Source of the DNA: Haloprofundus halobius
GTDB taxonomy: Archaea > Halobacteriota > Halobacteria > Halobacteriales > Haloferacaceae
DNA length: 64,000 nt
Direction of reading: 5' to 3'
NCBI RefSeq assembly: GCF_020097835.1
Contig: NZ_CP083669.1
Location: 1 to 64,000 of the forward strand
Below the pieces are notes generated by a model. It saw only the letters and a program-made list of their open reading frames with translations. It did no database searches and was not told the DNA's origin. A program made the translations under genes and the position numbers. Of this stretch, positions 1-64,000 are shown in pieces. Position 1 is the stretch's first letter. Each line of letters begins with the position of its first letter.

Positions 1-24
1 CGTGGAACGACTATAATGAAGTAA

Positions 25-324
25 ACGAGCATAACGAACAAAACGAACATAACGAGCAAAACGAATGTATTGAGCGCATTCTTAGGGACGAGCTTGTTGA
101 GGATGAACTGACTGCCCCTTACTCAATGAACAGAACAACAAAAACGAACGTAACGAATAGAACGAATGAGTTGATGGCAACGAGTGCGTTTGCCTCAACG
201 AGCGAAACGAACAATTGGTTTTAACACCGTAGTATTCCTCTCACCGAGTGAAACACCCTCACCGAACCAAACGAACGAAACGACCAAAACGAACGAAGCG
301 AACACAACGAGTTAAACGAAGGAA
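25..324. repeat. Phased 9-bp ACGAR repeats, candidate partition centromere (parS)
   Basis: Units of the form ACGARNNAA repeat with an exact 9-bp period in four clusters (25–66, 144–170, 198–215, 271–324). The last cluster has six consecutive units and ends on the base before the parA start codon. AT-rich direct repeats beside a parA gene are the usual form of a plasmid centromere and parAB operator. The role is inferred. No gene is seen in 1–324. Confidence 0.7.
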
Positions 325-1143
325 ATGACCGACACCAACACCGCACGAATCACCGTGGCGAATCAGAAGGGAGGCGCGGGGAAAACAACCGACGTCATTC
401 ATACTGGCGGCGCACTCGCCGCCCGAGGCCACGACGTCCTCCTGGTCGATATCGATTATCACGGCGGGCTCACCTGCTCGCTTGGCTACAACGATCTGTA
501 CTACGATACCGACCGTACGACGCTGTTCGACGTCCTCGATTTCGACCAGATGGAGTCGGTGAACGACATCATCGTCGAGCACGAGGAATTCGACATCCTT
601 CCCGCCAGCGAGAAGCTCGCGAACAACAAGAACATCCAGACGCTGCTTGAGGCGCCGAAGAGTCGCGAGCGGTTGGAGATGACTCTCGACGAGCTCGAAA
701 AGGACTACGACTACATTATTGTCGACACGCCGCCATCCCTGAACGTCCTCACTGATAACGCCCTCGTCGCGACGGGCAACGTCGTCATCCCCGTCATTCC
801 CGAGAAGCTCAACGCCAACAGTCTCCAGATTTTCGCAAAGCAGCTGAGTTCCCTCGAACAGGCGTACGGAGACATCAATCGGCTCGCCATCGTCTGTAAT
901 CGTGTCGAGCAGAACGCCGAACACCGCGACACCATCGAGGAGATTAAGTCGGCGTACTCCCTCCCGGTGTTCGAGATCCCGAAGCGGACCGACCTCTCTC
1001 AGTCGATTGGCGAGGGTGTGTCCGTCTTCGGCTTCGGCAAGGAGAACCAGCGCGTCGAGGATGCACGCGACCTGTTCAACGAGATCGCCGACCTGTTCGA
1101 CGAGACGTTTGAGAAGACTGCGCCTGAGGAGGTGGAAGCATGA
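325..1143 (+). CDS. parA: ParA/Soj-family partition ATPase
   Basis: A 272-residue deviant-Walker ATPase of the ParA/MinD type, which moves plasmid copies apart with a centromere-binding partner. The N-terminus carries the signature KGGAGKTT (residues 15–22) including the ParA-specific first lysine. It is followed by LLVDIDYHGG (switch I/A' region; most relatives have a D-P-Q-G form here) and YIIVDTPPSLN (Walker B). The start directly follows six 9-bp repeats, so autoregulation by the partner protein is likely. It overlaps the downstream ParB-like gene by 4 bases (ATGA), so the pair is co-translated. Confidence 0.93.
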   Translation: MTDTNTARITVANQKGGAGKTTDVIHTGGALAARGHDVLLVDIDYHGGLTCSLGYNDLYYDTDRTTLFDVLDFDQMESVNDIIVEHEEFDILPASEKLANNKNIQTLLEAPKSRERLEMTLDELEKDYDYIIVDTPPSLNVLTDNALVATGNVVIPVIPEKLNANSLQIFAKQLSSLEQAYGDINRLAIVCNRVEQNAEHRDTIEEIKSAYSLPVFEIPKRTDLSQSIGEGVSVFGFGKENQRVEDARDLFNEIADLFDETFEKTAPEEVEA

Positions 1144-1547
1144 GCGACGGTTGGGGAGATGCCTCCGGTATCGAGGGCAACTACGAAGAGGAGGACGATG
1201 AGGCCGATTCCAGCGAAACGAGTGAGATGAGTGAAACGCTGGAAACCAATTCATCGACCGAAACGACCGAATCGACTTCAACGAGTGAAACGAACGAAAC
1301 GAGCAAAACGAAGACGAACATCAAGGACGAGTGGAACGGGCGAACGATCTACATTCCCGACGATGTCCTCGACGAGATGGAGGATATCTACCTCGAGTCC
1401 CAGCTAAAGCTCCGCAAGGCGGGGCAGGACGAGTTCAAGAAGAACCGCCACTTCTACCCGCTACTTGTCCAGTTCGGTGTTGAGGCACTCTCTGAGGCGG
1501 ATGCCGAGGAAATCCAAGCTCGGCTTTCGGAATTCGGTGATGAATGA
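1140..1547 (+). CDS. ParB-like centromere-binding protein with repeat-encoded linker
   Basis: A 135-residue acidic protein overlapping the parA stop by 4 bases. Position and size match the small DNA-binding partner of haloarchaeal plasmid ParA proteins. Residues 1–60 are a low-complexity Ser/Thr/Glu linker. Residues 61–135, starting near WNGRTIYIPDDVLDEMEDIY, look like a ribbon–helix–helix-like C-terminal fold. The linker DNA at 1263–1316 is itself six copies of the 9-bp ACGAR repeat found upstream of parA, in codon phase, so protein and possible binding site are encoded together. Family assignment rests on context and is moderately sure. Confidence 0.72.
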   Translation: MSDGWGDASGIEGNYEEEDDEADSSETSEMSETLETNSSTETTESTSTSETNETSKTKTNIKDEWNGRTIYIPDDVLDEMEDIYLESQLKLRKAGQDEFKKNRHFYPLLVQFGVEALSEADAEEIQARLSEFGDE

Positions 1548-1866
1548 CCTCGCGCAGAGCGGGGTCCGGGATTTTGTATAGCGATATACAATATATAATT
1601 TCCTGTAGTACGGAATTCCGGGGGTAAGAGACTCCAGATGCCGGTATTCTCCTGATGGGGCGAATACAGCAAGTGGTCCTGATTATGCCCGTAATCATGA
1701 CCACTTTCAAGTACCCCGCCGCTGTCTACGAAGCACGAATGCTGCAACCGCCTCACAACGGCGCTTCCCCCGGGGTAGAGCCGCCAAGACCGGGCTCCGA
1801 GTTTGCTCTGGATACCCTCAGCTGAGATCGGGGCGATGGCGAAGAAGATGCTTCGATATAGAACTA
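1548..1866. promoter_or_regulatory. Intergenic region with a 34-bp interrupted palindrome
   Basis: No gene is seen in these 319 bases. The region holds a short palindrome (TGTATA–GCGA–TATACA, 1575–1590). It also holds a longer one at 1672–1705, whose outer arms AGTGGTC and GACCACT and inner arms GATTA and TAATC pair around TGCCCG. Both look like protein-binding sites or a cruciform. Which gene they serve is unknown; the next gene starts at 1909. Confidence 0.45.
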
Positions 1867-1908
1867 ATGACCTCAACCTATATTAAGACAAAGCCCGAAC
1901 GATGTTGT

Positions 1909-2448
1909 ATGACCGAAGACGAATTGAACTCCGAGGGCCTGATGGAACGCCAGACCACGGGTGAAGACCGCGTACGGATGGTTGCTCGGCAGTTGTCGGA
2001 GCCGCGGACGGTCAACTGGATCGCTTCCGAAGCGGGCTGGTCACACGAACCAACTAAGCGCGTCCTTGAGCGACTCGTCGACGACGGCATCCTCCACCGT
2101 GACAAAAGCGGTACTCACACGACGTATTACCCTGATTACCGCCGTCAAGCGATGCAGGAGGCGATGCGTCTCCGAGATAGCGGACACACTGTCGAGGAGC
2201 TTACGGACCGGCTCGCCAATATGAAGACGCAGATTCGCGACTGGGAGGACGAATTCGGCGTTGAATCACCGAATCAGCTTCGTGGGACGCTCGCTGACGA
2301 GTCCCTTGACGCTGAGGAGGAAGACCGTCGCCGTAAGATTGCCCGCGAGTGGGAGCACCTTCAACGGCGTATCCAGATCGTTGGCTTCGCCATCCGCGAG
2401 TGGGACTTCCTCGCTCCGACGACAGAGCCTGCTGAGGCCAGCAGCTAA
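1909..2448 (+). CDS. Winged-helix DNA-binding protein (DUF7342-like)
   Basis: A 179-residue haloarchaeal winged-helix protein. Residues 15–75 form the HTH (RMVARQLSEPRTVNWIASEA, then a recognition-helix and wing segment ending at THTTYYP). A helical tail follows, containing LTDRLANMKTQIRDWEDEFG. The ATG at 1909 is preferred over the one at 1867 because a TATA-like TATATTAAG lies about 25 bases before it, fitting a leaderless transcript. The gene is followed after 3 bases by the next CDS, so it probably shares an operon with the hypothetical gene and the recombinase. It resembles the winged-helix protein at 27007 in layout. Confidence 0.7.
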   Translation: MTEDELNSEGLMERQTTGEDRVRMVARQLSEPRTVNWIASEAGWSHEPTKRVLERLVDDGILHRDKSGTHTTYYPDYRRQAMQEAMRLRDSGHTVEELTDRLANMKTQIRDWEDEFGVESPNQLRGTLADESLDAEEEDRRRKIAREWEHLQRRIQIVGFAIREWDFLAPTTEPAEASS

Positions 2449-2451
2449 CGG

Positions 2452-2910
2452 ATGTCTGTCCCGCATCCAGGTGGTGATCCGAACGCGAACCTCTACGCCC
2501 AATTGAAGCGAGACGTCCTTGACCGCGTGCCACAGATCACGGCCGTCGAGTACGTTCCGGACGATATCGAGGCCAAGCAGCTGCGGGCGATTTTCGATCC
2601 GGCCCGTCTGGATCCCCCGACAGGCCCTGATTCGCCGGAACTGACCGTCAAGTGGTATCGGCAGGACTCTCACGATTGGTTCCGTATCAACTACACCGAC
2701 CCGAACACGGGCTTTCACGCCGGCTGGCACCAGGATGAGGACCATCCCGATCTCGGACGGGCGCATTTCCAGTACTCAGTCGCCGAGACGGAGGACCGTT
2801 GGGGGATTACATTCGAACACGAGACCCCTTCCCTGGTTCTCTGGGAAATCGTCGAAGAGCTCCTCGACGACGTCCGTCCGACCTACCAGTACGCGAACGA
2901 GGAACCATGA
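2452..2910 (+). CDS. Conserved hypothetical protein, 152 residues
   Basis: I do not recognise a named family. The protein is soluble, acidic and aromatic-rich in its middle (KWYRQDSHDWFRINYTDPNT), suggesting a small beta-rich domain. It sits 3 bases after the winged-helix gene and overlaps the recombinase start by 4 bases (ATGA). This places it in a three-gene unit with a DNA-binding protein and a site-specific recombinase. No signal peptide, membrane segment or metal motif is visible. Codon use matches its neighbours. Confidence 0.6.
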   Translation: MSVPHPGGDPNANLYAQLKRDVLDRVPQITAVEYVPDDIEAKQLRAIFDPARLDPPTGPDSPELTVKWYRQDSHDWFRINYTDPNTGFHAGWHQDEDHPDLGRAHFQYSVAETEDRWGITFEHETPSLVLWEIVEELLDDVRPTYQYANEEP

Positions 2911-4133
2911 CACCCCGAGAACGCGCCGATCAGTCACTCACGAATTCCTTCGAGCGCTACCTCCAGGACAAAGGGAAAGGCCGCGGTGGGGACGGTGGGA
3001 ACTACCGACGCAACGCTGCGCGCGAGCTCGAGCGGTTCGCCGAGTGGGCCGCCGGCGACCGCGGCGACGACGACTGGACCGGGATCGTCCCCGACGACGT
3101 CGACCGGGAGCCGACCTTCGACGATCTCGATGAACGAGTGTTCCGGGAGTACGCCCGGCATCTTGGTGGAGATCGAGGACTCAAGCAGAATACGGTACAA
3201 ACCTATTACCGCTATATCTCTGCGTGGTGCGGGTGGTGCGTCAACGAGGGATATCTCGAGGCGCATTACGCGCAGCGGGCGAGTGCGATGGCGCCGCTGC
3301 CGGAGGACGACGGCCGCAAGCCCGGTGACCAGCAGGCCTGGACGTCGGAACAACGCCACGCCCTCACCCGCCACGTCGACGAACAGGCCCGCGACGCCGT
3401 CGAGGCGTACACGACACTCCCGGAGGATACTGACCCCCTCGACAAGCAGCGAGCACGCTACGCGGCGCTGAAGGCGGCTCGTGACCGCGCTCTCGTGTTC
3501 GTCCTCGCGTACACGGCCGTCCGCGTCGGTGAACTCCTCCGGGACCCGAACGACCCGCGCCGGCGCGGCGTCCGCTGGGAGGACCTCTCCCTCGACGACG
3601 GGAGTATGGACGTCTACCGGAAGAAACAGCAGTGGGACGCCGCGAGTCTCCCCGACCCGGTGATCTCGCCGCTGCGGAGCTACCGCAAGCTGATGGACCC
3701 GCCGACGGACCGCTGGCCGGTGTTTTCGACGTTCGACCAACGGACACTTGCAGGCCTCGTCCAGGATGAGCTAGCCGAACGAGGGGAACGCTCAGAGGCA
3801 ATTACTGAGCGCCGTGAAGAATACGCTCGCGACCTACTGCTGGCGCTCGATGAGGATATTCGACCGCCGTCGATTACGACGGACGGCGCACGGTCGATTC
3901 TCCAACGGCTCTCGGATGACGCAGAGATCGACATCGACCATCCGAAACACGACTATCTCGCCCCTCACGGTGGTCGACGTGGGATGGGTGAGGTGCTTGT
4001 CCGCGCGTTTGGATACACGGTGGCGGCCCGATATCTCGATAACTCCGAAGAGATGGTCCGGGAACGGTACTCACACATCGAGGCGGGGGAGCTCGGTGAC
4101 GTGGCTACCGAAGCACTAGAACAGATCGATTGA
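2907..4133 (+). CDS. Tyrosine recombinase / integrase (XerC/D-like)
   Basis: A 408-residue tyrosine recombinase. The N-terminal SAM-like core-binding domain spans roughly residues 10–115. The catalytic domain carries the first arginine in TAVRVGELLRD, the HxxR pair in PHGGRRGM and the nucleophile tyrosine near the C-terminus in VRERYSHIEAGE. ATG 2907 overlaps the preceding stop and starts the expected fold. Such enzymes integrate elements, resolve plasmid dimers or invert DNA. No attachment site is obvious nearby. Being beside partition genes, dimer resolution is as likely as integration. Confidence 0.9.
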   Translation: MTPRERADQSLTNSFERYLQDKGKGRGGDGGNYRRNAARELERFAEWAAGDRGDDDWTGIVPDDVDREPTFDDLDERVFREYARHLGGDRGLKQNTVQTYYRYISAWCGWCVNEGYLEAHYAQRASAMAPLPEDDGRKPGDQQAWTSEQRHALTRHVDEQARDAVEAYTTLPEDTDPLDKQRARYAALKAARDRALVFVLAYTAVRVGELLRDPNDPRRRGVRWEDLSLDDGSMDVYRKKQQWDAASLPDPVISPLRSYRKLMDPPTDRWPVFSTFDQRTLAGLVQDELAERGERSEAITERREEYARDLLLALDEDIRPPSITTDGARSILQRLSDDAEIDIDHPKHDYLAPHGGRRGMGEVLVRAFGYTVAARYLDNSEEMVRERYSHIEAGELGDVATEALEQID

Positions 4134-4176
4134 CGCAAGCGTTTATACGGGAGCAGAACCTAGATTCGGTTGATCA

Positions 4177-4281
4177 ATGAGTCTTGACCAAGCGGTTGAC
4201 GAAGCGCTCGCGACATACAATATGTCGCGGAGCGAAGAGGCCGAGGAAGCGGGCCGAACAGTCGCTACGCTCCAAGACTGA
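4177..4281 (+). CDS. Microprotein, 34 residues
   Basis: ATG 4177 opens a 34-codon frame beginning MSLDQAVDEALATYNMSRSE and ending TVATLQD. A TTTATA box at 4142–4147 lies about 30 bases upstream, fitting a leaderless transcript. The peptide is acidic and predicted helical. It ends 9 bases from the convergent stop of the Fic-like gene, so it could be an antitoxin-like partner or an unrelated small protein. No family is recognised. Confidence 0.5.
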   Translation: MSLDQAVDEALATYNMSRSEEAEEAGRTVATLQD

Positions 4282-4290
4282 AAAGGCCAC

Positions 4291-5166
4291 TTAGTCAAGA
4301 TCCCGGATCTTTTCCGCGAATTCTGCTTTCGAGAGTCCTGGCGTCTCTTTTAGCTCCGGATAGCTGGCACGTTCGACAGCCTCCTCAACGAACGTTACCC
4401 AGAGATCTTCGTGCTTCTCCGCGTAGACGATTTTCGCCTCACTCGGGTACATATCCAGCTCGTATTCAGTCAGGTCGATTTCGACTGCGTGTTTTCGCTC
4501 AAGTGTTCTCGCGCCGAAGCTATACAGGTGCTTAAAGAGGACGTTCTTCCGTCGAACGGTCAACAGCCGCTTCGATTCGTTGATGTACTCGTTCACCCAT
4601 TCTCGCCAGTCGTAGGAATTTGAGTCGGTTTCTACTGAGGTTTCCGGCATGGCGAAGTCCGGATTCAGGCGCCGGAGGTAGAACTGAATCAGCGCAACAG
4701 CGGTTCGATGGTTGGCATTCGGAAGCGCGTGTTTGAGGATCAGGTTCGAGGCGAGTTGATCAGCTACGTCTGTCGCTGATCCTTCCCACGACGTCCGACC
4801 GAGAACATCCGGCAGCGCATCGATGTCGATATTCTTGTACGCCTCGACAGGCACTCCCTCCTCTTCTTCGTTCTGAGCGAGAAGTGCGCGATAAATCTCG
4901 AGGAGACGAACGACGATGGTGCTGTTGTCGGCACTCATCTCTGAGAGCGACTCTTTCAGGTTAAAGTCAATCTCCTTCACGGGTCCACCGCCGATGCGGG
5001 ACGTGTAGATGACGTAGAATGGTTCGTCGAGGTCGTATTCTAGGAGCTTTATCGCGACATCATCGTCGTAGCTGACGATCTGCGAGACGATTTCGTCGGG
5101 ATCTGGATGGACGAAGTCAAGAGAGAACTGCTTGTCGCCGGGGTGGTGGTAGTAGACGTGGCCCAT
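4291..5166 (-). CDS. Fic/Doc-superfamily protein with a divergent core motif
   Basis: A 291-residue protein whose middle carries HALPNANHRTA (about residues 147–157) followed by a long helix. This aligns with the Fic/Doc core HPFxxGNGR(T/A): the histidine, an asparagine and the arginine remain, but the glycines do not. Fic enzymes transfer AMP or phosphate to target proteins and often act as toxins. The flanking domains (beta-rich N-terminus, charged helical C-terminus) are not recognised. It is transcribed alone, convergent with the 34-residue ORF. Whether it is active is uncertain given the altered loop. Confidence 0.6.
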   Translation of the reverse strand: MGHVYYHHPGDKQFSLDFVHPDPDEIVSQIVSYDDDVAIKLLEYDLDEPFYVIYTSRIGGGPVKEIDFNLKESLSEMSADNSTIVVRLLEIYRALLAQNEEEEGVPVEAYKNIDIDALPDVLGRTSWEGSATDVADQLASNLILKHALPNANHRTAVALIQFYLRRLNPDFAMPETSVETDSNSYDWREWVNEYINESKRLLTVRRKNVLFKHLYSFGARTLERKHAVEIDLTEYELDMYPSEAKIVYAEKHEDLWVTFVEEAVERASYPELKETPGLSKAEFAEKIRDLD

Positions 5167-5348
5167 CTGCGTGCGTATTACTACTCATCTGTACTTATTA
5201 ATCAAGCTCACGAGCGAGACTCTCATCAAAGATTTGGTGAACTACCATTAAACTCCACTGGAGGTGCCGAAGCGAACAGCCTGAACAGCAGGCGATGCCC
5301 GTGAATTCACTGGCCAGATTTATACCATATAATGACTGATGTAGATCT

Positions 5349-5627
5349 ATGGCAGTTAGAGTCACCTGCGTTACGAAAGACGACTCTCACTTAGATGGCT
5401 GTGAATGTATTACTACCATTGGGTGGAAGAACCCTTCATCCGGTAAAACAGGCTCTTCGTCTCCCCAGCAAATGTATGACTTCATTGAGAATGATGGTGG
5501 CCGAGCATATGTAGAGTATGATGGTGATACAGCTGATCTAGTAGCTGTTGATGGTGAAACCAAGAAACACGTACGGACTGAACCCGGAACACCTGACAAA
5601 AACCTACTTGATCAACCGTCCTGCTGA
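5349..5627 (+). CDS. DUF3892 domain protein
   Basis: A 92-residue protein with the pattern of DUF3892: a VTCV start, a GCECITTIGW segment, a central helix (PQQMYDFIENDG) and the conserved ending NLLDQPSC. The domain is widespread in bacteria and archaea, and its function is not known to me. A TATA-like TATACCATATAATG lies about 25–30 bases before the ATG. The gene stands alone, and its codon use is more AT-rich than its neighbours, which suggests separate acquisition. Confidence 0.75.
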   Translation: MAVRVTCVTKDDSHLDGCECITTIGWKNPSSGKTGSSSPQQMYDFIENDGGRAYVEYDGDTADLVAVDGETKKHVRTEPGTPDKNLLDQPSC

Positions 5628-5772
5628 GTGATCAGAAAGATTGGTTCCGCTAGCTTTTCTAGATCCAATGAATACTACCATATCACTAAGAACCTCTGAG
5701 CTGTAATGTGACGATATCCCGCGTGAGAAACTTCGAACCTTTATATGGCGGACAAGAGAACTCCGGGATGGA

Positions 5773-5940
5773 ATGTCTGACCTAATCGTCAAAGCAGCCG
5801 TGAAGGAAGCACTGTCGGATCACAACGTCTCGGCCGATTTCTACGACGCCCTCAACGAGGAGGTCGCCGAACTCCTCGACGACGCCGCCGAGCGTGCCGA
5901 ATCGAACGACAGGAAGACGGTCCAGCCCCGCGACCTGTAG
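5773..5940 (+). CDS. Histone-fold miniprotein (DUF1931-like)
   Basis: A 55-residue protein beginning MSDLIVKAAVKEALSDHNVS and ending NDRKTVQPRDL. The helix–loop–helix pattern and the RKTVQPRDL end resemble the C-terminal half of the archaeal histone fold. Short DUF1931-type proteins of this size are common in haloarchaea. TTATATGG at 5741–5748 lies about 27 bases before the ATG, so the transcript is probably leaderless. It may act as a small chromatin or dimerising protein. A degraded xseB-like frame follows directly. Confidence 0.72.
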   Translation: MSDLIVKAAVKEALSDHNVSADFYDALNEEVAELLDDAAERAESNDRKTVQPRDL

Positions 5941-5956
5941 CTCCGGATTTCGCGAG

Positions 5957-6132
5957 GTCGACACAGAGATCTCGGACGACGTCGAGCGAATCAAGACGCT
6001 GATCGAGCAGCTGGAAACCGGTGAGGTTTCGATGTCGGATGGAGAGGAGATTTTCAAGAGGGACAAGACCGACTTGCGAAGCTCCGCGAACTCGTCGTCG
6101 ATAGAGATGGTGAGATCATAGAGTTAGAATGA
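5957..6132 (+). pseudogene. Frameshifted exonuclease VII small-subunit (xseB-like) remnant
   Basis: Two frames together spell an XseB-like peptide. The first reads EISDDVERIKTLIEQLETGE and on through EEIF; the second continues as EGQDRLAKLRELVVDRDGEI and ends IELE before TGA 6130–6132. Adding one base in the AAGAGGG stretch around 6057–6061 would join them, so a 1-bp deletion is the simplest explanation. No start codon is visible in the first frame, and no large subunit (xseA) is nearby. Best read as a decayed gene. Confidence 0.6.
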
Positions 6133-6151
6133 CGAGTTCGCTCACGAAGAC

Positions 6152-6193
6152 TTAACCAACGAAACCCAATATCTCACCTGTACTGTTGGTTAA
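6152..6193. repeat. TTAACCAAC / GTTGGTTAA inverted repeat, copy 1
   Basis: Perfect 9-bp arms at 6152–6160 and 6185–6193 separated by 24 bases, 19 bases after the xseB-like remnant and 108 bases before the leader ORF of the secretion operon. Four more copies with the same arms and a 23–24-base spacer occur at 26860, 44061, 55875 and 58679. Confidence 0.8.
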
Positions 6194-6270
6194 GATGGAT
6201 TCGGTGCCGTCTCCGGGCCAAATTCCCCCGATCTATTCACAGATTAGTAACATTCTCCATATCCAGAAAA

Positions 6271-6345
6271 TATTTATTCTCACCCGAATTTTCCGTCAAT
6301 ATGTACCACGACTCCGTTGGTGCATACCCATACTCGCACGTATGA
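6271..6345 (+). promoter_or_regulatory. Operon promoter with 14-codon leader ORF coupled to the next start
   Basis: TATTTATT (6271–6278) lies about 26 bases before ATG 6301, which fits a leaderless transcript starting there. This ATG opens the frame MYHDSVGAYPYSHV, whose stop TGA (6343–6345) overlaps the ATG (6342) of the next gene. The arrangement suggests that translation of the first secretion-operon protein depends on a ribosome finishing the leader. Alternatively the leader has no role. Confidence 0.5.
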
Positions 6346-6590
6346 TAACTCGGTCAGTCACCATCGAAGACATCGATGACCTGTACCTGATGTGGAACGA
6401 CCACATCAACGCTTCCGCCCTCTATCGCCGCGCCCTTCGCAAGGAAATGGAAGTCCGCGACGTCGACCCCGACGACCTTCGTGACCTCTTCGAACGGGCT
6501 CGCGAGCAGGGCTACACGAAAGAAGAAATCGTCGACGAGACCAATCGGTACGCCGATCTGAAGGCACTCGTCGAAGACGCAGAGGAATAA
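6342..6590 (+). CDS. Small ribbon–helix–helix-like protein at the head of the secretion operon
   Basis: An 82-residue acidic protein. A short N-terminal strand (ITRSVTIEDIDD) is followed by helices (WNDHINASALYRRALRKEME), which resembles an RHH DNA-binding protein and could be the operon's regulator. ATG 6342 is chosen because it overlaps the leader stop and because upstream codons in this frame run through the promoter. The next gene starts 6 bases after its stop. The RHH assignment is an inference from pattern. Confidence 0.6.
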   Translation: MITRSVTIEDIDDLYLMWNDHINASALYRRALRKEMEVRDVDPDDLRDLFERAREQGYTKEEIVDETNRYADLKALVEDAEE

Positions 6591-6596
6591 CTCGCA

Positions 6597-7019
6597 ATGT
6601 CACAGGACAGTACACCCTCCGAGACGTCTGAGAATCGCACTGACAGTCAGTCCACGGCAGTGAGCAAAGTCTCCAGACAAGCCGTCCTTACAGTTGCGCT
6701 GTTGAGTCTGTTCGCTGTCCAGCCCGTCGCAGCGCAGACCAGCGCTGTCTGCAGCGCGGACAACCTGCCGAGCATGATTGAAGGCTTCTTCCAGCTGACC
6801 ACCGGACTCGGCATCGTCGGCCTTGCCGTGGTCTGGCAGGCCGACTCCCTCATCGAGATGTTCACCCTGAACCCTGAGCAAAAGAAGGGCCTCAAGCGCC
6901 ACAAGCGCTCGGCGATGAAGTCCGCCGTCGTCCTCGTTGTTCTCGGCCCGCTGTACACCGTTGCGGGGTCGATGATGGGGCTACCGCTGGCACAGTGCGT
7001 CGACCTCGTCCCCTGGTAA
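6597..7019 (+). CDS. Small exported membrane protein, candidate VirB2-like pilin
   Basis: A 140-residue protein with a signal-peptide-like stretch (residues 29–47, VLTVALLSLFAVQPVAAQ). Two further hydrophobic helices follow (about residues 63–80 and 106–127), with a basic loop KKGLKRHKRSAMK between them. Size, processed N-terminus and two helices match VirB2/TrbC pilins of type IV secretion systems, and the gene precedes the other secretion genes. Two cysteines (in VCSADN and QCVDL) could form a disulphide. The function is inferred from topology and context. Confidence 0.6.
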   Translation: MSQDSTPSETSENRTDSQSTAVSKVSRQAVLTVALLSLFAVQPVAAQTSAVCSADNLPSMIEGFFQLTTGLGIVGLAVVWQADSLIEMFTLNPEQKKGLKRHKRSAMKSAVVLVVLGPLYTVAGSMMGLPLAQCVDLVPW

Positions 7020-7048
7020 GTCACTCTACCATCCCCGTCGCGAGCCCC

Positions 7049-8785
7049 ATGGAACAACGAGAGCTCTCCGTGCTCATGGCCGCCCTGTTCGTGACGAGCC
7101 TAGTCACGGGTGTCGTCGCAGCCGATCCACCACGCCCGGGTACTGAGGGGAACGGCCTTTCTGAGAACGAGTCAGCGACGCTCTGGTCTCGCGATGCGGA
7201 TAACTATATCAGTCAAGAAGAGTACCGCCAGCGCTACGGAGAGGACCGTACGTCCGTCCACCAGCTCGCGAACGGGACAGATATCACGTTCAAGCAACCG
7301 CCCGCAACCGCCGCAACGTGGACTCGAAACGATTTCGGTGACCTCGAAGCCGGTGGGTCAGATACGTCAGTTCATCCGCCTCACGCATCCCTCGAAGACG
7401 GTGTGTTCATCGAAGACGCCCATGCGACCGTGTTCGCGGTTCAGCCATCGACTCGGGGCCACCTCGAGTCCGGTGAAACACCGCTCTACATCGCACCGAA
7501 TGGGACGATGCGCGGGTTCGTCGATTACCGCGTCCGTGTTCCAAACGGGAGTTCCTCTGAGAACAGAACCGTCGATTGGTCGCTTATGAATCACGAGATC
7601 GAGGAAGTTCGGCTACAGAAAGACGGGGAGACCATCGCGAGGACTGATGGGTCGCACACGCCGGCCATCGACTACCAGATCACCGACGATTGGAGTGCAA
7701 CCCTCGCCCTCGAAGCAGAGATTCACGTCCGGCTGAAGAAGACGATACGGACCGACGTGGGCGGCGGAACCAACGTCGACGTCGTCTACCGTGAGGAGAC
7801 GCGAAACGTCTCGGATTCAGTCGATGTCGAGATATATGACCTCTCTGCGTACCCCTACTACGCCGAGTACCCCAACGGCGATGCTGGCGTGGCTATCTTC
7901 CAGTCTCGTCCGTGGCAAGGGTACACACTCACCGACGAGGGGAACGCGAGCGTACGCGGTGTCTGGCGGTTTTACACGGCCCGCAACACCAACTGGGATA
8001 CGCTCGTCAGGTCGAACCGAACCGACAGCGCCGAAGTCGAGTCCGATGCGATCCCCGTGTACGTCCACGCGTATCCGTCCCGAATCGGACCACGAGCTGA
8101 GCCCGTCCGGGACGGCCCCAAAATCATCGACACCTGGGGAACGGAACGCCCCTCCCCGCTGGAGACTATCGGCGAGAACGTCAACGTCGAGATCGTAAAT
8201 CAGTCCTACGAGACGACGTACGGTGTCGCCGTCCGCGCCGAGAACGTCGACAGAGAGGCACTCCACGTCGCAGGCATCGTTCGCGGTGTGAACGCGTCTA
8301 TCGTCGAGCCCGACGCCGGTTCCGAGCGGCAGCTTCGTCGTAGCAACCTCTCAGTCCAGGTTCTCCAGCAAAACGAATCACAGGCGACGCTTCGGATTGA
8401 GCTACGTGACAACCAGACTGGCGCACCGATCGTCCTCAACGATAGCGCCCGCCGGTATCCTATCGGCGGCACCTCACGTGATGGCTACATCACCATCGCC
8501 AATCGGGAGGTCGAAACCAACGCCTCTGGCATAGCCATCGTGACGATCACTGAACCCGGTATCTACACCGCCCGGTATCATCCGGGGTCGTGGCTCGGAC
8601 ACAATCCGGCCTACGTGAGTGATACGGCGATCGCCCGGTGGCATCCACTCGGAACCATCGACGGCTGGTTCGCGTTCATCTTCGAGGTCGGCTGGCAGTT
8701 CATTCCCTTCTTCGTAATGTTCTACGCGGGACGCCGTCTCCTCCGGATGCTCGGCCCAGAAGACATCTTCCAACAAGATCCATAG
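7049..8785 (+). CDS. Large exported protein with C-terminal membrane anchor (secretion operon)
   Basis: A 578-residue protein. It has a signal sequence at residues 5–25 (ending VTGVVAADPP), a long beta-rich extracellular region with many N-x-S/T sites and Ig-like C-terminal strands, and a transmembrane helix near the end (WQFIPFFVMFYAGRRLL). ATG 7049 is preferred to upstream in-frame codons that overlap the previous gene, because it places the signal peptide at the N-terminus. It is probably a surface component of the mating machinery, such as an adhesin or channel cap. No named family is recognised. Confidence 0.62.
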   Translation: MEQRELSVLMAALFVTSLVTGVVAADPPRPGTEGNGLSENESATLWSRDADNYISQEEYRQRYGEDRTSVHQLANGTDITFKQPPATAATWTRNDFGDLEAGGSDTSVHPPHASLEDGVFIEDAHATVFAVQPSTRGHLESGETPLYIAPNGTMRGFVDYRVRVPNGSSSENRTVDWSLMNHEIEEVRLQKDGETIARTDGSHTPAIDYQITDDWSATLALEAEIHVRLKKTIRTDVGGGTNVDVVYREETRNVSDSVDVEIYDLSAYPYYAEYPNGDAGVAIFQSRPWQGYTLTDEGNASVRGVWRFYTARNTNWDTLVRSNRTDSAEVESDAIPVYVHAYPSRIGPRAEPVRDGPKIIDTWGTERPSPLETIGENVNVEIVNQSYETTYGVAVRAENVDREALHVAGIVRGVNASIVEPDAGSERQLRRSNLSVQVLQQNESQATLRIELRDNQTGAPIVLNDSARRYPIGGTSRDGYITIANREVETNASGIAIVTITEPGIYTARYHPGSWLGHNPAYVSDTAIARWHPLGTIDGWFAFIFEVGWQFIPFFVMFYAGRRLLRMLGPEDIFQQDP

Positions 8786-8788
8786 CCC

Positions 8789-9628
8789 ATGACACAGAAT
8801 TACCCACACATCAGTAGGCGAAACGCCCTCCGAACAGTCGCAGGCGCCGCGCTTGTGAGCGTGGCTGGCTGTCTGAACAACGGTGATAGCTCCGGAACTC
8901 CCGGTGACGGGACAACCGATTCAGAGAGCAAGGGGCCACTCAAGCGAGTCGCTGTCGACGGGACGACACTCGTCGTCGAGCTCTCGCCCGAAGCCAACGT
9001 CGACCAGGTCAACCTCATCCAACCTAATGGAGAGCTGTTCAGAAAGCGTGACGTGGCCGCAGGGGCCCAACAGGTATCGTACGAGATCGGAACCACGTAC
9101 GAGCCCGGAGAGTACCGCGTGGTCGCTCTGAAAGGTGAGGAGACAGTCGTAGAAATTACGAGGAGTATCGAACCGGCAATCCAGATTCGAGACGTTGGAC
9201 TCTACCGAAACAATCCTGACAAGCCATGGGATGAGGTCTACGGTGAAAGCAAAACTGACTCGAAGAAGAATGGAGAGGCATTTGTTACTATTCAGAACTC
9301 CGGGAACGGACCAGATGCGGTCGTTGAGCTCCGGTTTACTGGAGATGTCCCTAACCCTGTCGAAGATCCCCGCGGAAGTGGAATCTATGAAAAAGACAGC
9401 GTTGTGATTCCAGCAGGTGAGACAGTAGATCTCTTCAGTGATTCATTCCCATTCGGTTCGGAAATTGGTGACGAGGGTATGGGCTGTTCGACTGATGGAA
9501 ACAGTGGGAAGTTCACGGTCGGGTTAGAAACTCGAGTCATTGGCCAAGAAGTCACAAAATCGTACAATGTAGAGTACACTGACTCTGACGAAATGCAAAA
9601 CTGCGAAATCACAATCAGTGAGGCTTGA
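8789..9628 (+). CDS. Tat-exported lipoprotein (secretion operon)
   Basis: A 279-residue protein with a twin-arginine signal (SRRNALRTVAGAAL) and a lipobox (VAGC, cysteine about residue 31), followed by a Ser/Thr/Gly-rich linker and a beta-rich body. Haloarchaeal lipoproteins are typically exported folded through Tat and anchored by a lipid at this cysteine. It lies 3 bases after the exported protein and 2 bases before the polytopic membrane protein. A role as a cell-envelope component of the conjugation apparatus is inferred from the operon. Confidence 0.75.
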   Translation: MTQNYPHISRRNALRTVAGAALVSVAGCLNNGDSSGTPGDGTTDSESKGPLKRVAVDGTTLVVELSPEANVDQVNLIQPNGELFRKRDVAAGAQQVSYEIGTTYEPGEYRVVALKGEETVVEITRSIEPAIQIRDVGLYRNNPDKPWDEVYGESKTDSKKNGEAFVTIQNSGNGPDAVVELRFTGDVPNPVEDPRGSGIYEKDSVVIPAGETVDLFSDSFPFGSEIGDEGMGCSTDGNSGKFTVGLETRVIGQEVTKSYNVEYTDSDEMQNCEITISEA

Positions 9629-9630
9629 TC

Positions 9631-10746
9631 ATGGTTGATCTAATCGACGTTGTCTTAGAGGGGTTCAAAGACGTCGTTGACTGGATTATCGGCCTCTTCA
9701 TGGATGGCCTGACGACGGGATACAACAAGCTCACCGAGGAGATGTTTGGGACCCCCACTCCTCAGACGGATGGAGCATTCGTCTTCGGGGAACCGACGAA
9801 CGCACCCTGGTCAACGATTCAGGATGCACTCGTCGGTGGCGAAATAATGCTCATCGCGTTGCTGCTGCTCGTGATGAGCGTACAAGGGCGTCATACCATC
9901 CGAATATTCAATATCGGTAGTGCATACGAAGCGAGGAAAACAAAGAAAACTGCGTGGGTTGGTGCGTTTCTGATTATTGTCTGGTATTGGGTCGGTGTCC
10001 TCACGCTCTACATTGTTGATGGATTCTCGATTGCTCTGATGCCCGGTATGGCTTCGCTTCGTAACGCTATGTTGGGATTCCTCAGCGTGACGCTGACCAA
10101 TCCTGGGTTATCGCTGTTGTTTGCGCTGATCGGAGGCATCTCAATGTGGGCACTAGAGGCCCTGTTTTACATCCGTGAGATTCTCCTCTATGTCTATCTC
10201 TACGGAATGCCGATTGCGATCGCCCTTGGGTATGGAAATATACCAATTGTCTCTGATATCGCCATGGGGTTCTGCAAGCGGTTTGTCCCCCTTGCCGTCC
10301 TACCACTACCAGCATCGATAGTATTCAAAGGCTATGACCTGATATACGGTGGCGGGACGCTCACTCCTGAGACTGCCTTTCTCAAGTTCCTAGTTGCTGC
10401 TTCTCTACCACTGGTTGCGCTCTACATTACCTGGAAGACGTTCAAGTACGCGACTCCGTTGACTGCCAAGGTCGTAGGTGGTGCGACGAAGGGAGCTGCC
10501 CTCGTCGGCGGTGTCGCAGCCGGTGCGTATGTCGGCGGTGCTGGCGTCGCGACGACGGCAGCACGATGGGGGCCAAAAGCCGCTGCTGGTCACGCTGTCG
10601 CACAGAAAGCAGCTGCTCGAGGGGGTCACAGCGGCGGGGACAGCGCCCCTCCATCATACCGCCGGACTGAGAACGATCCAAGCGGAGCAACGGCAGAGGC
10701 ATCGAGTACTGATCGTGGAATGGAGTTTGATCGAGGAATCCACTAA
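9631..10746 (+). CDS. Polytopic membrane protein, candidate VirB6/TrbL-like channel component
   Basis: A 371-residue protein with about six to eight hydrophobic helices between residues 70 and 275 and a Gly/Ala-rich segment (residues 277–330). Its tail is hydrophilic. ATG 9631 is favoured over TTG 9625 because it sits just after the upstream stop. The topology and position before the VirB3/VirB4 genes match VirB6/TrbL, the polytopic inner-membrane channel of type IV secretion systems. Sequence similarity cannot be judged by eye. Codon use is more AT-rich than in the flanking ATPases. Confidence 0.62.
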   Translation: MVDLIDVVLEGFKDVVDWIIGLFMDGLTTGYNKLTEEMFGTPTPQTDGAFVFGEPTNAPWSTIQDALVGGEIMLIALLLLVMSVQGRHTIRIFNIGSAYEARKTKKTAWVGAFLIIVWYWVGVLTLYIVDGFSIALMPGMASLRNAMLGFLSVTLTNPGLSLLFALIGGISMWALEALFYIREILLYVYLYGMPIAIALGYGNIPIVSDIAMGFCKRFVPLAVLPLPASIVFKGYDLIYGGGTLTPETAFLKFLVAASLPLVALYITWKTFKYATPLTAKVVGGATKGAALVGGVAAGAYVGGAGVATTAARWGPKAAAGHAVAQKAAARGGHSGGDSAPPSYRRTENDPSGATAEASSTDRGMEFDRGIH

Positions 10747-10748
10747 CA

Positions 10749-11870
10749 ATGTCGATGGATCAAGACGCAGCCGCACGGCGCATCATGGACCAGTTCGGCG
10801 AAGAGAGTCGCATCCCCTACCTCAACATTGAGGAGGGCGACGTCGGCGTGCTCATCGCCTTCCCGATCATCGGCCTGTTCATCGCTGGCCTCACTGGTAT
10901 CGAGTCACTCGCCCTCCCGTTCGTAGCAGGAGGATTCGGGTTTGGCGTTGCCATCATCTACGTCTCTCCCGACCACCTGAACGCGTGGACGTGGACGAAG
11001 GACGTCTATCGCTACGCCAAGCGACCGCGAGTTACGTTCAGTGCCCCAGAGGAGCCCAAGAGTGACACGAACGAGACAGAGCGGAATGAAGGCGGTCTCG
11101 CGAACTACACGCCGTTCAAGCCGGACGAGCGAACGCAGGACCTCACGAACGTCAAGCGAGCATGGCCCGGTGCTGGAGCGATTCAACGTGCGGATGGAAC
11201 GATGGAAGCATTCATCGAGATCGATCCGGGGAACATGGACTTCGCCATGTCTGACGACTGGGCTCAGCTCCAGGAGGCGGGCGAAGAGTTCGCCAACAAG
11301 GAACTTGATTCGAAGCTCAAACTCCACGCCACAACCCGATCATTTCCGGTAGAGCAAATCACCGAGACAATCGAGGAGCGGCTCAACGACGAGGACGTCA
11401 AACAGAACTCGATCTTTCGGGAACTCCTCGAGGAGTACCGCGAGACGCGTCCCAAAGAGATGCGTGACCGGGGCATCCAGCAGGTCCGCTACTACATCGG
11501 CGTCGAGGTCACGCCGCTCGAAGTCTACGATAGATACCGAGACGAAGGGACACCCGCCGAGAAACTGACGCAGTTCCCCGTCATTGGGTTCCTGTTCAAC
11601 CCATTCGTGACTCGTCGTGAGGACCTCACGGATGTCGAGCGGCGGGTTCAGATGTTCGAGAAGCTGGACAGCCGCGTCAACGACGTTCGCGCCGAGTTCA
11701 TCCAGCAGGCGTCCGGGTGGTCTGCTCGCCGGCTCAGTACGGTCGAACTGTTCGTTCTGAATATGGACTTCTGGAACGGTCGCGAGCACGACTACGACGA
11801 GGCAGAGCGTGTTGTTCGCGAGCAACCGATCATCGGCCACTCGCGCCGGGAGGATGAGACCAATGCGTAG
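10749..11870 (+). CDS. VirB3 plus VirB4 N-terminal-domain-like protein
   Basis: A 373-residue protein. Residues 30–75 form a two-helix membrane hairpin (VLIAFPIIGLFIAGL, then LPFVAGGFGFGVAIIYV), as in VirB3/PrgI proteins. Residues 120–340 resemble the N-terminal domain of VirB4 ATPases without the motor. The VirB4-like ATPase follows with an 8-base overlap, so the machinery seems to have a VirB3–VirB4-N piece separate from the ATPase chain. The middle linker (SDTNETERNEGG) is again Asn/Glu-rich, like other repeat-encoded stretches in the window. Confidence 0.65.
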   Translation: MSMDQDAAARRIMDQFGEESRIPYLNIEEGDVGVLIAFPIIGLFIAGLTGIESLALPFVAGGFGFGVAIIYVSPDHLNAWTWTKDVYRYAKRPRVTFSAPEEPKSDTNETERNEGGLANYTPFKPDERTQDLTNVKRAWPGAGAIQRADGTMEAFIEIDPGNMDFAMSDDWAQLQEAGEEFANKELDSKLKLHATTRSFPVEQITETIEERLNDEDVKQNSIFRELLEEYRETRPKEMRDRGIQQVRYYIGVEVTPLEVYDRYRDEGTPAEKLTQFPVIGFLFNPFVTRREDLTDVERRVQMFEKLDSRVNDVRAEFIQQASGWSARRLSTVELFVLNMDFWNGREHDYDEAERVVREQPIIGHSRREDETNA

Positions 11871-14070
11871 CGTTGTCCTGCAGGCGGGTGGCGGGACCTT
11901 CACCCAACTCACAGAGTGGCTACGGAACCCAACGTCACCCGAGGGTGCGGCGATTTACCTTCTGTTGGTTGTAGTCCTCGGCGTCGTCGGGAAACTCCTC
12001 TGGGACTGGCACACCGCCGACGACGAACCCGAAGTCGATTTCTCGGACGTCCTCGACGAGGAGACACTCGAAGAGGGTCACGCGGAAGGCCAGCTCCTCG
12101 ACGACATCTCTGAGTCCCACAAAACGGTGACTGCGCCAGCAGCCATCGAGTGGGAGACACGATCCGCACGCGTCGGCGAGCAGTGGACGACGACGCTGTA
12201 CATCGCGGACTACGCCGATTACCCGAACGACGGGTATCTGAGCGATCTCTTCGAGTTGACCGACGTCGAGTTCGACCTCACAGCGCACATCACCCCGAAG
12301 AACCAGCAGCGAGCGCGGAACGAATTACAGGACATCGCTGACGACCTCCAGGTCGACGCCGATCTTGAACAGAGCGTCCGCAGCGCGTACCTCCAAGAGC
12401 GAGCGAACGAAGCCGCTGCGACGTACAAGGCCGTCGAGAGTGGGGCAAACGTCTTCGACCAGGGGATGTTCGTCACGGTTCGAGCTGACGACAAGGACGA
12501 CCTCAGGGACTCAGTCCAGAAGGTCAAGAGTGCGCTCCGCGACGACCCCGCAAACCTCACGCCGAAGACTGCGATCTGTCGGCAGGACCTCGCGCTGCAG
12601 TCGGCTGCCCCCATTGGAAACAACGTATTCGGGCGCGAATCTATCGCCCTCGGTGGGGCCGTTGGAGCGCTCCTTTCGTCGCCACATAACGCGACCATCC
12701 TCGAAGAGGGCGGGGTCGAGTTCGGGATTCACAAGGACAACCAGAGCCCCGTCGTCATCGACCCGTTCGCCCGTGACAACGGGTATGCGATGTTCACCGT
12801 CGGCGATACTGGGTCTGGGAAGTCGTTCGGGTCGAAACAGAACTTCATCCGCTCTATCGAGCAGAGTAAGGACCGCATCGGCATCATTCTCGAACCGCTC
12901 AACAACTGGGCAGGCGTTTCTGAAGCACTCGGAGCGAAACGCATCACCGTCGGTGGGACACTCGGGCTGAATCCCCTGGAGATTCGCCAGACACCTGACC
13001 ACGTCCAGCGAGCGATGGGTGAGGACGCGAGCCCGTTCAACGAGAAGCTTGACGACGCGATGAGCTTCTTGACGAACTTCTTCGCACTGCGGGGTATCTC
13101 GCTCGGCGACCGTCGGACGACGCTCGAACTCGGCCTCAAGCGCGCCTACAAGCGCAACGACATCACCGACGATATCTCGACGCACAGCAACCCCAGCCCG
13201 ACCATCCGGGATATGATGGACGTCTTCGAGGACATGGTCGACGACCCCGAGGAGTTCGTCGTTCGTTCCGACGAGGAGGCCGGGAAGATTCGCGAGGACG
13301 CGACGTGGCTTCTGGACCAGCTTCGCCCCTTCGAGGAGGAGGGTCGCCACGCTAATCTCGGGAAGTCCTCAGAGTTCGACATTCGCGACGAGAAAGTCAT
13401 CTACCTCGATCTCGCCCAGCAGGAAGGCAGCGTCGACAGCAGTACAGCACTGACGATGCAGTTGCTCATCTCGCTCGTCTACGAGCGGGCGAAAGAGACG
13501 GACAAGGAGGTCGTGTTCGTTATCGACGAGGCGCGGTACATCATGCAGGACGCTGCGAGTCTGGCGTTCCTCGAGACGGTATTCCGACATCACCGTCACC
13601 ACGATCTCTCGATTCGTCTCGTTACCCAGACCGTCGACGAGTTCTTCGAGCACGCCGAGTCCGAAGCCATCCTAGACCAGTGTGCCGTCAAGCAGTTCCA
13701 CCGCCTGGATGGAATGGACGACCAATGGGCCGACGAGTTCGGCTTGAACTACGCCCAGATGCGCTACGTGCAGGACGCGGTCCCCGGCAACGAGGACGCT
13801 GGGTTCTCTGAGGCGCTCGTCGGCGTTGACGGAGAATGGCGCGGCATCAAGGTTGAGGCGATGCCCAAGGAGAAGCAAGTTATTGACTTCGACCCGACCG
13901 AGCAGCGGCGGTCTTCACTTCCCGGCGCTGGCAAGGAAGCAGTCGATACAGACGTTCTGGAGTTCCGTGAGGAGCTGGAAGAGCAGGTGACGAACGGACA
14001 GTCGAAAGAGTCGGAAACCGTCTCTGCCAAACCTGACGGCGGATCGATGGAGGGGGAGGACGATGCGTGA
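11863..14070 (+). CDS. VirB4-like conjugation ATPase
   Basis: A 735-residue ATPase that powers assembly or transport in type IV secretion. It has an N-terminal membrane helix (YLLLVVVLGVVGKLLW), a VirB4-type N-domain and then the RecA-like motor with Walker A GDTGSGKS (about residues 314–321). Walker B follows as VVFVIDEARYIM (about residue 550), and a downstream LVTQTVDEFF segment is typical of the HerA/VirB4 group. ATG 11863 lies inside the end of the previous gene and puts the helix at the N-terminus. It overlaps the next gene by 8 bases. Confidence 0.88.
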   Translation: MRSVVLQAGGGTFTQLTEWLRNPTSPEGAAIYLLLVVVLGVVGKLLWDWHTADDEPEVDFSDVLDEETLEEGHAEGQLLDDISESHKTVTAPAAIEWETRSARVGEQWTTTLYIADYADYPNDGYLSDLFELTDVEFDLTAHITPKNQQRARNELQDIADDLQVDADLEQSVRSAYLQERANEAAATYKAVESGANVFDQGMFVTVRADDKDDLRDSVQKVKSALRDDPANLTPKTAICRQDLALQSAAPIGNNVFGRESIALGGAVGALLSSPHNATILEEGGVEFGIHKDNQSPVVIDPFARDNGYAMFTVGDTGSGKSFGSKQNFIRSIEQSKDRIGIILEPLNNWAGVSEALGAKRITVGGTLGLNPLEIRQTPDHVQRAMGEDASPFNEKLDDAMSFLTNFFALRGISLGDRRTTLELGLKRAYKRNDITDDISTHSNPSPTIRDMMDVFEDMVDDPEEFVVRSDEEAGKIREDATWLLDQLRPFEEEGRHANLGKSSEFDIRDEKVIYLDLAQQEGSVDSSTALTMQLLISLVYERAKETDKEVVFVIDEARYIMQDAASLAFLETVFRHHRHHDLSIRLVTQTVDEFFEHAESEAILDQCAVKQFHRLDGMDDQWADEFGLNYAQMRYVQDAVPGNEDAGFSEALVGVDGEWRGIKVEAMPKEKQVIDFDPTEQRRSSLPGAGKEAVDTDVLEFREELEEQVTNGQSKESETVSAKPDGGSMEGEDDA

Positions 14071-17000
14071 GTATCTCCGAGTCACGCCCACATCCGAAGG
14101 CCTAGATCCCGAGGGAATTCCTCGAGTCCTCGAAAGCCTACATAAACTGACGACCACGGAGTCAACGGGACTCGCACAGAAGCTGAACCCACTCAACAGT
14201 GACACACCGCTCCGATTCGAGTTTCTCGCACTGAGTGAGGGAGCAGACGACCCTGTCGAGTTCTTTTACGGCGCCGACGAGCATTTCGACACACTCGAAA
14301 AACGGCTCCGTTCGATTTATCCCGAGACATTCGATATCGAACGCGTCGATGTCGACGTCGCCTCTCGGCTCATCCAGCCAGTCGAATTCACACGAGCAGA
14401 GTTCCTCGAACACTACGAGGCGGGGCAACTACAGTACGAGTTTGGTCCTGACGAACAGCACGAGCTTGTCGATGAAGACCGTAGCCAAGACCAGACACCA
14501 GCGGCCGAAGCATCCCCCTTTGCAGATGGCGGCGCAGCGGTCGAGTCATCTGCTGGTCACTTCGTTGAGGTTGGTGATACCGCCCTTGAGCTGGCACCAC
14601 CGAGCGAAATACCGGACGAGCAGCCGCTGACGACGCTCGAAAAGCCAACCGAGACGGACGAGGGAACGATACTCGCTCGGCCAACCATCGACGCAACCTC
14701 GCCAGTTGGCGTGCGCTGGTCCGGTTCGACCACCCGGAAGAACGACTGGATGACGTCATTGACGCCCTTCGCCTCTGGCGATGGCGACGACGCCTTAGTG
14801 GCTGTCGACCAGCCCGGCGCGACGCTCGCGTCACTCGTCGACCACTTGATGGAGGCGGCTTCACCTGTGGCGTTTCAGGTTGTGTTCCAGCGACGAGCGA
14901 GCTGGCAGTCCGACGCTGAGGTCCGAAAAGAGGATCTCGTCGACGGGCGGGACACCTTCTTCCAGGAAGTCGTTGGATCCTTCCTCGAGGTCGAAGACCA
15001 GCGGAGCGATCACGACGAGAAGCAGCTCAGCGAGTCAGTCGAAAAACGCATTGAGTATATCGACGCGAAGAATCCCAAGCGGTCGTTCACTGCTAACATC
15101 CGAGCAGTTGGCGTTCCGACAGGGGATGAGGCTCGCGACGAACTCGCGGCCCAGATGGACTCGCTTCGCCCTGTGTTCGACCCAGTGGACGGGCCCTATT
15201 ACGAAGTCGAAGGAAAACGACTCCGGGCAGACGGTTTTCGTGAAAAGACGAAAGAGAAGAACGCCCAGACAGCCCTCCGACAGTTGCTAGATCGAGAGAT
15301 TACGACCGGCCGAGGGAAGACCCGACCGGATTTCGTCCTCAGTGGGACGGAACTCGCAAACTTCGTGCTCGTGCCATCCTCCGAGCAACTCACCGTTGAG
15401 GGGACGCGAGGAACTCGAGCTGAGCAGCAGAGCCGGAACCCGCTTCCGTGGCCCAATCCAGATTTGGTTCAGCAGTTCCAAGAGGGCATGGCTATCGGCT
15501 ACGCGCTCGACGAGAATGGCGAGCCGCGACCGGACCCGATCCGGGTTCCGCCGGATTTGCTGACGACGCACTACGGCCGGTTCGCATCGACTGGCGGCGG
15601 GAAATCGAAAGCGATCATCAACGACGCGCTCTCGCTCCGCGAGACGACCGGCGGACCCGTCGTGATCGTCGACCCGAAAGGCGATGGGATGTGTGCGAAC
15701 TACCTTCGCTGCCACTACGAACGTTTCAACGGATTGGACGACGTCTACCAGTTCCGCGTCCCAGAGACTGTCCCAGCGTTCTCCTTCTTCGACATTCGTC
15801 CCGCACTTGAAGCCGGTCGTCCCCGCGAGGACGCGATTCAGGACAAGGTCGACCACTTCCACGACATCCTGCGGATGATTATGGGCCGCGAGCAGTATGG
15901 CCAGGCGTTTGTCGCGAACGAGATCCTCAGCTACCTCATCAAGGCACTCTTCGACGAGGAGTATGGGAGCGACGTCTTCGGTCTGGACGACCTTTTCGCG
16001 GCAGCTCTCCGGATGCAACGAGAGCGAACTGTCCCACCGGTTTCGGCGGACAACAGGAACGTCGAGGAGTCACTCACGCGGCACTTCGCGAAGGACGACC
16101 ACCGGTTCCAGGTGTCGATGGACGCCGTCGGAAATCGTCTGGACAAACTCAGAGAAGACGCGCACCTGCGACGGATCTTCAGTCACGTTCCCGAGCAGAA
16201 CGACGCCGGCGAGTACGTCGACAATCGCTTCGACTTCCGCGAGTTCCTCGACGAAGATGCCACGATTCTGTTCGACTTGGGCGATCTGCGTCCCGAGGCA
16301 CAACGGGCAATCACACTCCTCCTGTTGAGTAATCTCTGGGACGCCGTCCAGGTGCGCCGACGTGATGGAAAGACAGACTACGAGAACCTCACCAATCTCA
16401 TCATCGAGGAGGCCGCCCCCGTGGCCTCGACAAAACTCGTCTCCGAGCAACTGCTTCCACAGGGACGGTCATTCGGCCTGAGCATGGGACTTGTGATGCA
16501 GTTCCCCGGCCAGGTTCGAAATCGAAACGAGCGCGCCTACGACGAGGTCCTCAACAACATCAAGACGAAGCTCATTGGGAACATCTCTATCGAGCGCGAC
16601 CTCGCCGAGTCGTTGGCCCACGAAGACCTGAGTCCGACTGACCTTCGAAATCGAGTAAACACGCTCCCCAGCGGAGAGTGGATTGCTCAACTCCCGAGCC
16701 CCTCGTTTGGGAAGACAGGGCCTGCTCCGTTCTCGGTGAAGCCGCTCCCGATAGCAGCGGGCCATCCAGAAAGCGACGAGCCGCTCTCTGTCGAACAGGA
16801 GGACCACTTCGAGTCCGTGGCTCTTCCACGGCTGTCCGAGCGGACACAGACCCAGTACGGGCTTGCTGAGGCCACTAGCGAATCAGAGTCCGGAGACACC
16901 GAGGGATGGGGAAGTAGACCGACGGATGAACGGTCGACATCCGAAGAATCGGCTAGCCCTGTGGACACGACGCAGTCGTCGTTCATCGGACAGGCAACCA

Positions 17001-17908
17001 GCGGTTCAGCAGCCGACGAAGAGAACGAAGGAAACGAACGAAACGAAGGGAACGAAGGGGAAGACAGGGACAGCACCAACCCACTCTTTGGAGCTCCTGA
17101 GTCAACTGAGTCAGAAGAGCTAGTCGGTGAAGAAGAGGAGACAGTTGTCGACGAGAACGGATCGTCACCAGTACAGGCTGGTGGTGTAACCGTCCCGGAT
17201 GACGAGCTTCGACGGCGCGGGCTTACTCACGACGACATCCGCTTCCTGACCCGCATCCTCGACGTCATGAATGGTGACGCACCGGATCATGGACTCTTGG
17301 ATTCAATGAGTGCGTTCAAGAACGACTTTGACAACCTCGACGTGCAACGGCTCGTCGATCAAGACCTGCTGGAGGAAGGACGAGCGTGCGGTCGGAAGTA
17401 CTACACCGTACTCCCGGCGGGGCGAGAACTGCTCGGCCAGAAACTCAAGGTCGGTCCTGGTCAGGGAGATGTCGGGGAGAAGACGCCGCACAAGGTTGGT
17501 GTGAAGCTGCTTGAACTGTGGTTAGACTCCCACGAAGACGTCGCACAGGTCGAATCCTACTATGAGTACGATGAGGAGACGGTGTTCGATGTTGTCGGTC
17601 TCGATGCTGACGGAGACCTCGTGTGGGTCGGTGAAGCTGAACTCGCGAGTAACAACAAACACGCGCCGGTCGGCGACTACGACAAGCAGAGTGCGGTGGA
17701 TGCGAACGCTGTCTGGGCGTTCAACAGACGCGAGACTGCCGTCGAGGTGCTGGACTGTCTTTCTGAGGCTGATCGAATTGAGAGCAGTGTGAGCGGGCGT
17801 GCGGCCCGGTCGTTTTCGGACATTCGAGAGGCCGTTGAATCATTCGACGCAGCGGGCCTAACGACGATTCGGAGCTTCAACAAACTCGACCAAGAGTTCA
17901 ACAAATGA
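14063..17908 (+). CDS. VirD4/TraG-like coupling ATPase with long C-terminal extension
   Basis: A 1281-residue protein expected to bring DNA to the secretion channel. The motor has Walker A STGGGKSK (about residue 509), VVIVDPKGDG (about 532) and LIIEEAAPVAST (about 775). A disordered acidic linker (about 930–1050) includes ENEGNERNEGNEGED, encoded by five 9-bp ACGAR repeats at 17016–17060. After it come a winged-helix-like region (about 1060–1130) and a final domain with FDVVGLDADGDLVWVGEAEL. That last pattern recalls PD-(D/E)XK folds but has E in place of the usual lysine. It overlaps both neighbours. The C-terminal domain assignment is tentative. Confidence 0.8.
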   Translation: MREYLRVTPTSEGLDPEGIPRVLESLHKLTTTESTGLAQKLNPLNSDTPLRFEFLALSEGADDPVEFFYGADEHFDTLEKRLRSIYPETFDIERVDVDVASRLIQPVEFTRAEFLEHYEAGQLQYEFGPDEQHELVDEDRSQDQTPAAEASPFADGGAAVESSAGHFVEVGDTALELAPPSEIPDEQPLTTLEKPTETDEGTILARPTIDATSPVGVRWSGSTTRKNDWMTSLTPFASGDGDDALVAVDQPGATLASLVDHLMEAASPVAFQVVFQRRASWQSDAEVRKEDLVDGRDTFFQEVVGSFLEVEDQRSDHDEKQLSESVEKRIEYIDAKNPKRSFTANIRAVGVPTGDEARDELAAQMDSLRPVFDPVDGPYYEVEGKRLRADGFREKTKEKNAQTALRQLLDREITTGRGKTRPDFVLSGTELANFVLVPSSEQLTVEGTRGTRAEQQSRNPLPWPNPDLVQQFQEGMAIGYALDENGEPRPDPIRVPPDLLTTHYGRFASTGGGKSKAIINDALSLRETTGGPVVIVDPKGDGMCANYLRCHYERFNGLDDVYQFRVPETVPAFSFFDIRPALEAGRPREDAIQDKVDHFHDILRMIMGREQYGQAFVANEILSYLIKALFDEEYGSDVFGLDDLFAAALRMQRERTVPPVSADNRNVEESLTRHFAKDDHRFQVSMDAVGNRLDKLREDAHLRRIFSHVPEQNDAGEYVDNRFDFREFLDEDATILFDLGDLRPEAQRAITLLLLSNLWDAVQVRRRDGKTDYENLTNLIIEEAAPVASTKLVSEQLLPQGRSFGLSMGLVMQFPGQVRNRNERAYDEVLNNIKTKLIGNISIERDLAESLAHEDLSPTDLRNRVNTLPSGEWIAQLPSPSFGKTGPAPFSVKPLPIAAGHPESDEPLSVEQEDHFESVALPRLSERTQTQYGLAEATSESESGDTEGWGSRPTDERSTSEESASPVDTTQSSFIGQATSGSAADEENEGNERNEGNEGEDRDSTNPLFGAPESTESEELVGEEEETVVDENGSSPVQAGGVTVPDDELRRRGLTHDDIRFLTRILDVMNGDAPDHGLLDSMSAFKNDFDNLDVQRLVDQDLLEEGRACGRKYYTVLPAGRELLGQKLKVGPGQGDVGEKTPHKVGVKLLELWLDSHEDVAQVESYYEYDEETVFDVVGLDADGDLVWVGEAELASNNKHAPVGDYDKQSAVDANAVWAFNRRETAVEVLDCLSEADRIESSVSGRAARSFSDIREAVESFDAAGLTTIRSFNKLDQEFNK

Positions 17909-18789
17909 GTTGGCGACAAGCGACTCGGGAGGAGATCTACAGGTACTACGCCGATGAGTTCCCCTCATACCTCGACGAGCTCCCGTCGTTCATCACAGCG
18001 AAGGGACCGAAACAGTACGCACTCGCGTTTCGGGAACCCCACCCAGTACGGAAAGAGGGAGTTCCAGACAAGGACTTCATTCGGCGAGATACGTGGCAGA
18101 CGAATACCGCCGGTGAGCGCACCACGGCAACGTTCCACGACTTCGACGACGTCCTCGAGTTCATTCGGCATCCAGCACGGAATGATCCACTTGGTCGGAG
18201 TAACTTCGCGCTCGCAGATCCCGACCTGCTCGACAAACCAGACCCGTGTCCTGATGCAGTCTATTACGCGCTGGATCACTGGGAGCGGCCTTGGGTCCTC
18301 CTCGTCGACATCGATGCGAAAGATATCGCCAGGAACCGAGCAGCGGATACAGTCTCGGAGGACGTCGACGACCGGGATGACGATGCGTGCCTCAACACCG
18401 CAGGGATTCTCGACGCCGCTCCCGAAGGGTATCCGTATGCCTTTGAGGATATCGAACGGGCCATCGAGTACGGCTTCGAGCTGCGGGACATTTTCGAGGA
18501 CGACTTCAACGCCGAGGAGACGATGGTGGTATACAGTGGTCAAGGCGTTCACGTCTATCTCCTCGATACGGACCCTGCCCATCGGTACGACGCCAAGAGT
18601 CGAGAAGTGCTGAACGACCTTCTGCAAGACACCTACGAGATCCCTATCGACCCAGTAGTTACCGCCGACCGTCGTCGAGTCGCCCGACTACCCTACTCGT
18701 TGCATGCAGACGTCTGCAGTATCGTCACGCCGATAGAGAGCCCGAGCTTTGACGTTCAGTCTGCAACACCGGAGGTGCTCAAGGGATGA
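17905..18789 (+). CDS. PriS-like archaeo-eukaryotic primase catalytic subunit
   Basis: A 294-residue protein with the AEP primase layout: the metal-binding pair in LLVDIDAKD (about residues 131–139), SGQGVHVYLLD (about 210–220) and a basic RRRVARLPYSLH segment (about 255–266). It overlaps the coupling-protein gene and the PriL-like gene by 4 bases each, so it is translated with the transfer machinery. A plasmid primase in a transfer operon would fit priming of the complementary strand of transferred DNA. Polymerase activity is inferred from motifs. Confidence 0.85.
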   Translation: MSWRQATREEIYRYYADEFPSYLDELPSFITAKGPKQYALAFREPHPVRKEGVPDKDFIRRDTWQTNTAGERTTATFHDFDDVLEFIRHPARNDPLGRSNFALADPDLLDKPDPCPDAVYYALDHWERPWVLLVDIDAKDIARNRAADTVSEDVDDRDDDACLNTAGILDAAPEGYPYAFEDIERAIEYGFELRDIFEDDFNAEETMVVYSGQGVHVYLLDTDPAHRYDAKSREVLNDLLQDTYEIPIDPVVTADRRRVARLPYSLHADVCSIVTPIESPSFDVQSATPEVLKG

Positions 18790-20297
18790 CCCGGTCGACG
18801 CCTGTTAAGGAGGAGCGTACCGCCTATCGCGTTGCGACCCTCCCCCTCGAATACGGCACGACACGCATCAACCAGCTGTTCACGCGGGGCTACAATCGCT
18901 ATATCGTCGACGGCGAAGACCAACCAGACGATCTGTTGAATGACCTCGAGCGGTTCGGGACAGCGGCGTTCAAAGAAGACGTCAGGGCCAATGCCGCAGA
19001 GGAGCCCTTCGTCGACGAGCCCGGAACTCTCGCCGTCCTCGCGACGTTGAGCGCGATCTGTGTCAAGGCTCACCCGAAGTTCGAGCACGCCCCACCACGA
19101 AAGGTGCAGGTCCTCTACGATATTCGCGAGCTCTATGTCAACAACCTCGCGTCTCTCCTGCGAGAATTCGGTGACGGGAGTCTTCAACAGGATATTGCAG
19201 AGGTGTTGTACGCGAAAGACCCCGGAGAGGATGGTCCGCACCCTGGTCGCGTTTGTACAGGGATCAAGGAGATTCCCGAATTCCGTGAGGGGTTGTATCT
19301 CGAAATCCCGATGGCTGCGGCGTCAAGGGACTGTCTCGTTCACGCCGACACCGAGCCAGGAGAGACCGGAGAACTACTCACTCGCATCAAGGACAACTGC
19401 CTCTACATACCGGTCGGTGATTTCGACACGAAGTATCGCGAGTACGCCAGACGTGCGTTCAAGAAGCTCCTGCGAGTCCAAGAGGAGAACCTCTCAGAGG
19501 ACCAGCTCACGTGGCTAACGACGAATGAGTCGGCCATCACAGAGCGCATCGACCGCTTCATCGAGACGGGGCACCACGAACGAATCTGGCGAGATTGGAA
19601 CCCCGGTGAGCGGACCATCCGTGTGCTCCGGGACGCGATTCGAGACGTTCCAGATGAGGTCGTCTCACTGGGGGAGTTCCACTCGGCGAAGGAGCTGTTT
19701 GAAGCAGTAGAGGCGTACGACCCAGAAGCGGACTGGAAGCGAGACGTGTGTAATCGTATCTCCAGTCCTCGGAGTCTTGGGAATCTCCTTGCATCTCAAC
19801 GCGACCACCGGAATCTCACTATCCGACAGCACGGAAATACGAACCACTACCGGATTCAGGAGTCTTCGCGTGGCGTCCAGCCTCTTGATGTTGAGTCGAT
19901 CGAAGATCTGTTCGAACTCCCCTGTATGGCGAACATGGCCGAACGCCTCTACGAAAAGAAGCCAGTCCGAAAGGATCTGTACAGCTTTGCTCGGATGGTG
20001 ATGTGGCTGCCCCAGTACCAGGACAATGACCTCGAGACCATTGTCACAGATCTCAAGGATGTCTTCTCACGGTGGCCGTGGTACGACGAGCAGGTCACCG
20101 ATTACCAGATTCGCTACGAGTTCTCGAATACGATTGGGGGCGACACCCCGCTTCCGATGAACTGCGACAACGACGATATGCAGCGGTACTGCATCGGACA
20201 GGAGCAGTGCCCCTACTCGATCTGGGGGAGCCTTCCCTTCCCAGATGCGATGTACGACCAACTGGATGAGGCCGAATCTACCGGCGAAGAGTTCTAG
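18786..20297 (+). CDS. PriL-like primase large subunit with Fe–S cysteines
   Basis: A 503-residue protein whose C-terminus matches the PriL iron–sulphur domain. Four cysteines are placed as in PriL: C380 (LPCMAN), C460 (MNCDND), C469 (RYCIGQ) and C475 (EQCPYS), followed by SIWGSLPFPDAMYD. The N-terminal half is helical. PriL stabilises the catalytic subunit and helps start the primer. The 4-base overlap with the PriS-like gene supports a heterodimer. It is the last gene of the secretion operon. Confidence 0.85.
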   Translation: MTRSTPVKEERTAYRVATLPLEYGTTRINQLFTRGYNRYIVDGEDQPDDLLNDLERFGTAAFKEDVRANAAEEPFVDEPGTLAVLATLSAICVKAHPKFEHAPPRKVQVLYDIRELYVNNLASLLREFGDGSLQQDIAEVLYAKDPGEDGPHPGRVCTGIKEIPEFREGLYLEIPMAAASRDCLVHADTEPGETGELLTRIKDNCLYIPVGDFDTKYREYARRAFKKLLRVQEENLSEDQLTWLTTNESAITERIDRFIETGHHERIWRDWNPGERTIRVLRDAIRDVPDEVVSLGEFHSAKELFEAVEAYDPEADWKRDVCNRISSPRSLGNLLASQRDHRNLTIRQHGNTNHYRIQESSRGVQPLDVESIEDLFELPCMANMAERLYEKKPVRKDLYSFARMVMWLPQYQDNDLETIVTDLKDVFSRWPWYDEQVTDYQIRYEFSNTIGGDTPLPMNCDNDDMQRYCIGQEQCPYSIWGSLPFPDAMYDQLDEAESTGEEF

Positions 20298-20601
20298 CTC
20301 TGCTGGGAACCAATTGGATGCGATCAAAGCGGCTCTGTTGGAATCCTCAATCACTGACGGTTCGTTGAGGCCGTGCTGAATTGAGTGCGTGAGTTGGTCA
20401 AGCAATGTTCCTGGCCTCAGTGTTACGTACAGAGGATGCTGGAACACTCTCAGGTACCGCATTGGTGATCCCACTGTTTAGGTCAAGATGCACCTAGTAC
20501 CGAACCCTGGGCCGAGAGATCAGGCGTCCGGGCACAGTGGCGTCAGGAGTACGGTCCGAACAGTCACAGACCTTTACACCTGGGAGCCAACAGTACGGAC
20601 A
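20298..20601. repeat. Intergenic region with a solitary IS-end-like sequence
   Basis: No convincing gene. GGCTCTGTTGGAATCCTCAA at 20331–20350 matches the end sequence seen at 25704, 33724, 35466–35484, 44415 and 44574–44589, typical in form of haloarchaeal IS/MITE termini. No partner end or transposase is visible here, so it is a relic. TTTACA near 20572 is the likely TATA box of the next gene. Confidence 0.55.
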
Positions 20602-21258
20602 ATGGCTACTGAGGCGACGTTCACGGTTCCGTCAGACCAGTTCCCCTTGGGGACAGTGTTCACCCAACTGCCGAACGTGACGGTCACGCTGGAGCGACTT
20701 ATCCCTGCACAGGACGTGGTGATCCCGTACTTCTGGGTGCGGGGAACCGAAGTCGACGACATCGAGAGCGCGTTCACCGAGCACCCCGGCGTGCAGGCGA
20801 TTCGGCTCGTTGACTCTGTCGGGGACGAGTATCTGTTACGCGTCGAGTGGGCGTTAGATTACGACGACGTGCTCACCATCCTGGCTGAGACAGAGGTTCC
20901 ACTAATCGAGGCCACCGGGACACACCAACAGTGGACGTTCGAGGTCCGCGGTGACGACCGAAGCGACGTCGCAGACTTTCAACGACGCTGTCGAGAGCTA
21001 GACATCCCGATCACGTTGACGGAGCTGCACGCACTGACGCCGGTTGAGACGGGGACCGAAGCCGCCCTCACTGACACGCAGCAAGAGGCGCTGGTGCTTG
21101 CCTACGAGCGTGGGTACTTCGAATCCCCCCGCGAGGTCACGTTGGAAGAACTCGGCAAGGAACTCGGCATCTCACAGCAGGCCGTCGGCTCCCGCCTCCG
21201 CGGGGGGATCAAGCACGTCCTCGGGAGCACGCTCTCCGCCCTGACAGCCCGCCCCTGA
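20602..21258 (+). CDS. Bat-like regulator with HTH_10 domain
   Basis: A 218-residue haloarchaeal regulator. Residues 1–155 are the bacterio-opsin-activator-type sensor region. Residues 165–215 hold the HTH_10 domain (LTDTQQEALVLAYERGYFES, then LGKELGISQQAVGSRLRGG). ATG 20602 is chosen because TTTACA about 28 bases upstream fits a leaderless promoter and the fold starts there. The upstream in-frame extension to 20488 runs through noncoding sequence. Targets are unknown. It opens a cluster of chromosomal-type regulators. Confidence 0.85.
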   Translation: MATEATFTVPSDQFPLGTVFTQLPNVTVTLERLIPAQDVVIPYFWVRGTEVDDIESAFTEHPGVQAIRLVDSVGDEYLLRVEWALDYDDVLTILAETEVPLIEATGTHQQWTFEVRGDDRSDVADFQRRCRELDIPITLTELHALTPVETGTEAALTDTQQEALVLAYERGYFESPREVTLEELGKELGISQQAVGSRLRGGIKHVLGSTLSALTARP

Positions 21259-21328
21259 TTGGATACTTAAAATAGGTTTGTACCTGAAAAGGGTAGTGTG
21301 ATTGCCGTCGGACGCCTGCCTTAGTACT

Positions 21329-21688
21329 ATGGTTGGGACTTCTACCGCCTTCGACTCGGTGCTCGACCTGTGTCAACACCAGCACCGCCGAATCGTTCTT
21401 GGAACGCTCGCAGAAGAACAGCGGTCGTTAACACTCGACGACCTTACGAAGGCTATCCTCAAGTACAATCATCAGACGCCACTGACAGAGGCGTCCGAAG
21501 ACGTACTAACAAAAATTCGCCTCTCGTTGTATCATGTCCACCTCCCAAAGTTGGCCGCGGAAGGACTCATCGACTACGATTCAGAACGCCACCTCGTGGA
21601 ACCGACCGAGCAATTAGATCAGGTGCAGCCGACCCTGTCAACGATTCTTGATGCCGATTCCTCGCTCGAAGCACCGATAGAACTGTAA
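21329..21688 (+). CDS. DUF7344-like winged-helix protein
   Basis: A 119-residue haloarchaeal HTH protein with the hallmark SLYHVHLPKLAAEGLIDYDS (residues 68–87). An N-terminal segment resembles ArsR-type winged helices (HRRIVLGTLAEEQRSLTLDD). ATG 21329 is preferred over the upstream in-frame codon at 21302. CTTAAAATA near 21266 may be the promoter, which would leave a short leader. It is paralogous to the gene at 24592 and probably regulates transcription. Confidence 0.8.
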   Translation: MVGTSTAFDSVLDLCQHQHRRIVLGTLAEEQRSLTLDDLTKAILKYNHQTPLTEASEDVLTKIRLSLYHVHLPKLAAEGLIDYDSERHLVEPTEQLDQVQPTLSTILDADSSLEAPIEL

Positions 21689-21753
21689 TGCCGATCAACC
21701 ACTCACATTCCTCGTTCAAACCCCGACAGCGGTGAAATAGAGGGATACTACAG

Positions 21754-21936
21754 ATGGCAAAACAGCGTGACGGTCAACTCACCCGAACGGTCGCCAAGTG
21801 CGATACCTGTGGGTCGATCTACGTGGCTAAGATAAGCTCCGACGGATCGTTCTATTTGGATGGGCTGTCGGAGTGTCCCTGTGGCGATGAAGAACTCATA
21901 TTACCCGCCTCGTCCCCTGGCAGTATCGATCAGTGA
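21754..21936 (+). CDS. Small zinc-ribbon-like protein
   Basis: A 60-residue protein with CDTC (residues 16–19) and CPCG (residues 41–44), spaced as in a small zinc ribbon. Haloarchaea have many such miniproteins, some regulatory. It follows the DUF7344-like gene by 65 bases and may use its own promoter. No specific family is recognised. Confidence 0.62.
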   Translation: MAKQRDGQLTRTVAKCDTCGSIYVAKISSDGSFYLDGLSECPCGDEELILPASSPGSIDQ

Positions 21937-22068
21937 ATGTCCCGTTGGGTGCCAGAAGGTCCGAACCGGTGTGGCTGAACGTATCCTCTCTTTGCGGCAT
22001 GCAGTTCGTGACAGATACTGGGTAGATAACTGACTGCTATGTTAGGTTGTTCACCTACAGACTAGGTC

Positions 22069-22275
22069 TCATGATAGCCGTACACGGTCGATTTTAGCGA
22101 CATTCGAATTCCTAACGTACTCAATAATGCAGTCCTCGCAAACGGGTGCCCGGTAGATCTTCCCACTCTCGTATGTAACTTTCGTGACTTTCCCATCCTC
22201 ACTTTGACAGTCGGTACATTCGATTGTTGATTGAAGGGAGAGAAACGGATTCTCATGTTCTACAGAACGGTTCAT
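22069..22275 (-). CDS. Small zinc-finger-like protein, 68 residues
   Basis: A 68-residue protein on the minus strand with CTDC (residues 20–23) and CEDC (residues 46–49), a two-knuckle zinc site around a short beta region (VTYESGKIYRAPV). It stands alone between the zinc-ribbon gene and the Lrp regulator. Its codon use is more AT-rich than the region. Function unknown. Confidence 0.6.
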   Translation of the reverse strand: MNRSVEHENPFLSLQSTIECTDCQSEDGKVTKVTYESGKIYRAPVCEDCIIEYVRNSNVAKIDRVRLS

Positions 22276-22429
22276 GGTTTCACTACATGCTACAGTGACT
22301 TTACCTTGTTGTGATTATCTGGGTTACAGAGCTGACACTCTATCCTTCTGAACTGGTGTTGCGTCTATTATCTATACTAAGCGAATCAAGGGAATTAACT
22401 TATTGGCGGCTCCCGTACCGTTCTTGCCT

Positions 22430-22918
22430 ATGGCTTCGGACGAACTTGACCCGGTTGACAAAGGTATCCTGTATCTCTTGCAGGAAGATGCCCGGAATAA
22501 CACGACGAGCGCCATCGGGGAACAGGTCGGCGTCTCGTCCAGTACGGTCGCCAATCGCATCAAGAAGCTCGAAGAGGGCGGCATTATCACGGGATACCAC
22601 CCGACGATTGACTACGAGCAAACGGGGATGGGCCATCACCTGCTCGTCATCGGGACGGTTCCAATTGACGACCAAGAGGAGATTGTTGACGACCTCGTTA
22701 GTGTTCCGGGTGTAGTGAGTGTCAGTGAGTTATTAACCAATAACGCAAACCTCTCAATTGAGTTGGTCGGGCAGAACAAGCAAGAAATTGAGAAAAGCAT
22801 CGGTGAGATGAGCGAGTTGGGCGTCGATATTGAGCGCATGGATTTGCTGAAGCGGGTTCGAGCGTTCCCTTACAATCACTTCGGAAAGGAATTCACGAAC
22901 GAGGACGACGCTGGATAA
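22430..22918 (+). CDS. Lrp/AsnC-family transcription regulator
   Basis: A 162-residue protein with an AsnC-type HTH (LDPVDKGILYLLQEDARNNT, then VGVSSSTVANRIKKLEEGGI) and a RAM-like ligand-sensing domain from about residue 65. AATTAACTTATTGG about 28 bases before ATG 22430 fits a leaderless promoter. Lrp-type proteins sense small molecules and bind DNA as dimers or octamers. The similar regulator at 25111 has the same two-domain plan. Confidence 0.9.
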   Translation: MASDELDPVDKGILYLLQEDARNNTTSAIGEQVGVSSSTVANRIKKLEEGGIITGYHPTIDYEQTGMGHHLLVIGTVPIDDQEEIVDDLVSVPGVVSVSELLTNNANLSIELVGQNKQEIEKSIGEMSELGVDIERMDLLKRVRAFPYNHFGKEFTNEDDAG

Positions 22919-22999
22919 TTCCCCGGCACTATTTAAGTCTCTGTGGATTTTATCAAATCCTCGACATACTTATCCGATGCGCTAGCCTAGTCGTTTCTA

Positions 23000-23251
23000 A
23001 TGAGTCAGGTTCAGACCATCGAGACGGATAGTCGGAGTGTGAGTCAGGCAGTAATAGATGTAATAGCTGCCGTTGAGGGTACTCCACCTACGGAATTAAC
23101 GCCGCCACTGTACGACGTAGTTGACCCCGAGGCGTTGGACAACGTGTTCGCTGGGAAGGCATCGCTGGGTAAGGTGGTGTTCAACTACAACAGTTACGAG
23201 GTTAGTGTGGAGGCCGATGGCTATGTGGCCGTCACGGACCACACTCGATAG
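23000..23251 (+). CDS. HalOD1 output-domain protein
   Basis: An 83-residue protein matching the haloarchaeal HalOD1 output domain: VSQAVIDVIAAVEGTPPTEL, then PPLYDVVDPEALDNVF, then VVFNYNSYEVSVEADG. The domain is common in haloarchaeal signalling proteins and often stands alone. It has its own short upstream region and no operon partner. Its molecular role is not known. Confidence 0.85.
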   Translation: MSQVQTIETDSRSVSQAVIDVIAAVEGTPPTELTPPLYDVVDPEALDNVFAGKASLGKVVFNYNSYEVSVEADGYVAVTDHTR

Positions 23252-23282
23252 CTACCGTCAGCAAGAAACTTACGGCGCTACC

Positions 23283-23489
23283 TCATCGACCTACCGGTTC
23301 CCCTCGGCGAATCTCGTCCCAGGTCTCGTCGAACTGGACCCCGTTCTTCACGACGCGTTCGTCTCTGTCCCGGGTGAGGATGCCCTTCGTCTCTAATTCC
23401 GAAAGGGAGGGGCGGGATCGGAGGCGGAGTCTCGCCACGTCCTCGTTGGCAGATGGGGGTTCGTCTTCGAATAGTGTGCGTGGACGCAT
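23283..23489 (-). CDS. Short helix-turn-helix-like protein or fragment
   Basis: From ATG 23489 a 68-residue frame reads MRPRTLFEDEPPSANEDVAR and ends with a segment (LSELETKGILTRDRDERVV) typical of the wing of haloarchaeal HTH proteins. It may be a short regulator or the remnant of a larger one. It lies 115 bases downstream of the TrmB-like gene on the same strand. Confidence is low. Confidence 0.4.
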   Translation of the reverse strand: MRPRTLFEDEPPSANEDVARLRLRSRPSLSELETKGILTRDRDERVVKNGVQFDETWDEIRRGEPVGR

Positions 23490-23604
23490 TACGTACTTGG
23501 GTTCGTCGCTATTGCGCCCTTGAGGAGACTCCCAACAGTTAGCCGGTCTATTTCCTGTAGTCATCACTTTGTTCGTGCAGTCTGGCAAGGGACCCGCTGC
23601 CTGG

Positions 23605-24423
23605 CTACGTCGCCGGGTCCGCCAGGGGGAGCAGCCCCGAGGAGATTATCCGGCGAAGGAGGACGACGATACCGTTCTCCAGGCCGTTGGCGAAGATCGC
23701 CTGCTCGTGTGAGCCGTCGTAGTGGCCGTCCGGATAGAAGGAACTGACCAACAACGTCATGCGGTCGACCAACAGCAAGCGGCTGATGGCAACCTCGTCG
23801 TCGCTCGCCGGCCCCAAGAGCCAGTTCAGGTCGGTTTCGAACACCTTCACGGATGGCAGTTCGGTACCGAGCTTGGCGATGATCGCATCCGTTTCGCCAC
23901 CGATAATCACGTCGACGCCGCGGTCGACCGCGTCGTGGAGCCGCTCGTACAACGCCTCCGTCAAAAGTTCCTCCTCGACGACCAACAATACGATCTCCGA
24001 GTCGGCGTCCTCCAGCAGCGTGTGTGTCCGGGACTCGATGCCATCGTGGCCTGACAGCGTCCAAACCTCCTGCATTCGGTCGCTGTCGTCAACCTCCGGC
24101 TGGAGATCGAGCGCTTCCAGGTGTGACTGAAGGGTGTCGATCCGCGTGTCGTACTGCTGACGGAGAGTCGCTACAGCCTCCTCGATACTGACCGCGCGAA
24201 ACTGCTGGGGACTGGAGTGTTGCACTTCGACTAGCCCCTTTGACTCCAGCACTCGGACGGCGTCGTACACCCGGGTCCGAGGAACCTCGGAGGTCTCGCT
24301 GATTTCCTTGGCGGTCCCTTTCGAGAGTTGGGTCAATGCCAGGAAACTCCGCGCCTCGTACTCCTTCAGCCCGAGCTCCTGTAACAGACTCACCGTCTCG
24401 GATTTACGTTGTCGATCTGTCAT
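23605..24423 (-). CDS. TrmB-family transcription regulator
   Basis: A 272-residue protein with the TrmB winged helix (LLQELGLKEYEARSFLALTQ, then SEVPRTRVYDAVRVLESKGL) at residues 13–65. A coiled-coil linker (about 80–110) and a PLD-like C-terminal sensor domain (about 115–265) follow. TrmB proteins regulate sugar or central metabolism genes in archaea. It is full length for the family. The gene is divergent from nothing close and lies among other regulators. Confidence 0.88.
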   Translation of the reverse strand: MTDRQRKSETVSLLQELGLKEYEARSFLALTQLSKGTAKEISETSEVPRTRVYDAVRVLESKGLVEVQHSSPQQFRAVSIEEAVATLRQQYDTRIDTLQSHLEALDLQPEVDDSDRMQEVWTLSGHDGIESRTHTLLEDADSEIVLLVVEEELLTEALYERLHDAVDRGVDVIIGGETDAIIAKLGTELPSVKVFETDLNWLLGPASDDEVAISRLLLVDRMTLLVSSFYPDGHYDGSHEQAIFANGLENGIVVLLRRIISSGLLPLADPAT

Positions 24424-24591
24424 TGGTTGGTCTCGTCATGCCCGACTGGTTGAGAGGGGTAATTCACGCTCGGTCGGGATTTGGGTGACTGGGGGGCTTC
24501 CTTCTCGGAGTCGTGCCGAGAAGCCGGTGGCTCGGTCTGTGTGCGCCCACTGAGCCGGGAGAGCCACGTGCGGAGACGCTGGTTCATTGGG

Positions 24592-24948
24592 TTACGGCCA
24601 CCCTGCGGGCAGTTCGTCTTCGTGGTCGGCCATCAACTGGAGTAACGGAGCGATCTCGTCGAAATGCGGCCCCCGCCGGATCGTGTGGGTGTCCGCGTCC
24701 CACTCGATATAGCCCGTCTCGGCAAGTTTGGGTAGGTGCACGTGATACAGAGCCGTGCGCATCTCGGTGAGGGTGGCTTCGTCGACGGCGTCCGGGTCGC
24801 TGTCGGTGTGCCAGGCGGCAACCCGAGTGGTGAGACGGTCGAAGGAGACTGGAGTCGCCTGCTTGGCGAGATAGTCCAGGACGTACCGACGAGCGGGATC
24901 TGCCAATGTACTGAAGGTGTTGGTTACCCTCTCGGTCGATTCAGCCAT
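24592..24948 (-). CDS. DUF7344-like winged-helix protein
   Basis: A 118-residue paralogue of the gene at 21329, with the shared ALYHVHLPKLAETGYIEWDA motif (residues 67–86) and an ArsR-like beginning (LADPARRYVLDYLAKQ). The C-terminal region (GPHFDEIAPLLQLM) is typical of the group. It is a probable regulator. About 170 bases separate it from the TrmB-like gene, and no other gene is seen between them. Confidence 0.82.
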   Translation of the reverse strand: MAESTERVTNTFSTLADPARRYVLDYLAKQATPVSFDRLTTRVAAWHTDSDPDAVDEATLTEMRTALYHVHLPKLAETGYIEWDADTHTIRRGPHFDEIAPLLQLMADHEDELPAGWP

Positions 24949-25110
24949 ACCGTGGCAAGGACGTGCTCACGGATAACGATTGTTTCTCAGAAAATCACAA
25001 CATTTGAAATTCTCAACCGTACCCCAATACTGGTAGATATATTGAAATCCGGATGTGGGATGAGGGTCTATAGACGCGGATGAATTTGAAAAATCCAAGC
25101 AAGTCCCCGG

Positions 25111-25632
25111 TTATCCTTGATCGGTGACCGATCCGTCGTCGGTGTCGTCGTCCTGGTGCGCGTCGGGACCCGTCCGTGGATAGAAGTGGTCCCACGACTG
25201 GACCTGCGTCTCGGAGATAATCTCGGAGCTGTTGATCGTCATTCCCAAGCCTGCCAGTTCGTTGCGGATCTCTTCGATCTCCCTGGCCGTGCCGGCGACG
25301 ACTTCGACGTGGACATTCCGTTCGCCCCCGAGCAAATCGCGGGTGGTCACCACACCGCGAACGTCGAGGATCTGGTCGGCCAGCGAGTCCAGCTCGTTCG
25401 GATCGACCGTGCAGACGAACATGACATGGAGGGGGTAGCCCGCTGCCTCGTAGTTGATCTCGGGGTGGTAGCCCCGGATCACGCCCGTCCCTTCGAGTTT
25501 GTCGAGGCGATTCTGAACCGTCGTGGAGGTCACATCCACCTTCTCGGCGATCTCCGTATTGGTCTGGCGGGCGTCGAGCTGGAGTTGGTGCAAGATGCGC
25601 CGGTCCACGTCGTCGAGTGGGGAGTCGTCCAT
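25111..25632 (-). CDS. Lrp/AsnC-family transcription regulator
   Basis: A 173-residue regulator with the AsnC HTH (LDDVDRRILHQLQLDARQTN, then VDVTSTTVQNRLDKLEGTGV) and a RAM-like domain (YPLHVMFVCTVDPNELDSLA). ATG 25632 is preferred because the fold begins immediately after it; the longer frame adds nine residues only. The C-terminus is a short acidic tail. It is similar in plan to the protein at 22430. Confidence 0.88.
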   Translation of the reverse strand: MDDSPLDDVDRRILHQLQLDARQTNTEIAEKVDVTSTTVQNRLDKLEGTGVIRGYHPEINYEAAGYPLHVMFVCTVDPNELDSLADQILDVRGVVTTRDLLGGERNVHVEVVAGTAREIEEIRNELAGLGMTINSSEIISETQVQSWDHFYPRTGPDAHQDDDTDDGSVTDQG

Positions 25633-25659
25633 ACGATGTCCTTGGACGGGGCGACTCAA

Positions 25660-26340
25660 AAGTCCGCGTGGGCCCCTTCACTAGTAGATTGAAGTAGTCC
25701 AGCGGCACTATTGGAATCCTCAGTAGATGGTAGGTCTCCCCGGCTTCGATGGGAATGACTCGAACCCGTTGTTTCCTGACGCGAACGGGTTCCTCTCGAA
25801 TGAAGATCTTGAGGGAAACTGGCTGTCGTTTTAGACCAGTTGACTAGTCGTCACATTTCGTCATCCATAGGAAAGCTAATACAAGTACTATATTTTCATT
25901 GAAGGTGCAGTTCGAGGAGGATAGAAGCCTCGTCATGCACTTTTCAGGGCCTATATTGTCCGTTTTCGACTGAAATGGGCAAATCCTCCACGAGTCGCAA
26001 CGAACTGCTATCAATTACTGTAATTCGCTGTTGTCTGGTTTCGCCCAAAATATGACACCGATTCTCTCGAATTCGAAACTCTCACCACCTCGTCAAGCAC
26101 AATTATTCCAGACAACCGTGTCTTGAAGTTCGTCGAGGACACCATTACCGTCTGAGAACTGCCCGACGCCCCTCTTGTCCAATCTAAACCCGTTTCGACA
26201 CCCTTTGTACCTCAATAATTGTCCAAAGGAAGGCTAGGGTACACCGGTGCAAACGCCGCTGGCTCTCTCCGGCCGAGGGGCTATCAAACGACAAGTGTCT
26301 ACAGCAAACATATCAGAAGCCGCTCATTGGATGGTAACGC
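25660..26340. other. Noncoding low-GC stretch with IS-end-like relic
   Basis: No gene is supported in these roughly 680 bases. GGCACTATTGGAATCCTCAG at 25704–25723 matches the IS-end-like sequence seen elsewhere in the window. The rest is AT-rich with short broken frames and probably represents decayed mobile-element sequence. It separates the regulator cluster from the accessory region. Confidence 0.5.
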
Positions 26341-26353
26341 GATTCGCGGTGGA

Positions 26354-26382
26354 TTTTCTCACCCCCAAGAGGGGTGAGGGGG
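26354..26382 (+). promoter_or_regulatory. Upstream stem-loop family, copy at 26362
   Basis: A TTTT tract (26354–26357) is followed by CCCCC (26362–26366), loop AAGAGGGGTGA and GGGGG (26378–26382), 25 bases before ATG 26408. It is one of about a dozen such elements in 26–58 kb with different but pairing stems and a GGGTG-like loop core. Confidence 0.6.
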
Positions 26383-26407
26383 CGCAGTGATCGCCCACTC
26401 AACTACC

Positions 26408-26848
26408 ATGTCTTCAGAACACGAGCGACAGCAATCGCAGCTACGTGGCGAACAGATAGGACAATCAAGCGAAGCGCCGTGGGCGGATCTCGAACTGACG
26501 ATTCCCAACGATCGAAGTCAGCTCTCCATCGTCTCCTTCGTCGAGTGTGTCCTCGTGGAACTCACCCACGAGGAGGTCGGTGCGGAGTACGTCTCTGCGA
26601 ACGTGTGGGGAGCAAAGCGAACCCAGTTCATCGCTATCGACGACAACGGGGGAATGTTCCGGAAACGGCACTACGACGATCGACTCGGATGGCACGAATC
26701 GACGGTCAGTCGGCGGGCTGTCCGCGAGGATCTCATCACCCGACTCACCCGGACGTCGTCGCTGACAACTGATCGCAGTCACGACGTGCCAGTCAACAAC
26801 CCAGATACGTTCAGCGTCAAACCGGCTCGAAAGCTCCAGATGCGCTGA
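26408..26848 (+). CDS. Conserved hypothetical protein, 146 residues
   Basis: A soluble acidic protein with a central segment IVSFVECVLVELTHEEVGAE and a beta-rich ECVLVELT/FIAIDDNGGMF region. No family is recognised. ATG 26408 is chosen because the stem-loop element ends 25 bases before it. An inverted repeat (26860–26900) begins 11 bases after its stop. It is probably a single-gene unit of the accessory region. Confidence 0.6.
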   Translation: MSSEHERQQSQLRGEQIGQSSEAPWADLELTIPNDRSQLSIVSFVECVLVELTHEEVGAEYVSANVWGAKRTQFIAIDDNGGMFRKRHYDDRLGWHESTVSRRAVREDLITRLTRTSSLTTDRSHDVPVNNPDTFSVKPARKLQMR

Positions 26849-26859
26849 CCGAACGTGAT

Positions 26860-26900
26860 TTAACCAACAACACGCTTAGCCCGGGCAGACTGTTGGTTAA
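26860..26900. repeat. TTAACCAAC / GTTGGTTAA inverted repeat, copy 2
   Basis: Perfect arms at 26860–26868 and 26892–26900, spacer 23 bases. It lies 11 bases after one stop codon and about 106 bases before the winged-helix/Doc pair. Confidence 0.8.
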
Positions 26901-27006
26901 GGCGGTGCTCCTTTCGAAGCCAACCAGGCGGCACCCAGTACGCCTCACTTGTCGAGGAACTCTTCCTCGAAGTAAGAACGATATTCGTAGCCCCGTAAGA
27001 ACACGT

Positions 27007-27534
27007 ATGCCCGACACAGCGTCCACGGACGGTCCCCCTCCTTTCGACGACCCATTTAGCGAGGACGACGTCGAACAACGCATCTACGGCACCATCCTGC
27101 AGACCCGGGAGCCGACGACGGCAAGCGCGATCGCCGAACGAGCAGAGTGTGACCCGAAGACTGCCCGGAGATACCTCAGCTGGTTCGGAGAACTCGGCAT
27201 CGTCATACGCCATGACGGTCATCCGGCCACCTACAAGCGGAACAACGCGTACTTCGAGTGGCGACGCATCAACCGACTCGCCACAAACCACTCCGTCAAG
27301 GACCTCCAGCAGCACGTTGAGAAGTTGACCACGCACATCGACAGCTATGAAGAGGTCTACGACGCCAAGACGCCAGCGGCCGTCCACGCCGTCGAGGTTG
27401 CCGAAACAAGCGAGAAGCGGACAATTGACAACGTGTGCAGTGATCTCGCTGATTGGGCGACTGCCCACGAGGAGCGAACACGCTACGAACGTGCTCGCCA
27501 ACAACGCGCCAGTACCGACCGCCAAGAGATATAA
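27007..27534 (+). CDS. Winged-helix protein, putative antitoxin of the Doc module
   Basis: A 175-residue protein. Residues 20–80 form a winged helix (EQRIYGTILQTREPTTASAI, then CDPKTARRYLSWFGELGIVI), and residues 95–175 are helical and charged. ATG 27007 is preferred because the domain begins just after it; upstream codons run into the inverted repeat. The Doc toxin gene starts 62 bases after its stop. This suggests a toxin–antitoxin pair in which a winged-helix protein replaces the usual Phd antitoxin. The pairing is inferred from context. Confidence 0.65.
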   Translation: MPDTASTDGPPPFDDPFSEDDVEQRIYGTILQTREPTTASAIAERAECDPKTARRYLSWFGELGIVIRHDGHPATYKRNNAYFEWRRINRLATNHSVKDLQQHVEKLTTHIDSYEEVYDAKTPAAVHAVEVAETSEKRTIDNVCSDLADWATAHEERTRYERARQQRASTDRQEI

Positions 27535-27596
27535 CATACAGCGAGCGACGCTGCAAGGAAGAAACGACTATTGGCTAGCGTGAGAGAGTCGCAAAT

Positions 27597-27995
27597 GTGA
27601 CTGACGACGTCGCGTATCCTTCGGTCGAGCTCATTCTCGATCTCCACGAGCAGATCGTTGAGGAGGGCGACGCCACAGAACCCGGAATTCGGTCGGAGGA
27701 TGCGATCGAATCTGCAGTGCAGTACGTCTCTGAAGGCTACTTTGGGGAGGTTCCACAGACACTGCATGAAAAAGCGGTACATCTGATGCGTCTTCTCGTT
27801 GCAGATCATCCCTTTGTCGACGGAAACAAGCGGACTGCACTCCGAACGGTGGTTGTCTTCTACATGCTGAACGGACACACGTTTGATTACGGCGACGAAA
27901 TTCGGGCCCTACTGCATCGCTTTGCGACCGATGAAGCCGCCGTCGACACTGAGACCGCAGTGATCTACTTCCGAGCGTGTGCTCGTCGCAACTGA
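27597..27995 (+). CDS. doc: Doc-type toxin (Fic fold)
   Basis: A 132-residue Doc-family protein. The core motif HPFVDGNKRTA (about residues 71–81) has the histidine, aspartate, asparagine and lysine/arginine of Doc kinases. Helices on both sides match family length. Doc phosphorylates EF-Tu in bacteria, so an archaeal target such as aEF1A is possible but unproven. The start at 27597 is a GTG. A winged-helix gene precedes it and a 63-residue helical gene follows 12 bases later. Confidence 0.88.
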   Translation: MTDDVAYPSVELILDLHEQIVEEGDATEPGIRSEDAIESAVQYVSEGYFGEVPQTLHEKAVHLMRLLVADHPFVDGNKRTALRTVVVFYMLNGHTFDYGDEIRALLHRFATDEAAVDTETAVIYFRACARRN

Positions 27996-28007
27996 TAAAG
28001 GGACACA

Positions 28008-28199
28008 ATGAGTAACTTCGATACAGAGATGGCGTCCAGCACCGATTCCTCGGCGACGGTCGACGAAGAAGTCCGCCGACTGTACGAGCGGTATCAGGCG
28101 GCCGAGAGCGACGCTGAACGCCACCAGATCGCCCTCGAGATGGGGGAACTTGACGGACGCCGCCACGCGGAGATCTACGCCGCGCTCGAAGACGAGTGA
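28008..28199 (+). CDS. Small helical acidic protein, 63 residues
   Basis: Starts 12 bases after the Doc stop. The sequence is almost entirely helical and charged (VDEEVRRLYERYQAAESDAE). It could belong to the toxin module, for example as an antitoxin, or be a separate small protein. No family is recognised. Confidence 0.55.
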   Translation: MSNFDTEMASSTDSSATVDEEVRRLYERYQAAESDAERHQIALEMGELDGRRHAEIYAALEDE

Positions 28200-28369
28200 G
28201 TCAACAGGCTCTCAGCGGCTCCTTAGCTATTGACGACCGCTTTGCTATCCAGTGACGATGCATCGTGGTTAACCGACCATCACGACGTGCTGACGCTTGT
28301 TGTCGGCGGAATCGAAGACCGGATCACGGCCCTCTGGAGCGAGTAAGGGCCGCGGTCTCGCGTGGAGTG

Positions 28370-28398
28370 TTTATCCGCGCCAGAAGGCGTGCAGCGCG
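28370..28398 (+). promoter_or_regulatory. Upstream stem-loop family, copy at 28376
   Basis: TTTAT (28370–28374), then stem CGCGC (28376–28380), loop CAGAAGGCGTGCA and GCGCG (28394–28398), 26 bases before ATG 28425. The layout is the same as the copy at 26362, but the stem sequence is different and still pairs. Confidence 0.55.
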
Positions 28399-28424
28399 CG
28401 ACAACGTGCGCAGCGTGATTCACC

Positions 28425-28715
28425 ATGGATAATCCCGATTCACATGACGACACGAGTGCCGACTATGAACAGTTCGAGACTGAGCTCCTCGCACAGGACC
28501 GCGACGTCACCGGCGTCAACACGGCGGACATCGACGACACGACGGCCCAGAGCCAGATCAACGAGCTCCTCGACGCGGACGTCGTCACTCCAGTTCCCGA
28601 GGACCGCGTTCTCGTTCACGAACCGAGTGGTACTGCGTTCGACTCACCGACGCAGCTAGCCGTCTTCCACCGTGGCTGGACGGCCGCCTGCGATGCCGAC
28701 GAGGAGGCCGAGTAA
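28425..28715 (+). CDS. Conserved hypothetical protein, 96 residues
   Basis: A small acidic soluble protein (DYEQFETELLAQDRDVTGVN, later FDSPTQLAVFHRGWTAA). No family is recognised. It shares one base with the following zinc-ribbon gene (TAATG), so the two form an operon. A TTTAT box and stem-loop lie upstream. Confidence 0.6.
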   Translation: MDNPDSHDDTSADYEQFETELLAQDRDVTGVNTADIDDTTAQSQINELLDADVVTPVPEDRVLVHEPSGTAFDSPTQLAVFHRGWTAACDADEEAE

Positions 28716-29041
28716 TGCAGCAGACGCTCACGGGGTGTGCATTCTGCGACACTCCGCCCGGCGCCGAGGCTGGCGAGGCGCATACGTGGGGTCAGGATGA
28801 TCGGGTTACTCACCCCATCTGCGTCGACTGTGCGATCCAGTCGGGGCCGGATCCCGACGAGCGCGATCACTACGCCTGCGACGGGTGTGGACTCGTCGTC
28901 GACGCGCTTGCAGCGCTGACGCGGTTCCGCGTGGAACTGGGGCATCTCGAAGGCCCGTTGCAACTGTGCGAGCACTGTAGTCCAGGGGGGCTCGCAACGT
29001 ACTGGACACGTGATCTCAAGGAGCATCTCGTGGCCGAGTGA
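28715..29041 (+). CDS. Zinc-ribbon protein with three CxxC pairs
   Basis: A 108-residue protein with CAFC (8–11), CVDC (36–39), CDGC (55–58) and CEHC (85–88), arranged as two zinc ribbons. This plan is frequent in haloarchaeal plasmid proteins of unknown role, which may bind nucleic acid or protein. It overlaps the previous stop by one base. Confidence 0.68.
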   Translation: MQQTLTGCAFCDTPPGAEAGEAHTWGQDDRVTHPICVDCAIQSGPDPDERDHYACDGCGLVVDALAALTRFRVELGHLEGPLQLCEHCSPGGLATYWTRDLKEHLVAE

Positions 29042-29056
29042 CGGTCGGCCGAGTGA

Positions 29057-29110
29057 GGCTCACATCGTACACACGAAAACGGCTAAGTGCATTGGCTCAC
29101 ATTGTACACA
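29057..29110. promoter_or_regulatory. Paired 17-bp direct repeats, probable RHH operator
   Basis: GGCTCACATCGTACACA (29057–29073) and GGCTCACATTGTACACA (29094–29110) differ at one base, and the second ends 2 bases before the antitoxin ATG. Their position suggests autoregulation by the ribbon–helix–helix antitoxin. Confidence 0.65.
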
Positions 29111-29112
29111 TC

Positions 29113-29415
29113 ATGAGCACCGATAAGAAGCGCGTGCAGTTTCGGGCCCCCAATCGGCTCATCGACCGCGCCGACGCACTGGCCGCAGTCCTCGGGGAAG
29201 ACCGAACAGACGTCCTCGTGACCGCGCTTCGAGAGTACCTCCAAGACGCCGCTCACGACGACGCACTCACCCAGGAGATCGCCGCCGCCTATTACGACGA
29301 CGAGATCACCTTCGAGGAACTCAAAGCACTCGTCGGCGCCGAAGAGGCAGCAAACCTCCGAGTGTTGAAACAGCAGCTGGACGAGGACTTCATCGACGAA
29401 GTCGCCGACGCATAG
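29113..29415 (+). CDS. RHH antitoxin (module 1)
   Basis: A 100-residue protein with a ribbon–helix–helix N-terminus (KKRVQFRAPNRLIDRADALA, then EDRTDVLVTALREYLQD) and a helical toxin-binding tail. ATG 29113 follows the second operator repeat directly; the longer frame would put the operator inside the gene. The PIN toxin starts immediately after its stop. It is paralogous to the antitoxin at 30389 (shared plan RVHF/RVQF…LVDRLDA/LIDRADA…DRTDLLV/DRTDVLV). Confidence 0.85.
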   Translation: MSTDKKRVQFRAPNRLIDRADALAAVLGEDRTDVLVTALREYLQDAAHDDALTQEIAAAYYDDEITFEELKALVGAEEAANLRVLKQQLDEDFIDEVADA

Positions 29416-29928
29416 ATGCCGCGGCTCATTGCAGACGCCTCAGCCCTCGTGAGTCTCGGAATCGTTACTGACGACGACCCCGATCCACTCGCACTCTGTC
29501 TCTCCCGGTACGAGGTCGTCGTCCCAACAGCGGTCATCGATGAACTCCAAGAGATCGCCTCCTACGATGACGTCCATGGACACGCCGCATCCGCCGTACT
29601 CGACCAAGCGGGGTCATTCACGACACATTCGGTCGACCTCGATGCCGAGTTCCCCCTCGATGACGGTGAGAACGCGGCGGTCACGCTCGCGAACGATCTC
29701 GATGCTGCGCTCTTCCTCTGTGACGAGTTCAACCAACTTGGCTTGATCCACGCCTCACTCGCTGATACCCGGCTCGTCACGACACCGACGCTACTCTCGG
29801 TTCTCGTTCGAACTGAACACCTATCAGCTGCCGATGCGCGGCTGCTCCTCGATGAGATTAGTAACGCCCGTAGCTGGGGCGCGAACAGTTACGTGCAGCG
29901 AGCTCGCTCATTGCTCGAAGAGCCCTAA
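29416..29928 (+). CDS. PIN-domain toxin (module 1)
   Basis: A 170-residue PIN-domain protein with acidic residues in the family positions: LIADASALVSL (D7), VIDELQEIA, DDGENAAVTLA and FLCDEFNQLG. PIN toxins are Mg2+-dependent RNases that cleave tRNA, rRNA or mRNA. It directly follows its RHH antitoxin gene with no spacing, so translation is coupled. It resembles the toxin at 30754. Confidence 0.85.
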   Translation: MPRLIADASALVSLGIVTDDDPDPLALCLSRYEVVVPTAVIDELQEIASYDDVHGHAASAVLDQAGSFTTHSVDLDAEFPLDDGENAAVTLANDLDAALFLCDEFNQLGLIHASLADTRLVTTPTLLSVLVRTEHLSAADARLLLDEISNARSWGANSYVQRARSLLEEP

Positions 29929-29959
29929 CACCGAGGAAGACACTTCGAAGTGAACAGAA

Positions 29960-30289
29960 ATGCCCGATAACGACGCTCTCTACGACGTTCGTGAACGAAC
30001 GAAGAATCCCGAGCACGCATCAGTTGACGACGTGGTCGAACTCGTCCTCGAACGCACACAGCATCCCCGGACGGAGCACCGGGACGCGCATCTCGACGAG
30101 ATGATGGCTACTGTCGTCGATAGGTATGGGACCGACCCCGTCCGAACCGTTATCCATCGCGTCCTCGTCGACCACTACCTCTTTCGGACTGCCACGCACG
30201 ACCTTGCAGTACGTACCGTCGACGGTGTTCGTATCGGGACAACAGCCGGCCAGTTCCTTACAGAACTGAACGAACAGAGCGACGGCTGA
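29960..30289 (+). CDS. Conserved hypothetical protein between the two toxin modules
   Basis: A 109-residue, mostly helical protein (VDDVVELVLERTQHPRTEHR, then MMATVVDRYGTDPVRTVIHR). No family is recognised. It starts 31 bases after the first PIN gene and ends 99 bases before the second antitoxin. It could be a third component of module 1 or an unrelated passenger. Confidence 0.58.
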   Translation: MPDNDALYDVRERTKNPEHASVDDVVELVLERTQHPRTEHRDAHLDEMMATVVDRYGTDPVRTVIHRVLVDHYLFRTATHDLAVRTVDGVRIGTTAGQFLTELNEQSDG

Positions 30290-30363
30290 GACGGACGTGA
30301 GGGTTTCCTGTCCTACGGGGCGTCGATGTGCAAGCTCTGTGCATACACCGAAACCGTTATGCA

Positions 30364-30388
30364 TCTATGTGCAGAACTTACACATAGA
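30364..30388. promoter_or_regulatory. 8-bp palindromic operator next to antitoxin start
   Basis: TCTATGTG (30364–30371) and CACATAGA (30381–30388) form perfect arms around CAGAACTTA. The second arm ends on the base before ATG 30389. A GTGCATACAC-like half-site lies further upstream (near 30338). This is a probable autoregulatory site for the RHH antitoxin, different in sequence from the operator of module 1. Confidence 0.68.
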
Positions 30389-30757
30389 ATGAGCGCAAGC
30401 GATGACCCACGACGGGTCCATTTCCAGTCCCCGGAATACCTCGTCGACCGGTTGGATGCGATCGCGGAGCTCTTCGACAAGGATCGGACGGATCTCCTCG
30501 TCGAGGCCATCCGCGAGTATATCGAGGACACTGCCGACAGCGAGACCTTCCAAGAGTTGGTCGCGACGAAGTACTACGACGGCCAACTCGAGTTCGAGAC
30601 AGTCAAGCAGTTGGTCGGCGCCGAGACGGCCCAGCGGCTCCGTCTCCTCAAAGCGGACCTCGAGGACGAGCCACTCGATCTCGCTGCCCCCGACGACGTC
30701 GACGTCTACGAAGGGGATGTGACGACAGTCGAGACCGCGGCCGACGATGATCGATGA
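30389..30757 (+). CDS. RHH antitoxin (module 2)
   Basis: A 122-residue protein with an RHH N-terminus (RRVHFQSPEYLVDRLDAIAE, then DRTDLLVEAIREYIEDTADS), a middle helix and an acidic tail that probably binds the toxin. ATG 30389 is selected because it abuts the palindromic operator. It overlaps the PIN gene by 4 bases. Paralogue of the 29113 product. Confidence 0.85.
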   Translation: MSASDDPRRVHFQSPEYLVDRLDAIAELFDKDRTDLLVEAIREYIEDTADSETFQELVATKYYDGQLEFETVKQLVGAETAQRLRLLKADLEDEPLDLAAPDDVDVYEGDVTTVETAADDDR

Positions 30758-31323
30758 GCGGCCAACGACTGCAAACGGTCGTCGCTGACACGAGCGCCCT
30801 CGTCAGTCTCGCCGTGCCCCGTGCAGATGCAACGGTCGGTACCGATATCCCAGACCCGTTCCAGCACCTGCTCACCTCCTGTGATGTGTTCGTCCCCCCA
30901 GAAGTGGTCGCAGAACTTCGCGATATCACGCAATATCAGGATATCCACGCCGCTGCGGCGAGTAATGTCCTCGCAGCCCGTAACCACTACACGGTCGAAG
31001 ATCCCTACGAGCGCGGCGGGGCGCCGGACTCCCGGCCGACGTTCGGCCTCGACGACGGCGAAACCGATGGGATCGTCCTCGCGAACGCGCTCGACGTAGA
31101 CGGGTTTCTCACCGACGAGTTCGGTGGGACGAACTTCCCACTGATTCACGCCGTGCTACAGGGCCCACGAATTGTCCCGACACCGCGGCTCATCGTGGAT
31201 TACGCTCGGAACGGGTATCTGAGCCACGAGGCAGCTCGAACGCTACTCACGACGATCAGCCCGCATCGAAGCTGGGAAAACAGCCCATACGTCGCTCAGT
31301 TAGTTGCGCTTCTGGAAGAGTAG
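30754..31323 (+). CDS. PIN-domain toxin (module 2)
   Basis: A 189-residue PIN-domain protein: VVADTSALVSLAVP (first Asp), EVVAELRDIT, FGLDDGETDGIVLA and GFLTDEFGGTNFPLI give the acidic metal-binding set. Overlaps its antitoxin by 4 bases. It is slightly longer than the module 1 toxin but clearly of the same origin. It is likely an RNase neutralised by the upstream RHH protein. Confidence 0.86.
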   Translation: MSGQRLQTVVADTSALVSLAVPRADATVGTDIPDPFQHLLTSCDVFVPPEVVAELRDITQYQDIHAAAASNVLAARNHYTVEDPYERGGAPDSRPTFGLDDGETDGIVLANALDVDGFLTDEFGGTNFPLIHAVLQGPRIVPTPRLIVDYARNGYLSHEAARTLLTTISPHRSWENSPYVAQLVALLEE

Positions 31324-31325
31324 GG

Positions 31326-31586
31326 TCACGCAGCTTCGAGATCACGAGCGTCGAGGTCGCCGGCGAGATATTGTTCTCCTTGGCGAGTGATGTCGTAGAC
31401 GCCGTTGCCGAGGTGGATGACGAGGCCGTAATTGACGAGCGTCTTGCAGCGGGCGTTGATGTGTTGCCGGGAAAAACGCACACGGTCGCTGTCAGCCATT
31501 TCCTTCGGGGTGTCGGGTCCGTCCTCAGAAAGATGCTCCAGAATGCGGTCATCGGCGCGAGACATCCAGTCGGCGTCGAAGCGCAT
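31326..31586 (-). CDS. PhiH1 repressor-like winged-helix protein
   Basis: An 86-residue winged-helix protein of the haloarchaeal phage phiH1 repressor type: WMSRADDRILEHLSEDGPDT, then VRFSRQHINARCKTLVNYGL and a short wing HLGNGVYDITRQG. Such proteins are common on haloarchaeal mobile elements. It is convergent with the second PIN gene, with 2 bases between the stops. Confidence 0.82.
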   Translation of the reverse strand: MRFDADWMSRADDRILEHLSEDGPDTPKEMADSDRVRFSRQHINARCKTLVNYGLVIHLGNGVYDITRQGEQYLAGDLDARDLEAA

Positions 31587-31707
31587 AATCGCTTCTGATT
31601 GCGCCGAAACTATCCCACACGCGCTAAGTCAACTGTAGATGCTTCAAGCAACTGTGGTTGACTCCACACCCTTTAAACGCTAGTCGTCCTAAGCGCCGGA
31701 CGTAGAA

Positions 31708-31968
31708 ATGGATCGCTCACCAACGAGTGGGTCCGGGGCATCGTCAGACCTCTTGGTCGACATCATCGAGACACTCGAAACCTGTGGGCTGGGTCGGGAT
31801 GAGTATCAGCTCCATAATTCCGTCGACGTCGAGGCGCTCGAACAGTTGGTTGCTTCGTCTGATGATGATATCGCTGTCCAGTTCACCGTCGAGGGGATTC
31901 AACTCGATGTATCACCGGAAGGGGTGGACGTCGTCGTCGAGGATCAACCAGATACAGGCAGTAAGTAA
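31708..31968 (+). CDS. HalOD1-like output-domain protein
   Basis: An 86-residue protein with the HalOD1 pattern (LLVDIIETLETCGLGRDEYQ, then VDVEALEQLVASSDDDIAVQ and a final beta segment IQLDVSPEGVDVVVE). The N-terminal tail is Ser/Gly-rich. It has its own upstream region, with TTTAAACG near 31673, and no operon partner. Confidence 0.75.
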   Translation: MDRSPTSGSGASSDLLVDIIETLETCGLGRDEYQLHNSVDVEALEQLVASSDDDIAVQFTVEGIQLDVSPEGVDVVVEDQPDTGSK

Positions 31969-32650
31969 CGCTTCCCGTCGTGGAGGCGCATATCATCCTT
32001 GAAAGCCCTCGCCCGCTCGGCATCCCGCGACCCACGCTGCGCGCCTCGTGCCTGCGGTGCTTGCGGGGTCGGGGGACGACCGAGGCGGCCTCGCCCTTTC
32101 TGAATCCGCCAGGGCTGTAGATGGCCCACCGAGCGACGTGGCCGGCTGGACAGGTGTGTACGTGACGGCCCGCCCCGCTCGCCGCTGCCGCCCTCCGCGT
32201 CGCTCGCGACCGACCATTCCGGGCGTGCGGGCGCTCTCCGCACCGCCCGCGCCCGTTCCGGGCTAAAATGAATCTGGTCTCGACGCCAGCGGGTATCCCC
32301 GTCGGTTGCGCCCCTTGCGGGCTTTCGCGTTCCAGCGCTTTGTGCCGCCTGCGCTGTCGCGCGCCACACCGCGGCGCGCGTTCTCGGCGACAGTCGCCCT
32401 GGACACGGACCCGCGTATCGGGCCGGACACGAACGGGCATATCCCGCTGGCCGCTCGCTCCGGGCGGGTCGGCGCGCGGTGCTGGTTGGGTGGCCTCCCT
32501 GAGGCGCGCTCTCGCTCGCGCCCGGTAGGGCGCTCGCGAAGGCGCGAGCGAGAGCGCGCAGATGGTTCTATCGGTCGTTGTCGTCGGAAAACCGCGATGT
32601 AGCAGCATCGCGGTGTCGGGCGCTGAGCGCCTTCGGAGCTAGGTACTCCA
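31969..32650. other. GC-rich noncoding block with a perfect 19-bp hairpin
   Basis: About 680 bases of very GC-rich, structured sequence without a credible gene; the open frames here are Arg/Pro-rich on both strands, as expected from composition alone. At 32504–32522 and 32541–32559 lies a perfect 19-bp inverted repeat with an 18-base loop. The block ends just before the RPA-like gene. It may be a structured RNA, a long 5' leader or a single-strand replication site; none is proven. Confidence 0.55.
32504..32559. repeat. Perfect 19-bp inverted repeat
   Basis: GCGCGCTCTCGCTCGCGCC (32504–32522) pairs with its exact complement at 32541–32559 around an 18-base loop. It lies about 90 bases upstream of the RPA-like gene. 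Confidence 0.85.
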
Positions 32651-33550
32651 ATGTCAAGTAAGAACGTCTTCGGTAATGAGGTTTCGGTCGATGAACAGGC
32701 ATTCGAAAAAGCGGACGAAGCGGCGGTCGATGAAGATGGCTTCGAGGTCGTCGATGAGACGCCGGAGTTCCAGGCGACGGTGCAGATGGAGGTGCAGGCG
32801 AAGGTGGATGCCAACCACCCGGACGGGATGGTCGACACCAGTGACGAGCGGATCTACGGTGCGACCCTCGAACAAGAAGAGCGCATTCGGGCCAGGGAGG
32901 CTGAGCTGGAGCGCATCAGTGCCCAGGCGGAGCTGGGGACGCAAGAAGGTCGGGAGAAGCGGACGAGAGATATCGCGGCGAAGCGGAGCGCTGAGCGGCG
33001 TGCTGAGTTCCAGAAGCGGGCGGCGAGCGTGGACCCGTGGGCGGACCCAGAGCGAGACGATCCTCGTGCAGAACTCACGCAGGAGCAGTTGGCGGCGGTG
33101 AACAAGCAGTCGATGCGGCTGGCCGAAAAGCTGGATAGCTGGTCGCGAGCAGCGATTGGTCGGCGGCTGGGTGAAGCCGTAGTCGGTGGGAAAGACCTGA
33201 CGAGTGCAGTCGTTGGGGTGTTCGAGGAGTTGCAGACGGCGCCGGGACAGGTGGTTCCCATCGGGATGCTCGAGGACGTCAATCGCAAAGAGGTAAGCAT
33301 CGAAGGTCGCGTGACGCAGCTTTGGGAGCCGTCGAGTTCAGCCATTTCCCAAGTCGGCCTCATCGAAGACGAAAGCGGACGAACGAAGTTCACCAGCTGG
33401 GTTGCAAGCGACCAACCCTGGATTGAGGAGGGCGAACACGTTCGTATTCACGGAGCGGCGAAGAACTGGTACAACGGGCGCGTCTCGGTGGCTCTGACCG
33501 GTTGGACCACGGTTCACTTCCCCGAGCGCGGTCGGTGGTGGGAAGCGTAG
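32651..33550 (+). CDS. RPA-like OB-fold single-stranded-DNA-binding protein
   Basis: A 299-residue protein. Residues 1–150 are acidic and helical (long charged helix EEERIRAREAELERISAQAE type). Residues 200–299 form an OB fold (VSIEGRVTQLWEPSSSAISQ, LIEDESGRTKFTSWV, GEHVRIHGAAKNWYNGRVSV). Haloarchaeal plasmids often carry such single-OB RPA-like proteins. A role in plasmid replication or transfer is plausible. It has no close operon partner and is preceded by the GC-rich structured block. Confidence 0.8.
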   Translation: MSSKNVFGNEVSVDEQAFEKADEAAVDEDGFEVVDETPEFQATVQMEVQAKVDANHPDGMVDTSDERIYGATLEQEERIRAREAELERISAQAELGTQEGREKRTRDIAAKRSAERRAEFQKRAASVDPWADPERDDPRAELTQEQLAAVNKQSMRLAEKLDSWSRAAIGRRLGEAVVGGKDLTSAVVGVFEELQTAPGQVVPIGMLEDVNRKEVSIEGRVTQLWEPSSSAISQVGLIEDESGRTKFTSWVASDQPWIEEGEHVRIHGAAKNWYNGRVSVALTGWTTVHFPERGRWWEA

Positions 33551-33723
33551 CCAGCGTACGCGGCCTTCTTTTTATTGTGTGCCGGACCGACCCAGACCCC
33601 ACCTCCCCACCCTCCGCTCCGTGCTCGCTCCGCTGCGCGCGCAGCCACGACCTATGCTACGCAGAAATTCTCAACAACGTCGTTAGGCACTCTCATCGTA
33701 TGTACCTATTATCAAGAGAAAGT
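33551..33723. other. Spacer after the RPA-like gene
   Basis: No gene is seen. A T-rich run (CTTCTTTTTATTG, near 33563–33575) 20 bases after the RPA stop could terminate transcription. The last 8 bases (33716–33723, GAGAAAGT) are the left target-duplication copy of the following element. Confidence 0.4.
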
Positions 33724-33943
33724 GGCTCTATTGAAATCCTCAGCCGGTGATCGTTCTGAGCGTCCGTGCTGGATATAGAGCGCGTGTCTCCCAGCGGGTC
33801 GCCAGTGCACGAAAGACTACTCGTCTTCCATGGAATCTATGACACTCGACTTATGAATTGGAACACTCGTTCCCCCTTCGCCCACTATTCGGCCCCGTCG
33901 AATCGGTTGTTTCTATGCTGGAAGATTGGTGAAGTCGTCGTAC

Positions 33944-34615
33944 TCACCGCTCCTCTTGACCTATCGAGTCACCAACCCATTCAACGACGCGTAGGAGTTC
34001 CACCATCGGCGATGGATCGGACACTTGTTCGATCGTGTGACGGGCGGTCCCGAACCCTGGTGGAAGGAGATCTGCTGAGACAGTGAGCGGACGCTCGCCA
34101 TCTGAGGCCCACTGAACTTTCCGGTACATGATGTGATTTGGTGCAAGGTCACTGTACTCTGTGGACCGGTCATATACAGTCGGACCCTCAACCACGCACG
34201 GAGCGATTCCACTAGGCAGATTCACTAAGAGAACATCACCGGGGTCAACTCCTTCAACGAACGTTCGGATACTCCCAATAGCTTTCCCAGCCTTAATTTT
34301 TGTGTCTTCATCGGGATATATCTCCTCATGCATAATGTCTCGAATTACATCCCACTGGATTTGACCCTTGAGCGTGTTTCCGTAGGGCTCGTGCACGGTT
34401 TCAGGGCTCAGGACACTACCGTCTGTAGCGAGCTCAACACCACCGGTCGTGGCAAGCGCCCAATCCGAGATCGTGACGACACCGTCTTCGAACAGTCGGT
34501 CAGCGTAGGCTTCTCGGTCGACGTCATGGTATGCGATATTAAATTTGAATAGTCGGTTGGATGAGACGACATCCCTAATTCGCCGCCATAGGGGCGTCTC
34601 CTCGGAAGTGCTCAT
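33944..34615 (-). CDS. Hypothetical protein carried by the transposon-like element
   Basis: A 223-residue soluble protein with no recognised family. Visible features are a short helical N-terminus, a middle region KAGKAIGSIRTFVEGVDPGD, VLLVNLPSGIAPCVVEG, and a beta-rich C-terminal half. It is divergent from the next gene, with about 130 AT-rich bases between them. As one of only two genes in the element, it may be cargo such as a defence or stability factor, but nothing in the sequence proves this. Confidence 0.6.
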   Translation of the reverse strand: MSTSEETPLWRRIRDVVSSNRLFKFNIAYHDVDREAYADRLFEDGVVTISDWALATTGGVELATDGSVLSPETVHEPYGNTLKGQIQWDVIRDIMHEEIYPDEDTKIKAGKAIGSIRTFVEGVDPGDVLLVNLPSGIAPCVVEGPTVYDRSTEYSDLAPNHIMYRKVQWASDGERPLTVSADLLPPGFGTARHTIEQVSDPSPMVELLRVVEWVGDSIGQEER

Positions 34616-34742
34616 ACAGATACCAAGCGCCCGTTAGTCAAATATCCAGCGGACATTAGCCAAGGGCCGAATATAATATAGACATAGGCCAAACGCTATT
34701 TTACCCTTGGGTTTTTTCTACTTGGCCCCACACATAGCAGAT

Positions 34743-35237
34743 ATGGGACCTACTCCCCACTCCGAGGCGGTTGCAATTGCCTGCGAGAACAAGGCGGTAC
34801 CCAGTGAATCCCAGGGGCGGTACAACGCAACTGGGCTTTTGGTCGTCGACTACAGCACAGGCCACTCCTTCAACAAAGACGACCACGACGGTAGCGCCTC
34901 AACCACAGCGTTCAACGCCGTAAGAGATGCCTCCCGCTACGGTGGAATCGGAACGATTCGAAGCCCTGATTCGGAACTGATCACCGTAGGTCGGTACGGA
35001 ACTGACGGCATCCGGCTGCTGGACTCTGTTGGAACCAAGGACTACGACCTGAAGGGGCTGCAGTTCGAGGAGTACGCAGTACTTGGACCGGGCGACGGCC
35101 GGTACGGACGTGCGAAGGATATCTCAGGGACGCTAGGATCAACCGTTCGTCATCTTCCCGATGACAAAGCGGCTGACCTGCGGGAACTGCTCGCTGAACT
35201 CGAAGCTGAAGGGAGAATGCGGCGGCCTGTTCGATAA
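34743..35237 (+). CDS. Hypothetical protein carried by the transposon-like element
   Basis: A 164-residue protein starting MGPTPHSEAVAIACENKAVP. ATG 34743 is preferred over an upstream in-frame start at 34707, which would add twelve residues. The sequence suggests an alpha/beta fold with a conserved-looking HSFNKDDHDGSA segment and a helical end (DKAADLRELLAELEAEGRMR). No family is recognised. A short frame encoding a single membrane helix follows (35245–35401). Confidence 0.58.
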   Translation: MGPTPHSEAVAIACENKAVPSESQGRYNATGLLVVDYSTGHSFNKDDHDGSASTTAFNAVRDASRYGGIGTIRSPDSELITVGRYGTDGIRLLDSVGTKDYDLKGLQFEEYAVLGPGDGRYGRAKDISGTLGSTVRHLPDDKAADLRELLAELEAEGRMRRPVR

Positions 35238-35244
35238 GCAAGCT

Positions 35245-35401
35245 ACCCCATTACCAACGTATCACCCGGGTCGAACTCGAAGTCCATCTTGGGACCGAAC
35301 AACAATTATCTGAACTCCCACTCCGAGAACTTGTACTCATCTTAGCTGCAACCGCTTCAGTCGTGTACCTGTTCACCGACTACGTAGGCAATGTCCAGTG
35401 A
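35245..35401 (+). pseudogene. Possible fragment encoding one membrane helix
   Basis: A frame without a visible start reads YQRITRVELEVHLGTEQQ and then ELVLILAATASVVYLFTDYV before TGA 35399–35401. The composition looks protein-coding and ends in a transmembrane helix, so it may be the tail of a truncated gene captured at the right end of the element. Low confidence. Confidence 0.3.
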
Positions 35402-35496
35402 CCCGCTGAAAAACCCCTTTGCTGACCCCATTCTCTATATCCAGCACGCGGTTTCTGTCCACTAGTGAGGATTTCAGCAGAGCCGGGAAAGTAAGA

Positions 35497-36408
35497 TTAG
35501 TGCGTTTCTACCCACATACGCCCCATTGTCGATAGTTCCGTCTCGTGTCTATTTCCGCTATCCCTTCGGGTGACGTACCCCTTTGTATCTAGGTTAGACA
35601 CATTGTACTGAACTCGACTTCTGAATGATTCGCCATATTCTTCACCATTCTCCTCGGCCAACGCCTCCGCAAGTTCTGAGGTCGATTCGAACGTACCCTT
35701 CCCCTTGAGAAATCGAAGAACATGCTCCTCGAACTCTTTCACGTTGCTACCAGGAGATGACGGAAACTCAACGAACATATGCCCGTCACCATCTAAATCT
35801 TCCCGCGTACCCTCTGTCACGCCACTTTCATCGACCCGATCTAGTATGTCGGTGATCGCCTCATAGTGCTGATGTACCCGAAGGTCTTCGTACTCCTTCA
35901 GTTCATCAAAGGCCTCGGCCGCATCTTCCAACACATCAAGCATTTCCAAGACCAGATACTCCTTGGGGGCCACGTAGTACGTGTGTACGCGATCACGAAT
36001 GTCCTCGAACTCCTCTTGTTTCTCAGCTATCAATGAGTCAGCAGCTGTCGCAAACGCGAACGACACCGTCCGCGGCATGGAGGAGATATTGACGTAGACT
36101 TCGTTCCCCTTCTTGATTTCCTCCAGAATGTAGTCATGCGCTTTGGGATAGAGCGTCTCGTACTCGTACATCTCCTCAAGATTGACTGCCTTAATTTCGA
36201 CCTCTATGTCGATCAGCTCGAATGTACGCTCCAGTTTCCCGGTCATATTCTTTGCAAGCTGCGCTGCCCGGTCTATCGGGTCATCGTCGGGCTCGCCTTC
36301 ATGCGTGAGTAGCACGATCCGGTCAGCCTCCATCTCACCCTTTGATATTGGACGAATAAGGCGGTCAAAATCAAACCCGACTGGAATGAAATGAACCCTA
36401 TCACTCAT
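35497..36408 (-). CDS. CARF-like sensor with winged-helix domain (DUF6293/HFX_2341-like)
   Basis: A 303-residue protein. Residues 1–150 form a Rossmann-like sensor (RVHFIPVGFDFDRLIRPI, DRIVLLTHEGEPDD and EVYVNISSMPRTVSFAFAT, the last like the ligand loop of CARF domains). Residues 220–303 are a winged helix (HVLRFLKGKGTFESTSELAE onward). Such proteins may respond to cyclic oligonucleotides or nucleotide derivatives. It is divergent from the TGT-like gene with 168 bases between them, so it is the likely regulator of that operon. Ligand and target are inferred. Confidence 0.72.
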   Translation of the reverse strand: MSDRVHFIPVGFDFDRLIRPISKGEMEADRIVLLTHEGEPDDDPIDRAAQLAKNMTGKLERTFELIDIEVEIKAVNLEEMYEYETLYPKAHDYILEEIKKGNEVYVNISSMPRTVSFAFATAADSLIAEKQEEFEDIRDRVHTYYVAPKEYLVLEMLDVLEDAAEAFDELKEYEDLRVHQHYEAITDILDRVDESGVTEGTREDLDGDGHMFVEFPSSPGSNVKEFEEHVLRFLKGKGTFESTSELAEALAEENGEEYGESFRSRVQYNVSNLDTKGYVTRRDSGNRHETELSTMGRMWVETH

Positions 36409-36576
36409 AGTTCATAGTCAGCCACCCCCGTGTTAAATCTCTCCGATATCGACCGCCTATCGCTACCATATAGTTTCGGCCCGCCTAGAACATAGACGAT
36501 CTGTGTCCTATCTGGCCCACCTGTTTGAAAAATCTCCAACAGAGTTTTATATACCGAATTCGTAGAATGGCGGTAG

Positions 36577-37473
36577 GTGCCAAGTGAACGACCCGCACCA
36601 TCGCCAATGAATTCGCACTCCATACAGAGAGATTCGCATAGAGGTCAGCAAACCCTGTTAGCCTCCTTGATTGCGCAGTACTCCCAACTTCAGGCGATTC
36701 TTCGCCTCGAGCCCAGCGGGAAGTTTCTCGATCTACTGGAGGCGGATCCAACGATTGAACACGTGATGGTGACACTCAGCGAAGCCGAAAGCGTTCTGAG
36801 AAATCATGGAGGATTCGATAACATCCTCCAGCCCCACCACAAACTCACAATCGTGGGCACGGAACCCGACCCAACAGTCACGGACAGAGGGCGATGGGCG
36901 GAAATAGACCTCTATGCCGAAATCACGCGTGAGGCGCGAATCATCCCGGACTGGTTATGGGTCTACCATCAGATGGAGCCAGAACATCAGTTAGAGAACG
37001 TGAGAAAGTACCTTGATCGATTCGAATGGCTCTACCAGACGGCCGAGGAGATGGGACTATCCCACGAACTCATACCTTTGGCTAAAGGGCTTTCTCAACC
37101 CCATTTCAAGGAGGCTCGTGAGACCTTTGCCCGACTGGGTATCGATCGGTTCGCCATGTACGGCGTCCAGACACCCAGCAACTACGAATTCCGAGATCGG
37201 ATACATCAGGCGGCTACCGCCCTGAACCCTGAGGGAGTTTTGGTCATCGGTCGAGGGTCACCGAGACAGGTCGAAGTGCTGCCGGAGGTTGTTGATGAGG
37301 CTGCAGGGTGGTACTGGAAGCAGGATTGCGGTCTGACGACGGACGGGTATTCACAACAGAGGTTAGCCATGTGGATTTACGAAATCAAACGAGCGCTAGA
37401 GACGGAGCGCACCGACGAGCAGTCGCGAATTGGAGACTACCTTCCGGACTCTGAGGTGGTTATCAATGGGTGA
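36577..37473 (+). CDS. TIM-barrel protein, TGT/DpdA-like (tentative)
   Basis: A 298-residue protein. The pattern ELIPLAKGLSQPHFKEARET, FARLGIDRFAMYGVQ and VLVIGRGSPRQVEVLPEVVD resembles the late strands and phosphate-binding loops of tRNA-guanine transglycosylase-type barrels, which also include the DNA-modifying DpdA group. I see no zinc-binding cysteines. GTG 36577 lies about 26 bases after TTTATATA (36546–36553), fitting a leaderless start; ATG 36607 is the alternative. It overlaps the next gene by 8 bases. The family call is an inference. Confidence 0.5.
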   Translation: MPSERPAPSPMNSHSIQRDSHRGQQTLLASLIAQYSQLQAILRLEPSGKFLDLLEADPTIEHVMVTLSEAESVLRNHGGFDNILQPHHKLTIVGTEPDPTVTDRGRWAEIDLYAEITREARIIPDWLWVYHQMEPEHQLENVRKYLDRFEWLYQTAEEMGLSHELIPLAKGLSQPHFKEARETFARLGIDRFAMYGVQTPSNYEFRDRIHQAATALNPEGVLVIGRGSPRQVEVLPEVVDEAAGWYWKQDCGLTTDGYSQQRLAMWIYEIKRALETERTDEQSRIGDYLPDSEVVING

Positions 37474-38638
37474 CGGGACGACAGACGACCTGTACATTGA
37501 CCCCGAGGACGATGACAGTGGTAGTACCTCCGGTGACGAAGCGCCAGACGTCGATCCCGACCAGACAGGAGTTGACGAGTACACCGATGAATCGCCGTCA
37601 GAGGAAGCACCCTCCGAAGATTCTGGCCCCCAGCCAACGGAGACCACACCGTCCGGAACAGACGGTAATGGAAGCAGTGGAGGTGGAGGTGGAGGCGGAG
37701 GCGGAGGAGGCGGCATCATCGGAATCCCCGAGGGTGTGGAGGTAGGTGACGACTCCCCCGATGAGGCGGGAGAAGACCCCGATTCTTCAGAGCCCGAGAA
37801 GTCACAGGATCCCGAGACTCCGGACGAAGAACCGGAACAAGAGGAGTCGGAAGACGAGGATGATGACGACGATGAAGAAGAACAAGAACCGAAGGTTGTG
37901 CAATACTCAGACCCGTGGGATAACGTGGGGTGGGGGCTGTATCCCATAATACTTAAAATCAAAGAACGATACGGACACGAAGTCGATACCGACTATCACC
38001 TTGTCCCCGTCCGCGAATTCGTTGACCCCGAAGAGATGGCATCGAAGTGGGAAAGAGACCGTCTTCGCCACAAAATGCCTATAGATACCTCCGTGTGGGA
38101 GGAGAATCCGCCGGAATCAACCGAACTCGCAAATCGCGCTTACCTGGCAGCGATGCACCAAGGGCCAAACGCCGCCCAACGATACCTTCGACGGCTTCGG
38201 ACGGCCACCATGGTCGAAGGGACAAACATCGAGGATAAGGAGATCCTTTTCGAATTAGCGGAGAACGCGGGGCTCGATATCAACCGATTGGAGGAAGCTT
38301 GGGACAAAGTAGAGCCTCGTCAGACTAAACGTGATCTCAATCCGCCCTTCACCAAATTCCACGTCGACGGAGAGGAAGTCACTCAATCGGGCTATCTGCA
38401 CTACGACGACATCGTAGATATTTTCGACCAATCAGGAATCGATAGTGAGGAGCCGCAACCCCTCTCCGGATTCGTTACCGAGCACGGCCCTGTTGCGACT
38501 CAAGAAGTCATGACCGTTTACGAGTGGCCGCAGGACCGAGCAGAGGAAGAACTCCAACAGCGGGACGATATTGTGCCTGTTGAGATCGGAGTTGGAACAT
38601 TTTGGACGCGACACAAACAGGCAAATGAGGAGATCTGA
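37466..38638 (+). CDS. DsbA/FrnE-like protein lacking the CxxC pair, with a Gly-rich acidic arm
   Basis: A 390-residue protein. Residues 1–140 are acidic and low-complexity, with a run of about 12 glycines (near residues 70–82). From about residue 145 the sequence follows the haloarchaeal DsbA/FrnE plan: SDPWDNVGWGLYPIILKIKE (the expected DPWCxxCWG has D and G for the two cysteines), MASKWERDRLRHKMPID, and ANRAYLAAMHQGPNAAQRYL, ending in a small HTH-like tail (GPVATQEVMTVYEW). Without the cysteines it cannot be a thiol oxidoreductase and may be a binding or scaffold protein. It overlaps the TGT-like gene by 8 bases. Confidence 0.66.
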   Translation: MGDGTTDDLYIDPEDDDSGSTSGDEAPDVDPDQTGVDEYTDESPSEEAPSEDSGPQPTETTPSGTDGNGSSGGGGGGGGGGGGIIGIPEGVEVGDDSPDEAGEDPDSSEPEKSQDPETPDEEPEQEESEDEDDDDDEEEQEPKVVQYSDPWDNVGWGLYPIILKIKERYGHEVDTDYHLVPVREFVDPEEMASKWERDRLRHKMPIDTSVWEENPPESTELANRAYLAAMHQGPNAAQRYLRRLRTATMVEGTNIEDKEILFELAENAGLDINRLEEAWDKVEPRQTKRDLNPPFTKFHVDGEEVTQSGYLHYDDIVDIFDQSGIDSEEPQPLSGFVTEHGPVATQEVMTVYEWPQDRAEEELQQRDDIVPVEIGVGTFWTRHKQANEEI

Positions 38639-38716
38639 GCCAACCCTGCTCGGTAATTTATCGAGTACTAAAAACAACGTCGTCGGCTCCTGCCGGGAAA
38701 GTGACTTACTGAGTGA

Positions 38717-39607
38717 ATGAAACGAAGGACATTCCTTAAAGCGACGGCAGCTACTCCGATTGCAGCTTCAGGGGAGGTAACCGCCCTGAAAGAGAGGAGT
38801 ACAGTAAACGACGTCGCCGACAGCTATTTCGACGCACTCCCGGAGACGAAAACCGAACGGAACGACACCGTAATTCAATGTGCTAACGAACTGTGCTCCG
38901 CACGCAAGGCAATTTCTGGAGAGACCCTCAATGCAGTGGTCGATAGTGGCGAGTCTGTGTCTGACGTCGTCCGTCGTCTCCAGTTTGGAGTTCGCATCCT
39001 CAACGAGTACAACATCACCGACAAAATAGACGAGTCTATGATTGAATCGGGACGACGGGATCTTAGCAAATATACCCGCTATCTCCCTCTCATTGGGAGT
39101 TTCAACAACCTCTGCAACGCTGCGTGTGTCGTCGAAACTCCTGATCCAAACCCAGAAGCTATCAAGGGGTTCCTCTTCGCGTCAGCGGCGTTCGGTCTGG
39201 AGGTTGTCCTATGGACCATCGGTACCCCGTACAAGATGGCATGGAGAGGAACACGTTTCATCGCCAATCGCACATTCCTCCGGTTCGCCCGACACGGATG
39301 CCGAGGGTGTATCGCTCTACTGATGAGCGAACTCCACTGGGCGATTCGAGGCTCAGTCTACGGTGAGGCTGTCACGGACAGCAACGTCGAGTTCGTATGG
39401 GATCAAATTCAGAACCTCAAGACCGACGCGGAGGAGTGGAACTACGACGTCAACCTGGATTTCACCTACGATGAGATACAGAACTTGATCGCCCCTGAAG
39501 GCGGCTCGGCTGTTGGGATGTTCCCGCAGGAAAAGGAGGGGCTAATCGAACGACACATCCCTGAGTTCGATTTGGAGCTTCCAAACCTTCCCGAACTACT
39601 CCCCTAG
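38717..39607 (+). CDS. Tat-exported or membrane-associated hypothetical protein
   Basis: A 296-residue protein that begins MKRRTFLKATAATPIAASGE, a classic twin-arginine signal (RRTFLK). A hydrophobic stretch (KGFLFASAAFGLEVVLWTIG, about residues 153–172) may cross or enter the membrane. Cysteines CANELCSA and CNAACVV could form disulphides. No family is recognised. It starts 78 bases after the DsbA-like gene, with no strong promoter visible between them, so it may be co-transcribed. Confidence 0.6.
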   Translation: MKRRTFLKATAATPIAASGEVTALKERSTVNDVADSYFDALPETKTERNDTVIQCANELCSARKAISGETLNAVVDSGESVSDVVRRLQFGVRILNEYNITDKIDESMIESGRRDLSKYTRYLPLIGSFNNLCNAACVVETPDPNPEAIKGFLFASAAFGLEVVLWTIGTPYKMAWRGTRFIANRTFLRFARHGCRGCIALLMSELHWAIRGSVYGEAVTDSNVEFVWDQIQNLKTDAEEWNYDVNLDFTYDEIQNLIAPEGGSAVGMFPQEKEGLIERHIPEFDLELPNLPELLP

Positions 39608-39658
39608 ACGCACTAAAGTAATCGAGAACTCAAAACCAAATACAGCAAAGAGATCATT

Positions 39659-40531
39659 ATGGGTGAGGATAGCGAAGATTCAGACGCAGAGTCCGGGAAA
39701 GATCCAAATCCCTCTATCTCTACAAGTTTTACTGTCGATATAGACGTTAGCAGCATTCTCGCGGCTCAGAAAGTGGCAGAGGAAGCGATCCAACCGGCAG
39801 CAGTCCAGTCGATGATTGAGACGCAGAAGACGGTAGAGCGGGCTGTCAAGCCGGCACTGGTTCGGGACGCAATTCAGATGCAGAAGACGATGGAGAATGC
39901 CATCCAGCCTGCACTGATCCGGGATATCGTCCAAATGCAGAAGATCGCGGAAAGTGTGGTTAATCCGGCGTTGGTTCAGTCAATCACCCAGACTCAGAAA
40001 ATTGCTGAATCGGCTATTCAACCGGCGATGGTTCAGTCGATTGTCGAGATGCAGCAGGCACTCGACTCTGTGTTGGTGCAACTCAACGCACCAAGCATCG
40101 CAGCCGATATATCGACGATTGCCGCGACAGTACATCAGAAGAGGTCTACACCGGGTGTAGGCCAATACAAGTACCCAGCTTCGGACATCGATGAGATACG
40201 TCCGCCCGAATCGCACATTCACGACAAGCTGATTTGGGATGATGGGGACTGGTACCGACGTCGGACTCGAGAAATTTCGTACGATCTCGTCGACTACATC
40301 TTCTGGAAAGCGAAACAGACCGGAGAGCTGACCGACGCCTCTGATGAAGAGATAAGTTTCGGAGCCACAGTAGCAACGTTCTTCATCACACTCGCACTGA
40401 CTGGAGGAAATGTCATTGCCTCTGCAACGGTTGCGGGATTCACTGGTGGAGCAACATTTCAAGGGGGCAAGGCGGCTAAGAAGCGCAGTGAGCGCAAGAA
40501 TCTCGAGGAGAAGTTCACCCATGACAAGTAG
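39659..40531 (+). CDS. Protein with five 19-residue repeats and a C-terminal membrane hairpin
   Basis: A 290-residue protein. From about residue 40 to 135 it contains five tandem 19-residue units of the form xxQKxxExAxxPALVxxIx, for example QMQKTMENAIQPALIRDIV and QTQKIAESAIQPAMVQSIV. A linker, a DDGDWYRRRTREISYDLVDY segment and a hydrophobic hairpin (about residues 238–270, VATFFITLALTGGNVIASAT) follow. The repeats should form an extended helical or solenoid stalk on a membrane anchor. No family is recognised. Spacing from neighbours is 51 and 118 bases. Confidence 0.62.
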   Translation: MGEDSEDSDAESGKDPNPSISTSFTVDIDVSSILAAQKVAEEAIQPAAVQSMIETQKTVERAVKPALVRDAIQMQKTMENAIQPALIRDIVQMQKIAESVVNPALVQSITQTQKIAESAIQPAMVQSIVEMQQALDSVLVQLNAPSIAADISTIAATVHQKRSTPGVGQYKYPASDIDEIRPPESHIHDKLIWDDGDWYRRRTREISYDLVDYIFWKAKQTGELTDASDEEISFGATVATFFITLALTGGNVIASATVAGFTGGATFQGGKAAKKRSERKNLEEKFTHDK

Positions 40532-40649
40532 AGCGTTCACAGCATTTTGAATTCTGACAGAAGCAAGAGCCTCGAATCACAAAGTTGGAAGATCACCTAT
40601 GTACGACTGAGCGGAAGGAATATACTTCGAGTAGGAAAAGGACAGTTGT

Positions 40650-41939
40650 GTGAGACCAAAGTGGGATAATCTCTTCTGGTACCAGCGTGCCAGCGATGAG
40701 GGTAAAGAGCAGCTGGAGAACAACACCACGAAGGGCTTCCTGAAAGTCCTGCAAGAGTCTGATAATAGACTCACGGACAGTTTTCTAAAGCAGTCCCTTG
40801 GTCTCGCTTTCGAGGACGCCAAATTCGAGTACGACACTCAGGTCGGTTTGAACGAGATTCCAACATCTGAACATTCCGTCCACCTTGCTGGACTCTCATT
40901 TGCCGGAGAGAACGTCGCTAGAGAATCAGATCCACGTTCTGGAGACGGAACAGTAGACGGCGTAGTCACAGTTCATTCAGAGAACGTCCCAACGTCAATC
41001 GTTATTGAGGTCAAGACAGAACGGGACAGGCTGAGTCTCACTCAGATGGGGAAATATCGGGGAGAGCTTGGCCTCACCGATGACGAACTGTGTCACGGGA
41101 TCAGTTGGTTGGACATCTATGAACTGCTAGAAAATTACCGAGAGAGAACGAAGAATGACATCGACCGATTCCTACTCGAAGAATTCACCGACTACTTAGA
41201 ACTAATGAGAATGGTACCATTCAGAGGATTCGACCGCGATAAACTGAGCGGGTCTGGTGTGGGAGAGTATCGGAAGACGATGCTTCGAGGAGTCGACCAG
41301 ACTAACCCTGGAATCTTCTCTCAGGCGTTGTACGAGAGTAGAGGGAACTACGATCTCGGGAACTTCACCGCGACCTCAAATCAACGAAGCAGAGAGGTAC
41401 ACCTTGTTGATTCAGAGGAATTGGAGAACGGGATATTCCAGCGACTTAGACATTTCTCGGCAGGGTTCTGGCACCCAGCAAAGTTCTCTGTCCAACTCTA
41501 TATCCCGAACCGGATTGTCAGCAATATCGTGAGACGGGGATCCTCTGAACTTAAACCGGAATTCAAGCGCGTGATGTTGGACGCCCTGTCCGAACTGGAC
41601 GGCATCGAACTCACACGTGAAGACAATCCGTTCTATTATCTCCGGTACCAGCGGAACATCCAGCAGGCCAACGACAGAGAACGGCAGACCACAACCTTCC
41701 ACGCAGATTCGGTCATCTACATGCAAGGGGTCGACGAAGCGAGTATCACGGATAGGTTGGGAGTCATCGGTCGGGCTGTGAGGGAGACGACCGATGCCAA
41801 CATAGGACACGAGAAGTCGTTCGTAATCGAGAAGCAGATTCCATATGGCTCAGACCTCATCGAGAAGAAAGAGTTGGTAGACTGGACGCTCGAGTACTTC
41901 CAAACTCTCCTGCCTGTGTACGAGTACTTCGCTGAGTGA
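40650..41939 (+). CDS. PD-(D/E)XK-type nuclease-like protein
   Basis: A 429-residue protein with the core DGVVTV…SIVIEVKTERDRLSLTQM: an aspartate about residue 104 followed some 16 residues later by EVK, the usual metal-binding D–ExK triad of PD-(D/E)XK nucleases. The rest is helical and is not assigned. GTG 40650 is chosen because AATATACTT lies about 27 bases upstream, giving a leaderless start, and no ATG begins the fold. It could be the effector of the 35–42-kb island. Activity is inferred. Confidence 0.68.
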   Translation: MRPKWDNLFWYQRASDEGKEQLENNTTKGFLKVLQESDNRLTDSFLKQSLGLAFEDAKFEYDTQVGLNEIPTSEHSVHLAGLSFAGENVARESDPRSGDGTVDGVVTVHSENVPTSIVIEVKTERDRLSLTQMGKYRGELGLTDDELCHGISWLDIYELLENYRERTKNDIDRFLLEEFTDYLELMRMVPFRGFDRDKLSGSGVGEYRKTMLRGVDQTNPGIFSQALYESRGNYDLGNFTATSNQRSREVHLVDSEELENGIFQRLRHFSAGFWHPAKFSVQLYIPNRIVSNIVRRGSSELKPEFKRVMLDALSELDGIELTREDNPFYYLRYQRNIQQANDRERQTTTFHADSVIYMQGVDEASITDRLGVIGRAVRETTDANIGHEKSFVIEKQIPYGSDLIEKKELVDWTLEYFQTLLPVYEYFAE

Positions 41940-42081
41940 TGTAAGCGGTCACCGATGGCGGCGTCGTAATCGACGACGAATAACCGGCCACGGCATACCC
42001 CGCTGAGAGTATGTACAGACGCTGCAAAGGCTCCCTGAGTAGTCAATAGATCTATTCCATAATCACATCCGCAGTTGTCTA

Positions 42082-42105
42082 TCTCCCCCGGAGAGGGGTG
42101 CGGGG
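42082..42105 (+). promoter_or_regulatory. Upstream stem-loop family, copy before TFB
   Basis: CCCC (42085–42088), loop CGGAGAGGGGTGC and GGGG (42102–42105), 28 bases before ATG 42134, after GTTGTCTAT. The loop core GAGGGGTGC is the same as in the copies at 51979 and 55340. Confidence 0.58.
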
Positions 42106-42133
42106 TGCAGACGAGACGCCTCGCGAACTACCG

Positions 42134-43060
42134 ATGGCCACGAGAGAGATCTACGAAACCAGCTTCGACGAAGACGTATCGAACAACAACACGGCGTGCC
42201 CCGAATGTGACGGCCAAGTGAGAACAAATACCGTCGAGACGGTCTGTGAGGACTGTGGGCTCGTCATCGACGAACAGAAAATCGACCACGGTCCGGAGTG
42301 GCGGTCGTTCGCTACCGATGAAGAAACCCCGAATCGAACAGGTGCACCACTCACCGTCGCACGCCATGACCGAGGCCTGTCGACGAAAATCGGTCGCAGG
42401 AAAGATGCGAATGGGAACGAACTCTCTGGGCAAAAGCGCCAGCGGCTAGCCCGGATGCGGCGTGAGCAGACTCGTGGTCGGTTCCAGTCGAAAGCCGAGC
42501 GAAACCTCGCACACGGCCTGGGTGAGGTCCGAAGAATCGCGAGCGTCCTCGAGCTCTCAGATTCGGTTCGTGACCAAGCGTGTCAACTGTTCCGGAGCGC
42601 TCAAAGCGAAGACCTGCTTCGAGGCCGATCAATCGAGTCGATCGCGACAGCAAGCGTCTATGGTGTCTGTCGATGTAACGGCCACTCACGGTTACTCGAC
42701 GACGTCGTCGATGCGGCACGCGTTGAACAATCGAGAGTTACGAACGCGTACAAAACGCTGAATAGAGAACTTGGACTGCCAGCCCAGCCTGTTCGCCCTA
42801 GCGAATTCATCCCCCGACTTGCGTCAGAACTCGAGGTTCCAGCGTACATCCGACAGCGAGCTCGGAGGTTGGCTGAACAGTTTGAATCGACAGGAGTAGC
42901 GTCGGGTGTTAAACCATCGGGATTCGCAGCCGCCTGTCTCTACAAGGCGGGTCGCGAAGAGGGACGGTGGCTAACACAGGCGGAAGTCGCTGAGGCGGCG
43001 AGCGTCACGTCAACGACCATCCGGTCGCATCGAAACACATTGAACGAATTGGCGGTCTGA
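42134..43060 (+). CDS. tfb: Transcription initiation factor TFB
   Basis: A 308-residue TFB. The N-terminal zinc ribbon has CPEC (about 22–25) and CEDC (about 40–43). The B-finger/linker region includes GPEWRSF and TGAPLTVARHDRGLSTKIG. Two cyclin repeats follow (about 110–300), the second ending in an HTH that contacts the BRE. ATG 42134 is preferred over 42098 because it lies 28 bases after the stem-loop. Haloarchaea carry several TFBs that direct RNA polymerase to different promoters, so this copy may serve plasmid genes. Confidence 0.93.
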   Translation: MATREIYETSFDEDVSNNNTACPECDGQVRTNTVETVCEDCGLVIDEQKIDHGPEWRSFATDEETPNRTGAPLTVARHDRGLSTKIGRRKDANGNELSGQKRQRLARMRREQTRGRFQSKAERNLAHGLGEVRRIASVLELSDSVRDQACQLFRSAQSEDLLRGRSIESIATASVYGVCRCNGHSRLLDDVVDAARVEQSRVTNAYKTLNRELGLPAQPVRPSEFIPRLASELEVPAYIRQRARRLAEQFESTGVASGVKPSGFAAACLYKAGREEGRWLTQAEVAEAASVTSTTIRSHRNTLNELAV

Positions 43061-43154
43061 AGACGCTATCTGCGAATCTTCTTCCGTCGGAGATTCGGAG
43101 TTTGTGGCTGAGATTTAAATACAGAAACGAAGGAAGGTGCTGCCAGACCACTCT

Positions 43155-44039
43155 ATGAACGGGCGACAATCTGACTTTGAAGAACTGCGACCACTCGGTG
43201 AGGCGACACACGTTCCCGACGACAAGCTTTCTGGGCGTGGTACTTCTGGGCGAATAGGACATCGGAGAAGAGAAACGCTGGAATCGTATCCAAACCGAAC
43301 GAGATCGACACAGAAGGAGTGTTCCTCTTGTGGTGCTTCCATTCCCACTACCCAAACGAAGTGCCGGTTCTGCCTCTCGAATCATCTTGATGGAACCAGC
43401 GACGAGAGGTCCACCTCAGATACGGAGTGGACACTCCTCCATGTCGTCCATCTACTCGTCGAGGCGTCGACGTTCTACGCCGCCATCGCGAAGGGTGCTG
43501 CTGCGGCCAGGCTCCTCACGAAGGCTGACAGGGATCCAGCGGTCGATGACTGCCAGCTGATCTACGACCTTGATGCAGAGCCCGCCACACAGCTGACCGA
43601 GCAGTGGTCCTCGCTTCCCGAAGCAGTTCGAGTCACCTCCGAAAGCGGCGAACAGCTTCTCGCAGCCGCTCGTGAACGGACGGGACGGACAGAGTCGAAC
43701 CAGTCGCGGAGTGATGGGGCGCACACGACGTTCCTCTACGATGAGGGAGGCCACAACGTTCGTGAGGAAGATCGGCTTACAGACCTACTTGAGAGCGCCG
43801 AGAACGACGTCTGGTTGGTGCCAGCCATTGCACTCCAGCGCACTATCATCGACGAGCACTCCGAGGATCGGCAACCCAGCGTTCCCTCGAGAACACATCT
43901 TGAATGTCGCAAGTGCGGTCGAAAGACTGAGCATCAGTTCCAGGAGTTCGAGACTGTCCCTGATGACGAGTGGTCTGGCCAGCCGATGTGGGAATGCCAG
44001 GTTTGTCAGTCGCCTCGTCACGGACCAACCCCCGAGTAG
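43155..44039 (+). CDS. Zinc-ribbon protein, 294 residues
   Basis: The N-terminal part has CSSCGASIPTTQTKCRFC (CxxC–x10–CxxC, about residues 56–73). The C-terminus has a second ribbon, CRKCGRKTEH and WECQVCQS. The middle is helical, with VVHLLVEASTFYAAIAKGAA. Similar proteins occur on haloarchaeal plasmids; I do not know their function. TTTAAATA at about 43115 lies upstream of ATG 43155. Its stop is 21 bases before the inverted repeat at 44061. It follows TFB by 94 bases. Confidence 0.66.
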   Translation: MNGRQSDFEELRPLGEATHVPDDKLSGRGTSGRIGHRRRETLESYPNRTRSTQKECSSCGASIPTTQTKCRFCLSNHLDGTSDERSTSDTEWTLLHVVHLLVEASTFYAAIAKGAAAARLLTKADRDPAVDDCQLIYDLDAEPATQLTEQWSSLPEAVRVTSESGEQLLAAARERTGRTESNQSRSDGAHTTFLYDEGGHNVREEDRLTDLLESAENDVWLVPAIALQRTIIDEHSEDRQPSVPSRTHLECRKCGRKTEHQFQEFETVPDDEWSGQPMWECQVCQSPRHGPTPE

Positions 44040-44060
44040 AATACTCAACAGAATAACGTC

Positions 44061-44101
44061 TTAACCAACGTGGAATGAGTCTTCCCGAATCTGTTGGTTA
44101 A
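44061..44101. repeat. TTAACCAAC / GTTGGTTAA inverted repeat, copy 3
   Basis: Perfect arms at 44061–44069 and 44093–44101, spacer 23 bases, 21 bases after the zinc-ribbon gene and 79 bases before the next start. Confidence 0.8.
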
Positions 44102-44180
44102 TACAGGTGCAAGGCTTCGGCGGGAGACATCAGCGTCTCTCCCGTTTTTTCTGCGCCAGAAGTCGGCGGAGGCGTACATC

Positions 44181-44369
44181 ATGGACCCACGAGACACACC
44201 TGGCTACCGGCTGCATCGCACGCTCAGCAACCTCAACAGCATCAACACCGAGCAACTGGACTCGCCCGACCAAGAGCGAATCGCGAAAGCTACGACGCTT
44301 CTGGAACAGGTGGGACTGCTCACCCAGCCAGGTGCTTCGGCGGAAGTTAACGTCACGGTCGACTCCTGA
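44181..44369 (+). CDS. Small hypothetical protein, 62 residues
   Basis: Starts MDPRDTPGYRLHRTLSNLNS; mostly helical and soluble. ATG 44181 is preferred because upstream codons of this frame run through the inverted repeat and a T-run (GTTTTTT, 44144–44150). A weak stem-loop of the upstream family (CGCC 44154–44157, GGCG 44171–44174) precedes it by 6 bases. Family unknown. Confidence 0.55.
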   Translation: MDPRDTPGYRLHRTLSNLNSINTEQLDSPDQERIAKATTLLEQVGLLTQPGASAEVNVTVDS

Positions 44370-44414
44370 GCGAAGACTTAGTCGCACATCACCGATCGAG
44401 CATCTCCCCCAGTC

Positions 44415-44589
44415 GGATTTGTTGAAATCCTCTGAGATTGATAGGAGTGGCGTACTATAGAGGGTGTATGCAGCACACCAGAATCGTTTCTTCCACTTGG
44501 TTTGCAGGGAATCAGCCGATAAGTAGGTTATTCAGCGATCGGTTGTTTCAGGCGAGAATCTATCTGGAGAATAGCATTTCAATAGAGCC
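44415..44589. mobile_element. MITE-like relic with IS-type ends
   Basis: GGATTTGTTGAAATCCTCTG (44415–44434) and, read inward from 44589, GGCTCTATTGAAATGC resemble the ends of the element at 33724–35484. The interior (about 140 bases) has no gene and no target duplication is obvious, so this is a small degraded element. The rest of 44370–44634 shows nothing else. Confidence 0.5.
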
Positions 44590-44634
44590 GTTACGGTAGA
44601 CACTGGATCCCGTTTCGAATAACATAGTGGACAT

Positions 44635-45738
44635 CTACTCGTCTTGTGCCAGCTGCTCTTTGGCATAGTCGCGTGCGTCCTCGATCATCGATTTGAACCT
44701 CGCATACATCTCGGGCGATCGAATTAGATCGAATTCAGCATTCCGTGATTCTATAAAAGGCAATTCTGGAGAGAAATCAGGAACGGTTGACCCGATCCCA
44801 AACACCTCGTTATCTGTATCAAATCGTGGATCATCCGCATCAAACCAATCCACCTGAGTCATGTTCTCAGGCCGTAAATCTGCCACTTCATCGTGTAGAA
44901 CACGTATCTCTGATTCTCTGCCTTCGGTTTGATAGAATACAGCGTCTAGTGCGTTCACTATCTGGAGCCTATTCAGTTCAGTTACAGCATCGCTCCCGAC
45001 TTCAACAACCCCAGTGCCGGGGATATGATAGCAATCGGGATCATACATCATAAGCGTGAGATCAGGTGAAATTGGACAGAATATTTGTATGCCTCGTGTT
45101 TGGAACCCTGTTTTCGCGTCCCGGATCTTATCCTGAAACATTGGATTGTCCAACACAACTGGGTGATCTGAGAAAATGAACCCCATCCCGGTCACGTCCC
45201 TCAATAATGCTACTTCCAGATCGCCAATCAGTAGTGGCCCGTACATAGAGACGAGTTCTCCCATCGGGAATGCAGGGGTGTTTTTTATCTGGATTTTTTC
45301 CTCCTCGAGCATCTCTAAGGCTTTTTGACGCATCTCTTCGTCGTCTCCCTCCATAACGCCTTCATTCGCTTCAAGCCAGAGACGGAGGAGTTCGTGGCTG
45401 AGTTCTTGAGATTCTTTTTTCGCGTTCTTCGTCCGTGTATGAGTATGCGTTAAGAACGTGAGAAGGAACATCCACTCATCCTCACTGTCTAACGCGGAGA
45501 GCGTCTGATCGTTCCTAAGGTCTTGTAGGACACCCGCGAACCGACCCTCCAATTTCATTGTTGCTTCTTCCTTCTCGGGATCGTCGCTATAGAAATAGTC
45601 CTCGTAGCAGAGATGGTGAATCGATGTCGGCTGAAATTCTTGGCGGCGGTCTAACTGATATGAGGGGAGTTTCTCGGTGTCAGTGAATCCCCTCATATAG
45701 AGTTTTGGCACGTAGTGCTGTTTTTTCCTTGCTGGCAT
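44635..45738 (-). CDS. DUF4238-family protein
   Basis: A 367-residue protein whose N-terminus MPARKKQHYVPKLYMRGFTD matches DUF4238 (K-x-QHYVP-x-x-Y-x-x-x-F). The family often carries a second motif with FSDHPVVL, present here (IFSDHPVVLDN). Its function is unknown, though it is often found near defence or mobile genes. ATG 45738 is chosen because the domain begins exactly there; 49 extra upstream codons run into the promoter of the divergent gene. Codon use is AT-rich compared with its neighbours, suggesting recent transfer. Confidence 0.78.
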   Translation of the reverse strand: MPARKKQHYVPKLYMRGFTDTEKLPSYQLDRRQEFQPTSIHHLCYEDYFYSDDPEKEEATMKLEGRFAGVLQDLRNDQTLSALDSEDEWMFLLTFLTHTHTRTKNAKKESQELSHELLRLWLEANEGVMEGDDEEMRQKALEMLEEEKIQIKNTPAFPMGELVSMYGPLLIGDLEVALLRDVTGMGFIFSDHPVVLDNPMFQDKIRDAKTGFQTRGIQIFCPISPDLTLMMYDPDCYHIPGTGVVEVGSDAVTELNRLQIVNALDAVFYQTEGRESEIRVLHDEVADLRPENMTQVDWFDADDPRFDTDNEVFGIGSTVPDFSPELPFIESRNAEFDLIRSPEMYARFKSMIEDARDYAKEQLAQDE

Positions 45739-45852
45739 TATCTCGAAATCGAAGTGTAAATGTAAGAATCTACTGTGGTTTGGCTTACTTCGTGGCAGCT
45801 GCTGTTTGTCAGGGACAGGAATGGGTGAGCCCCACCGTAGGCTCGTGATTTG

Positions 45853-46275
45853 ATGCCCGAGAAACCAGACGACGATCCATTCCACGATTGCGAGTTAGGT
45901 CCCGACGCAGTCCTCGGGACACGCACCTTCCACGATGTCCTGTTCACCGATGATACCGAGACGCCGGTGAACGTGCTGACCGGCAAGACGCCCGCACATT
46001 CGCAGGCCACCGTCGAGGAGGCGAAGGCGTTCGCGGCGAGCATCGATACTGATACACCGCAAATCGCACTCTCAGCCTCTGTCGAGACGCAGATCGAAAC
46101 CAAGAGCAAGCCCTACACCTCGGCTGCATTCTTCCACTTCAAGGCGACCGGGACGCTCGAACTACACCGTGCCTACCACGCCGCCTACGAATCCGACGCG
46201 TTCAGCGTCGATTTCGAAGCAGACTACGAATCAGGCGACCTGACAATCACCGTCGAGCGGACAGCCGATTCCTGA
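45853..46275 (+). CDS. Conserved hypothetical protein, 140 residues
   Basis: An acidic protein with a beta-rich second half (ALSASVETQIETKSKPYTSA, then FEADYESGDLTITVERT). No family is recognised. ATG 45853 is preferred to TTG 45850. A possible weak member of the stem-loop family lies upstream (GGG 45812–45814 with CCC 45831–45833 around GGAATGGGTG). It is divergent from the DUF4238 gene. Confidence 0.55.
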   Translation: MPEKPDDDPFHDCELGPDAVLGTRTFHDVLFTDDTETPVNVLTGKTPAHSQATVEEAKAFAASIDTDTPQIALSASVETQIETKSKPYTSAAFFHFKATGTLELHRAYHAAYESDAFSVDFEADYESGDLTITVERTADS

Positions 46276-46294
46276 ACGCGATCTCCCGTAGCGA

Positions 46295-46327
46295 GTTTTT
46301 CGTGCGCCGGCGATGGGTGCCGGCGCA
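46295..46327 (+). promoter_or_regulatory. Upstream stem-loop family, copy at 46303
   Basis: GTTTTT (46295–46300) then TGCGCCGGC (46303–46311), loop GATGGGT and GCCGGCGCA (46319–46327), a 9-bp stem. The copy at 48885 has the same stem with loop GACGGGT. It precedes the start at 46382 by 54 bases. Confidence 0.62.
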
Positions 46328-46381
46328 GCAGGAGCGAGCGAGCAATCACTCCCGGTGCGTCGGCGTTTCGAGGTGTTCGAG

Positions 46382-46873
46382 ATGCACATGGTAATTTACG
46401 CCCTGGTAGACGAATTGACGTACGACGACGCGCTGGCTACCGGAAAGACGGTGTTCGACCGCCTAGTCGGCGCGGACCCACATGCCGGCGCCGTCTTCGA
46501 CTACCACGTGACGTTCGATGAGGAGGACACGTCCGTTGCGGGGAAGGCGCGATGGGGTGAGTTACCGACTGCAGCCCCCGTCGACTCCGATGACGGCCAA
46601 GACCTGCTTGAGCGTGGCTGGGAGGCGACGAAAGAGGAGTTCGAGCGGAATCTCGAACGGGTGAGGGAAGCACTTGACGAACACTCCGACGAGGAGATTA
46701 TGCGCGACGAAGATCTCGCTCGGCACGCGTTCCACCAGGTCGGTGCCTACGACGGGCCAACGATCTTCCTGTACAACGAATATGCGAACGGTATCCGTCA
46801 CCGTGAGCAGCTGGATCGAGTGCTGGAGGAGAGCGAGGAGCTCTGGATCGTGCCCGCCGACGTCCACTTCTAA
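46382..46873 (+). CDS. Conserved hypothetical protein, 163 residues
   Basis: Soluble protein beginning MHMVIYALVDELTYDDALAT, with an alternating strand and helix pattern and a charged helical middle (FERNLERVREALDEHSDEEI). No family is recognised. ATG 46382 is preferred, because the longer frame would start inside the stem-loop. The zinc-ribbon gene follows 9 bases later, so the two form a unit. Confidence 0.6.
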   Translation: MHMVIYALVDELTYDDALATGKTVFDRLVGADPHAGAVFDYHVTFDEEDTSVAGKARWGELPTAAPVDSDDGQDLLERGWEATKEEFERNLERVREALDEHSDEEIMRDEDLARHAFHQVGAYDGPTIFLYNEYANGIRHREQLDRVLEESEELWIVPADVHF

Positions 46874-46882
46874 CAGAAACAG

Positions 46883-47248
46883 ATGGCTCGAATCATAAAC
46901 TGGAAGCGCGAGAGCCGCACTCCCACACTCGTATACCGGAATGCCGAGACCGGCGCTCGGGCTGTCTTACACCGAGCACCGGACTCGTACCGCTACAAGT
47001 GGCGTGGCACAATCCTCGTCGACGGCTACCCAGTGTGGTCGCGAGGGTACGAGACAAAAGACGCGAAATCGTTCCGTGAAGAGCTCCGCGAACGGCCAGC
47101 GCCCGAACTGAGTTGTCCCGAGTGTCCGAACGGCGACGTCCTCGTCGGTGAGAAAGCAGCTGACGGCGCGAAAGTACAGCGCTGGTTCGACTGTCCCGAC
47201 TGCGGGTACGAAGCGCCCTCGCGAATCGTGTACGGCACCGAGCGCTGA
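46883..47248 (+). CDS. Zinc-ribbon protein, 121 residues
   Basis: The C-terminal half has CPECPNGD and CPDCGYE (about residues 75–78 and 104–107), a zinc ribbon that in many proteins binds nucleic acid. The N-terminal half is beta-rich (RTPTLVYRNAETGARAVLHR, then YKWRGTILVDGYPVWSRGYE). It follows the 163-residue gene by 9 bases. Function unknown. Confidence 0.65.
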   Translation: MARIINWKRESRTPTLVYRNAETGARAVLHRAPDSYRYKWRGTILVDGYPVWSRGYETKDAKSFREELRERPAPELSCPECPNGDVLVGEKAADGAKVQRWFDCPDCGYEAPSRIVYGTER

Positions 47249-47273
47249 TTGATGGGTGCGTATCTACGGTGAC

Positions 47274-47301
47274 GTTTATTTTGGGCCGGAATGGGTGGCC
47301 C
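47274..47301 (+). promoter_or_regulatory. Upstream stem-loop family, copy at 47283
   Basis: GTTTATTTT (47274–47282), stem GGGCC (47283–47287), loop GGAATGGGT and GGCCC (47297–47301), 24 bases before ATG 47326. The stem here is G-rich on the 5' side, unlike other copies, but pairs fully. Confidence 0.6.
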
Positions 47302-47325
47302 GTCTCAATCGGGCCAGATCCATAG

Positions 47326-47721
47326 ATGAGTCTGGAAGTCATCGACCGCCACAGCGAAGCACTGTTCGAGTTCCTCTGGTGTCCGGTCTGCGGGCACGAG
47401 ATATTCAGTCACATTACCTTCGAGGGGATGTTCTGCAAGAACTGCAATACGCAGGTTAAACTGCAAGAGTCACGGGAGACACGCGGCTACGAGGAGGCCG
47501 TCCTCGCCTGCTTCGACACCGATTCGACGTGGAACCTCCACGTCGACGAGAAGCTCCGTCGCGATCTTCCGGATGGGTCGGCGCGGGTGAAGGTCCTCGG
47601 TGCCCCAGGCGACTATGAGGTCGACTGGTGGAGTCCGAAGCCAGATGAGGACTGGGAGCCGGTCGAACGTGGTGAGTTCGACGATGTCGAGGAACCTTCA
47701 GAGGTCTCTCATTTGGCTTAG
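47326..47721 (+). CDS. Zinc-ribbon protein, 131 residues
   Basis: Residues 19–44 contain CPVCGHE and CKNCNTQ, a zinc ribbon, followed by a beta-rich middle (AVLACFDTDSTWNLHVDEKL) and an acidic tail (WSPKPDEDWEPVERGEFDDV). Haloarchaeal plasmids carry many relatives with unknown function. It has its own stem-loop promoter. The phosphoesterase gene follows 78 bases later. Confidence 0.66.
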   Translation: MSLEVIDRHSEALFEFLWCPVCGHEIFSHITFEGMFCKNCNTQVKLQESRETRGYEEAVLACFDTDSTWNLHVDEKLRRDLPDGSARVKVLGAPGDYEVDWWSPKPDEDWEPVERGEFDDVEEPSEVSHLA

Positions 47722-47799
47722 CGAAGCACTGCTGCAAATCTAAAACCGAGTCACAGAGAGTACTCGCATCGATTAAGTACTCGGTCCTGCCATCTATCT

Positions 47800-48870
47800 A
47801 TGAAGTTAATGTTTACTCGAGATGATCTCCCTCGTAATGACCGTCTTTCTAATCCTATCACAGTCCTCGTTCGAGAGGTCTCGCCCTCCAGTAGTAATAA
47901 ACTCGATTTTGAAGTTACAGTCGAGGATGCAGACGGACAGACAATCTCTCTTAAAATCTGGTCGACGCATTCTCTCTCCCTTTCGCTTACCGAAGGTCAC
48001 CGGTACGAACTGAAAGACGTCCGAGGAAGGTACTGGTCACAGGGTGGAAGTCGACACTACCAGCTCGACAGTACGAAGGATCTGACAGTAACTGAACTCG
48101 GTCCGGCCGATGACAACGCGACGCGACTCTTGATTGTCGGCGACACCCACGCCGGTTATCGGCATCGTCGCCGTGATAAGAAAGCAAAAGGTGCCAAAGA
48201 TCTCGACGCTCGTGATCGCTTCCAAGCGGTAATGGATCAGGCCAACACCCTAGACGCTGATGCCATTGTCCACGCCGGGGACATTTTCGATCACGTTGCT
48301 ATCGGAGCAGACCGGTCCTTTGTGATAGACGCTCTCAACTCAGAGCTCAATATTCCGTTCTACTACATCTACGGGAACCACGATGAGCCTGCTAGCCGTC
48401 GAACAGTTGATGGAGCAACTAACGATACATCAGGGATTGAGCGTCTCTCCAACGATGGAGAATCAGTAGGGGAAGCAGGCGTTACGCTATTCGGGATCGA
48501 TTACAGCCACGATAGCTTCCCGGGCGAGCCGCTCGAAGCCTCGGTTCAATCAGTACTTTCAAACGCGAATGTATTGGTCGTCCACGATACTCCATACCCC
48601 GTCCGGAATGAAAACGGGTACCACATACATCAAAAGAGGGGAGCAGATTTTCGGAAGGCTATTGAACAAACCTCCGTTGAAATTGATCTCATCGTCTCCG
48701 GACACATGCACGTCGGTCAACAGGGCACGCTTGACGAGTTCCAAACGCCCGTCCTTGTTACCGGAGCACCAGCACCAATCAATAGCGGGAAAGAAGACAA
48801 CAACCCGTCAACGTGGCTCCTCCGTGTGACTAGGAGCGGCATTGACGGCATCACACGACACCCTCTCTGA
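47800..48870 (+). CDS. OB-fold/metallophosphoesterase fusion (Mre11/SbcD-like)
   Basis: A 356-residue protein. Residues 1–105 resemble an OB fold (ITVLVREVSPSSSNKLDFEV and LKDVRGRYWSQGGSRHYQLD). Residues 108–350 form a calcineurin-like phosphoesterase with GDTHAG, GDIFDH, GNHDE and GHMHVG, all metal ligands present. Mre11/SbcD nucleases have this catalytic core but lack an N-terminal OB fold. The fusion suggests a nuclease or phosphatase acting on single-stranded DNA or nucleotides. Codon use is AT-rich, suggesting a separate origin. Confidence 0.82.
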   Translation: MKLMFTRDDLPRNDRLSNPITVLVREVSPSSSNKLDFEVTVEDADGQTISLKIWSTHSLSLSLTEGHRYELKDVRGRYWSQGGSRHYQLDSTKDLTVTELGPADDNATRLLIVGDTHAGYRHRRRDKKAKGAKDLDARDRFQAVMDQANTLDADAIVHAGDIFDHVAIGADRSFVIDALNSELNIPFYYIYGNHDEPASRRTVDGATNDTSGIERLSNDGESVGEAGVTLFGIDYSHDSFPGEPLEASVQSVLSNANVLVVHDTPYPVRNENGYHIHQKRGADFRKAIEQTSVEIDLIVSGHMHVGQQGTLDEFQTPVLVTGAPAPINSGKEDNNPSTWLLRVTRSGIDGITRHPL

Positions 48871-48880
48871 GAACTGGTTG

Positions 48881-48909
48881 TTGTTGCGCCGGCGACGGGT
48901 GCCGGCGCA
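48881..48909 (+). promoter_or_regulatory. Upstream stem-loop family, copy at 48885
   Basis: TGCGCCGGC (48885–48893), loop GACGGGT, GCCGGCGCA (48901–48909), after GTTGTTGT and 18 bases before ATG 48928. The stem is identical to that at 46303. Confidence 0.62.
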
Positions 48910-48927
48910 CACGTGCCGGCGGTGTTT

Positions 48928-49509
48928 ATGTCGACACGAAGTCAACTCAGATTCGTCCAACGAGTCGACCAGGACGACGAACCAAACGATGCGGACCGGG
49001 TCGCACAGTTGTACCGACACTCGGACGGCTACCCGACGAGCGTCCTTCAGGATCTCGTCCGGCTGAAGGAACTGCTCGATGCGACCCGCGCCGAGAGAGG
49101 ATCAGCCTACACGGCAGCGGCGTTCGTGTTCCTCGACAAGCTCTCAACGGTCGGTCTGTATCTGGATGGGGGGCCAAATCGAACGATCGACGCAGCGCAG
49201 CTAGCAGACCTCCTTGAGCCATCCAATATGGAGCACCTCGACCAGCCGCTGTTCCTGCTGGGCCACGGTGTCGAGGATCCAGCTGACGGCATTCACGGCG
49301 GCGAGGAGTTCCTCTACGTCGTGGAACTCCCGATGGAGAACTCGTTCGACGAGCCGACCGAGTGGACAGTCAAAGTGAGCGGTCACTCCGTGTTCCCCCG
49401 CTAAGACGGCCCAACGGACGAGGCCTTCGAGCAGGCCAGCTGGCAGTTCTACGGGTCGCTTGAGGACGCGCTCACAGAACTGGTTCGGGACGAAGCAGTC
49501 GTCAAGTAA
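48928..49509 (+). pseudogene. Hypothetical gene cut by an in-frame stop
   Basis: From ATG 48928 the frame runs 158 codons to TAA 49402–49404. It then continues, without shift, for 34 more codons (DGPTDEAFEQASWQFYGSLE, then DALTELVRDEAVVK) to TAA 49507–49509. The extra peptide has the same composition as the rest. The simplest reading is a single-base nonsense change (for example TAC to TAA) truncating the protein. The product contains a helical LVRLKELLDATRAERG region; family unknown. The truncated form may still be made. Confidence 0.6.
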
Positions 49510-49553
49510 AATCCCAAATCGTATTTATATAGTTAGGATTTAGAAAGACCCAG

Positions 49554-50504
49554 ATGATTACGAAGGCCGGACTCGCCGTGCTTGACGCGCTGAGTACCGG
49601 CCGTGAAGCAACTCCGAAGGAACTCGCGGCTGAAACCGAGTACTCACGAGAACATTTGTACGACGTACTCGACGAATTGCTCGCAGCGGGATTGCTCGCA
49701 GAAAACCGTGGCCCCAGCAATCAGCGTCGAGCCCGCATCGCGGAACATCCCGTCACCGAAGCGTATCGAACGCTCCAGTCGGAGTTCAGCCACGTAGACT
49801 GGACAGAACTGCTCTCGCCAGCCACCCTCCGCGTGTGTTGGTACCTCGATAGGCCACGACACATCGCTGATATCGCAGACCGGCTCGGAATCACCCGACA
49901 AGGTGCCCATAGCACGTTATCACCGCTCAAGCACCGAGCGTTACTCTCCAGATCCGATCCAAAGTACGCCCTCCGGGACGAGGTCTCGCCGCTGTTGGCG
50001 TTCGCTCGGGCCGCCATAGAGCACGAACATCGAGCACGAGTCCGGGAAATCGCCCCCAGCGCCACGATCGCGTGGTGCGATCCGAAGCGATCCCTCGTCC
50101 GCGTACAGACCGCTGAGGATACGGACGCGCTCCAAGCAGCTCCAGGCTGGGAGATGACCGGACTGGGCCGGTTTGCAGCGTATGGTCTACAGTTTTTCCT
50201 CGCCGGCGAGCCTCCGTTCTGGTATGCTCCAGACGAGGAGCTAACGCCTGCTGAAGCCGTGTGCCATACGCTCCTTCTCGATAGCGGATCCCGGCGAGTC
50301 AGCTATTCGATGCTGCTGATCGAGGCGGAGGATATCGATCAGGAGACACTCGTCGAGACCGCACAGTGGTACGACCTGGAACCTACTGTGAAAGTGTTGT
50401 ATCGGCCACTTCAAGGTGACTTCGACAGGACAGATGATCTGCCCGTCATCCTCCCGAAGAAGGACGAATATATGGCACTCAAGGAGCAGTACGGAGTCTC
50501 GTAA
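49554..50504 (+). CDS. Double winged-helix regulator, AbiEi-like plan
   Basis: A 316-residue protein with two winged helices: residues 1–60 (KELAAETEYSREHLYDVLDE) and about residues 85–145 (IADRLGITRQGAHSTLSPLK). A C-terminal domain of unknown fold follows (about 155–310). The layout recalls AbiEi antitoxins and MarR-type regulators, but no nucleotidyltransferase toxin is adjacent. TATTTATATAG lies about 30 bases before ATG 49554, fitting a leaderless transcript. Confidence 0.68.
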   Translation: MITKAGLAVLDALSTGREATPKELAAETEYSREHLYDVLDELLAAGLLAENRGPSNQRRARIAEHPVTEAYRTLQSEFSHVDWTELLSPATLRVCWYLDRPRHIADIADRLGITRQGAHSTLSPLKHRALLSRSDPKYALRDEVSPLLAFARAAIEHEHRARVREIAPSATIAWCDPKRSLVRVQTAEDTDALQAAPGWEMTGLGRFAAYGLQFFLAGEPPFWYAPDEELTPAEAVCHTLLLDSGSRRVSYSMLLIEAEDIDQETLVETAQWYDLEPTVKVLYRPLQGDFDRTDDLPVILPKKDEYMALKEQYGVS

Positions 50505-50543
50505 CAACAACAACACCGCAGCCCGGCGGAAAATTGCGACGGA

Positions 50544-51908
50544 TTAGATGATGCCGCCGATTAAGAGAACGCCGAGGACGATTAACAGGGTCGCAACCAC
50601 ACTCCCGCCAGCCAGCAGCTTGTTCTCCATTGCCTTCTCGTGGAGTGGCATCTCGGCGTACTCCTCTCGGAACGACTCGAGATTCTTCTCGTCGTAAAAG
50701 TACTTCGCCTTCAGTGCGAACCGTTCCGTCACCGCACACCCCGTACAAACCGGCTCACCTTCCAGCCGCTCCGTTTTCGTGTGGCTAGTGCAAGCGATTG
50801 CCCCGCAGTTCGGACAGTAGGTGTACGTCTCATCGACGCCGCTCGCGTCACAGTGGACACACCGATGGATCCTGTCCTCGGCGGTTACTCGTGACGGGCC
50901 TGCCGCGTAGTACTCGTAGGGATAGGTGTACTCCTGGATGTCGGTGGTGTGTCGAACCTCGGGAAGGCACACTGGTTCGATCGACTGGACGGAGATATCC
51001 GAGCGGTTCGGCTCACAGGTTTTGTTGTACGTGACGTTGTTGTCGCCGGTGTAGGTGACCGTCGTCGTGTGGTGCTGCTGGAGCCGCTCGACGGCCCACT
51101 CTTTGTACTCGGTCTGCGTCTGGCCGAACCGGTTCTCCTCGACGTCGTCGAACACCTCCGCGAATTGCTCGGTGTCGAGATCGACCGTCGCGTGGAGGTT
51201 CTCCGTGACCAACGTCGCGACGTCCTCGTCGACGACCTGCGGCTGCCCGCGTTCGGCGTGGGCGACGAATCGAGTCCAGTCGTTGATCCGGTGGATGACG
51301 CCCACCGACGTCTCGAAGACAGCGTTCGTGTCGGCGGTGACCGCGACCACCGGGCGGAACGTCACCGCCGAATGTGGTTCTGGGAGGTCAGCGGCCTCGA
51401 TGTTGACGATGTCGCGGAACGCCTCTTCGACGGGCGCGTCGACGTCGGCGGCCGGGTCATAGGGGCGGAGTGTCTCGTCGCAGAGAATCTCGATGCGACC
51501 GTTGTAGAGGTCGAGGCCGATTTCGTCGGCGATCTCCCGGAGGTCCTCGCCGTCAAGCAGCTCGATGGGATGGGGATCGTCGTTCTGCTGGAGGCGTGCA
51601 GCGTACTCCTCGGCGGGATTCGTGAACCGGCCGGTTGTGACGGCCATCCCGCGTTTGGGGCCGTCGAAGTCGAACGTCGCGATCGCCGAGTGGAGCTTCT
51701 GGACGACCGGCCGCCCGACTGTCCCCGTGTGCTTGCACTCGACGATGATCGCGCGCCGGGTGCCGTCCACGACCTCCTCCATGATGACGTCGCGACCCTC
51801 GTCGGCGGTTCGGTCGGCCTGACGGACGTTCTCGTAGCCGAGATTGCGGAAGACGTCCTCTATCACGTCCTCGAACTCGAACCCTGAGAGATCGTCCAGT
51901 ACAGCCAT
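50544..51908 (-). CDS. Membrane-anchored Mrr-type restriction endonuclease with zinc ribbon
   Basis: A 454-residue protein. Residues 5–110 form an Mrr/PD-(D/E)XK nuclease (FEFEDVIEDVFRNLGYENVR, DEGRDVIMEE, AIIVECKH: D and ExK). The middle is an uncharacterised alpha/beta region. Then comes a double zinc ribbon (CVHCDASG, CPNCGAIAC and VCTGC) and finally a C-terminal transmembrane helix (VVATLLIVLGVLLIGGI). Mrr enzymes cut modified foreign DNA; a membrane anchor would place this one where incoming DNA enters. The topology role is inferred. Confidence 0.82.
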   Translation of the reverse strand: MAVLDDLSGFEFEDVIEDVFRNLGYENVRQADRTADEGRDVIMEEVVDGTRRAIIVECKHTGTVGRPVVQKLHSAIATFDFDGPKRGMAVTTGRFTNPAEEYAARLQQNDDPHPIELLDGEDLREIADEIGLDLYNGRIEILCDETLRPYDPAADVDAPVEEAFRDIVNIEAADLPEPHSAVTFRPVVAVTADTNAVFETSVGVIHRINDWTRFVAHAERGQPQVVDEDVATLVTENLHATVDLDTEQFAEVFDDVEENRFGQTQTEYKEWAVERLQQHHTTTVTYTGDNNVTYNKTCEPNRSDISVQSIEPVCLPEVRHTTDIQEYTYPYEYYAAGPSRVTAEDRIHRCVHCDASGVDETYTYCPNCGAIACTSHTKTERLEGEPVCTGCAVTERFALKAKYFYDEKNLESFREEYAEMPLHEKAMENKLLAGGSVVATLLIVLGVLLIGGII

Positions 51909-51971
51909 CCCGATATACCTGGACAGTACGTTGCAACTGTCAAATACGTTGCCGAACGCAGCCCCGTCCTG

Positions 51972-52001
51972 TTTATGTACCCCCGTGAGGGGTGCGGGGG
52001 T
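51972..52001 (+). promoter_or_regulatory. Upstream stem-loop family, copy at 51979
   Basis: TTTAT (51972–51976), stem ACCCCC (51979–51984), loop GTGAGGGGTGC and GGGGGT (51996–52001), 29 bases before ATG 52031. It lies in the divergent interval with the Mrr gene. Confidence 0.65.
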
Positions 52002-52030
52002 GATCGAACGAGCCTCCCGCGAACCAACCT

Positions 52031-52435
52031 ATGAGTGGAATCAGCGACCCACATTCGCACGTACAGTCACGGACCTCGGCTGATCCCGACGTCATCTACG
52101 TCGGTTACCGTCGTCGAGGCCGCGCCATCGTCGAGAAGCAATCGGACCAAGAACAGCTCACGCCAGAGCGGAGTCTCGAGCTGGCGAATCACAGTCCTTC
52201 GGGCTTCGAATGGGGATATGGTGGCAGCGGGCCGGCCCAACTCGCACTTGCCCTCCTGCTCGATTACACTGACGATGAAGAGGTGGCACTGGCGGAGTAC
52301 AAGGCGTTTAAGACCGAAGTGGTGAGCCAGCTAGAGTGTACAGGATCCGACAACTGCTGGCGACTCACCGGACACGAGATAGGTGCCACCCTTCGTGAGA
52401 TAGTCGACGATCCAGTCGCACCGTCCGTCAACTAA
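52031..52435 (+). CDS. DUF6166-like protein
   Basis: A 134-residue protein with YVGYRRRGRAIVEKQS and the strongly conserved SPSGFEWGYGGSGPAQLALA, which matches DUF6166 as I remember it. The family is widespread on plasmids and phages. Its function is unknown. The next gene starts 19 bases later, so they form a unit. Confidence 0.75.
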   Translation: MSGISDPHSHVQSRTSADPDVIYVGYRRRGRAIVEKQSDQEQLTPERSLELANHSPSGFEWGYGGSGPAQLALALLLDYTDDEEVALAEYKAFKTEVVSQLECTGSDNCWRLTGHEIGATLREIVDDPVAPSVN

Positions 52436-52454
52436 CGGTCACAGAGAGCAATCA

Positions 52455-52733
52455 ATGTCAGAACACACCCAGCAGCCTCGTACAAGCGCAGAATCGCCGC
52501 AGAACCGTGAGCGTCAGGCACCAACCGAGTACGTCGAGCGAAGCGATGTCGGCGTCTCACTCACCGTCAAACTCACTCGCGGTACTGGCACCCGCGACCA
52601 AGACAAGATCACGGCCAAAGTGAAGGGTAAGACGCTCGAAGACGCCCGCGAGGATATGGAAACCCTCCGCGAGTATATCCACGACCTCGCTGAGGACACT
52701 CGCCAGATCCAGCCAGCCGACCCACACGAATAG
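52455..52733 (+). CDS. Small conserved haloarchaeal plasmid protein, 92 residues
   Basis: Begins with a polar tail (residues 1–28), then GVSLTVKLTRGTGTRDQDKI and a helix ending AREDMETLREYIHDLAED. The strand–helix pattern suggests a small DNA- or protein-binding fold. Follows the DUF6166-like gene by 19 bases. No function is recognised. Confidence 0.62.
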   Translation: MSEHTQQPRTSAESPQNRERQAPTEYVERSDVGVSLTVKLTRGTGTRDQDKITAKVKGKTLEDAREDMETLREYIHDLAEDTRQIQPADPHE

Positions 52734-52773
52734 TACTTCTTTTGACTATTGCACAGAATTGTGTAGCCGCAGG

Positions 52774-53445
52774 ATGTACGAAGTGTGCGGTGAGAAGGAA
52801 CTCAAGGTCATCCTCGCCCTCGACCCAAGAGATTCCATCTCCGGCATCGCGCGGAAGATCGACGAGAACCGGGAGACGATTCGGCGCGTCGTGAATCGCC
52901 TCGAAGAGGCGGGATACGTCGTGTACGACGATGGACTCCATCTCGTCGATCAGACAATCCGAGACGCCAGTCTCGAGTTCCTGACGGCGGCAGCAGACAC
53001 CTCGCCACCGTCGATCTCGGAGGCGTACGTCCTCCCCCAATTCGCGGGGATGGAGTATGCTTATACCGGCATCGATGCAGTCTACGTCTGGACCCGCGGT
53101 GGCTACCAGGTCGCTCGCGATCCGGGGGATTATCCGCTGTTCATCGCCGTCCACGAATCCGAACTCGACGCCTGGGCGGAGTTCTTCGATCGATTCGGAA
53201 TCCCGACTGCAGAGGATCGCCAGCCCGCTGACGACCTCAATAGTGCGATTCAGGTGGTACTCAAGCCGCGGCCACAGATCGAGGCCGAGATGGTCGACGG
53301 ACGGCCCGTTATCTCCCTCCAAGAAACCGTAGCGTTCGCAAACGAGCACTACGCGCACTTCCAGTCAGCACTCGACATGCTCGGCCGCATGTACGACAGC
53401 GTCGACACTGACGCGAACTACCGTCCACCTAACGTAGAGTTCTGA
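52774..53445 (+). CDS. Winged-helix protein with alpha/beta C-terminal domain (AbiEi-like)
   Basis: A 223-residue protein with an N-terminal winged helix (residues 5–55, IARKIDENRETIRRVVNRLE) and a C-terminal alpha/beta domain (about 75–215; MEYAYTGIDAVYVWTRGGYQ, then YPLFIAVHESELDAWAEFFD). The plan is like antitoxin-type regulators of nucleotidyltransferase systems. The next gene encodes only 73 residues and is not a nucleotidyltransferase. ATG 52774 is preferred because the fold begins there. Confidence 0.65.
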   Translation: MYEVCGEKELKVILALDPRDSISGIARKIDENRETIRRVVNRLEEAGYVVYDDGLHLVDQTIRDASLEFLTAAADTSPPSISEAYVLPQFAGMEYAYTGIDAVYVWTRGGYQVARDPGDYPLFIAVHESELDAWAEFFDRFGIPTAEDRQPADDLNSAIQVVLKPRPQIEAEMVDGRPVISLQETVAFANEHYAHFQSALDMLGRMYDSVDTDANYRPPNVEF

Positions 53446-53481
53446 CAAGGAATTTCTTCGACCGGGAGTGGCCTAGCAGCT

Positions 53482-53511
53482 GTTTTTGTCGCCTTGAGAG
53501 AGCGGAGGCGA
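53482..53511 (+). promoter_or_regulatory. Upstream stem-loop family, copy at 53489
   Basis: GTTTTTG (53482–53488), stem TCGCCT (53489–53494), loop TGAGAGAGCGG and AGGCGA (53506–53511), 5 bases before ATG 53517. The stem is different from all others but pairs fully. Confidence 0.55.
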
Positions 53512-53516
53512 ACAAA

Positions 53517-53738
53517 ATGAGCGACTCATCGAATCTATCCGTCGAATCAGACGGTCTCACACCGGAACAGCGTCTCGAACCACCAAACACCCGACTCATC
53601 AACGCTGGTATCGCGACTATTCATAACATGGAGACACTCCGAGCCTGCGTCGCCTACGAGAACGCGAATCAGCAGCGCATCCAGATCCTCCGCCGACTTG
53701 AACAGCGGGCCAGCGAAATCCGCTCACAGGACGACTAA
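53517..53738 (+). CDS. Small hypothetical protein, 73 residues
   Basis: A helical protein (TPEQRLEPPNTRLINAGIAT, later RACVAYENANQQRIQILRRL). It is alone between the winged-helix gene and the ATPase. Family unknown. The start follows a stem-loop by only 5 bases. Confidence 0.55.
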   Translation: MSDSSNLSVESDGLTPEQRLEPPNTRLINAGIATIHNMETLRACVAYENANQQRIQILRRLEQRASEIRSQDD

Positions 53739-53826
53739 CGGAACATTCCGGGATGTCTGTCGGAGCCTTAGTAGAAGAAGGATCGAATGATTGACCCACC
53801 GTATTAGGGAGTAGAATATTATAGAT

Positions 53827-53843
53827 CAGACTATTATAGTCTG
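53827..53843. promoter_or_regulatory. Palindrome overlapping the ATPase promoter
   Basis: CAGACTA–TTA–TAGTCTG is a perfect 7-bp palindrome. Its TATTATAG centre is also the TATA-like box about 27 bases before ATG 53865, so a repressor bound here would block TBP. Confidence 0.62.
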
Positions 53844-53864
53844 GTTCCTAACTTCGGAGCACAT

Positions 53865-55307
53865 ATGTATCTCCCGCCACGACCGGGAGGTATGGACCAG
53901 TTCGTCAATCGTATCGATGAACTCGATCGGTTGCAGACCCTCTATGAGAGTGGCACTGCAGAACTCGCAATCATCTATGGGCGCCGCCAGATCGGCAAGA
54001 GCGAACTCGTCCGCCAATCGATTGCCGACCGCGACGATGCCGTGTACTATCAGGCAGTCCAAGGGACAGCGACGACACAGCTCAGGCGATTCGTCGAGGC
54101 AGCAGCGTCGACCTATCCCGACATCACGGCCGTCAAAGAGGAGTGGGAACCGCTCTTAACGTATCTCACCGACAGAGACGCCATCATCGTTATCGACGAA
54201 TTCCCGTACCTCATCGAATCGAACGAGGGACTTCCCTCTGTCATTCAACATCTGTGGGATACAGCTGTCGACGAGAGTCAGGCGACGCTCGTACTCACAG
54301 GCTCTGCAATCGGCATGATCCATACCCACGTCCTCGACGGCGGTGCGCCACTCTACGGCCGGGTGTCCCAGACACCGAATGGCCGCCTCGAACTCACCCA
54401 GCTGCCGTTTCGCTCCATCCAAGAGTTCGTGCCGACGTACGATCCCGAAGAACGGGTGTTCGTCTATGGCGTCTTCGGCGGCACACCCCGATATCTCAGC
54501 CCGCTCGATCCATCACAGAGCCTCGGAGAGAACATCACGCGGCTGCTGTGCGACCCGGATGGCCCACTCCACGACGAGCCCGAAACCGTCCTCCAGATGG
54601 AGCTCAACGAGGTGAACACGTATTTTTCGGTTCTGGAGTCGATGGCCAGCGGGAACCGCAGTCGAAACGAGATCGCCCAGGGAGCCGGCATCGAGAGCAC
54701 CAACACGTCGTACTACTTCGACCGGCTGGAAACCCTCCAGATCATCGAGAAACATCATCCGGCACTCGCCGATCCGGCGCGCAGCAAGCGGACTCGATAC
54801 AAGATTCGAGATCCCGTATTCCGGTTTTACTTCCGGTATCTCTACGGCCGCGAGGGACAGTACGAACTCTACGGCGAGAACGCCTATGCAGATCTCATCG
54901 AACCGGAATTGCCCGACTTCGTCAGCGAAACGTTCGAATCGCTCTGTCACCAGGCAGTGCCGGCGCTCTATGCAGACTACCAGCTCACACAGGTGCCAAG
55001 CCAGTGGTGGTACAAGGGCCAGGAAGTAGATGTCGTCGCACCAACTGACGAGTCAACGCTGATCGCTGGCGAAGCGAAATTTACCAACACCCCCCTCGGC
55101 TATGACGTGCTCGCGGACCTCGAAGACGACGTGGAGCAAATCGATTGGACACCCACCGGAGGTGGTGAGCCGACGTATGAATTCGCCTTGTTCAGCCGCT
55201 CTGGGTTCAAACGCTCCGTCGAGGAAGCTGCAGACGAGCGTGATGATCTCCGGCTATTCGATCTCTCCGATATCGTTGCCATTCTCGAGAGTGGACCCAC
55301 CCATTAA
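53865..55307 (+). CDS. Archaeal STAND-type ATPase with DUF234 nuclease-like C-terminus
   Basis: A 480-residue archaeal-type AAA+/STAND ATPase: Walker A YGRRQIGKSEL (about residues 38–48), Walker B IIVIDEFPYL (about 107–116), an HTH-like middle and the DUF234 domain, with EVDVVAP…LIAGEAKF recalling a PD-(D/E)XK core. These proteins are frequent in archaea and often linked to mobile elements or defence. ATG 53865 lies about 27 bases after the TATA-like box; MDQFVN at 53892 is an alternative. Its single-gene promoter holds a palindromic operator. Confidence 0.87.
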   Translation: MYLPPRPGGMDQFVNRIDELDRLQTLYESGTAELAIIYGRRQIGKSELVRQSIADRDDAVYYQAVQGTATTQLRRFVEAAASTYPDITAVKEEWEPLLTYLTDRDAIIVIDEFPYLIESNEGLPSVIQHLWDTAVDESQATLVLTGSAIGMIHTHVLDGGAPLYGRVSQTPNGRLELTQLPFRSIQEFVPTYDPEERVFVYGVFGGTPRYLSPLDPSQSLGENITRLLCDPDGPLHDEPETVLQMELNEVNTYFSVLESMASGNRSRNEIAQGAGIESTNTSYYFDRLETLQIIEKHHPALADPARSKRTRYKIRDPVFRFYFRYLYGREGQYELYGENAYADLIEPELPDFVSETFESLCHQAVPALYADYQLTQVPSQWWYKGQEVDVVAPTDESTLIAGEAKFTNTPLGYDVLADLEDDVEQIDWTPTGGGEPTYEFALFSRSGFKRSVEEAADERDDLRLFDLSDIVAILESGPTH

Positions 55308-55332
55308 CGCCGGAGGGTAACAGCTGGGGATA

Positions 55333-55361
55333 GTTTTTCTCCCCCAAAGGGGTGCGGGGGA
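55333..55361 (+). promoter_or_regulatory. Upstream stem-loop family, copy at 55340
   Basis: GTTTTTC (55333–55339), stem TCCCCC (55340–55345), loop AAAGGGGTGC and GGGGGA (55356–55361), 27 bases before ATG 55389. Confidence 0.65.
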
Positions 55362-55388
55362 ATCAAACGTCCCCCAGAGGTGACCCAA

Positions 55389-55808
55389 ATGAAAGGCTCC
55401 AACAAGACGTCAGCGTATCGAATAACGATCACTCTCGATAGCGCCGAGTTCCCCGTCGACGAGCAAGTCCGCAACGCGCTTCTCACCGAGTTCCGTTCAC
55501 GAGTCGGCCATCTCGTCGAAGGGCTTCGTGGCATCGACGCTGAGCAAGATGACATCGACATCAGTACGGGCTACCGATATGCGCAAGTTCCGGCGACGTG
55601 CCCACTCTGTAGCGAGCCACTCAATCTCCAGAGCGTCCATCTCGATACAGAGAACGGAGCCCTGGCTAGCGCGGTGTGTTCGAGCGAGGAGTGTGACTGG
55701 AGCGGTGATGCAGTTTATCGAATCATTGACCTCGAGGGCAGCGAAAGCGACGCCTTCGAGAGTAGTGTACTGACCGGGGATATCGCGCCGGACTACCTCC
55801 CTTACTGA
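55389..55808 (+). CDS. Zinc-ribbon-containing hypothetical protein, 139 residues
   Basis: Residues 72–102 contain CPLCSEP and CSSEEC, a zinc ribbon with a longer second knuckle. The N-terminal half is an alpha/beta region with AYRITITLDSAEFPVDEQV. ATG 55389 is preferred over GTG 55380 because the stem-loop ends 27 bases before it. Function unknown. Confidence 0.6.
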   Translation: MKGSNKTSAYRITITLDSAEFPVDEQVRNALLTEFRSRVGHLVEGLRGIDAEQDDIDISTGYRYAQVPATCPLCSEPLNLQSVHLDTENGALASAVCSSEECDWSGDAVYRIIDLEGSESDAFESSVLTGDIAPDYLPY

Positions 55809-55874
55809 ACTGAGATCTGCGAGGTATCTCTGCTGAGCCGACAACGTAGCAGCCCCCACAGGGAACCAGCCCGA

Positions 55875-55916
55875 TTAACCAACAGAACTCATCCGGTAGC
55901 AACCGATGTTGGTTAA
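55875..55916. repeat. TTAACCAAC / GTTGGTTAA inverted repeat, copy 4
   Basis: Perfect arms at 55875–55883 and 55908–55916, spacer 24 bases. It lies between two genes and just upstream of a stem-loop promoter element. Confidence 0.8.
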
Positions 55917-55935
55917 CGGCTAGCCGCCGGGAGCC

Positions 55936-55965
55936 GTTTTTCTCCCCCAGGAGGGGCGCGGGGAG
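55936..55965 (+). promoter_or_regulatory. Upstream stem-loop family, copy at 55942
   Basis: GTTTTT (55936–55941), stem CTCCCC (55942–55947), loop CAGGAGGGGCGC and GGGGAG (55960–55965), 20 bases before ATG 55986. Confidence 0.65.
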
Positions 55966-55985
55966 AGTTCCCGCGTTGATTCATC

Positions 55986-56987
55986 ATGGCACTCACTGCG
56001 AGTACGACCAGCAACGCAGCTAGCGAAATTGCAGCTGCTCGGCAGGCTGACCACGTGGCGTTCCTCCATCGAGTTCCGTTTGCTTTTGACGCTCTCGGAC
56101 TCGGTTTTCTCACCGGATTTCGGGAGGACTGTACCTACCAACAGCAGCAGTTCAAAGCGTTAGAGTTGCCTGTCGGGATGCTCGATAACGATTTTCGAAA
56201 TCCAGACCTTGATCGGTACGTCGAGCGCTTTTTTGAGCACGAACCCCAGGTCGGGGTGATTGGTGATGCCTACGGAATCGACGAGGTGGACCCATACGTC
56301 GCTGCTGCTCGCGAGATCCAAGGAAGCTACCCAGAATCGGACCTCGTCATCGTCCCCAAATGCCGTGGCGCGATTCACGCGATCCCTGATGACCTCGTCG
56401 TCGGGTACTCCCGGGGATACGCCGATCGGCTCGCTCACGAGTTCTCAGAGCCGAGCGATTGGCGTGGTCGTCGCGTCCACATACTTGGAGGGAGTCCGCC
56501 GAAACAACTGGACGTCATTAAGCAGTTCACCCGTCCCACACTGACGGAGGATCCACCCGCAGATATCGTCGGCCTCGACTGGAATGGTCTTCACCGTGGC
56601 GCACAGTTCGGCGAGTTCTGGACAGCTAGCGGGTGGGACGACAGTGGTCGCGACGCCGAGCACATGACGATCCGAAAAACGGTCCGATGTAGTCTCGCGA
56701 AGGTTCGAGAATTCTGGCAGGCACGAGGCGTATGGCCCGAATCGACAACGAAGGAAGACAGCATCGAGTTCGAGTATCGCGGCCCGTCACCGAGTGATAT
56801 CGAGAGTGCAGCGTGTACTGAGTGCGATGTGAACGTTTGGACGACTGAACGAGGTCCCTTCGTAGCAGAGTACGATACGGGAGAGATCTGTGGGTACTGT
56901 ACCTACGACTGCTACTTCACGCATCGGCATCAGAACCAGCTCGAAGAGCTAGCCGGCGAACAAAGCGTCTACTTCCCGCCAGCCTGA
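55986..56987 (+). CDS. DUF6610-like protein, TGT-like barrel (tentative)
   Basis: A 333-residue protein strongly conserved in style: LGFLTGFREDCTYQQQQFKA, VGMLDNDFRN, EPQVGVIGDAYGIDEVDPYV, VIVPKCRGAIHAIPDDLVVG, RRVHILGGSPPKQLDVIKQF, DIVGLDWNGLHRGAQFGEFW. It matches a haloarchaeal family I know as DUF6610. The GGSPPKQ loop and barrel-like alternation recall tRNA-guanine transglycosylases and DpdA. C-terminal CTEC and CGYCTYDC may bind zinc. Role in base modification is an inference. Confidence 0.66.
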   Translation: MALTASTTSNAASEIAAARQADHVAFLHRVPFAFDALGLGFLTGFREDCTYQQQQFKALELPVGMLDNDFRNPDLDRYVERFFEHEPQVGVIGDAYGIDEVDPYVAAAREIQGSYPESDLVIVPKCRGAIHAIPDDLVVGYSRGYADRLAHEFSEPSDWRGRRVHILGGSPPKQLDVIKQFTRPTLTEDPPADIVGLDWNGLHRGAQFGEFWTASGWDDSGRDAEHMTIRKTVRCSLAKVREFWQARGVWPESTTKEDSIEFEYRGPSPSDIESAACTECDVNVWTTERGPFVAEYDTGEICGYCTYDCYFTHRHQNQLEELAGEQSVYFPPA

Positions 56988-56997
56988 GCAGCGAGCT

Positions 56998-57025
56998 GTT
57001 TTTTGCGCCCCAAGGGGTGCGGCGC
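56998..57025 (+). promoter_or_regulatory. Upstream stem-loop family, copy at 57005
   Basis: GTTTTTT (56998–57004), stem GCGCC (57005–57009), loop CCAAGGGGTGC and GGCGC (57021–57025), 43 bases before ATG 57069. It starts 11 bases after the preceding stop. Confidence 0.65.
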
Positions 57026-57068
57026 GATCTGAATCGGCACAGTTGCGATAATTCCAGTCCTGAAAACC

Positions 57069-57995
57069 ATGGCTACGAGTAGTGATTCGTCGGTCTCGTT
57101 CGAGAAGACCGACACCCGACACGACGAGATGCACAGTACCATCGAAGAGTGGATCGACGACCTCGTCGACCGCGTCGACGATGCACAAGCAAGTGAGGAG
57201 TTCCAGGAGTGGTTGGATGTCCAGAGTCGTTTCCACGACTATTCGCACCGAAATACGCTCCTGATCAAGCTCCAGCATCCAGAGGCAACGAAGGTCGCAG
57301 GCTACAATACGTGGCGAAACGACTTCGATCGACACGTCCAGGAAGGCGAACAGGCCATCTGGATCTGGGCTCCGATCATCACCAAGCGATGTCCCGAGTG
57401 TGAGAATTCGCCCAGCTACCACGAGAAAATCGGCTGTGAGTACAACGAGACGTCGGCGGATGAGTGGTCGAAAGGCCTTGTCGGGTTCAAACCAGCACCA
57501 GTCTTCGACGTCTCCCAAACCGACGGAGAACCGCTTCCCGAACTGGAGACTGCAGCGATGGGCGACGCCGACGACCTGGTGCCAGCGCTCAAAGGAGCAG
57601 CTGATGAACTCGGTGTGACGGTACGCATTGTCGATGCTGACGACTGGGACCATGGCGACGCGAAGGGAGTCTGTAAGTACCGGAGCCTACACGACCTCCA
57701 GCCAGTCGTCGAAGCGATAGCCCGATCGAATCAGGCAGATCTCGCTGTCACGTTGATTCACGAGTACGCCCACGCGTTGCTCCATTTCGGTATCGGGGAT
57801 GAACCCGAACGGGCAAAACGAGAGGTCGAAGCAGAAGCCGTCGCGTACATTGTCGGTCGGTATTTCGGACTCGACACGAGCGGATCTGCGTTCTATCTCG
57901 CTGCGTGGCAAGGCGATGACCCGGAAGCGATTCAAGAGCGCCTCGGTCGAATCAGTTCCACTGCTCAGGAGATCATTGGGTCACTCGTGGAATAA
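57069..57995 (+). CDS. ardC: ArdC-like antirestriction protein
   Basis: A 308-residue protein. Residues 20–105 match the ArdC N-terminal ssDNA-binding domain (FQEWLDVQSRFHDYSHRNTL, then VAGYNTWRNDFDRHVQEGEQ). The C-terminal part is a zincin-type peptidase with HEYAHALLHF (about residues 234–243) and downstream EVEAEAVAYIVGRYFG. ArdC proteins protect incoming plasmid DNA from restriction during conjugation. An inserted CPEC…C segment may bind zinc. It has its own stem-loop promoter. Confidence 0.87.
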   Translation: MATSSDSSVSFEKTDTRHDEMHSTIEEWIDDLVDRVDDAQASEEFQEWLDVQSRFHDYSHRNTLLIKLQHPEATKVAGYNTWRNDFDRHVQEGEQAIWIWAPIITKRCPECENSPSYHEKIGCEYNETSADEWSKGLVGFKPAPVFDVSQTDGEPLPELETAAMGDADDLVPALKGAADELGVTVRIVDADDWDHGDAKGVCKYRSLHDLQPVVEAIARSNQADLAVTLIHEYAHALLHFGIGDEPERAKREVEAEAVAYIVGRYFGLDTSGSAFYLAAWQGDDPEAIQERLGRISSTAQEIIGSLVE

Positions 57996-58066
57996 CGATT
58001 CAGACAACCTCTGGAACTCGTCACAGTCGAAACTAATCGAGTGAAGTCCGGGTGCGTTGAAAAACG

Positions 58067-58097
58067 GGTTTTCACGCCGTCGAAGGGCGACGGCGTG
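58067..58097 (+). promoter_or_regulatory. Upstream stem-loop family, copy at 58073
   Basis: GGTTTT (58067–58072), stem CACGCCGTCG (58073–58082), loop AAGGG and CGACGGCGTG (58088–58097), the longest stem (10 bp), 32 bases before ATG 58130. Confidence 0.65.
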
Positions 58098-58129
58098 CGC
58101 GAACTCGTCACGTCGATTCAGCCGAAATC

Positions 58130-58669
58130 ATGACCGAACGAACTGACGACGTCGAGACACGGAACAAAGATGAAACAGAACACGAAGAGCGGGTGTACTC
58201 TCCTGATGGTGGGGTTGTAGCATCCACTCCTGCAGCTTCGCCACCTACTGAAGCTATTCAACAACCCACCATTGGCGAAGACCCGTCTCAGGAGGAACTC
58301 GAGCCTCGCACAAAGCGAGCTCGAACCGAAGAGATGGACGTCTCGCTACTCCAGAAGGGAGGAATCTACGAGGTGCAATCGGAGTCAGGGAACATCTACG
58401 AAGTCGACATCGCGAGTAAGACGTGTACGTGTCCAGATTTCAAAAAGCGGAATCCAAGCGGTGGGTGTAAGCATCTACGGCGAGCCGATCTCGAAGTTCG
58501 AAGTGGGAACGTCCCTCGTCCTGATGGCCGTCTCCCGGAAACGACGGACGTGGTCGAACAGCTTTCAGCGGAAGTTCGTAAGCTGGAGCAAGAGATCGAA
58601 GAACGCGTGAAGGAACGGCAGAAACTCCAAACTACGGTGGGGGTTATCGAGGAGTTCTCGATTGAGTAG
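58130..58669 (+). CDS. SWIM zinc-finger protein
   Basis: A 179-residue protein with a SWIM motif (CTCPDFKKRNPSGGCKHLRR, CxC–xn–CxH) at about residues 100–120, after YEVQSESGNIYEVDIASKT. The N-terminal 60 residues are disordered and the C-terminus is a coiled coil (VEQLSAEVRKLEQEIEERVK). SWIM domains bind DNA or proteins. Its role here is unknown. The stop is followed 9 bases later by inverted repeat copy 5. Confidence 0.8.
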   Translation: MTERTDDVETRNKDETEHEERVYSPDGGVVASTPAASPPTEAIQQPTIGEDPSQEELEPRTKRARTEEMDVSLLQKGGIYEVQSESGNIYEVDIASKTCTCPDFKKRNPSGGCKHLRRADLEVRSGNVPRPDGRLPETTDVVEQLSAEVRKLEQEIEERVKERQKLQTTVGVIEEFSIE

Positions 58670-58678
58670 ACGGGAGAA

Positions 58679-58720
58679 TTAACCAACAGTTCTAAGATAT
58701 CGGCCCACAACGTTGGTTAA
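58679..58720. repeat. TTAACCAAC / GTTGGTTAA inverted repeat, copy 5
   Basis: Perfect arms at 58679–58687 and 58712–58720, spacer 24 bases; 9 bases after one stop and 14 before the next ATG, so it fills almost the whole intergenic space. Confidence 0.82.
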
Positions 58721-58734
58721 TAGAGTCGTGACCT

Positions 58735-59058
58735 ATGTCCTATTCTCCACCAGATCCACCTCGAGAAGTCCCAGTAGACATCGCTTCGAAGCTTGATGAG
58801 CAATCCCCGGAGGTACTCCGACAAGTCGCTCGATTCGCCGAGGAGCTTGCTGACCATCGCGAGCGGGAGGCACGGCTAGCTGAAAACGAGGAGGATGAGG
58901 AGGTCGAAGAGCGACCAGAGGACCTTCCTGATGACGTTCCGGCGAAGGCGACGATCACAATCAAGGAGATCAACGACAACCGCTACTACTACTGGCAGTG
59001 GCGGGAAGGAGATTCGGTGACGTCGAAGTACAAAGGGCCGGTAAATCCCGACGAGTAG
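58735..59058 (+). CDS. Conserved haloarchaeal protein with YYYWQWREGD motif
   Basis: A 107-residue protein. The helical acidic first part (LRQVARFAEELADHREREAR) leads to ATITIKEINDNRYYYWQWRE and GDSVTSKYKGPV. That closing motif recurs in small plasmid proteins of haloarchaea and phages and suggests a nucleic-acid-binding ribbon. Function unknown. It lies between inverted repeat copy 5 and the origin. Confidence 0.66.
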   Translation: MSYSPPDPPREVPVDIASKLDEQSPEVLRQVARFAEELADHREREARLAENEEDEEVEERPEDLPDDVPAKATITIKEINDNRYYYWQWREGDSVTSKYKGPVNPDE

Positions 59059-59114
59059 ACGAGATTGAATGTAGCCTGAAGTTTGTTACAGCGCGATTCC
59101 TAGCGGAGCAGATG

Positions 59115-59620
59115 ACACCCCCCAGAGTGTGAATGGGATCAGTTCACTCCCACACCCCTCGGTGTGAATGGGCTATCAACCGCCACTCTCTGACGAGACT
59201 TCACGCCGAGAGAAGGCAGAGCAACACGTGGATAGATTACGCCTCGTTTACCCCCACACCCCTCAGTGTGAATGGTCCACCACCTAGGGTACCGCGATTA
59301 AGAAGTCCTTAACAACAGAAGCCCTCACGCTGTAGGGAGAGTTCTCGCCTCAGCGACGAAGCTTCGGCTTCGGCACGAGGCCTCGCCTCTTAGAAAATGC
59401 TCACTTGGTGGATTGTTTAGACTACTGGATAATAAAGATAACTACAGCTGCGGTGCAGTAGCGGATCGGGTCAGCTACTGTAGCAGAACGTGTAAGCCGC
59501 TCTCCGTGCCGTAATAGGCTCTTCAGATGAACGAGACAGCTTCTACAGATCGAGTCCGGCTCTGTCTCTACAACCGTCGTAGCCTATGGGGGACCATTCA
59601 CACCGAGGGGTGGGGGTGTC
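59115..59620. other. Replication origin, left side (origin repeats and AT-rich DUE)
   Basis: Copies of an origin-recognition-box-like repeat, CACCCC followed by GTGTGAATGGG, lie at 59115–59137, 59151–59172 and 59254–59275. An inverted copy at 59594–59619 abuts the orc1 stop codon. Between them, 59392–59445 is AT-rich (GGATAATAAAGATAAC) and could be the unwinding element. No gene is supported in 59059–59618. Together with the copies at 60903–61006 this is the probable replication origin bound by Orc1. Confidence 0.78.
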
Positions 59621-60887
59621 ACCATCCCATCAACGTCTGGAGTTCCGGTGTTGAGTTAATCAGTCCAGTTCGTGTACTCTCTACGTCTCCTTGGAGCGAA
59701 TACGACCTGAACTTCCCCTGATCTCCGCCTTCCTTCTTTTTCGATTCGAGAACTCCAGTCGTCACGTGCTTGTTCAGAAGTTCGAGCGCACGATTGTACC
59801 CCTTGGGCTCTACTTCGACATCCCGTGCTACTGTTTGGTAGACCTCGTGAATCTCTGACGTCCGGAACCATTCTTTCTCCGGGTTATTCCGGTCAAGACG
59901 TGTGAGAGCAAACAGGAGTAGCTTTCCCGACAACGGAGTCCCTTTCACCATCTCCATAAAGAGCTCAACTTCAACGAGTTCGTCAGCTTCGAAAACGTGC
60001 TCCGCTGTCACGACGTCGTCGCCTTCTTCATCAGCGATCTCGCCTGCATTCCGGAACAATCGGACTGCGCGTCGAGCGTCACCGTGTTCTTCAGCTGCGA
60101 GTTCAGCTGTTGTTGGAATCACCTCGTCATCGAGGACACCGTCGTAAAATGCGTCTCGTCGATTTTCGAGGATTGCGATAAGCTGATCTTCTTCGTACGG
60201 CGTGAACGTTCGGTGTTCTGGCTGGAGAGTCGATTGAACCCGTGACTCGATTTCTCCTTTGAACTCGATGTCGTTCGAAATTCCGATTGTAACGACTGGG
60301 AAGTCAACGTCGTCTTTTGACTGTGCCCGTGAAAGCGTGTAGAGTACTTCGTTGACTTCCCCATGCTTGTCGATCTCATCGATAATGACGACGAGACCGC
60401 CAGAGAACTCCCTCTGAACAACGGGCCACAACTTCTGATCCCGATAATGTTCTGCTGAGAGGCCCTGATAGGGGACGTCGAGCGGGCTCTCTGCTTTCGC
60501 GTTCACCTGCTCTGCGATCTTTCGGAAGGTGGAGGTATACGTAGAGATGGGATCCGGATTAATGTATGCAGTAACGATCGGGGACTCCGTTCCTTCAGTT
60601 GCTGCCTCGAGTCGCTCACAGACGTGTCTGGCAACTAGTGTCTTCCCCGTCCCGGTTTCACCCCACTCCAGGACGTTATCCGGGACGCTATTTGTCCGCA
60701 TTTTCCGGAGATTCTTCGCCAAGAACGTGATGTGACCGTCCCGACCGACGATCCGATTGGCGTCAGGAACGTTATCGATCTCGAGCAACCACGGTTTCTC
60801 AAAAATGTCCGACCCGTCTTCGCTATTTCCTTCATCGATATTTAAGATCTCGTCGACGGTTGTTTGCGTGGAATCGTTGTTTGTCAT
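59619..60887 (-). CDS. orc1: Orc1/Cdc6 origin-binding initiator
   Basis: A 422-residue archaeal Orc1/Cdc6. It has an AAA+ domain with Walker A WGETGTGKTLVARHV and Walker B VVIIDEIDKHG, a lid with TFTPYEEDQLIAILENRRDA, and a C-terminal winged helix (about residues 310–400). It binds origin boxes and loads MCM. The start at 60887 (MTNNDS) is preferred to 60908 because the CTATAT box at 60913–60918 (complement) lies about 27 bases away. Origin repeats flank the gene on both sides, and one overlaps its promoter, suggesting autoregulation. Confidence 0.95.
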   Translation of the reverse strand: MTNNDSTQTTVDEILNIDEGNSEDGSDIFEKPWLLEIDNVPDANRIVGRDGHITFLAKNLRKMRTNSVPDNVLEWGETGTGKTLVARHVCERLEAATEGTESPIVTAYINPDPISTYTSTFRKIAEQVNAKAESPLDVPYQGLSAEHYRDQKLWPVVQREFSGGLVVIIDEIDKHGEVNEVLYTLSRAQSKDDVDFPVVTIGISNDIEFKGEIESRVQSTLQPEHRTFTPYEEDQLIAILENRRDAFYDGVLDDEVIPTTAELAAEEHGDARRAVRLFRNAGEIADEEGDDVVTAEHVFEADELVEVELFMEMVKGTPLSGKLLLFALTRLDRNNPEKEWFRTSEIHEVYQTVARDVEVEPKGYNRALELLNKHVTTGVLESKKKEGGDQGKFRSYSLQGDVESTRTGLINSTPELQTLMGW

Positions 60888-60902
60888 GGACGGACCAATT
60901 CG

Positions 60903-61006
60903 CCCCATTCACATATAGGTTATCCACCCTCGGTGTGATTGATTCCACCCCATTCACACTCTGGGGGGGCTTGCTGAAACGGAGCACCCCCCGGAGTGTG
61001 AATGGG
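60903..61006. other. Replication origin, right side (origin repeats in orc1 promoter)
   Basis: Further repeat copies at 60903–60913 (partial, inverted), 60925–60942, 60948–60968 (inverted, CCATTCACACTCTGGGGGG) and 60985–61006. The set surrounds the orc1 promoter, so initiator binding may both open the origin and control orc1. Confidence 0.76.
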
Positions 61007-61062
61007 ATTGACCCTGTCGCCCACTTCTGTTTTTGCTCACCTCAGATGATATCTGGACCTAC

Positions 61063-63234
61063 TCATTTGTTCCGGGCCGCTGTGAAATCCGTCAGCTCCG
61101 CCTCTCGTGTCTCTGCGAGTCTCCGTCGAATGTCTGTACGATCCCACCCGAGCGGCAACAGCACGCTCTCGACAGTTCTGACCAGTTGCGTCTCGTAGTA
61201 TGAGGCGTCGTAGGTCTCGATCGCTTCGTGGGCGAGGGCGACCCGGTCTCGCGAGGATTTCTCGTCGTCGACGACCACATACTCGATATCCTGGCCCGGG
61301 TGGACTGCTAGGTCCTGCTCGCGGGCTCGCTTCAAGGCGGCCACGTTCTGGGTATTCTGTGAGTAGCCTTCCAGCGGCTTGGAGACACGATTCCGCTCGA
61401 CGAGCCGCTCTACTGTTACGTTCCCCGCCTGCAGTTCGTCGATTGCACGTTCGAGACGCCCGAGCACCGCGTCCGGTGACCGCGTGGCATCGAGCCGGTC
61501 GAGACAGTCCCGCTGGACGTCCTCGATGAACGGCGGGGTTGAGCGCTGTCGGGCTTCGATGCCTCTGATCTTGAAATCGTCGTCGCCGGCGACCTTCCCG
61601 AAGTACTTCGTCAACGCGCCGGCGTCGCTCTCGTGCTGCGGCACGAACGCCACCCAGTCGTAGTGAGCTTCGTGTTCGAGCCGAATCTCGACGCATTCCG
61701 TAATCTCCGTCGCGAGCGTCTCGAGGTCCTCGCGGTCCTCGTCGTCGACGTCGGGATGGGGGGTCACCCAGATGGAGTCGACGATACCGTGGACGACCCG
61801 CCAGCCGCCGGCTTCCAGCCGCTGTTTCGCCGTCAGTAGTATCTCGCGAGCGAACGCGTTGATCGCCTCGTGACACTCGATGCGGCCGAATTTCGCGTTG
61901 CTGAACCCCTGATAGCCGAAGCAGGCGACGAGGATCCACTTCAGCGCTCCCGACCGCCCCTCGAGTTCTGCCAGTCGGTCCTCGTCGGGGTCGTCTCGTT
62001 CCTTCTTGCGACGGATGGCCGCCTTGATCTCGTCGCGCGCGTCGATGATCGGCTGTAGCACGTCGACGAGGTAGCCCCGGTCGTCGCAGATCGAGTATCC
62101 GAGGCCGGGGACGTCGTCGCGGTCGCTGTGGCAGTCACACCGGATGACGTCCGGTGAGACGTTCCGGGTACAGATGATATTCGGGTACAACGAGGAGAAG
62201 TCGAGTTCGTGGACGTTCTCATGGAGGCCGACCTCGGGGGCAAAGATGAATCCGCCACGGTCGGCGTCGTGGAGCGTCCCCATCTGCTTGTAGAACTCGT
62301 GGCGCCAGGAGTTCCACGGGACGAGGACCCCGCGGTCGTGGGCCTCGCAGATCTGGATCGCCGTGAGAACGTTCCCGATCGATGCCCACGCAAGCTCCTG
62401 GACGGGCTTGTTCGAGCGCGACACGAGGTCGAGGACGCCGTCGAGGTTCGTCTCTCCGTAGAAGAACGTGTTCGACTCGTCGATGATCGCCCGGCCGGGC
62501 ACGTTGTACCGCGCCGGCGAGTGACCGACGCGGCCGTAGCTCGAGTACGTCGACCGGCTCGCAAGCTGCTGGTAGTCGACGTCCGGCCACCGACTCAGCG
62601 AGAAGTCGTCGGCGCAGGCGTCCGTCGCCATCTCGTACAGCGTCGGGACGATCTCGCTGGTTGAGCAGACCAGGACATCCGGATCGTGCGCTTCGAGTGC
62701 ACCTTGGACGGCGGTCAGGATATCCGTCGGCGAGCCGGTGACGGCGTCGCCGGCGACGGACAGTTTCTCGTAGACGTCGTTGCTCGTTTCGGTCACCGGG
62801 ACGCTGAGCCGGAGCGTCGACAGTTCGCTCGCCGGCGTCGGATCGGCGCCGGTCTCCAGACAGTACCGGAACTCTCGCGAGAAGTCGACGTTGAAACAGG
62901 CGAGATCCCCGACTGGATAGTCCGACAGCTGGCGTGCCTGCCGGGCGAGTGGGGTGACGCGGTCGATGTGTGCGACGTCGACCGCGAGAACGGTATCCTC
63001 GTCTCGTCGAAAGCCCGGCCGTCGTGCAACCATCTCGGTCGCGACGACATCCGGGTGCTGGTCGTACACCGATTGGAGCGTCGTAAGGTCGAGGTCGGCA
63101 TCAGGGTCGCGAGCAGCGACGTAGAAGCGTGGGGTGTAGTCATCGCGCTCGGTTGCGACGGCGCCGTCGGCGGTTGCCTCCCACTCCAGGACGCGGCCGT
63201 CGTCCAGAAAGTCGATACTGAACGGCATCGTCAC
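61063..63234 (-). CDS. polB: Family B DNA polymerase, plasmid type with altered motif C
   Basis: A 723-residue family B polymerase. Motif A is ELDFSSLYPNII (Asp345), motif B WILVACFGYQGFSNAKFGRI, and motif C HGIVDSIWVT, with Asp486 but Ile–Val in place of the usual first Asp–Thr (YGDTDS). The N-terminal exonuclease region is present but hard to match to the DIE motifs. GTG 63234 overlaps the upstream stop by 4 bases; ATG 63228 is the alternative. It may copy the plasmid or act in repair. The altered motif C makes activity uncertain. Confidence 0.88.
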   Translation of the reverse strand: MTMPFSIDFLDDGRVLEWEATADGAVATERDDYTPRFYVAARDPDADLDLTTLQSVYDQHPDVVATEMVARRPGFRRDEDTVLAVDVAHIDRVTPLARQARQLSDYPVGDLACFNVDFSREFRYCLETGADPTPASELSTLRLSVPVTETSNDVYEKLSVAGDAVTGSPTDILTAVQGALEAHDPDVLVCSTSEIVPTLYEMATDACADDFSLSRWPDVDYQQLASRSTYSSYGRVGHSPARYNVPGRAIIDESNTFFYGETNLDGVLDLVSRSNKPVQELAWASIGNVLTAIQICEAHDRGVLVPWNSWRHEFYKQMGTLHDADRGGFIFAPEVGLHENVHELDFSSLYPNIICTRNVSPDVIRCDCHSDRDDVPGLGYSICDDRGYLVDVLQPIIDARDEIKAAIRRKKERDDPDEDRLAELEGRSGALKWILVACFGYQGFSNAKFGRIECHEAINAFAREILLTAKQRLEAGGWRVVHGIVDSIWVTPHPDVDDEDREDLETLATEITECVEIRLEHEAHYDWVAFVPQHESDAGALTKYFGKVAGDDDFKIRGIEARQRSTPPFIEDVQRDCLDRLDATRSPDAVLGRLERAIDELQAGNVTVERLVERNRVSKPLEGYSQNTQNVAALKRAREQDLAVHPGQDIEYVVVDDEKSSRDRVALAHEAIETYDASYYETQLVRTVESVLLPLGWDRTDIRRRLAETREAELTDFTAARNK

Positions 63235-63536
63235 GGGTTCGAGTCCAGTGGAGCGGCCTCCTGGTCATCGCTCGTTGTGACTGCAGCTTCGAGCTCCTCG
63301 AGACGTTCCTCGTGGTCGTCGAGGCGGGCCTCCTGTTCGAGATCGATGCTGAGCAGCGCCGGCAGCAGCGGGTTCTGGTGGTTCAACAGCCCGCTCGCGT
63401 CGGCGTGCCCGCGTGCGTACTCGAAGAGCCGATCGAATCGCGGCTGGTCGCGACGCCGCAGTGCCCGCCGGAACTCTGCCCAGCGCTCTTCGATGGCCCG
63501 CAGCGCATCTCGGTATGTCGGGTTTGTGCGTCCCAT
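63231..63536 (-). CDS. PolB-associated small protein
   Basis: A 101-residue protein starting MGRTNPTYRDALRAIEERWA. It is helical, with a C-terminal coiled coil (LEQEARLDDHEERLEELEAA). ATG 63536 is preferred to 63569 because it follows the upstream stop by 2 bases and GGAGGG lies 8 bases before it. Proteins of this form often lie beside plasmid polB genes in haloarchaea. The function is unknown; it may be a polymerase partner. It overlaps polB by 4 bases. Confidence 0.75.
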   Translation of the reverse strand: MGRTNPTYRDALRAIEERWAEFRRALRRRDQPRFDRLFEYARGHADASGLLNHQNPLLPALLSIDLEQEARLDDHEERLEELEAAVTTSDDQEAAPLDSNP

Positions 63537-63538
63537 CG

Positions 63539-64000
63539 CTATCGCCCTCCTGTACCGCTCGCCGTCCACGCATCGAGCAAGGGATCCGCGGTGGCCGCGA
63601 CCGTCTCACCGTCAGCGGTGACGCCCGTCCCGACACCCTCCGGGGTCGGCGTCGACGGCCCCGGTGTCGTCGGCTCCTCGCCGACCTGCGTGGCGCGTGC
63701 TGCGAGCAGCTGCCGCCAGTACGCGAACGTCGTCTGGTAGTACGCGCCGTCGTCGACGGGATAGACGAGCGTCTCGAAGTCCTCGCCGACGACCCGTGGG
63801 CCCATCCGAGTTTGCTCGCACTCGAGGTGATGGTCGGCGACCGTCGCAATTGGCTCGGTGAATTCGTTTCGTTCGTTTCGCGTAACGAGCACCGGGATGT
63901 CGTACCCATCGGCGTAGGTCGCCAACCGGGCGAGAGTTCGGGCCTGGAGGGTTTTTGCGTGGGTTTCGCCGAGGGTATCGTCGGCGCGGTACTGGGCGTC
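63539..64000 (-). CDS. RecA/Rad51-superfamily-like protein, C-terminal part (cut by window end)
   Basis: The frame is open to the window edge, so the N-terminus is missing. The visible 153 residues begin DAQYRADDTLGETHAKTLQA and continue RTLARLATYADGYDIPVLVT, a helix–strand pattern like the ATPase core of RecA/RadB-type proteins. A variable Pro/Thr-rich tail follows (TTPGPSTPTPEGVGTGVTAD). It forms an operon with the small protein and polB. The VTRNERNEFTE stretch is encoded by the 9-bp ACGAR repeat. Confidence 0.6.
   Translation of the reverse strand, partial: DAQYRADDTLGETHAKTLQARTLARLATYADGYDIPVLVTRNERNEFTEPIATVADHHLECEQTRMGPRVVGEDFETLVYPVDDGAYYQTTFAYWRQLLAARATQVGEEPTTPGPSTPTPEGVGTGVTADGETVAATADPLLDAWTASGTGGR

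Follow-up and report, generated by a model that had tools for sequence, protein, structure and literature searches.

A 1761-bp element in the window (the whole 64,000-nucleotide stretch of Haloprofundus halobius DNA analysed here) is most probably, at a probability of roughly 70%, a non-autonomous transposon that is moved in trans and offers a single slot for cargo between a Long (L) and a Short (S) end, within a family whose relatives form arrays that swap gene cassettes at core sequences. The evidence comprises the insertion itself (an empty site in one relative and a filled site in another), the statistics of L and S ends across related genomes, insertion sequence (IS) copies with the same outer tips and, for cassette exchange, the points at which homology between related units stops.

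The element and its insertion site

The element entered a plasmid site, where it is flanked by an 8-bp target duplication, and it carries no transposase (Table 1). Its outer inverted arms, each 19 nt long, agree at 17 of the 19 positions (89%), as an earlier note on this DNA had stated, and the second shared block reported there (15 bases, about 40 bases inward) extends to a perfect 16-nt inverted repeat (33765-33780 and 35433-35448), whose arms lie 41 nt inward on the left and 36 nt inward on the right. The near-perfect target duplication is likewise present, with GAGAAAGT and GGGAAAGT agreeing at 7 of the 8 positions; the sole irregularity is a single extra A that adjoins the left copy (TCA-A-GAGAAAGT in the window, TCA-GGGAAAGT at the empty site). 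That empty site, proposed in the note as a check, was recovered on the Halorussus aquaticus plasmid NZ_CP100403.1, where the two flanks adjoin and GGGAAAGT occurs once, and Halobacterium sp. DL1 (CP007061.1) carries a 95% identical element at this position; from the empty and the filled site together, it follows that the window element is an insertion. Matches to the end pattern numbered 6 in the window (0.13 expected) and 24 in the whole genome (0 with a reversed control pattern), and these counts, together with the empty site in a relative, exclude chance as the origin of the terminal repeats and the duplication. Among the open reading frames (ORFs) and domain matches inside the element, no transposase was found between the ends, and the element contains none of the internal sites described below for larger family members.

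Table 1. Coordinates and supporting evidence for the element, its ends, cores and cargo genes
Feature	Position	Strand	Evidence or remark
Whole cargo element without transposase	33724..35484		1761 bp; empty in Halorussus aquaticus, filled (95%) in Halobacterium sp. DL1
Left target duplication, GAGAAAGT	33716..33723		Single-copy GGGAAAGT at the Halorussus aquaticus empty site (L027)
Right target duplication, GGGAAAGT	35485..35492		Flank letters and empty site
Long (L) end: outer terminal repeat (33724-33742) and inner core arm	33724..33788	+	L model match, 61.5 bits, E 2e-16; alignment of ends
Short (S) end: outer terminal repeat (35466-35484) and inner core arm	35428..35484	-	S model match, 52.3 bits, E 1.8e-13
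L-side inner core: arm GTGCTGGATATAGAG and next spacer/arm; second block of the earlier note	33765..33797	+	Perfect 16-bp inverted repeat with 35433-35448; outer limit of core approximate
S-side inner core	35418..35448	-	Inverted repeat and core definition; outer limit of core approximate
Cargo gene 1, 223 aa	33944..34615	-	No Pfam/NCBIfam match; dN/dS 0.10 against DL1
Cargo gene 2, 164 aa	34743..35237	+	PHROG 26856; dN/dS 0.07 against DL1

Other features of the window touch on the same family. At 20331-22031, a second L-end scores 55 bits and is accompanied, approximately 1.65 kb away, by a degenerate half-site of S-like sequence (21983-22031); the two are probably a further, eroded unit of the L/S family. 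Positions 44415-44589 hold a 175-bp mini-element with two GGCTCT-type tips and no matching target duplication. An OB-fold (replication factor A-like) plasmid gene lies at 32651-33550; since the same gene also stands immediately upstream of the cassette platform of plasmid pMHR1-2 (L262), elements may land preferentially downstream of it.

Cargo genes

The two interior genes are both intact and under purifying selection: their dN/dS ratios (Table 1) are as low as those of neighbouring plasmid genes (0.10-0.18), which argues that they are functional genes and not debris. The earlier proposal that a non-autonomous element has moved genes is supported. Gene 2 has a homologue in Haloarcula hispanica pleomorphic virus 3 (HHPV3); apart from this likeness, searches for cargo function returned sub-threshold, weak matches only, and AlphaFold predictions for each cargo protein alone reached pLDDT values of 31 and 36, too low for use. 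Homologues are scarce family-wide (3 others for gene 2 and 3 others for gene 1, at ~27-38% identity, across 170 genomes), and no L/S-type ends were found at the loci of these distant homologues. The expectation that the same two genes would recur between the same ends therefore held at the orthologous DL1 site only.

A family of paired ends

Aligned ends from this and other genomes fall into two classes, Long and Short (the latter ~7 nt shorter), which have in common GGCTCTGTTGAAATCCTCA, a TGAyAG block and an inner GTGCTGAATACAGAG arm. Models of the two classes, built from the aligned ends and searched against 25 related genomes, matched in 23 (L) and 21 (S) of the 25, with 40 L-model and 46 S-model matches in the window's own genome, and a sequence pattern used to collect ends matched 13 haloarchaeal contigs and 0 viral contigs. 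Facing pairs within 8 kb numbered 67 among the matches listed, and 65 of these joined one L to one S end (51 of 53 with the model-training pairs set aside; sign test, 1.6e-13). Target duplications matched at 6 or more of the 8 positions in 33 of the 67 units, compared with 0.8% when left and right flanks were re-paired. The window element has the L/S pair of ends that is standard for this large haloarchaeal family; the pairing and duplication statistics make it a member of a defined family, and the competing possibility named in the earlier note, that the ends belong to two unrelated IS relics, fails.

What these units carry is very mixed, with 113 predicted cargo proteins matching 95 Pfam families (for example, universal stress protein, TrkH, CNNM, methyltransferases, regulators, luciferase-like proteins and hydrolases), and no transposase family is among the 25 commonest cargo Pfam families (among the matches listed, with singletons shown in part). 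Two units at different sites in two genera (L173 and L189) have the same four-gene cargo (97% DNA identity), and their outermost end sequence is far more diverged. Neither end nor core sequences were found printed in the open-access papers on haloarchaea that were searched (subscription papers and ISfinder lay outside this search).

A candidate mover

An IS with the same outer ends, for which the earlier note had suggested searching, does exist. Copies of this IS, ~1.2-1.5 kb long (one is 3.3 kb), share the same outer 17 bp, are flanked by 8-bp duplications and encode a 273-aa transposase of the DDE_Tnp_1 type, which plasmid annotation assigns to the IS5 family under the names ISHla2 and ISHxa2. 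A 95% ISHla2-type copy sits on the very DL1 plasmid that bears the sister element, and two transposase-coding copies (L244 and L245, both with degraded transposase genes) have an L-type far end and duplications matching at 8 of 8 positions; the right end of the IS usually has no inner core. The best-supported mechanism is thus one in which an ISHla2-type IS5 (DDE) transposase, the likeliest mover, would recognise the shared outer GGCTCTGTTGAAATCC ends and move the element in trans. No ISHla2-type transposase was found in the window's genome, where the sole homologue (43%) has different ends; because the enzyme is encoded on the DL1 plasmid and was not found in this genome, the window copy is probably now stranded. 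It weighs against this mover that three genomes (G000, G001 and G020) are rich in L/S units yet have few or no close transposases, and that transposase number per genome does not track element number.

Other candidates and observations concern the same tips. S-ends beside a transposase homologue of 36-37% (L241 and L242) were considered as autonomous partners and rejected, as they look like another IS inserted into the end (an GGCCTTGTTT tip follows directly). Several ISHla2-type copies, or units that share their tips (L117, L121, L122 and L124-L126), have a small membrane-protein-like ORF between the transposase and the far end, and are IS with a passenger gene. An origin of the element from the IS6 or IS1595 family is extremely improbable: 8-bp duplications and GG tips do occur in IS6 elements, archaeal ones included (PMC7986276, PMC6807381), but PF13610 and PF12762 are both absent from the window's genome, and haloarchaeal IS6 ends (GGCACTGTCTAGTTAAG and GGTAGTGTTCAGATAAG) do not match those of the element. 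IS6 was rejected as the mover for the lack of PF13610 and the mismatched ends, and IS1595 for the lack of PF12762.

Among known kinds of mobile DNA, the element most resembles mobile insertion cassettes (MICs; for example, MIC231 and the qnrD elements of Proteeae (PMC3913671); defined in PMC3129680), with which it shares passenger genes between IS-like ends, the lack of a transposase, a target duplication and probable movement in trans. Judged by its sequence, the single unit appears to work like a MIC: its passenger genes lie without a transposase between IS-type repeats, a target duplication and an empty site are present, and a related IS with matching ends occurs in relatives and on the DL1 plasmid, none being found in the window's own genome. 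Unlike MICs as described, the L/S family is very large and haloarchaeal, its two end types are almost always paired and it has multi-cassette members with internal sites. The element shares with ISHla2 and ISHxa2 the outer tips and duplication length and, with some copies, the L-type end; it differs from them in having no DDE transposase of its own between the ends, as an IS5 insertion sequence would; the inner core motif, for its part, is missing from most copies of the IS. Miniature inverted-repeat elements (MITEs) are short and non-coding, whereas this element spans two selected genes. The ISH2-type MITEs of haloarchaea (ISH8-related ends, 10-bp duplications and one small ORF in ISH2; PMC3119063, PMC10264941) also lack a transposase and are mobilised in trans, but their ends and duplication length differ and they have no variable multi-gene cargo.

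Multi-gene arrays

Larger family members contain internal sites (I) of ~75 bp between their genes (36 distinct sites; consensus CACCCTCTGTATCTCGCACnCCGTTnCTGACAGnnnTTGAGGAGTTCGnTCACCGACTGCTGAATACAGaGCGCG) and are laid out as L-gene-I-gene-...-S, usually with one gene per interval. On contig 3 of the window's genome (62200-71000), for example, an L-end is followed by nine internal sites, all on a single strand, and an S-end, and on the Haloprofundus plasmid pMHR1-2 six intervals hold exactly one independently annotated gene each; less regular arrays have other intervals with zero, two or three predicted genes. The orientation of every internal site in the surveyed L/S units fits the L-to-S order (nine sites scored as opposite by our script belong to L151, whose left end the script left untyped but is L), and the orientation of genes within arrays is mixed. 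A cassette of TrkH and universal stress protein genes stands alone in one unit and, at another place in that genome, leads an array of three cassettes (L145 and L147).

If the family consisted of mobile insertion cassettes and nothing more, IS5-type ends would move assorted genes in trans and arrays would build up by nested insertion and deletion, with no dedicated exchange. Outer ends, 8-bp duplications and a trans-acting IS account fully for single units in this way, and internal sites do carry inner-end sequence like that of the L and S ends. However, the outer terminal repeat is not present in internal sites above chance (7.9 of 13 matches, compared with 7.6 in shuffled sequence), and internal sites are thus not simple nested insertions; they also have one common, co-oriented 75-bp consensus, and cassette homology stops at the cores, which leaves this explanation unlikely.

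Arrays made of attC clusters recombined by an integron integrase are a far less probable alternative still, at very long odds. Other archaea are reported to have integrons (PMC9668308, a paper whose text has no word starting with 'Halo'), and co-oriented site-gene-site order, usually with one gene per interval, and exchange of platform content are features that the arrays share with integrons and with clusters of the CALIN type. The motifs GTTRRRY / RYYYAAC, however, were found at site ends in 0 of 34 cases, no conserved or covarying hairpin was detected (RNAalifold, 0 pairs; mean hairpin z of -0.5) and the regions of 34 kb and 24 kb that surround two arrays carry no annotated integrase; the arrays are, moreover, bounded by transposon ends with target duplications, and their genes are of mixed orientation. 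The arrays work like integrons, yet by the features tested they are not integrons.

Apparent cassette exchange at the cores

The inner cores are dyads of approximately TGCTGAATACA, 5 bp and an inverted arm, with a constant spacing of 5 bp that is clearest on the S side. Flanks and ends are shared, and contents differ, among a set of units that includes the contig 3 array, a 710-bp unit from another genus and the pMHR1-2 array (L260, L259, L262 and L092; L259 being the 710-bp unit and L262 the pMHR1-2 array), and likewise between L257 and L258; in both sets, homology ends at the inner cores. Elsewhere, a single cassette is what two loci have in common, as between two Haloprofundus plasmids (L261 and L262; 772 bp at 97%), between contig 2 of the window's genome and pMHR1-2 (L005 and L262; 283 bp at 90%) and between genomes G055 and G010 (L108 and L174; 905 bp at 83%). 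Homology breakpoints lay no more than 20 bp from a core in both sequences in 16 of 26 cases, against 0.08 expected at random, although several comparisons share a platform and are not independent, such that the effective number is smaller than 26.

Exchange at the cores looks like site-specific recombination, although no recombinase for the cores is annotated within the two array regions (34 kb and 24 kb). Conserved ends could also yield shared breakpoints through general recombination, by homology or microhomology, with no dedicated enzyme: haloarchaea recombine readily, and the conservation of cores and sites suffices for short homology. We consider this doubtful, however, as identity at the crossovers spans only ~12-15 bp beside unrelated or ~65% similar DNA, and the cores hold a constant, 5-bp-spaced dyad of the kind bound by recombinases. 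The p-dif (Xer) modules of Acinetobacter plasmids are gene modules between short dyad recombination sites; the arrays resemble them in having dyad-bordered gene modules and differ in the sites themselves, which in the arrays are co-oriented within IS-like ends.

Under the preferred reading of a trans-moved transposon with exchangeable cargo, a dyad core would lie just inside each end and, in multi-gene members, cores would also border the ~75-bp internal sites; recombination at the cores would then add or exchange cassettes while ends and flanks remain. The window element would be a transposon-borne platform with one slot, its capacity for cassette exchange being read from relatives only. The broader proposition, that haloarchaea have a widespread cassette system distinct from integrons, seems to us an even call; in such a system, site-specific recombination at 27-bp dyad cores next to ~75-bp internal sites would insert, exchange and array single-gene cassettes on transposon-borne platforms, whose L and S ends have IS5-type tips.

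Implications

The window element is a new MIC member, and its family amounts to at least a new variant and could be a cassette system of a new kind; the asymmetric ends, the diverse cargo and the multi-cassette arrays emerge from relatives in the family survey and go beyond the single-window view of the earlier note. The element itself would offer a concrete case of an IS family that packs host genes into compact, reusable units and bears them across genera. If the cassette system is real, one recognisable device would deliver a large part of the accessory genes labelled 'hypothetical' on haloarchaeal plasmids and chromosomes, the richest genomes having tens of detected ends each, and the system would stand as an archaeal equivalent of the integron made of different parts. 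Mobile cassettes could then be listed, their exchanges dated and the recombinase hunted.
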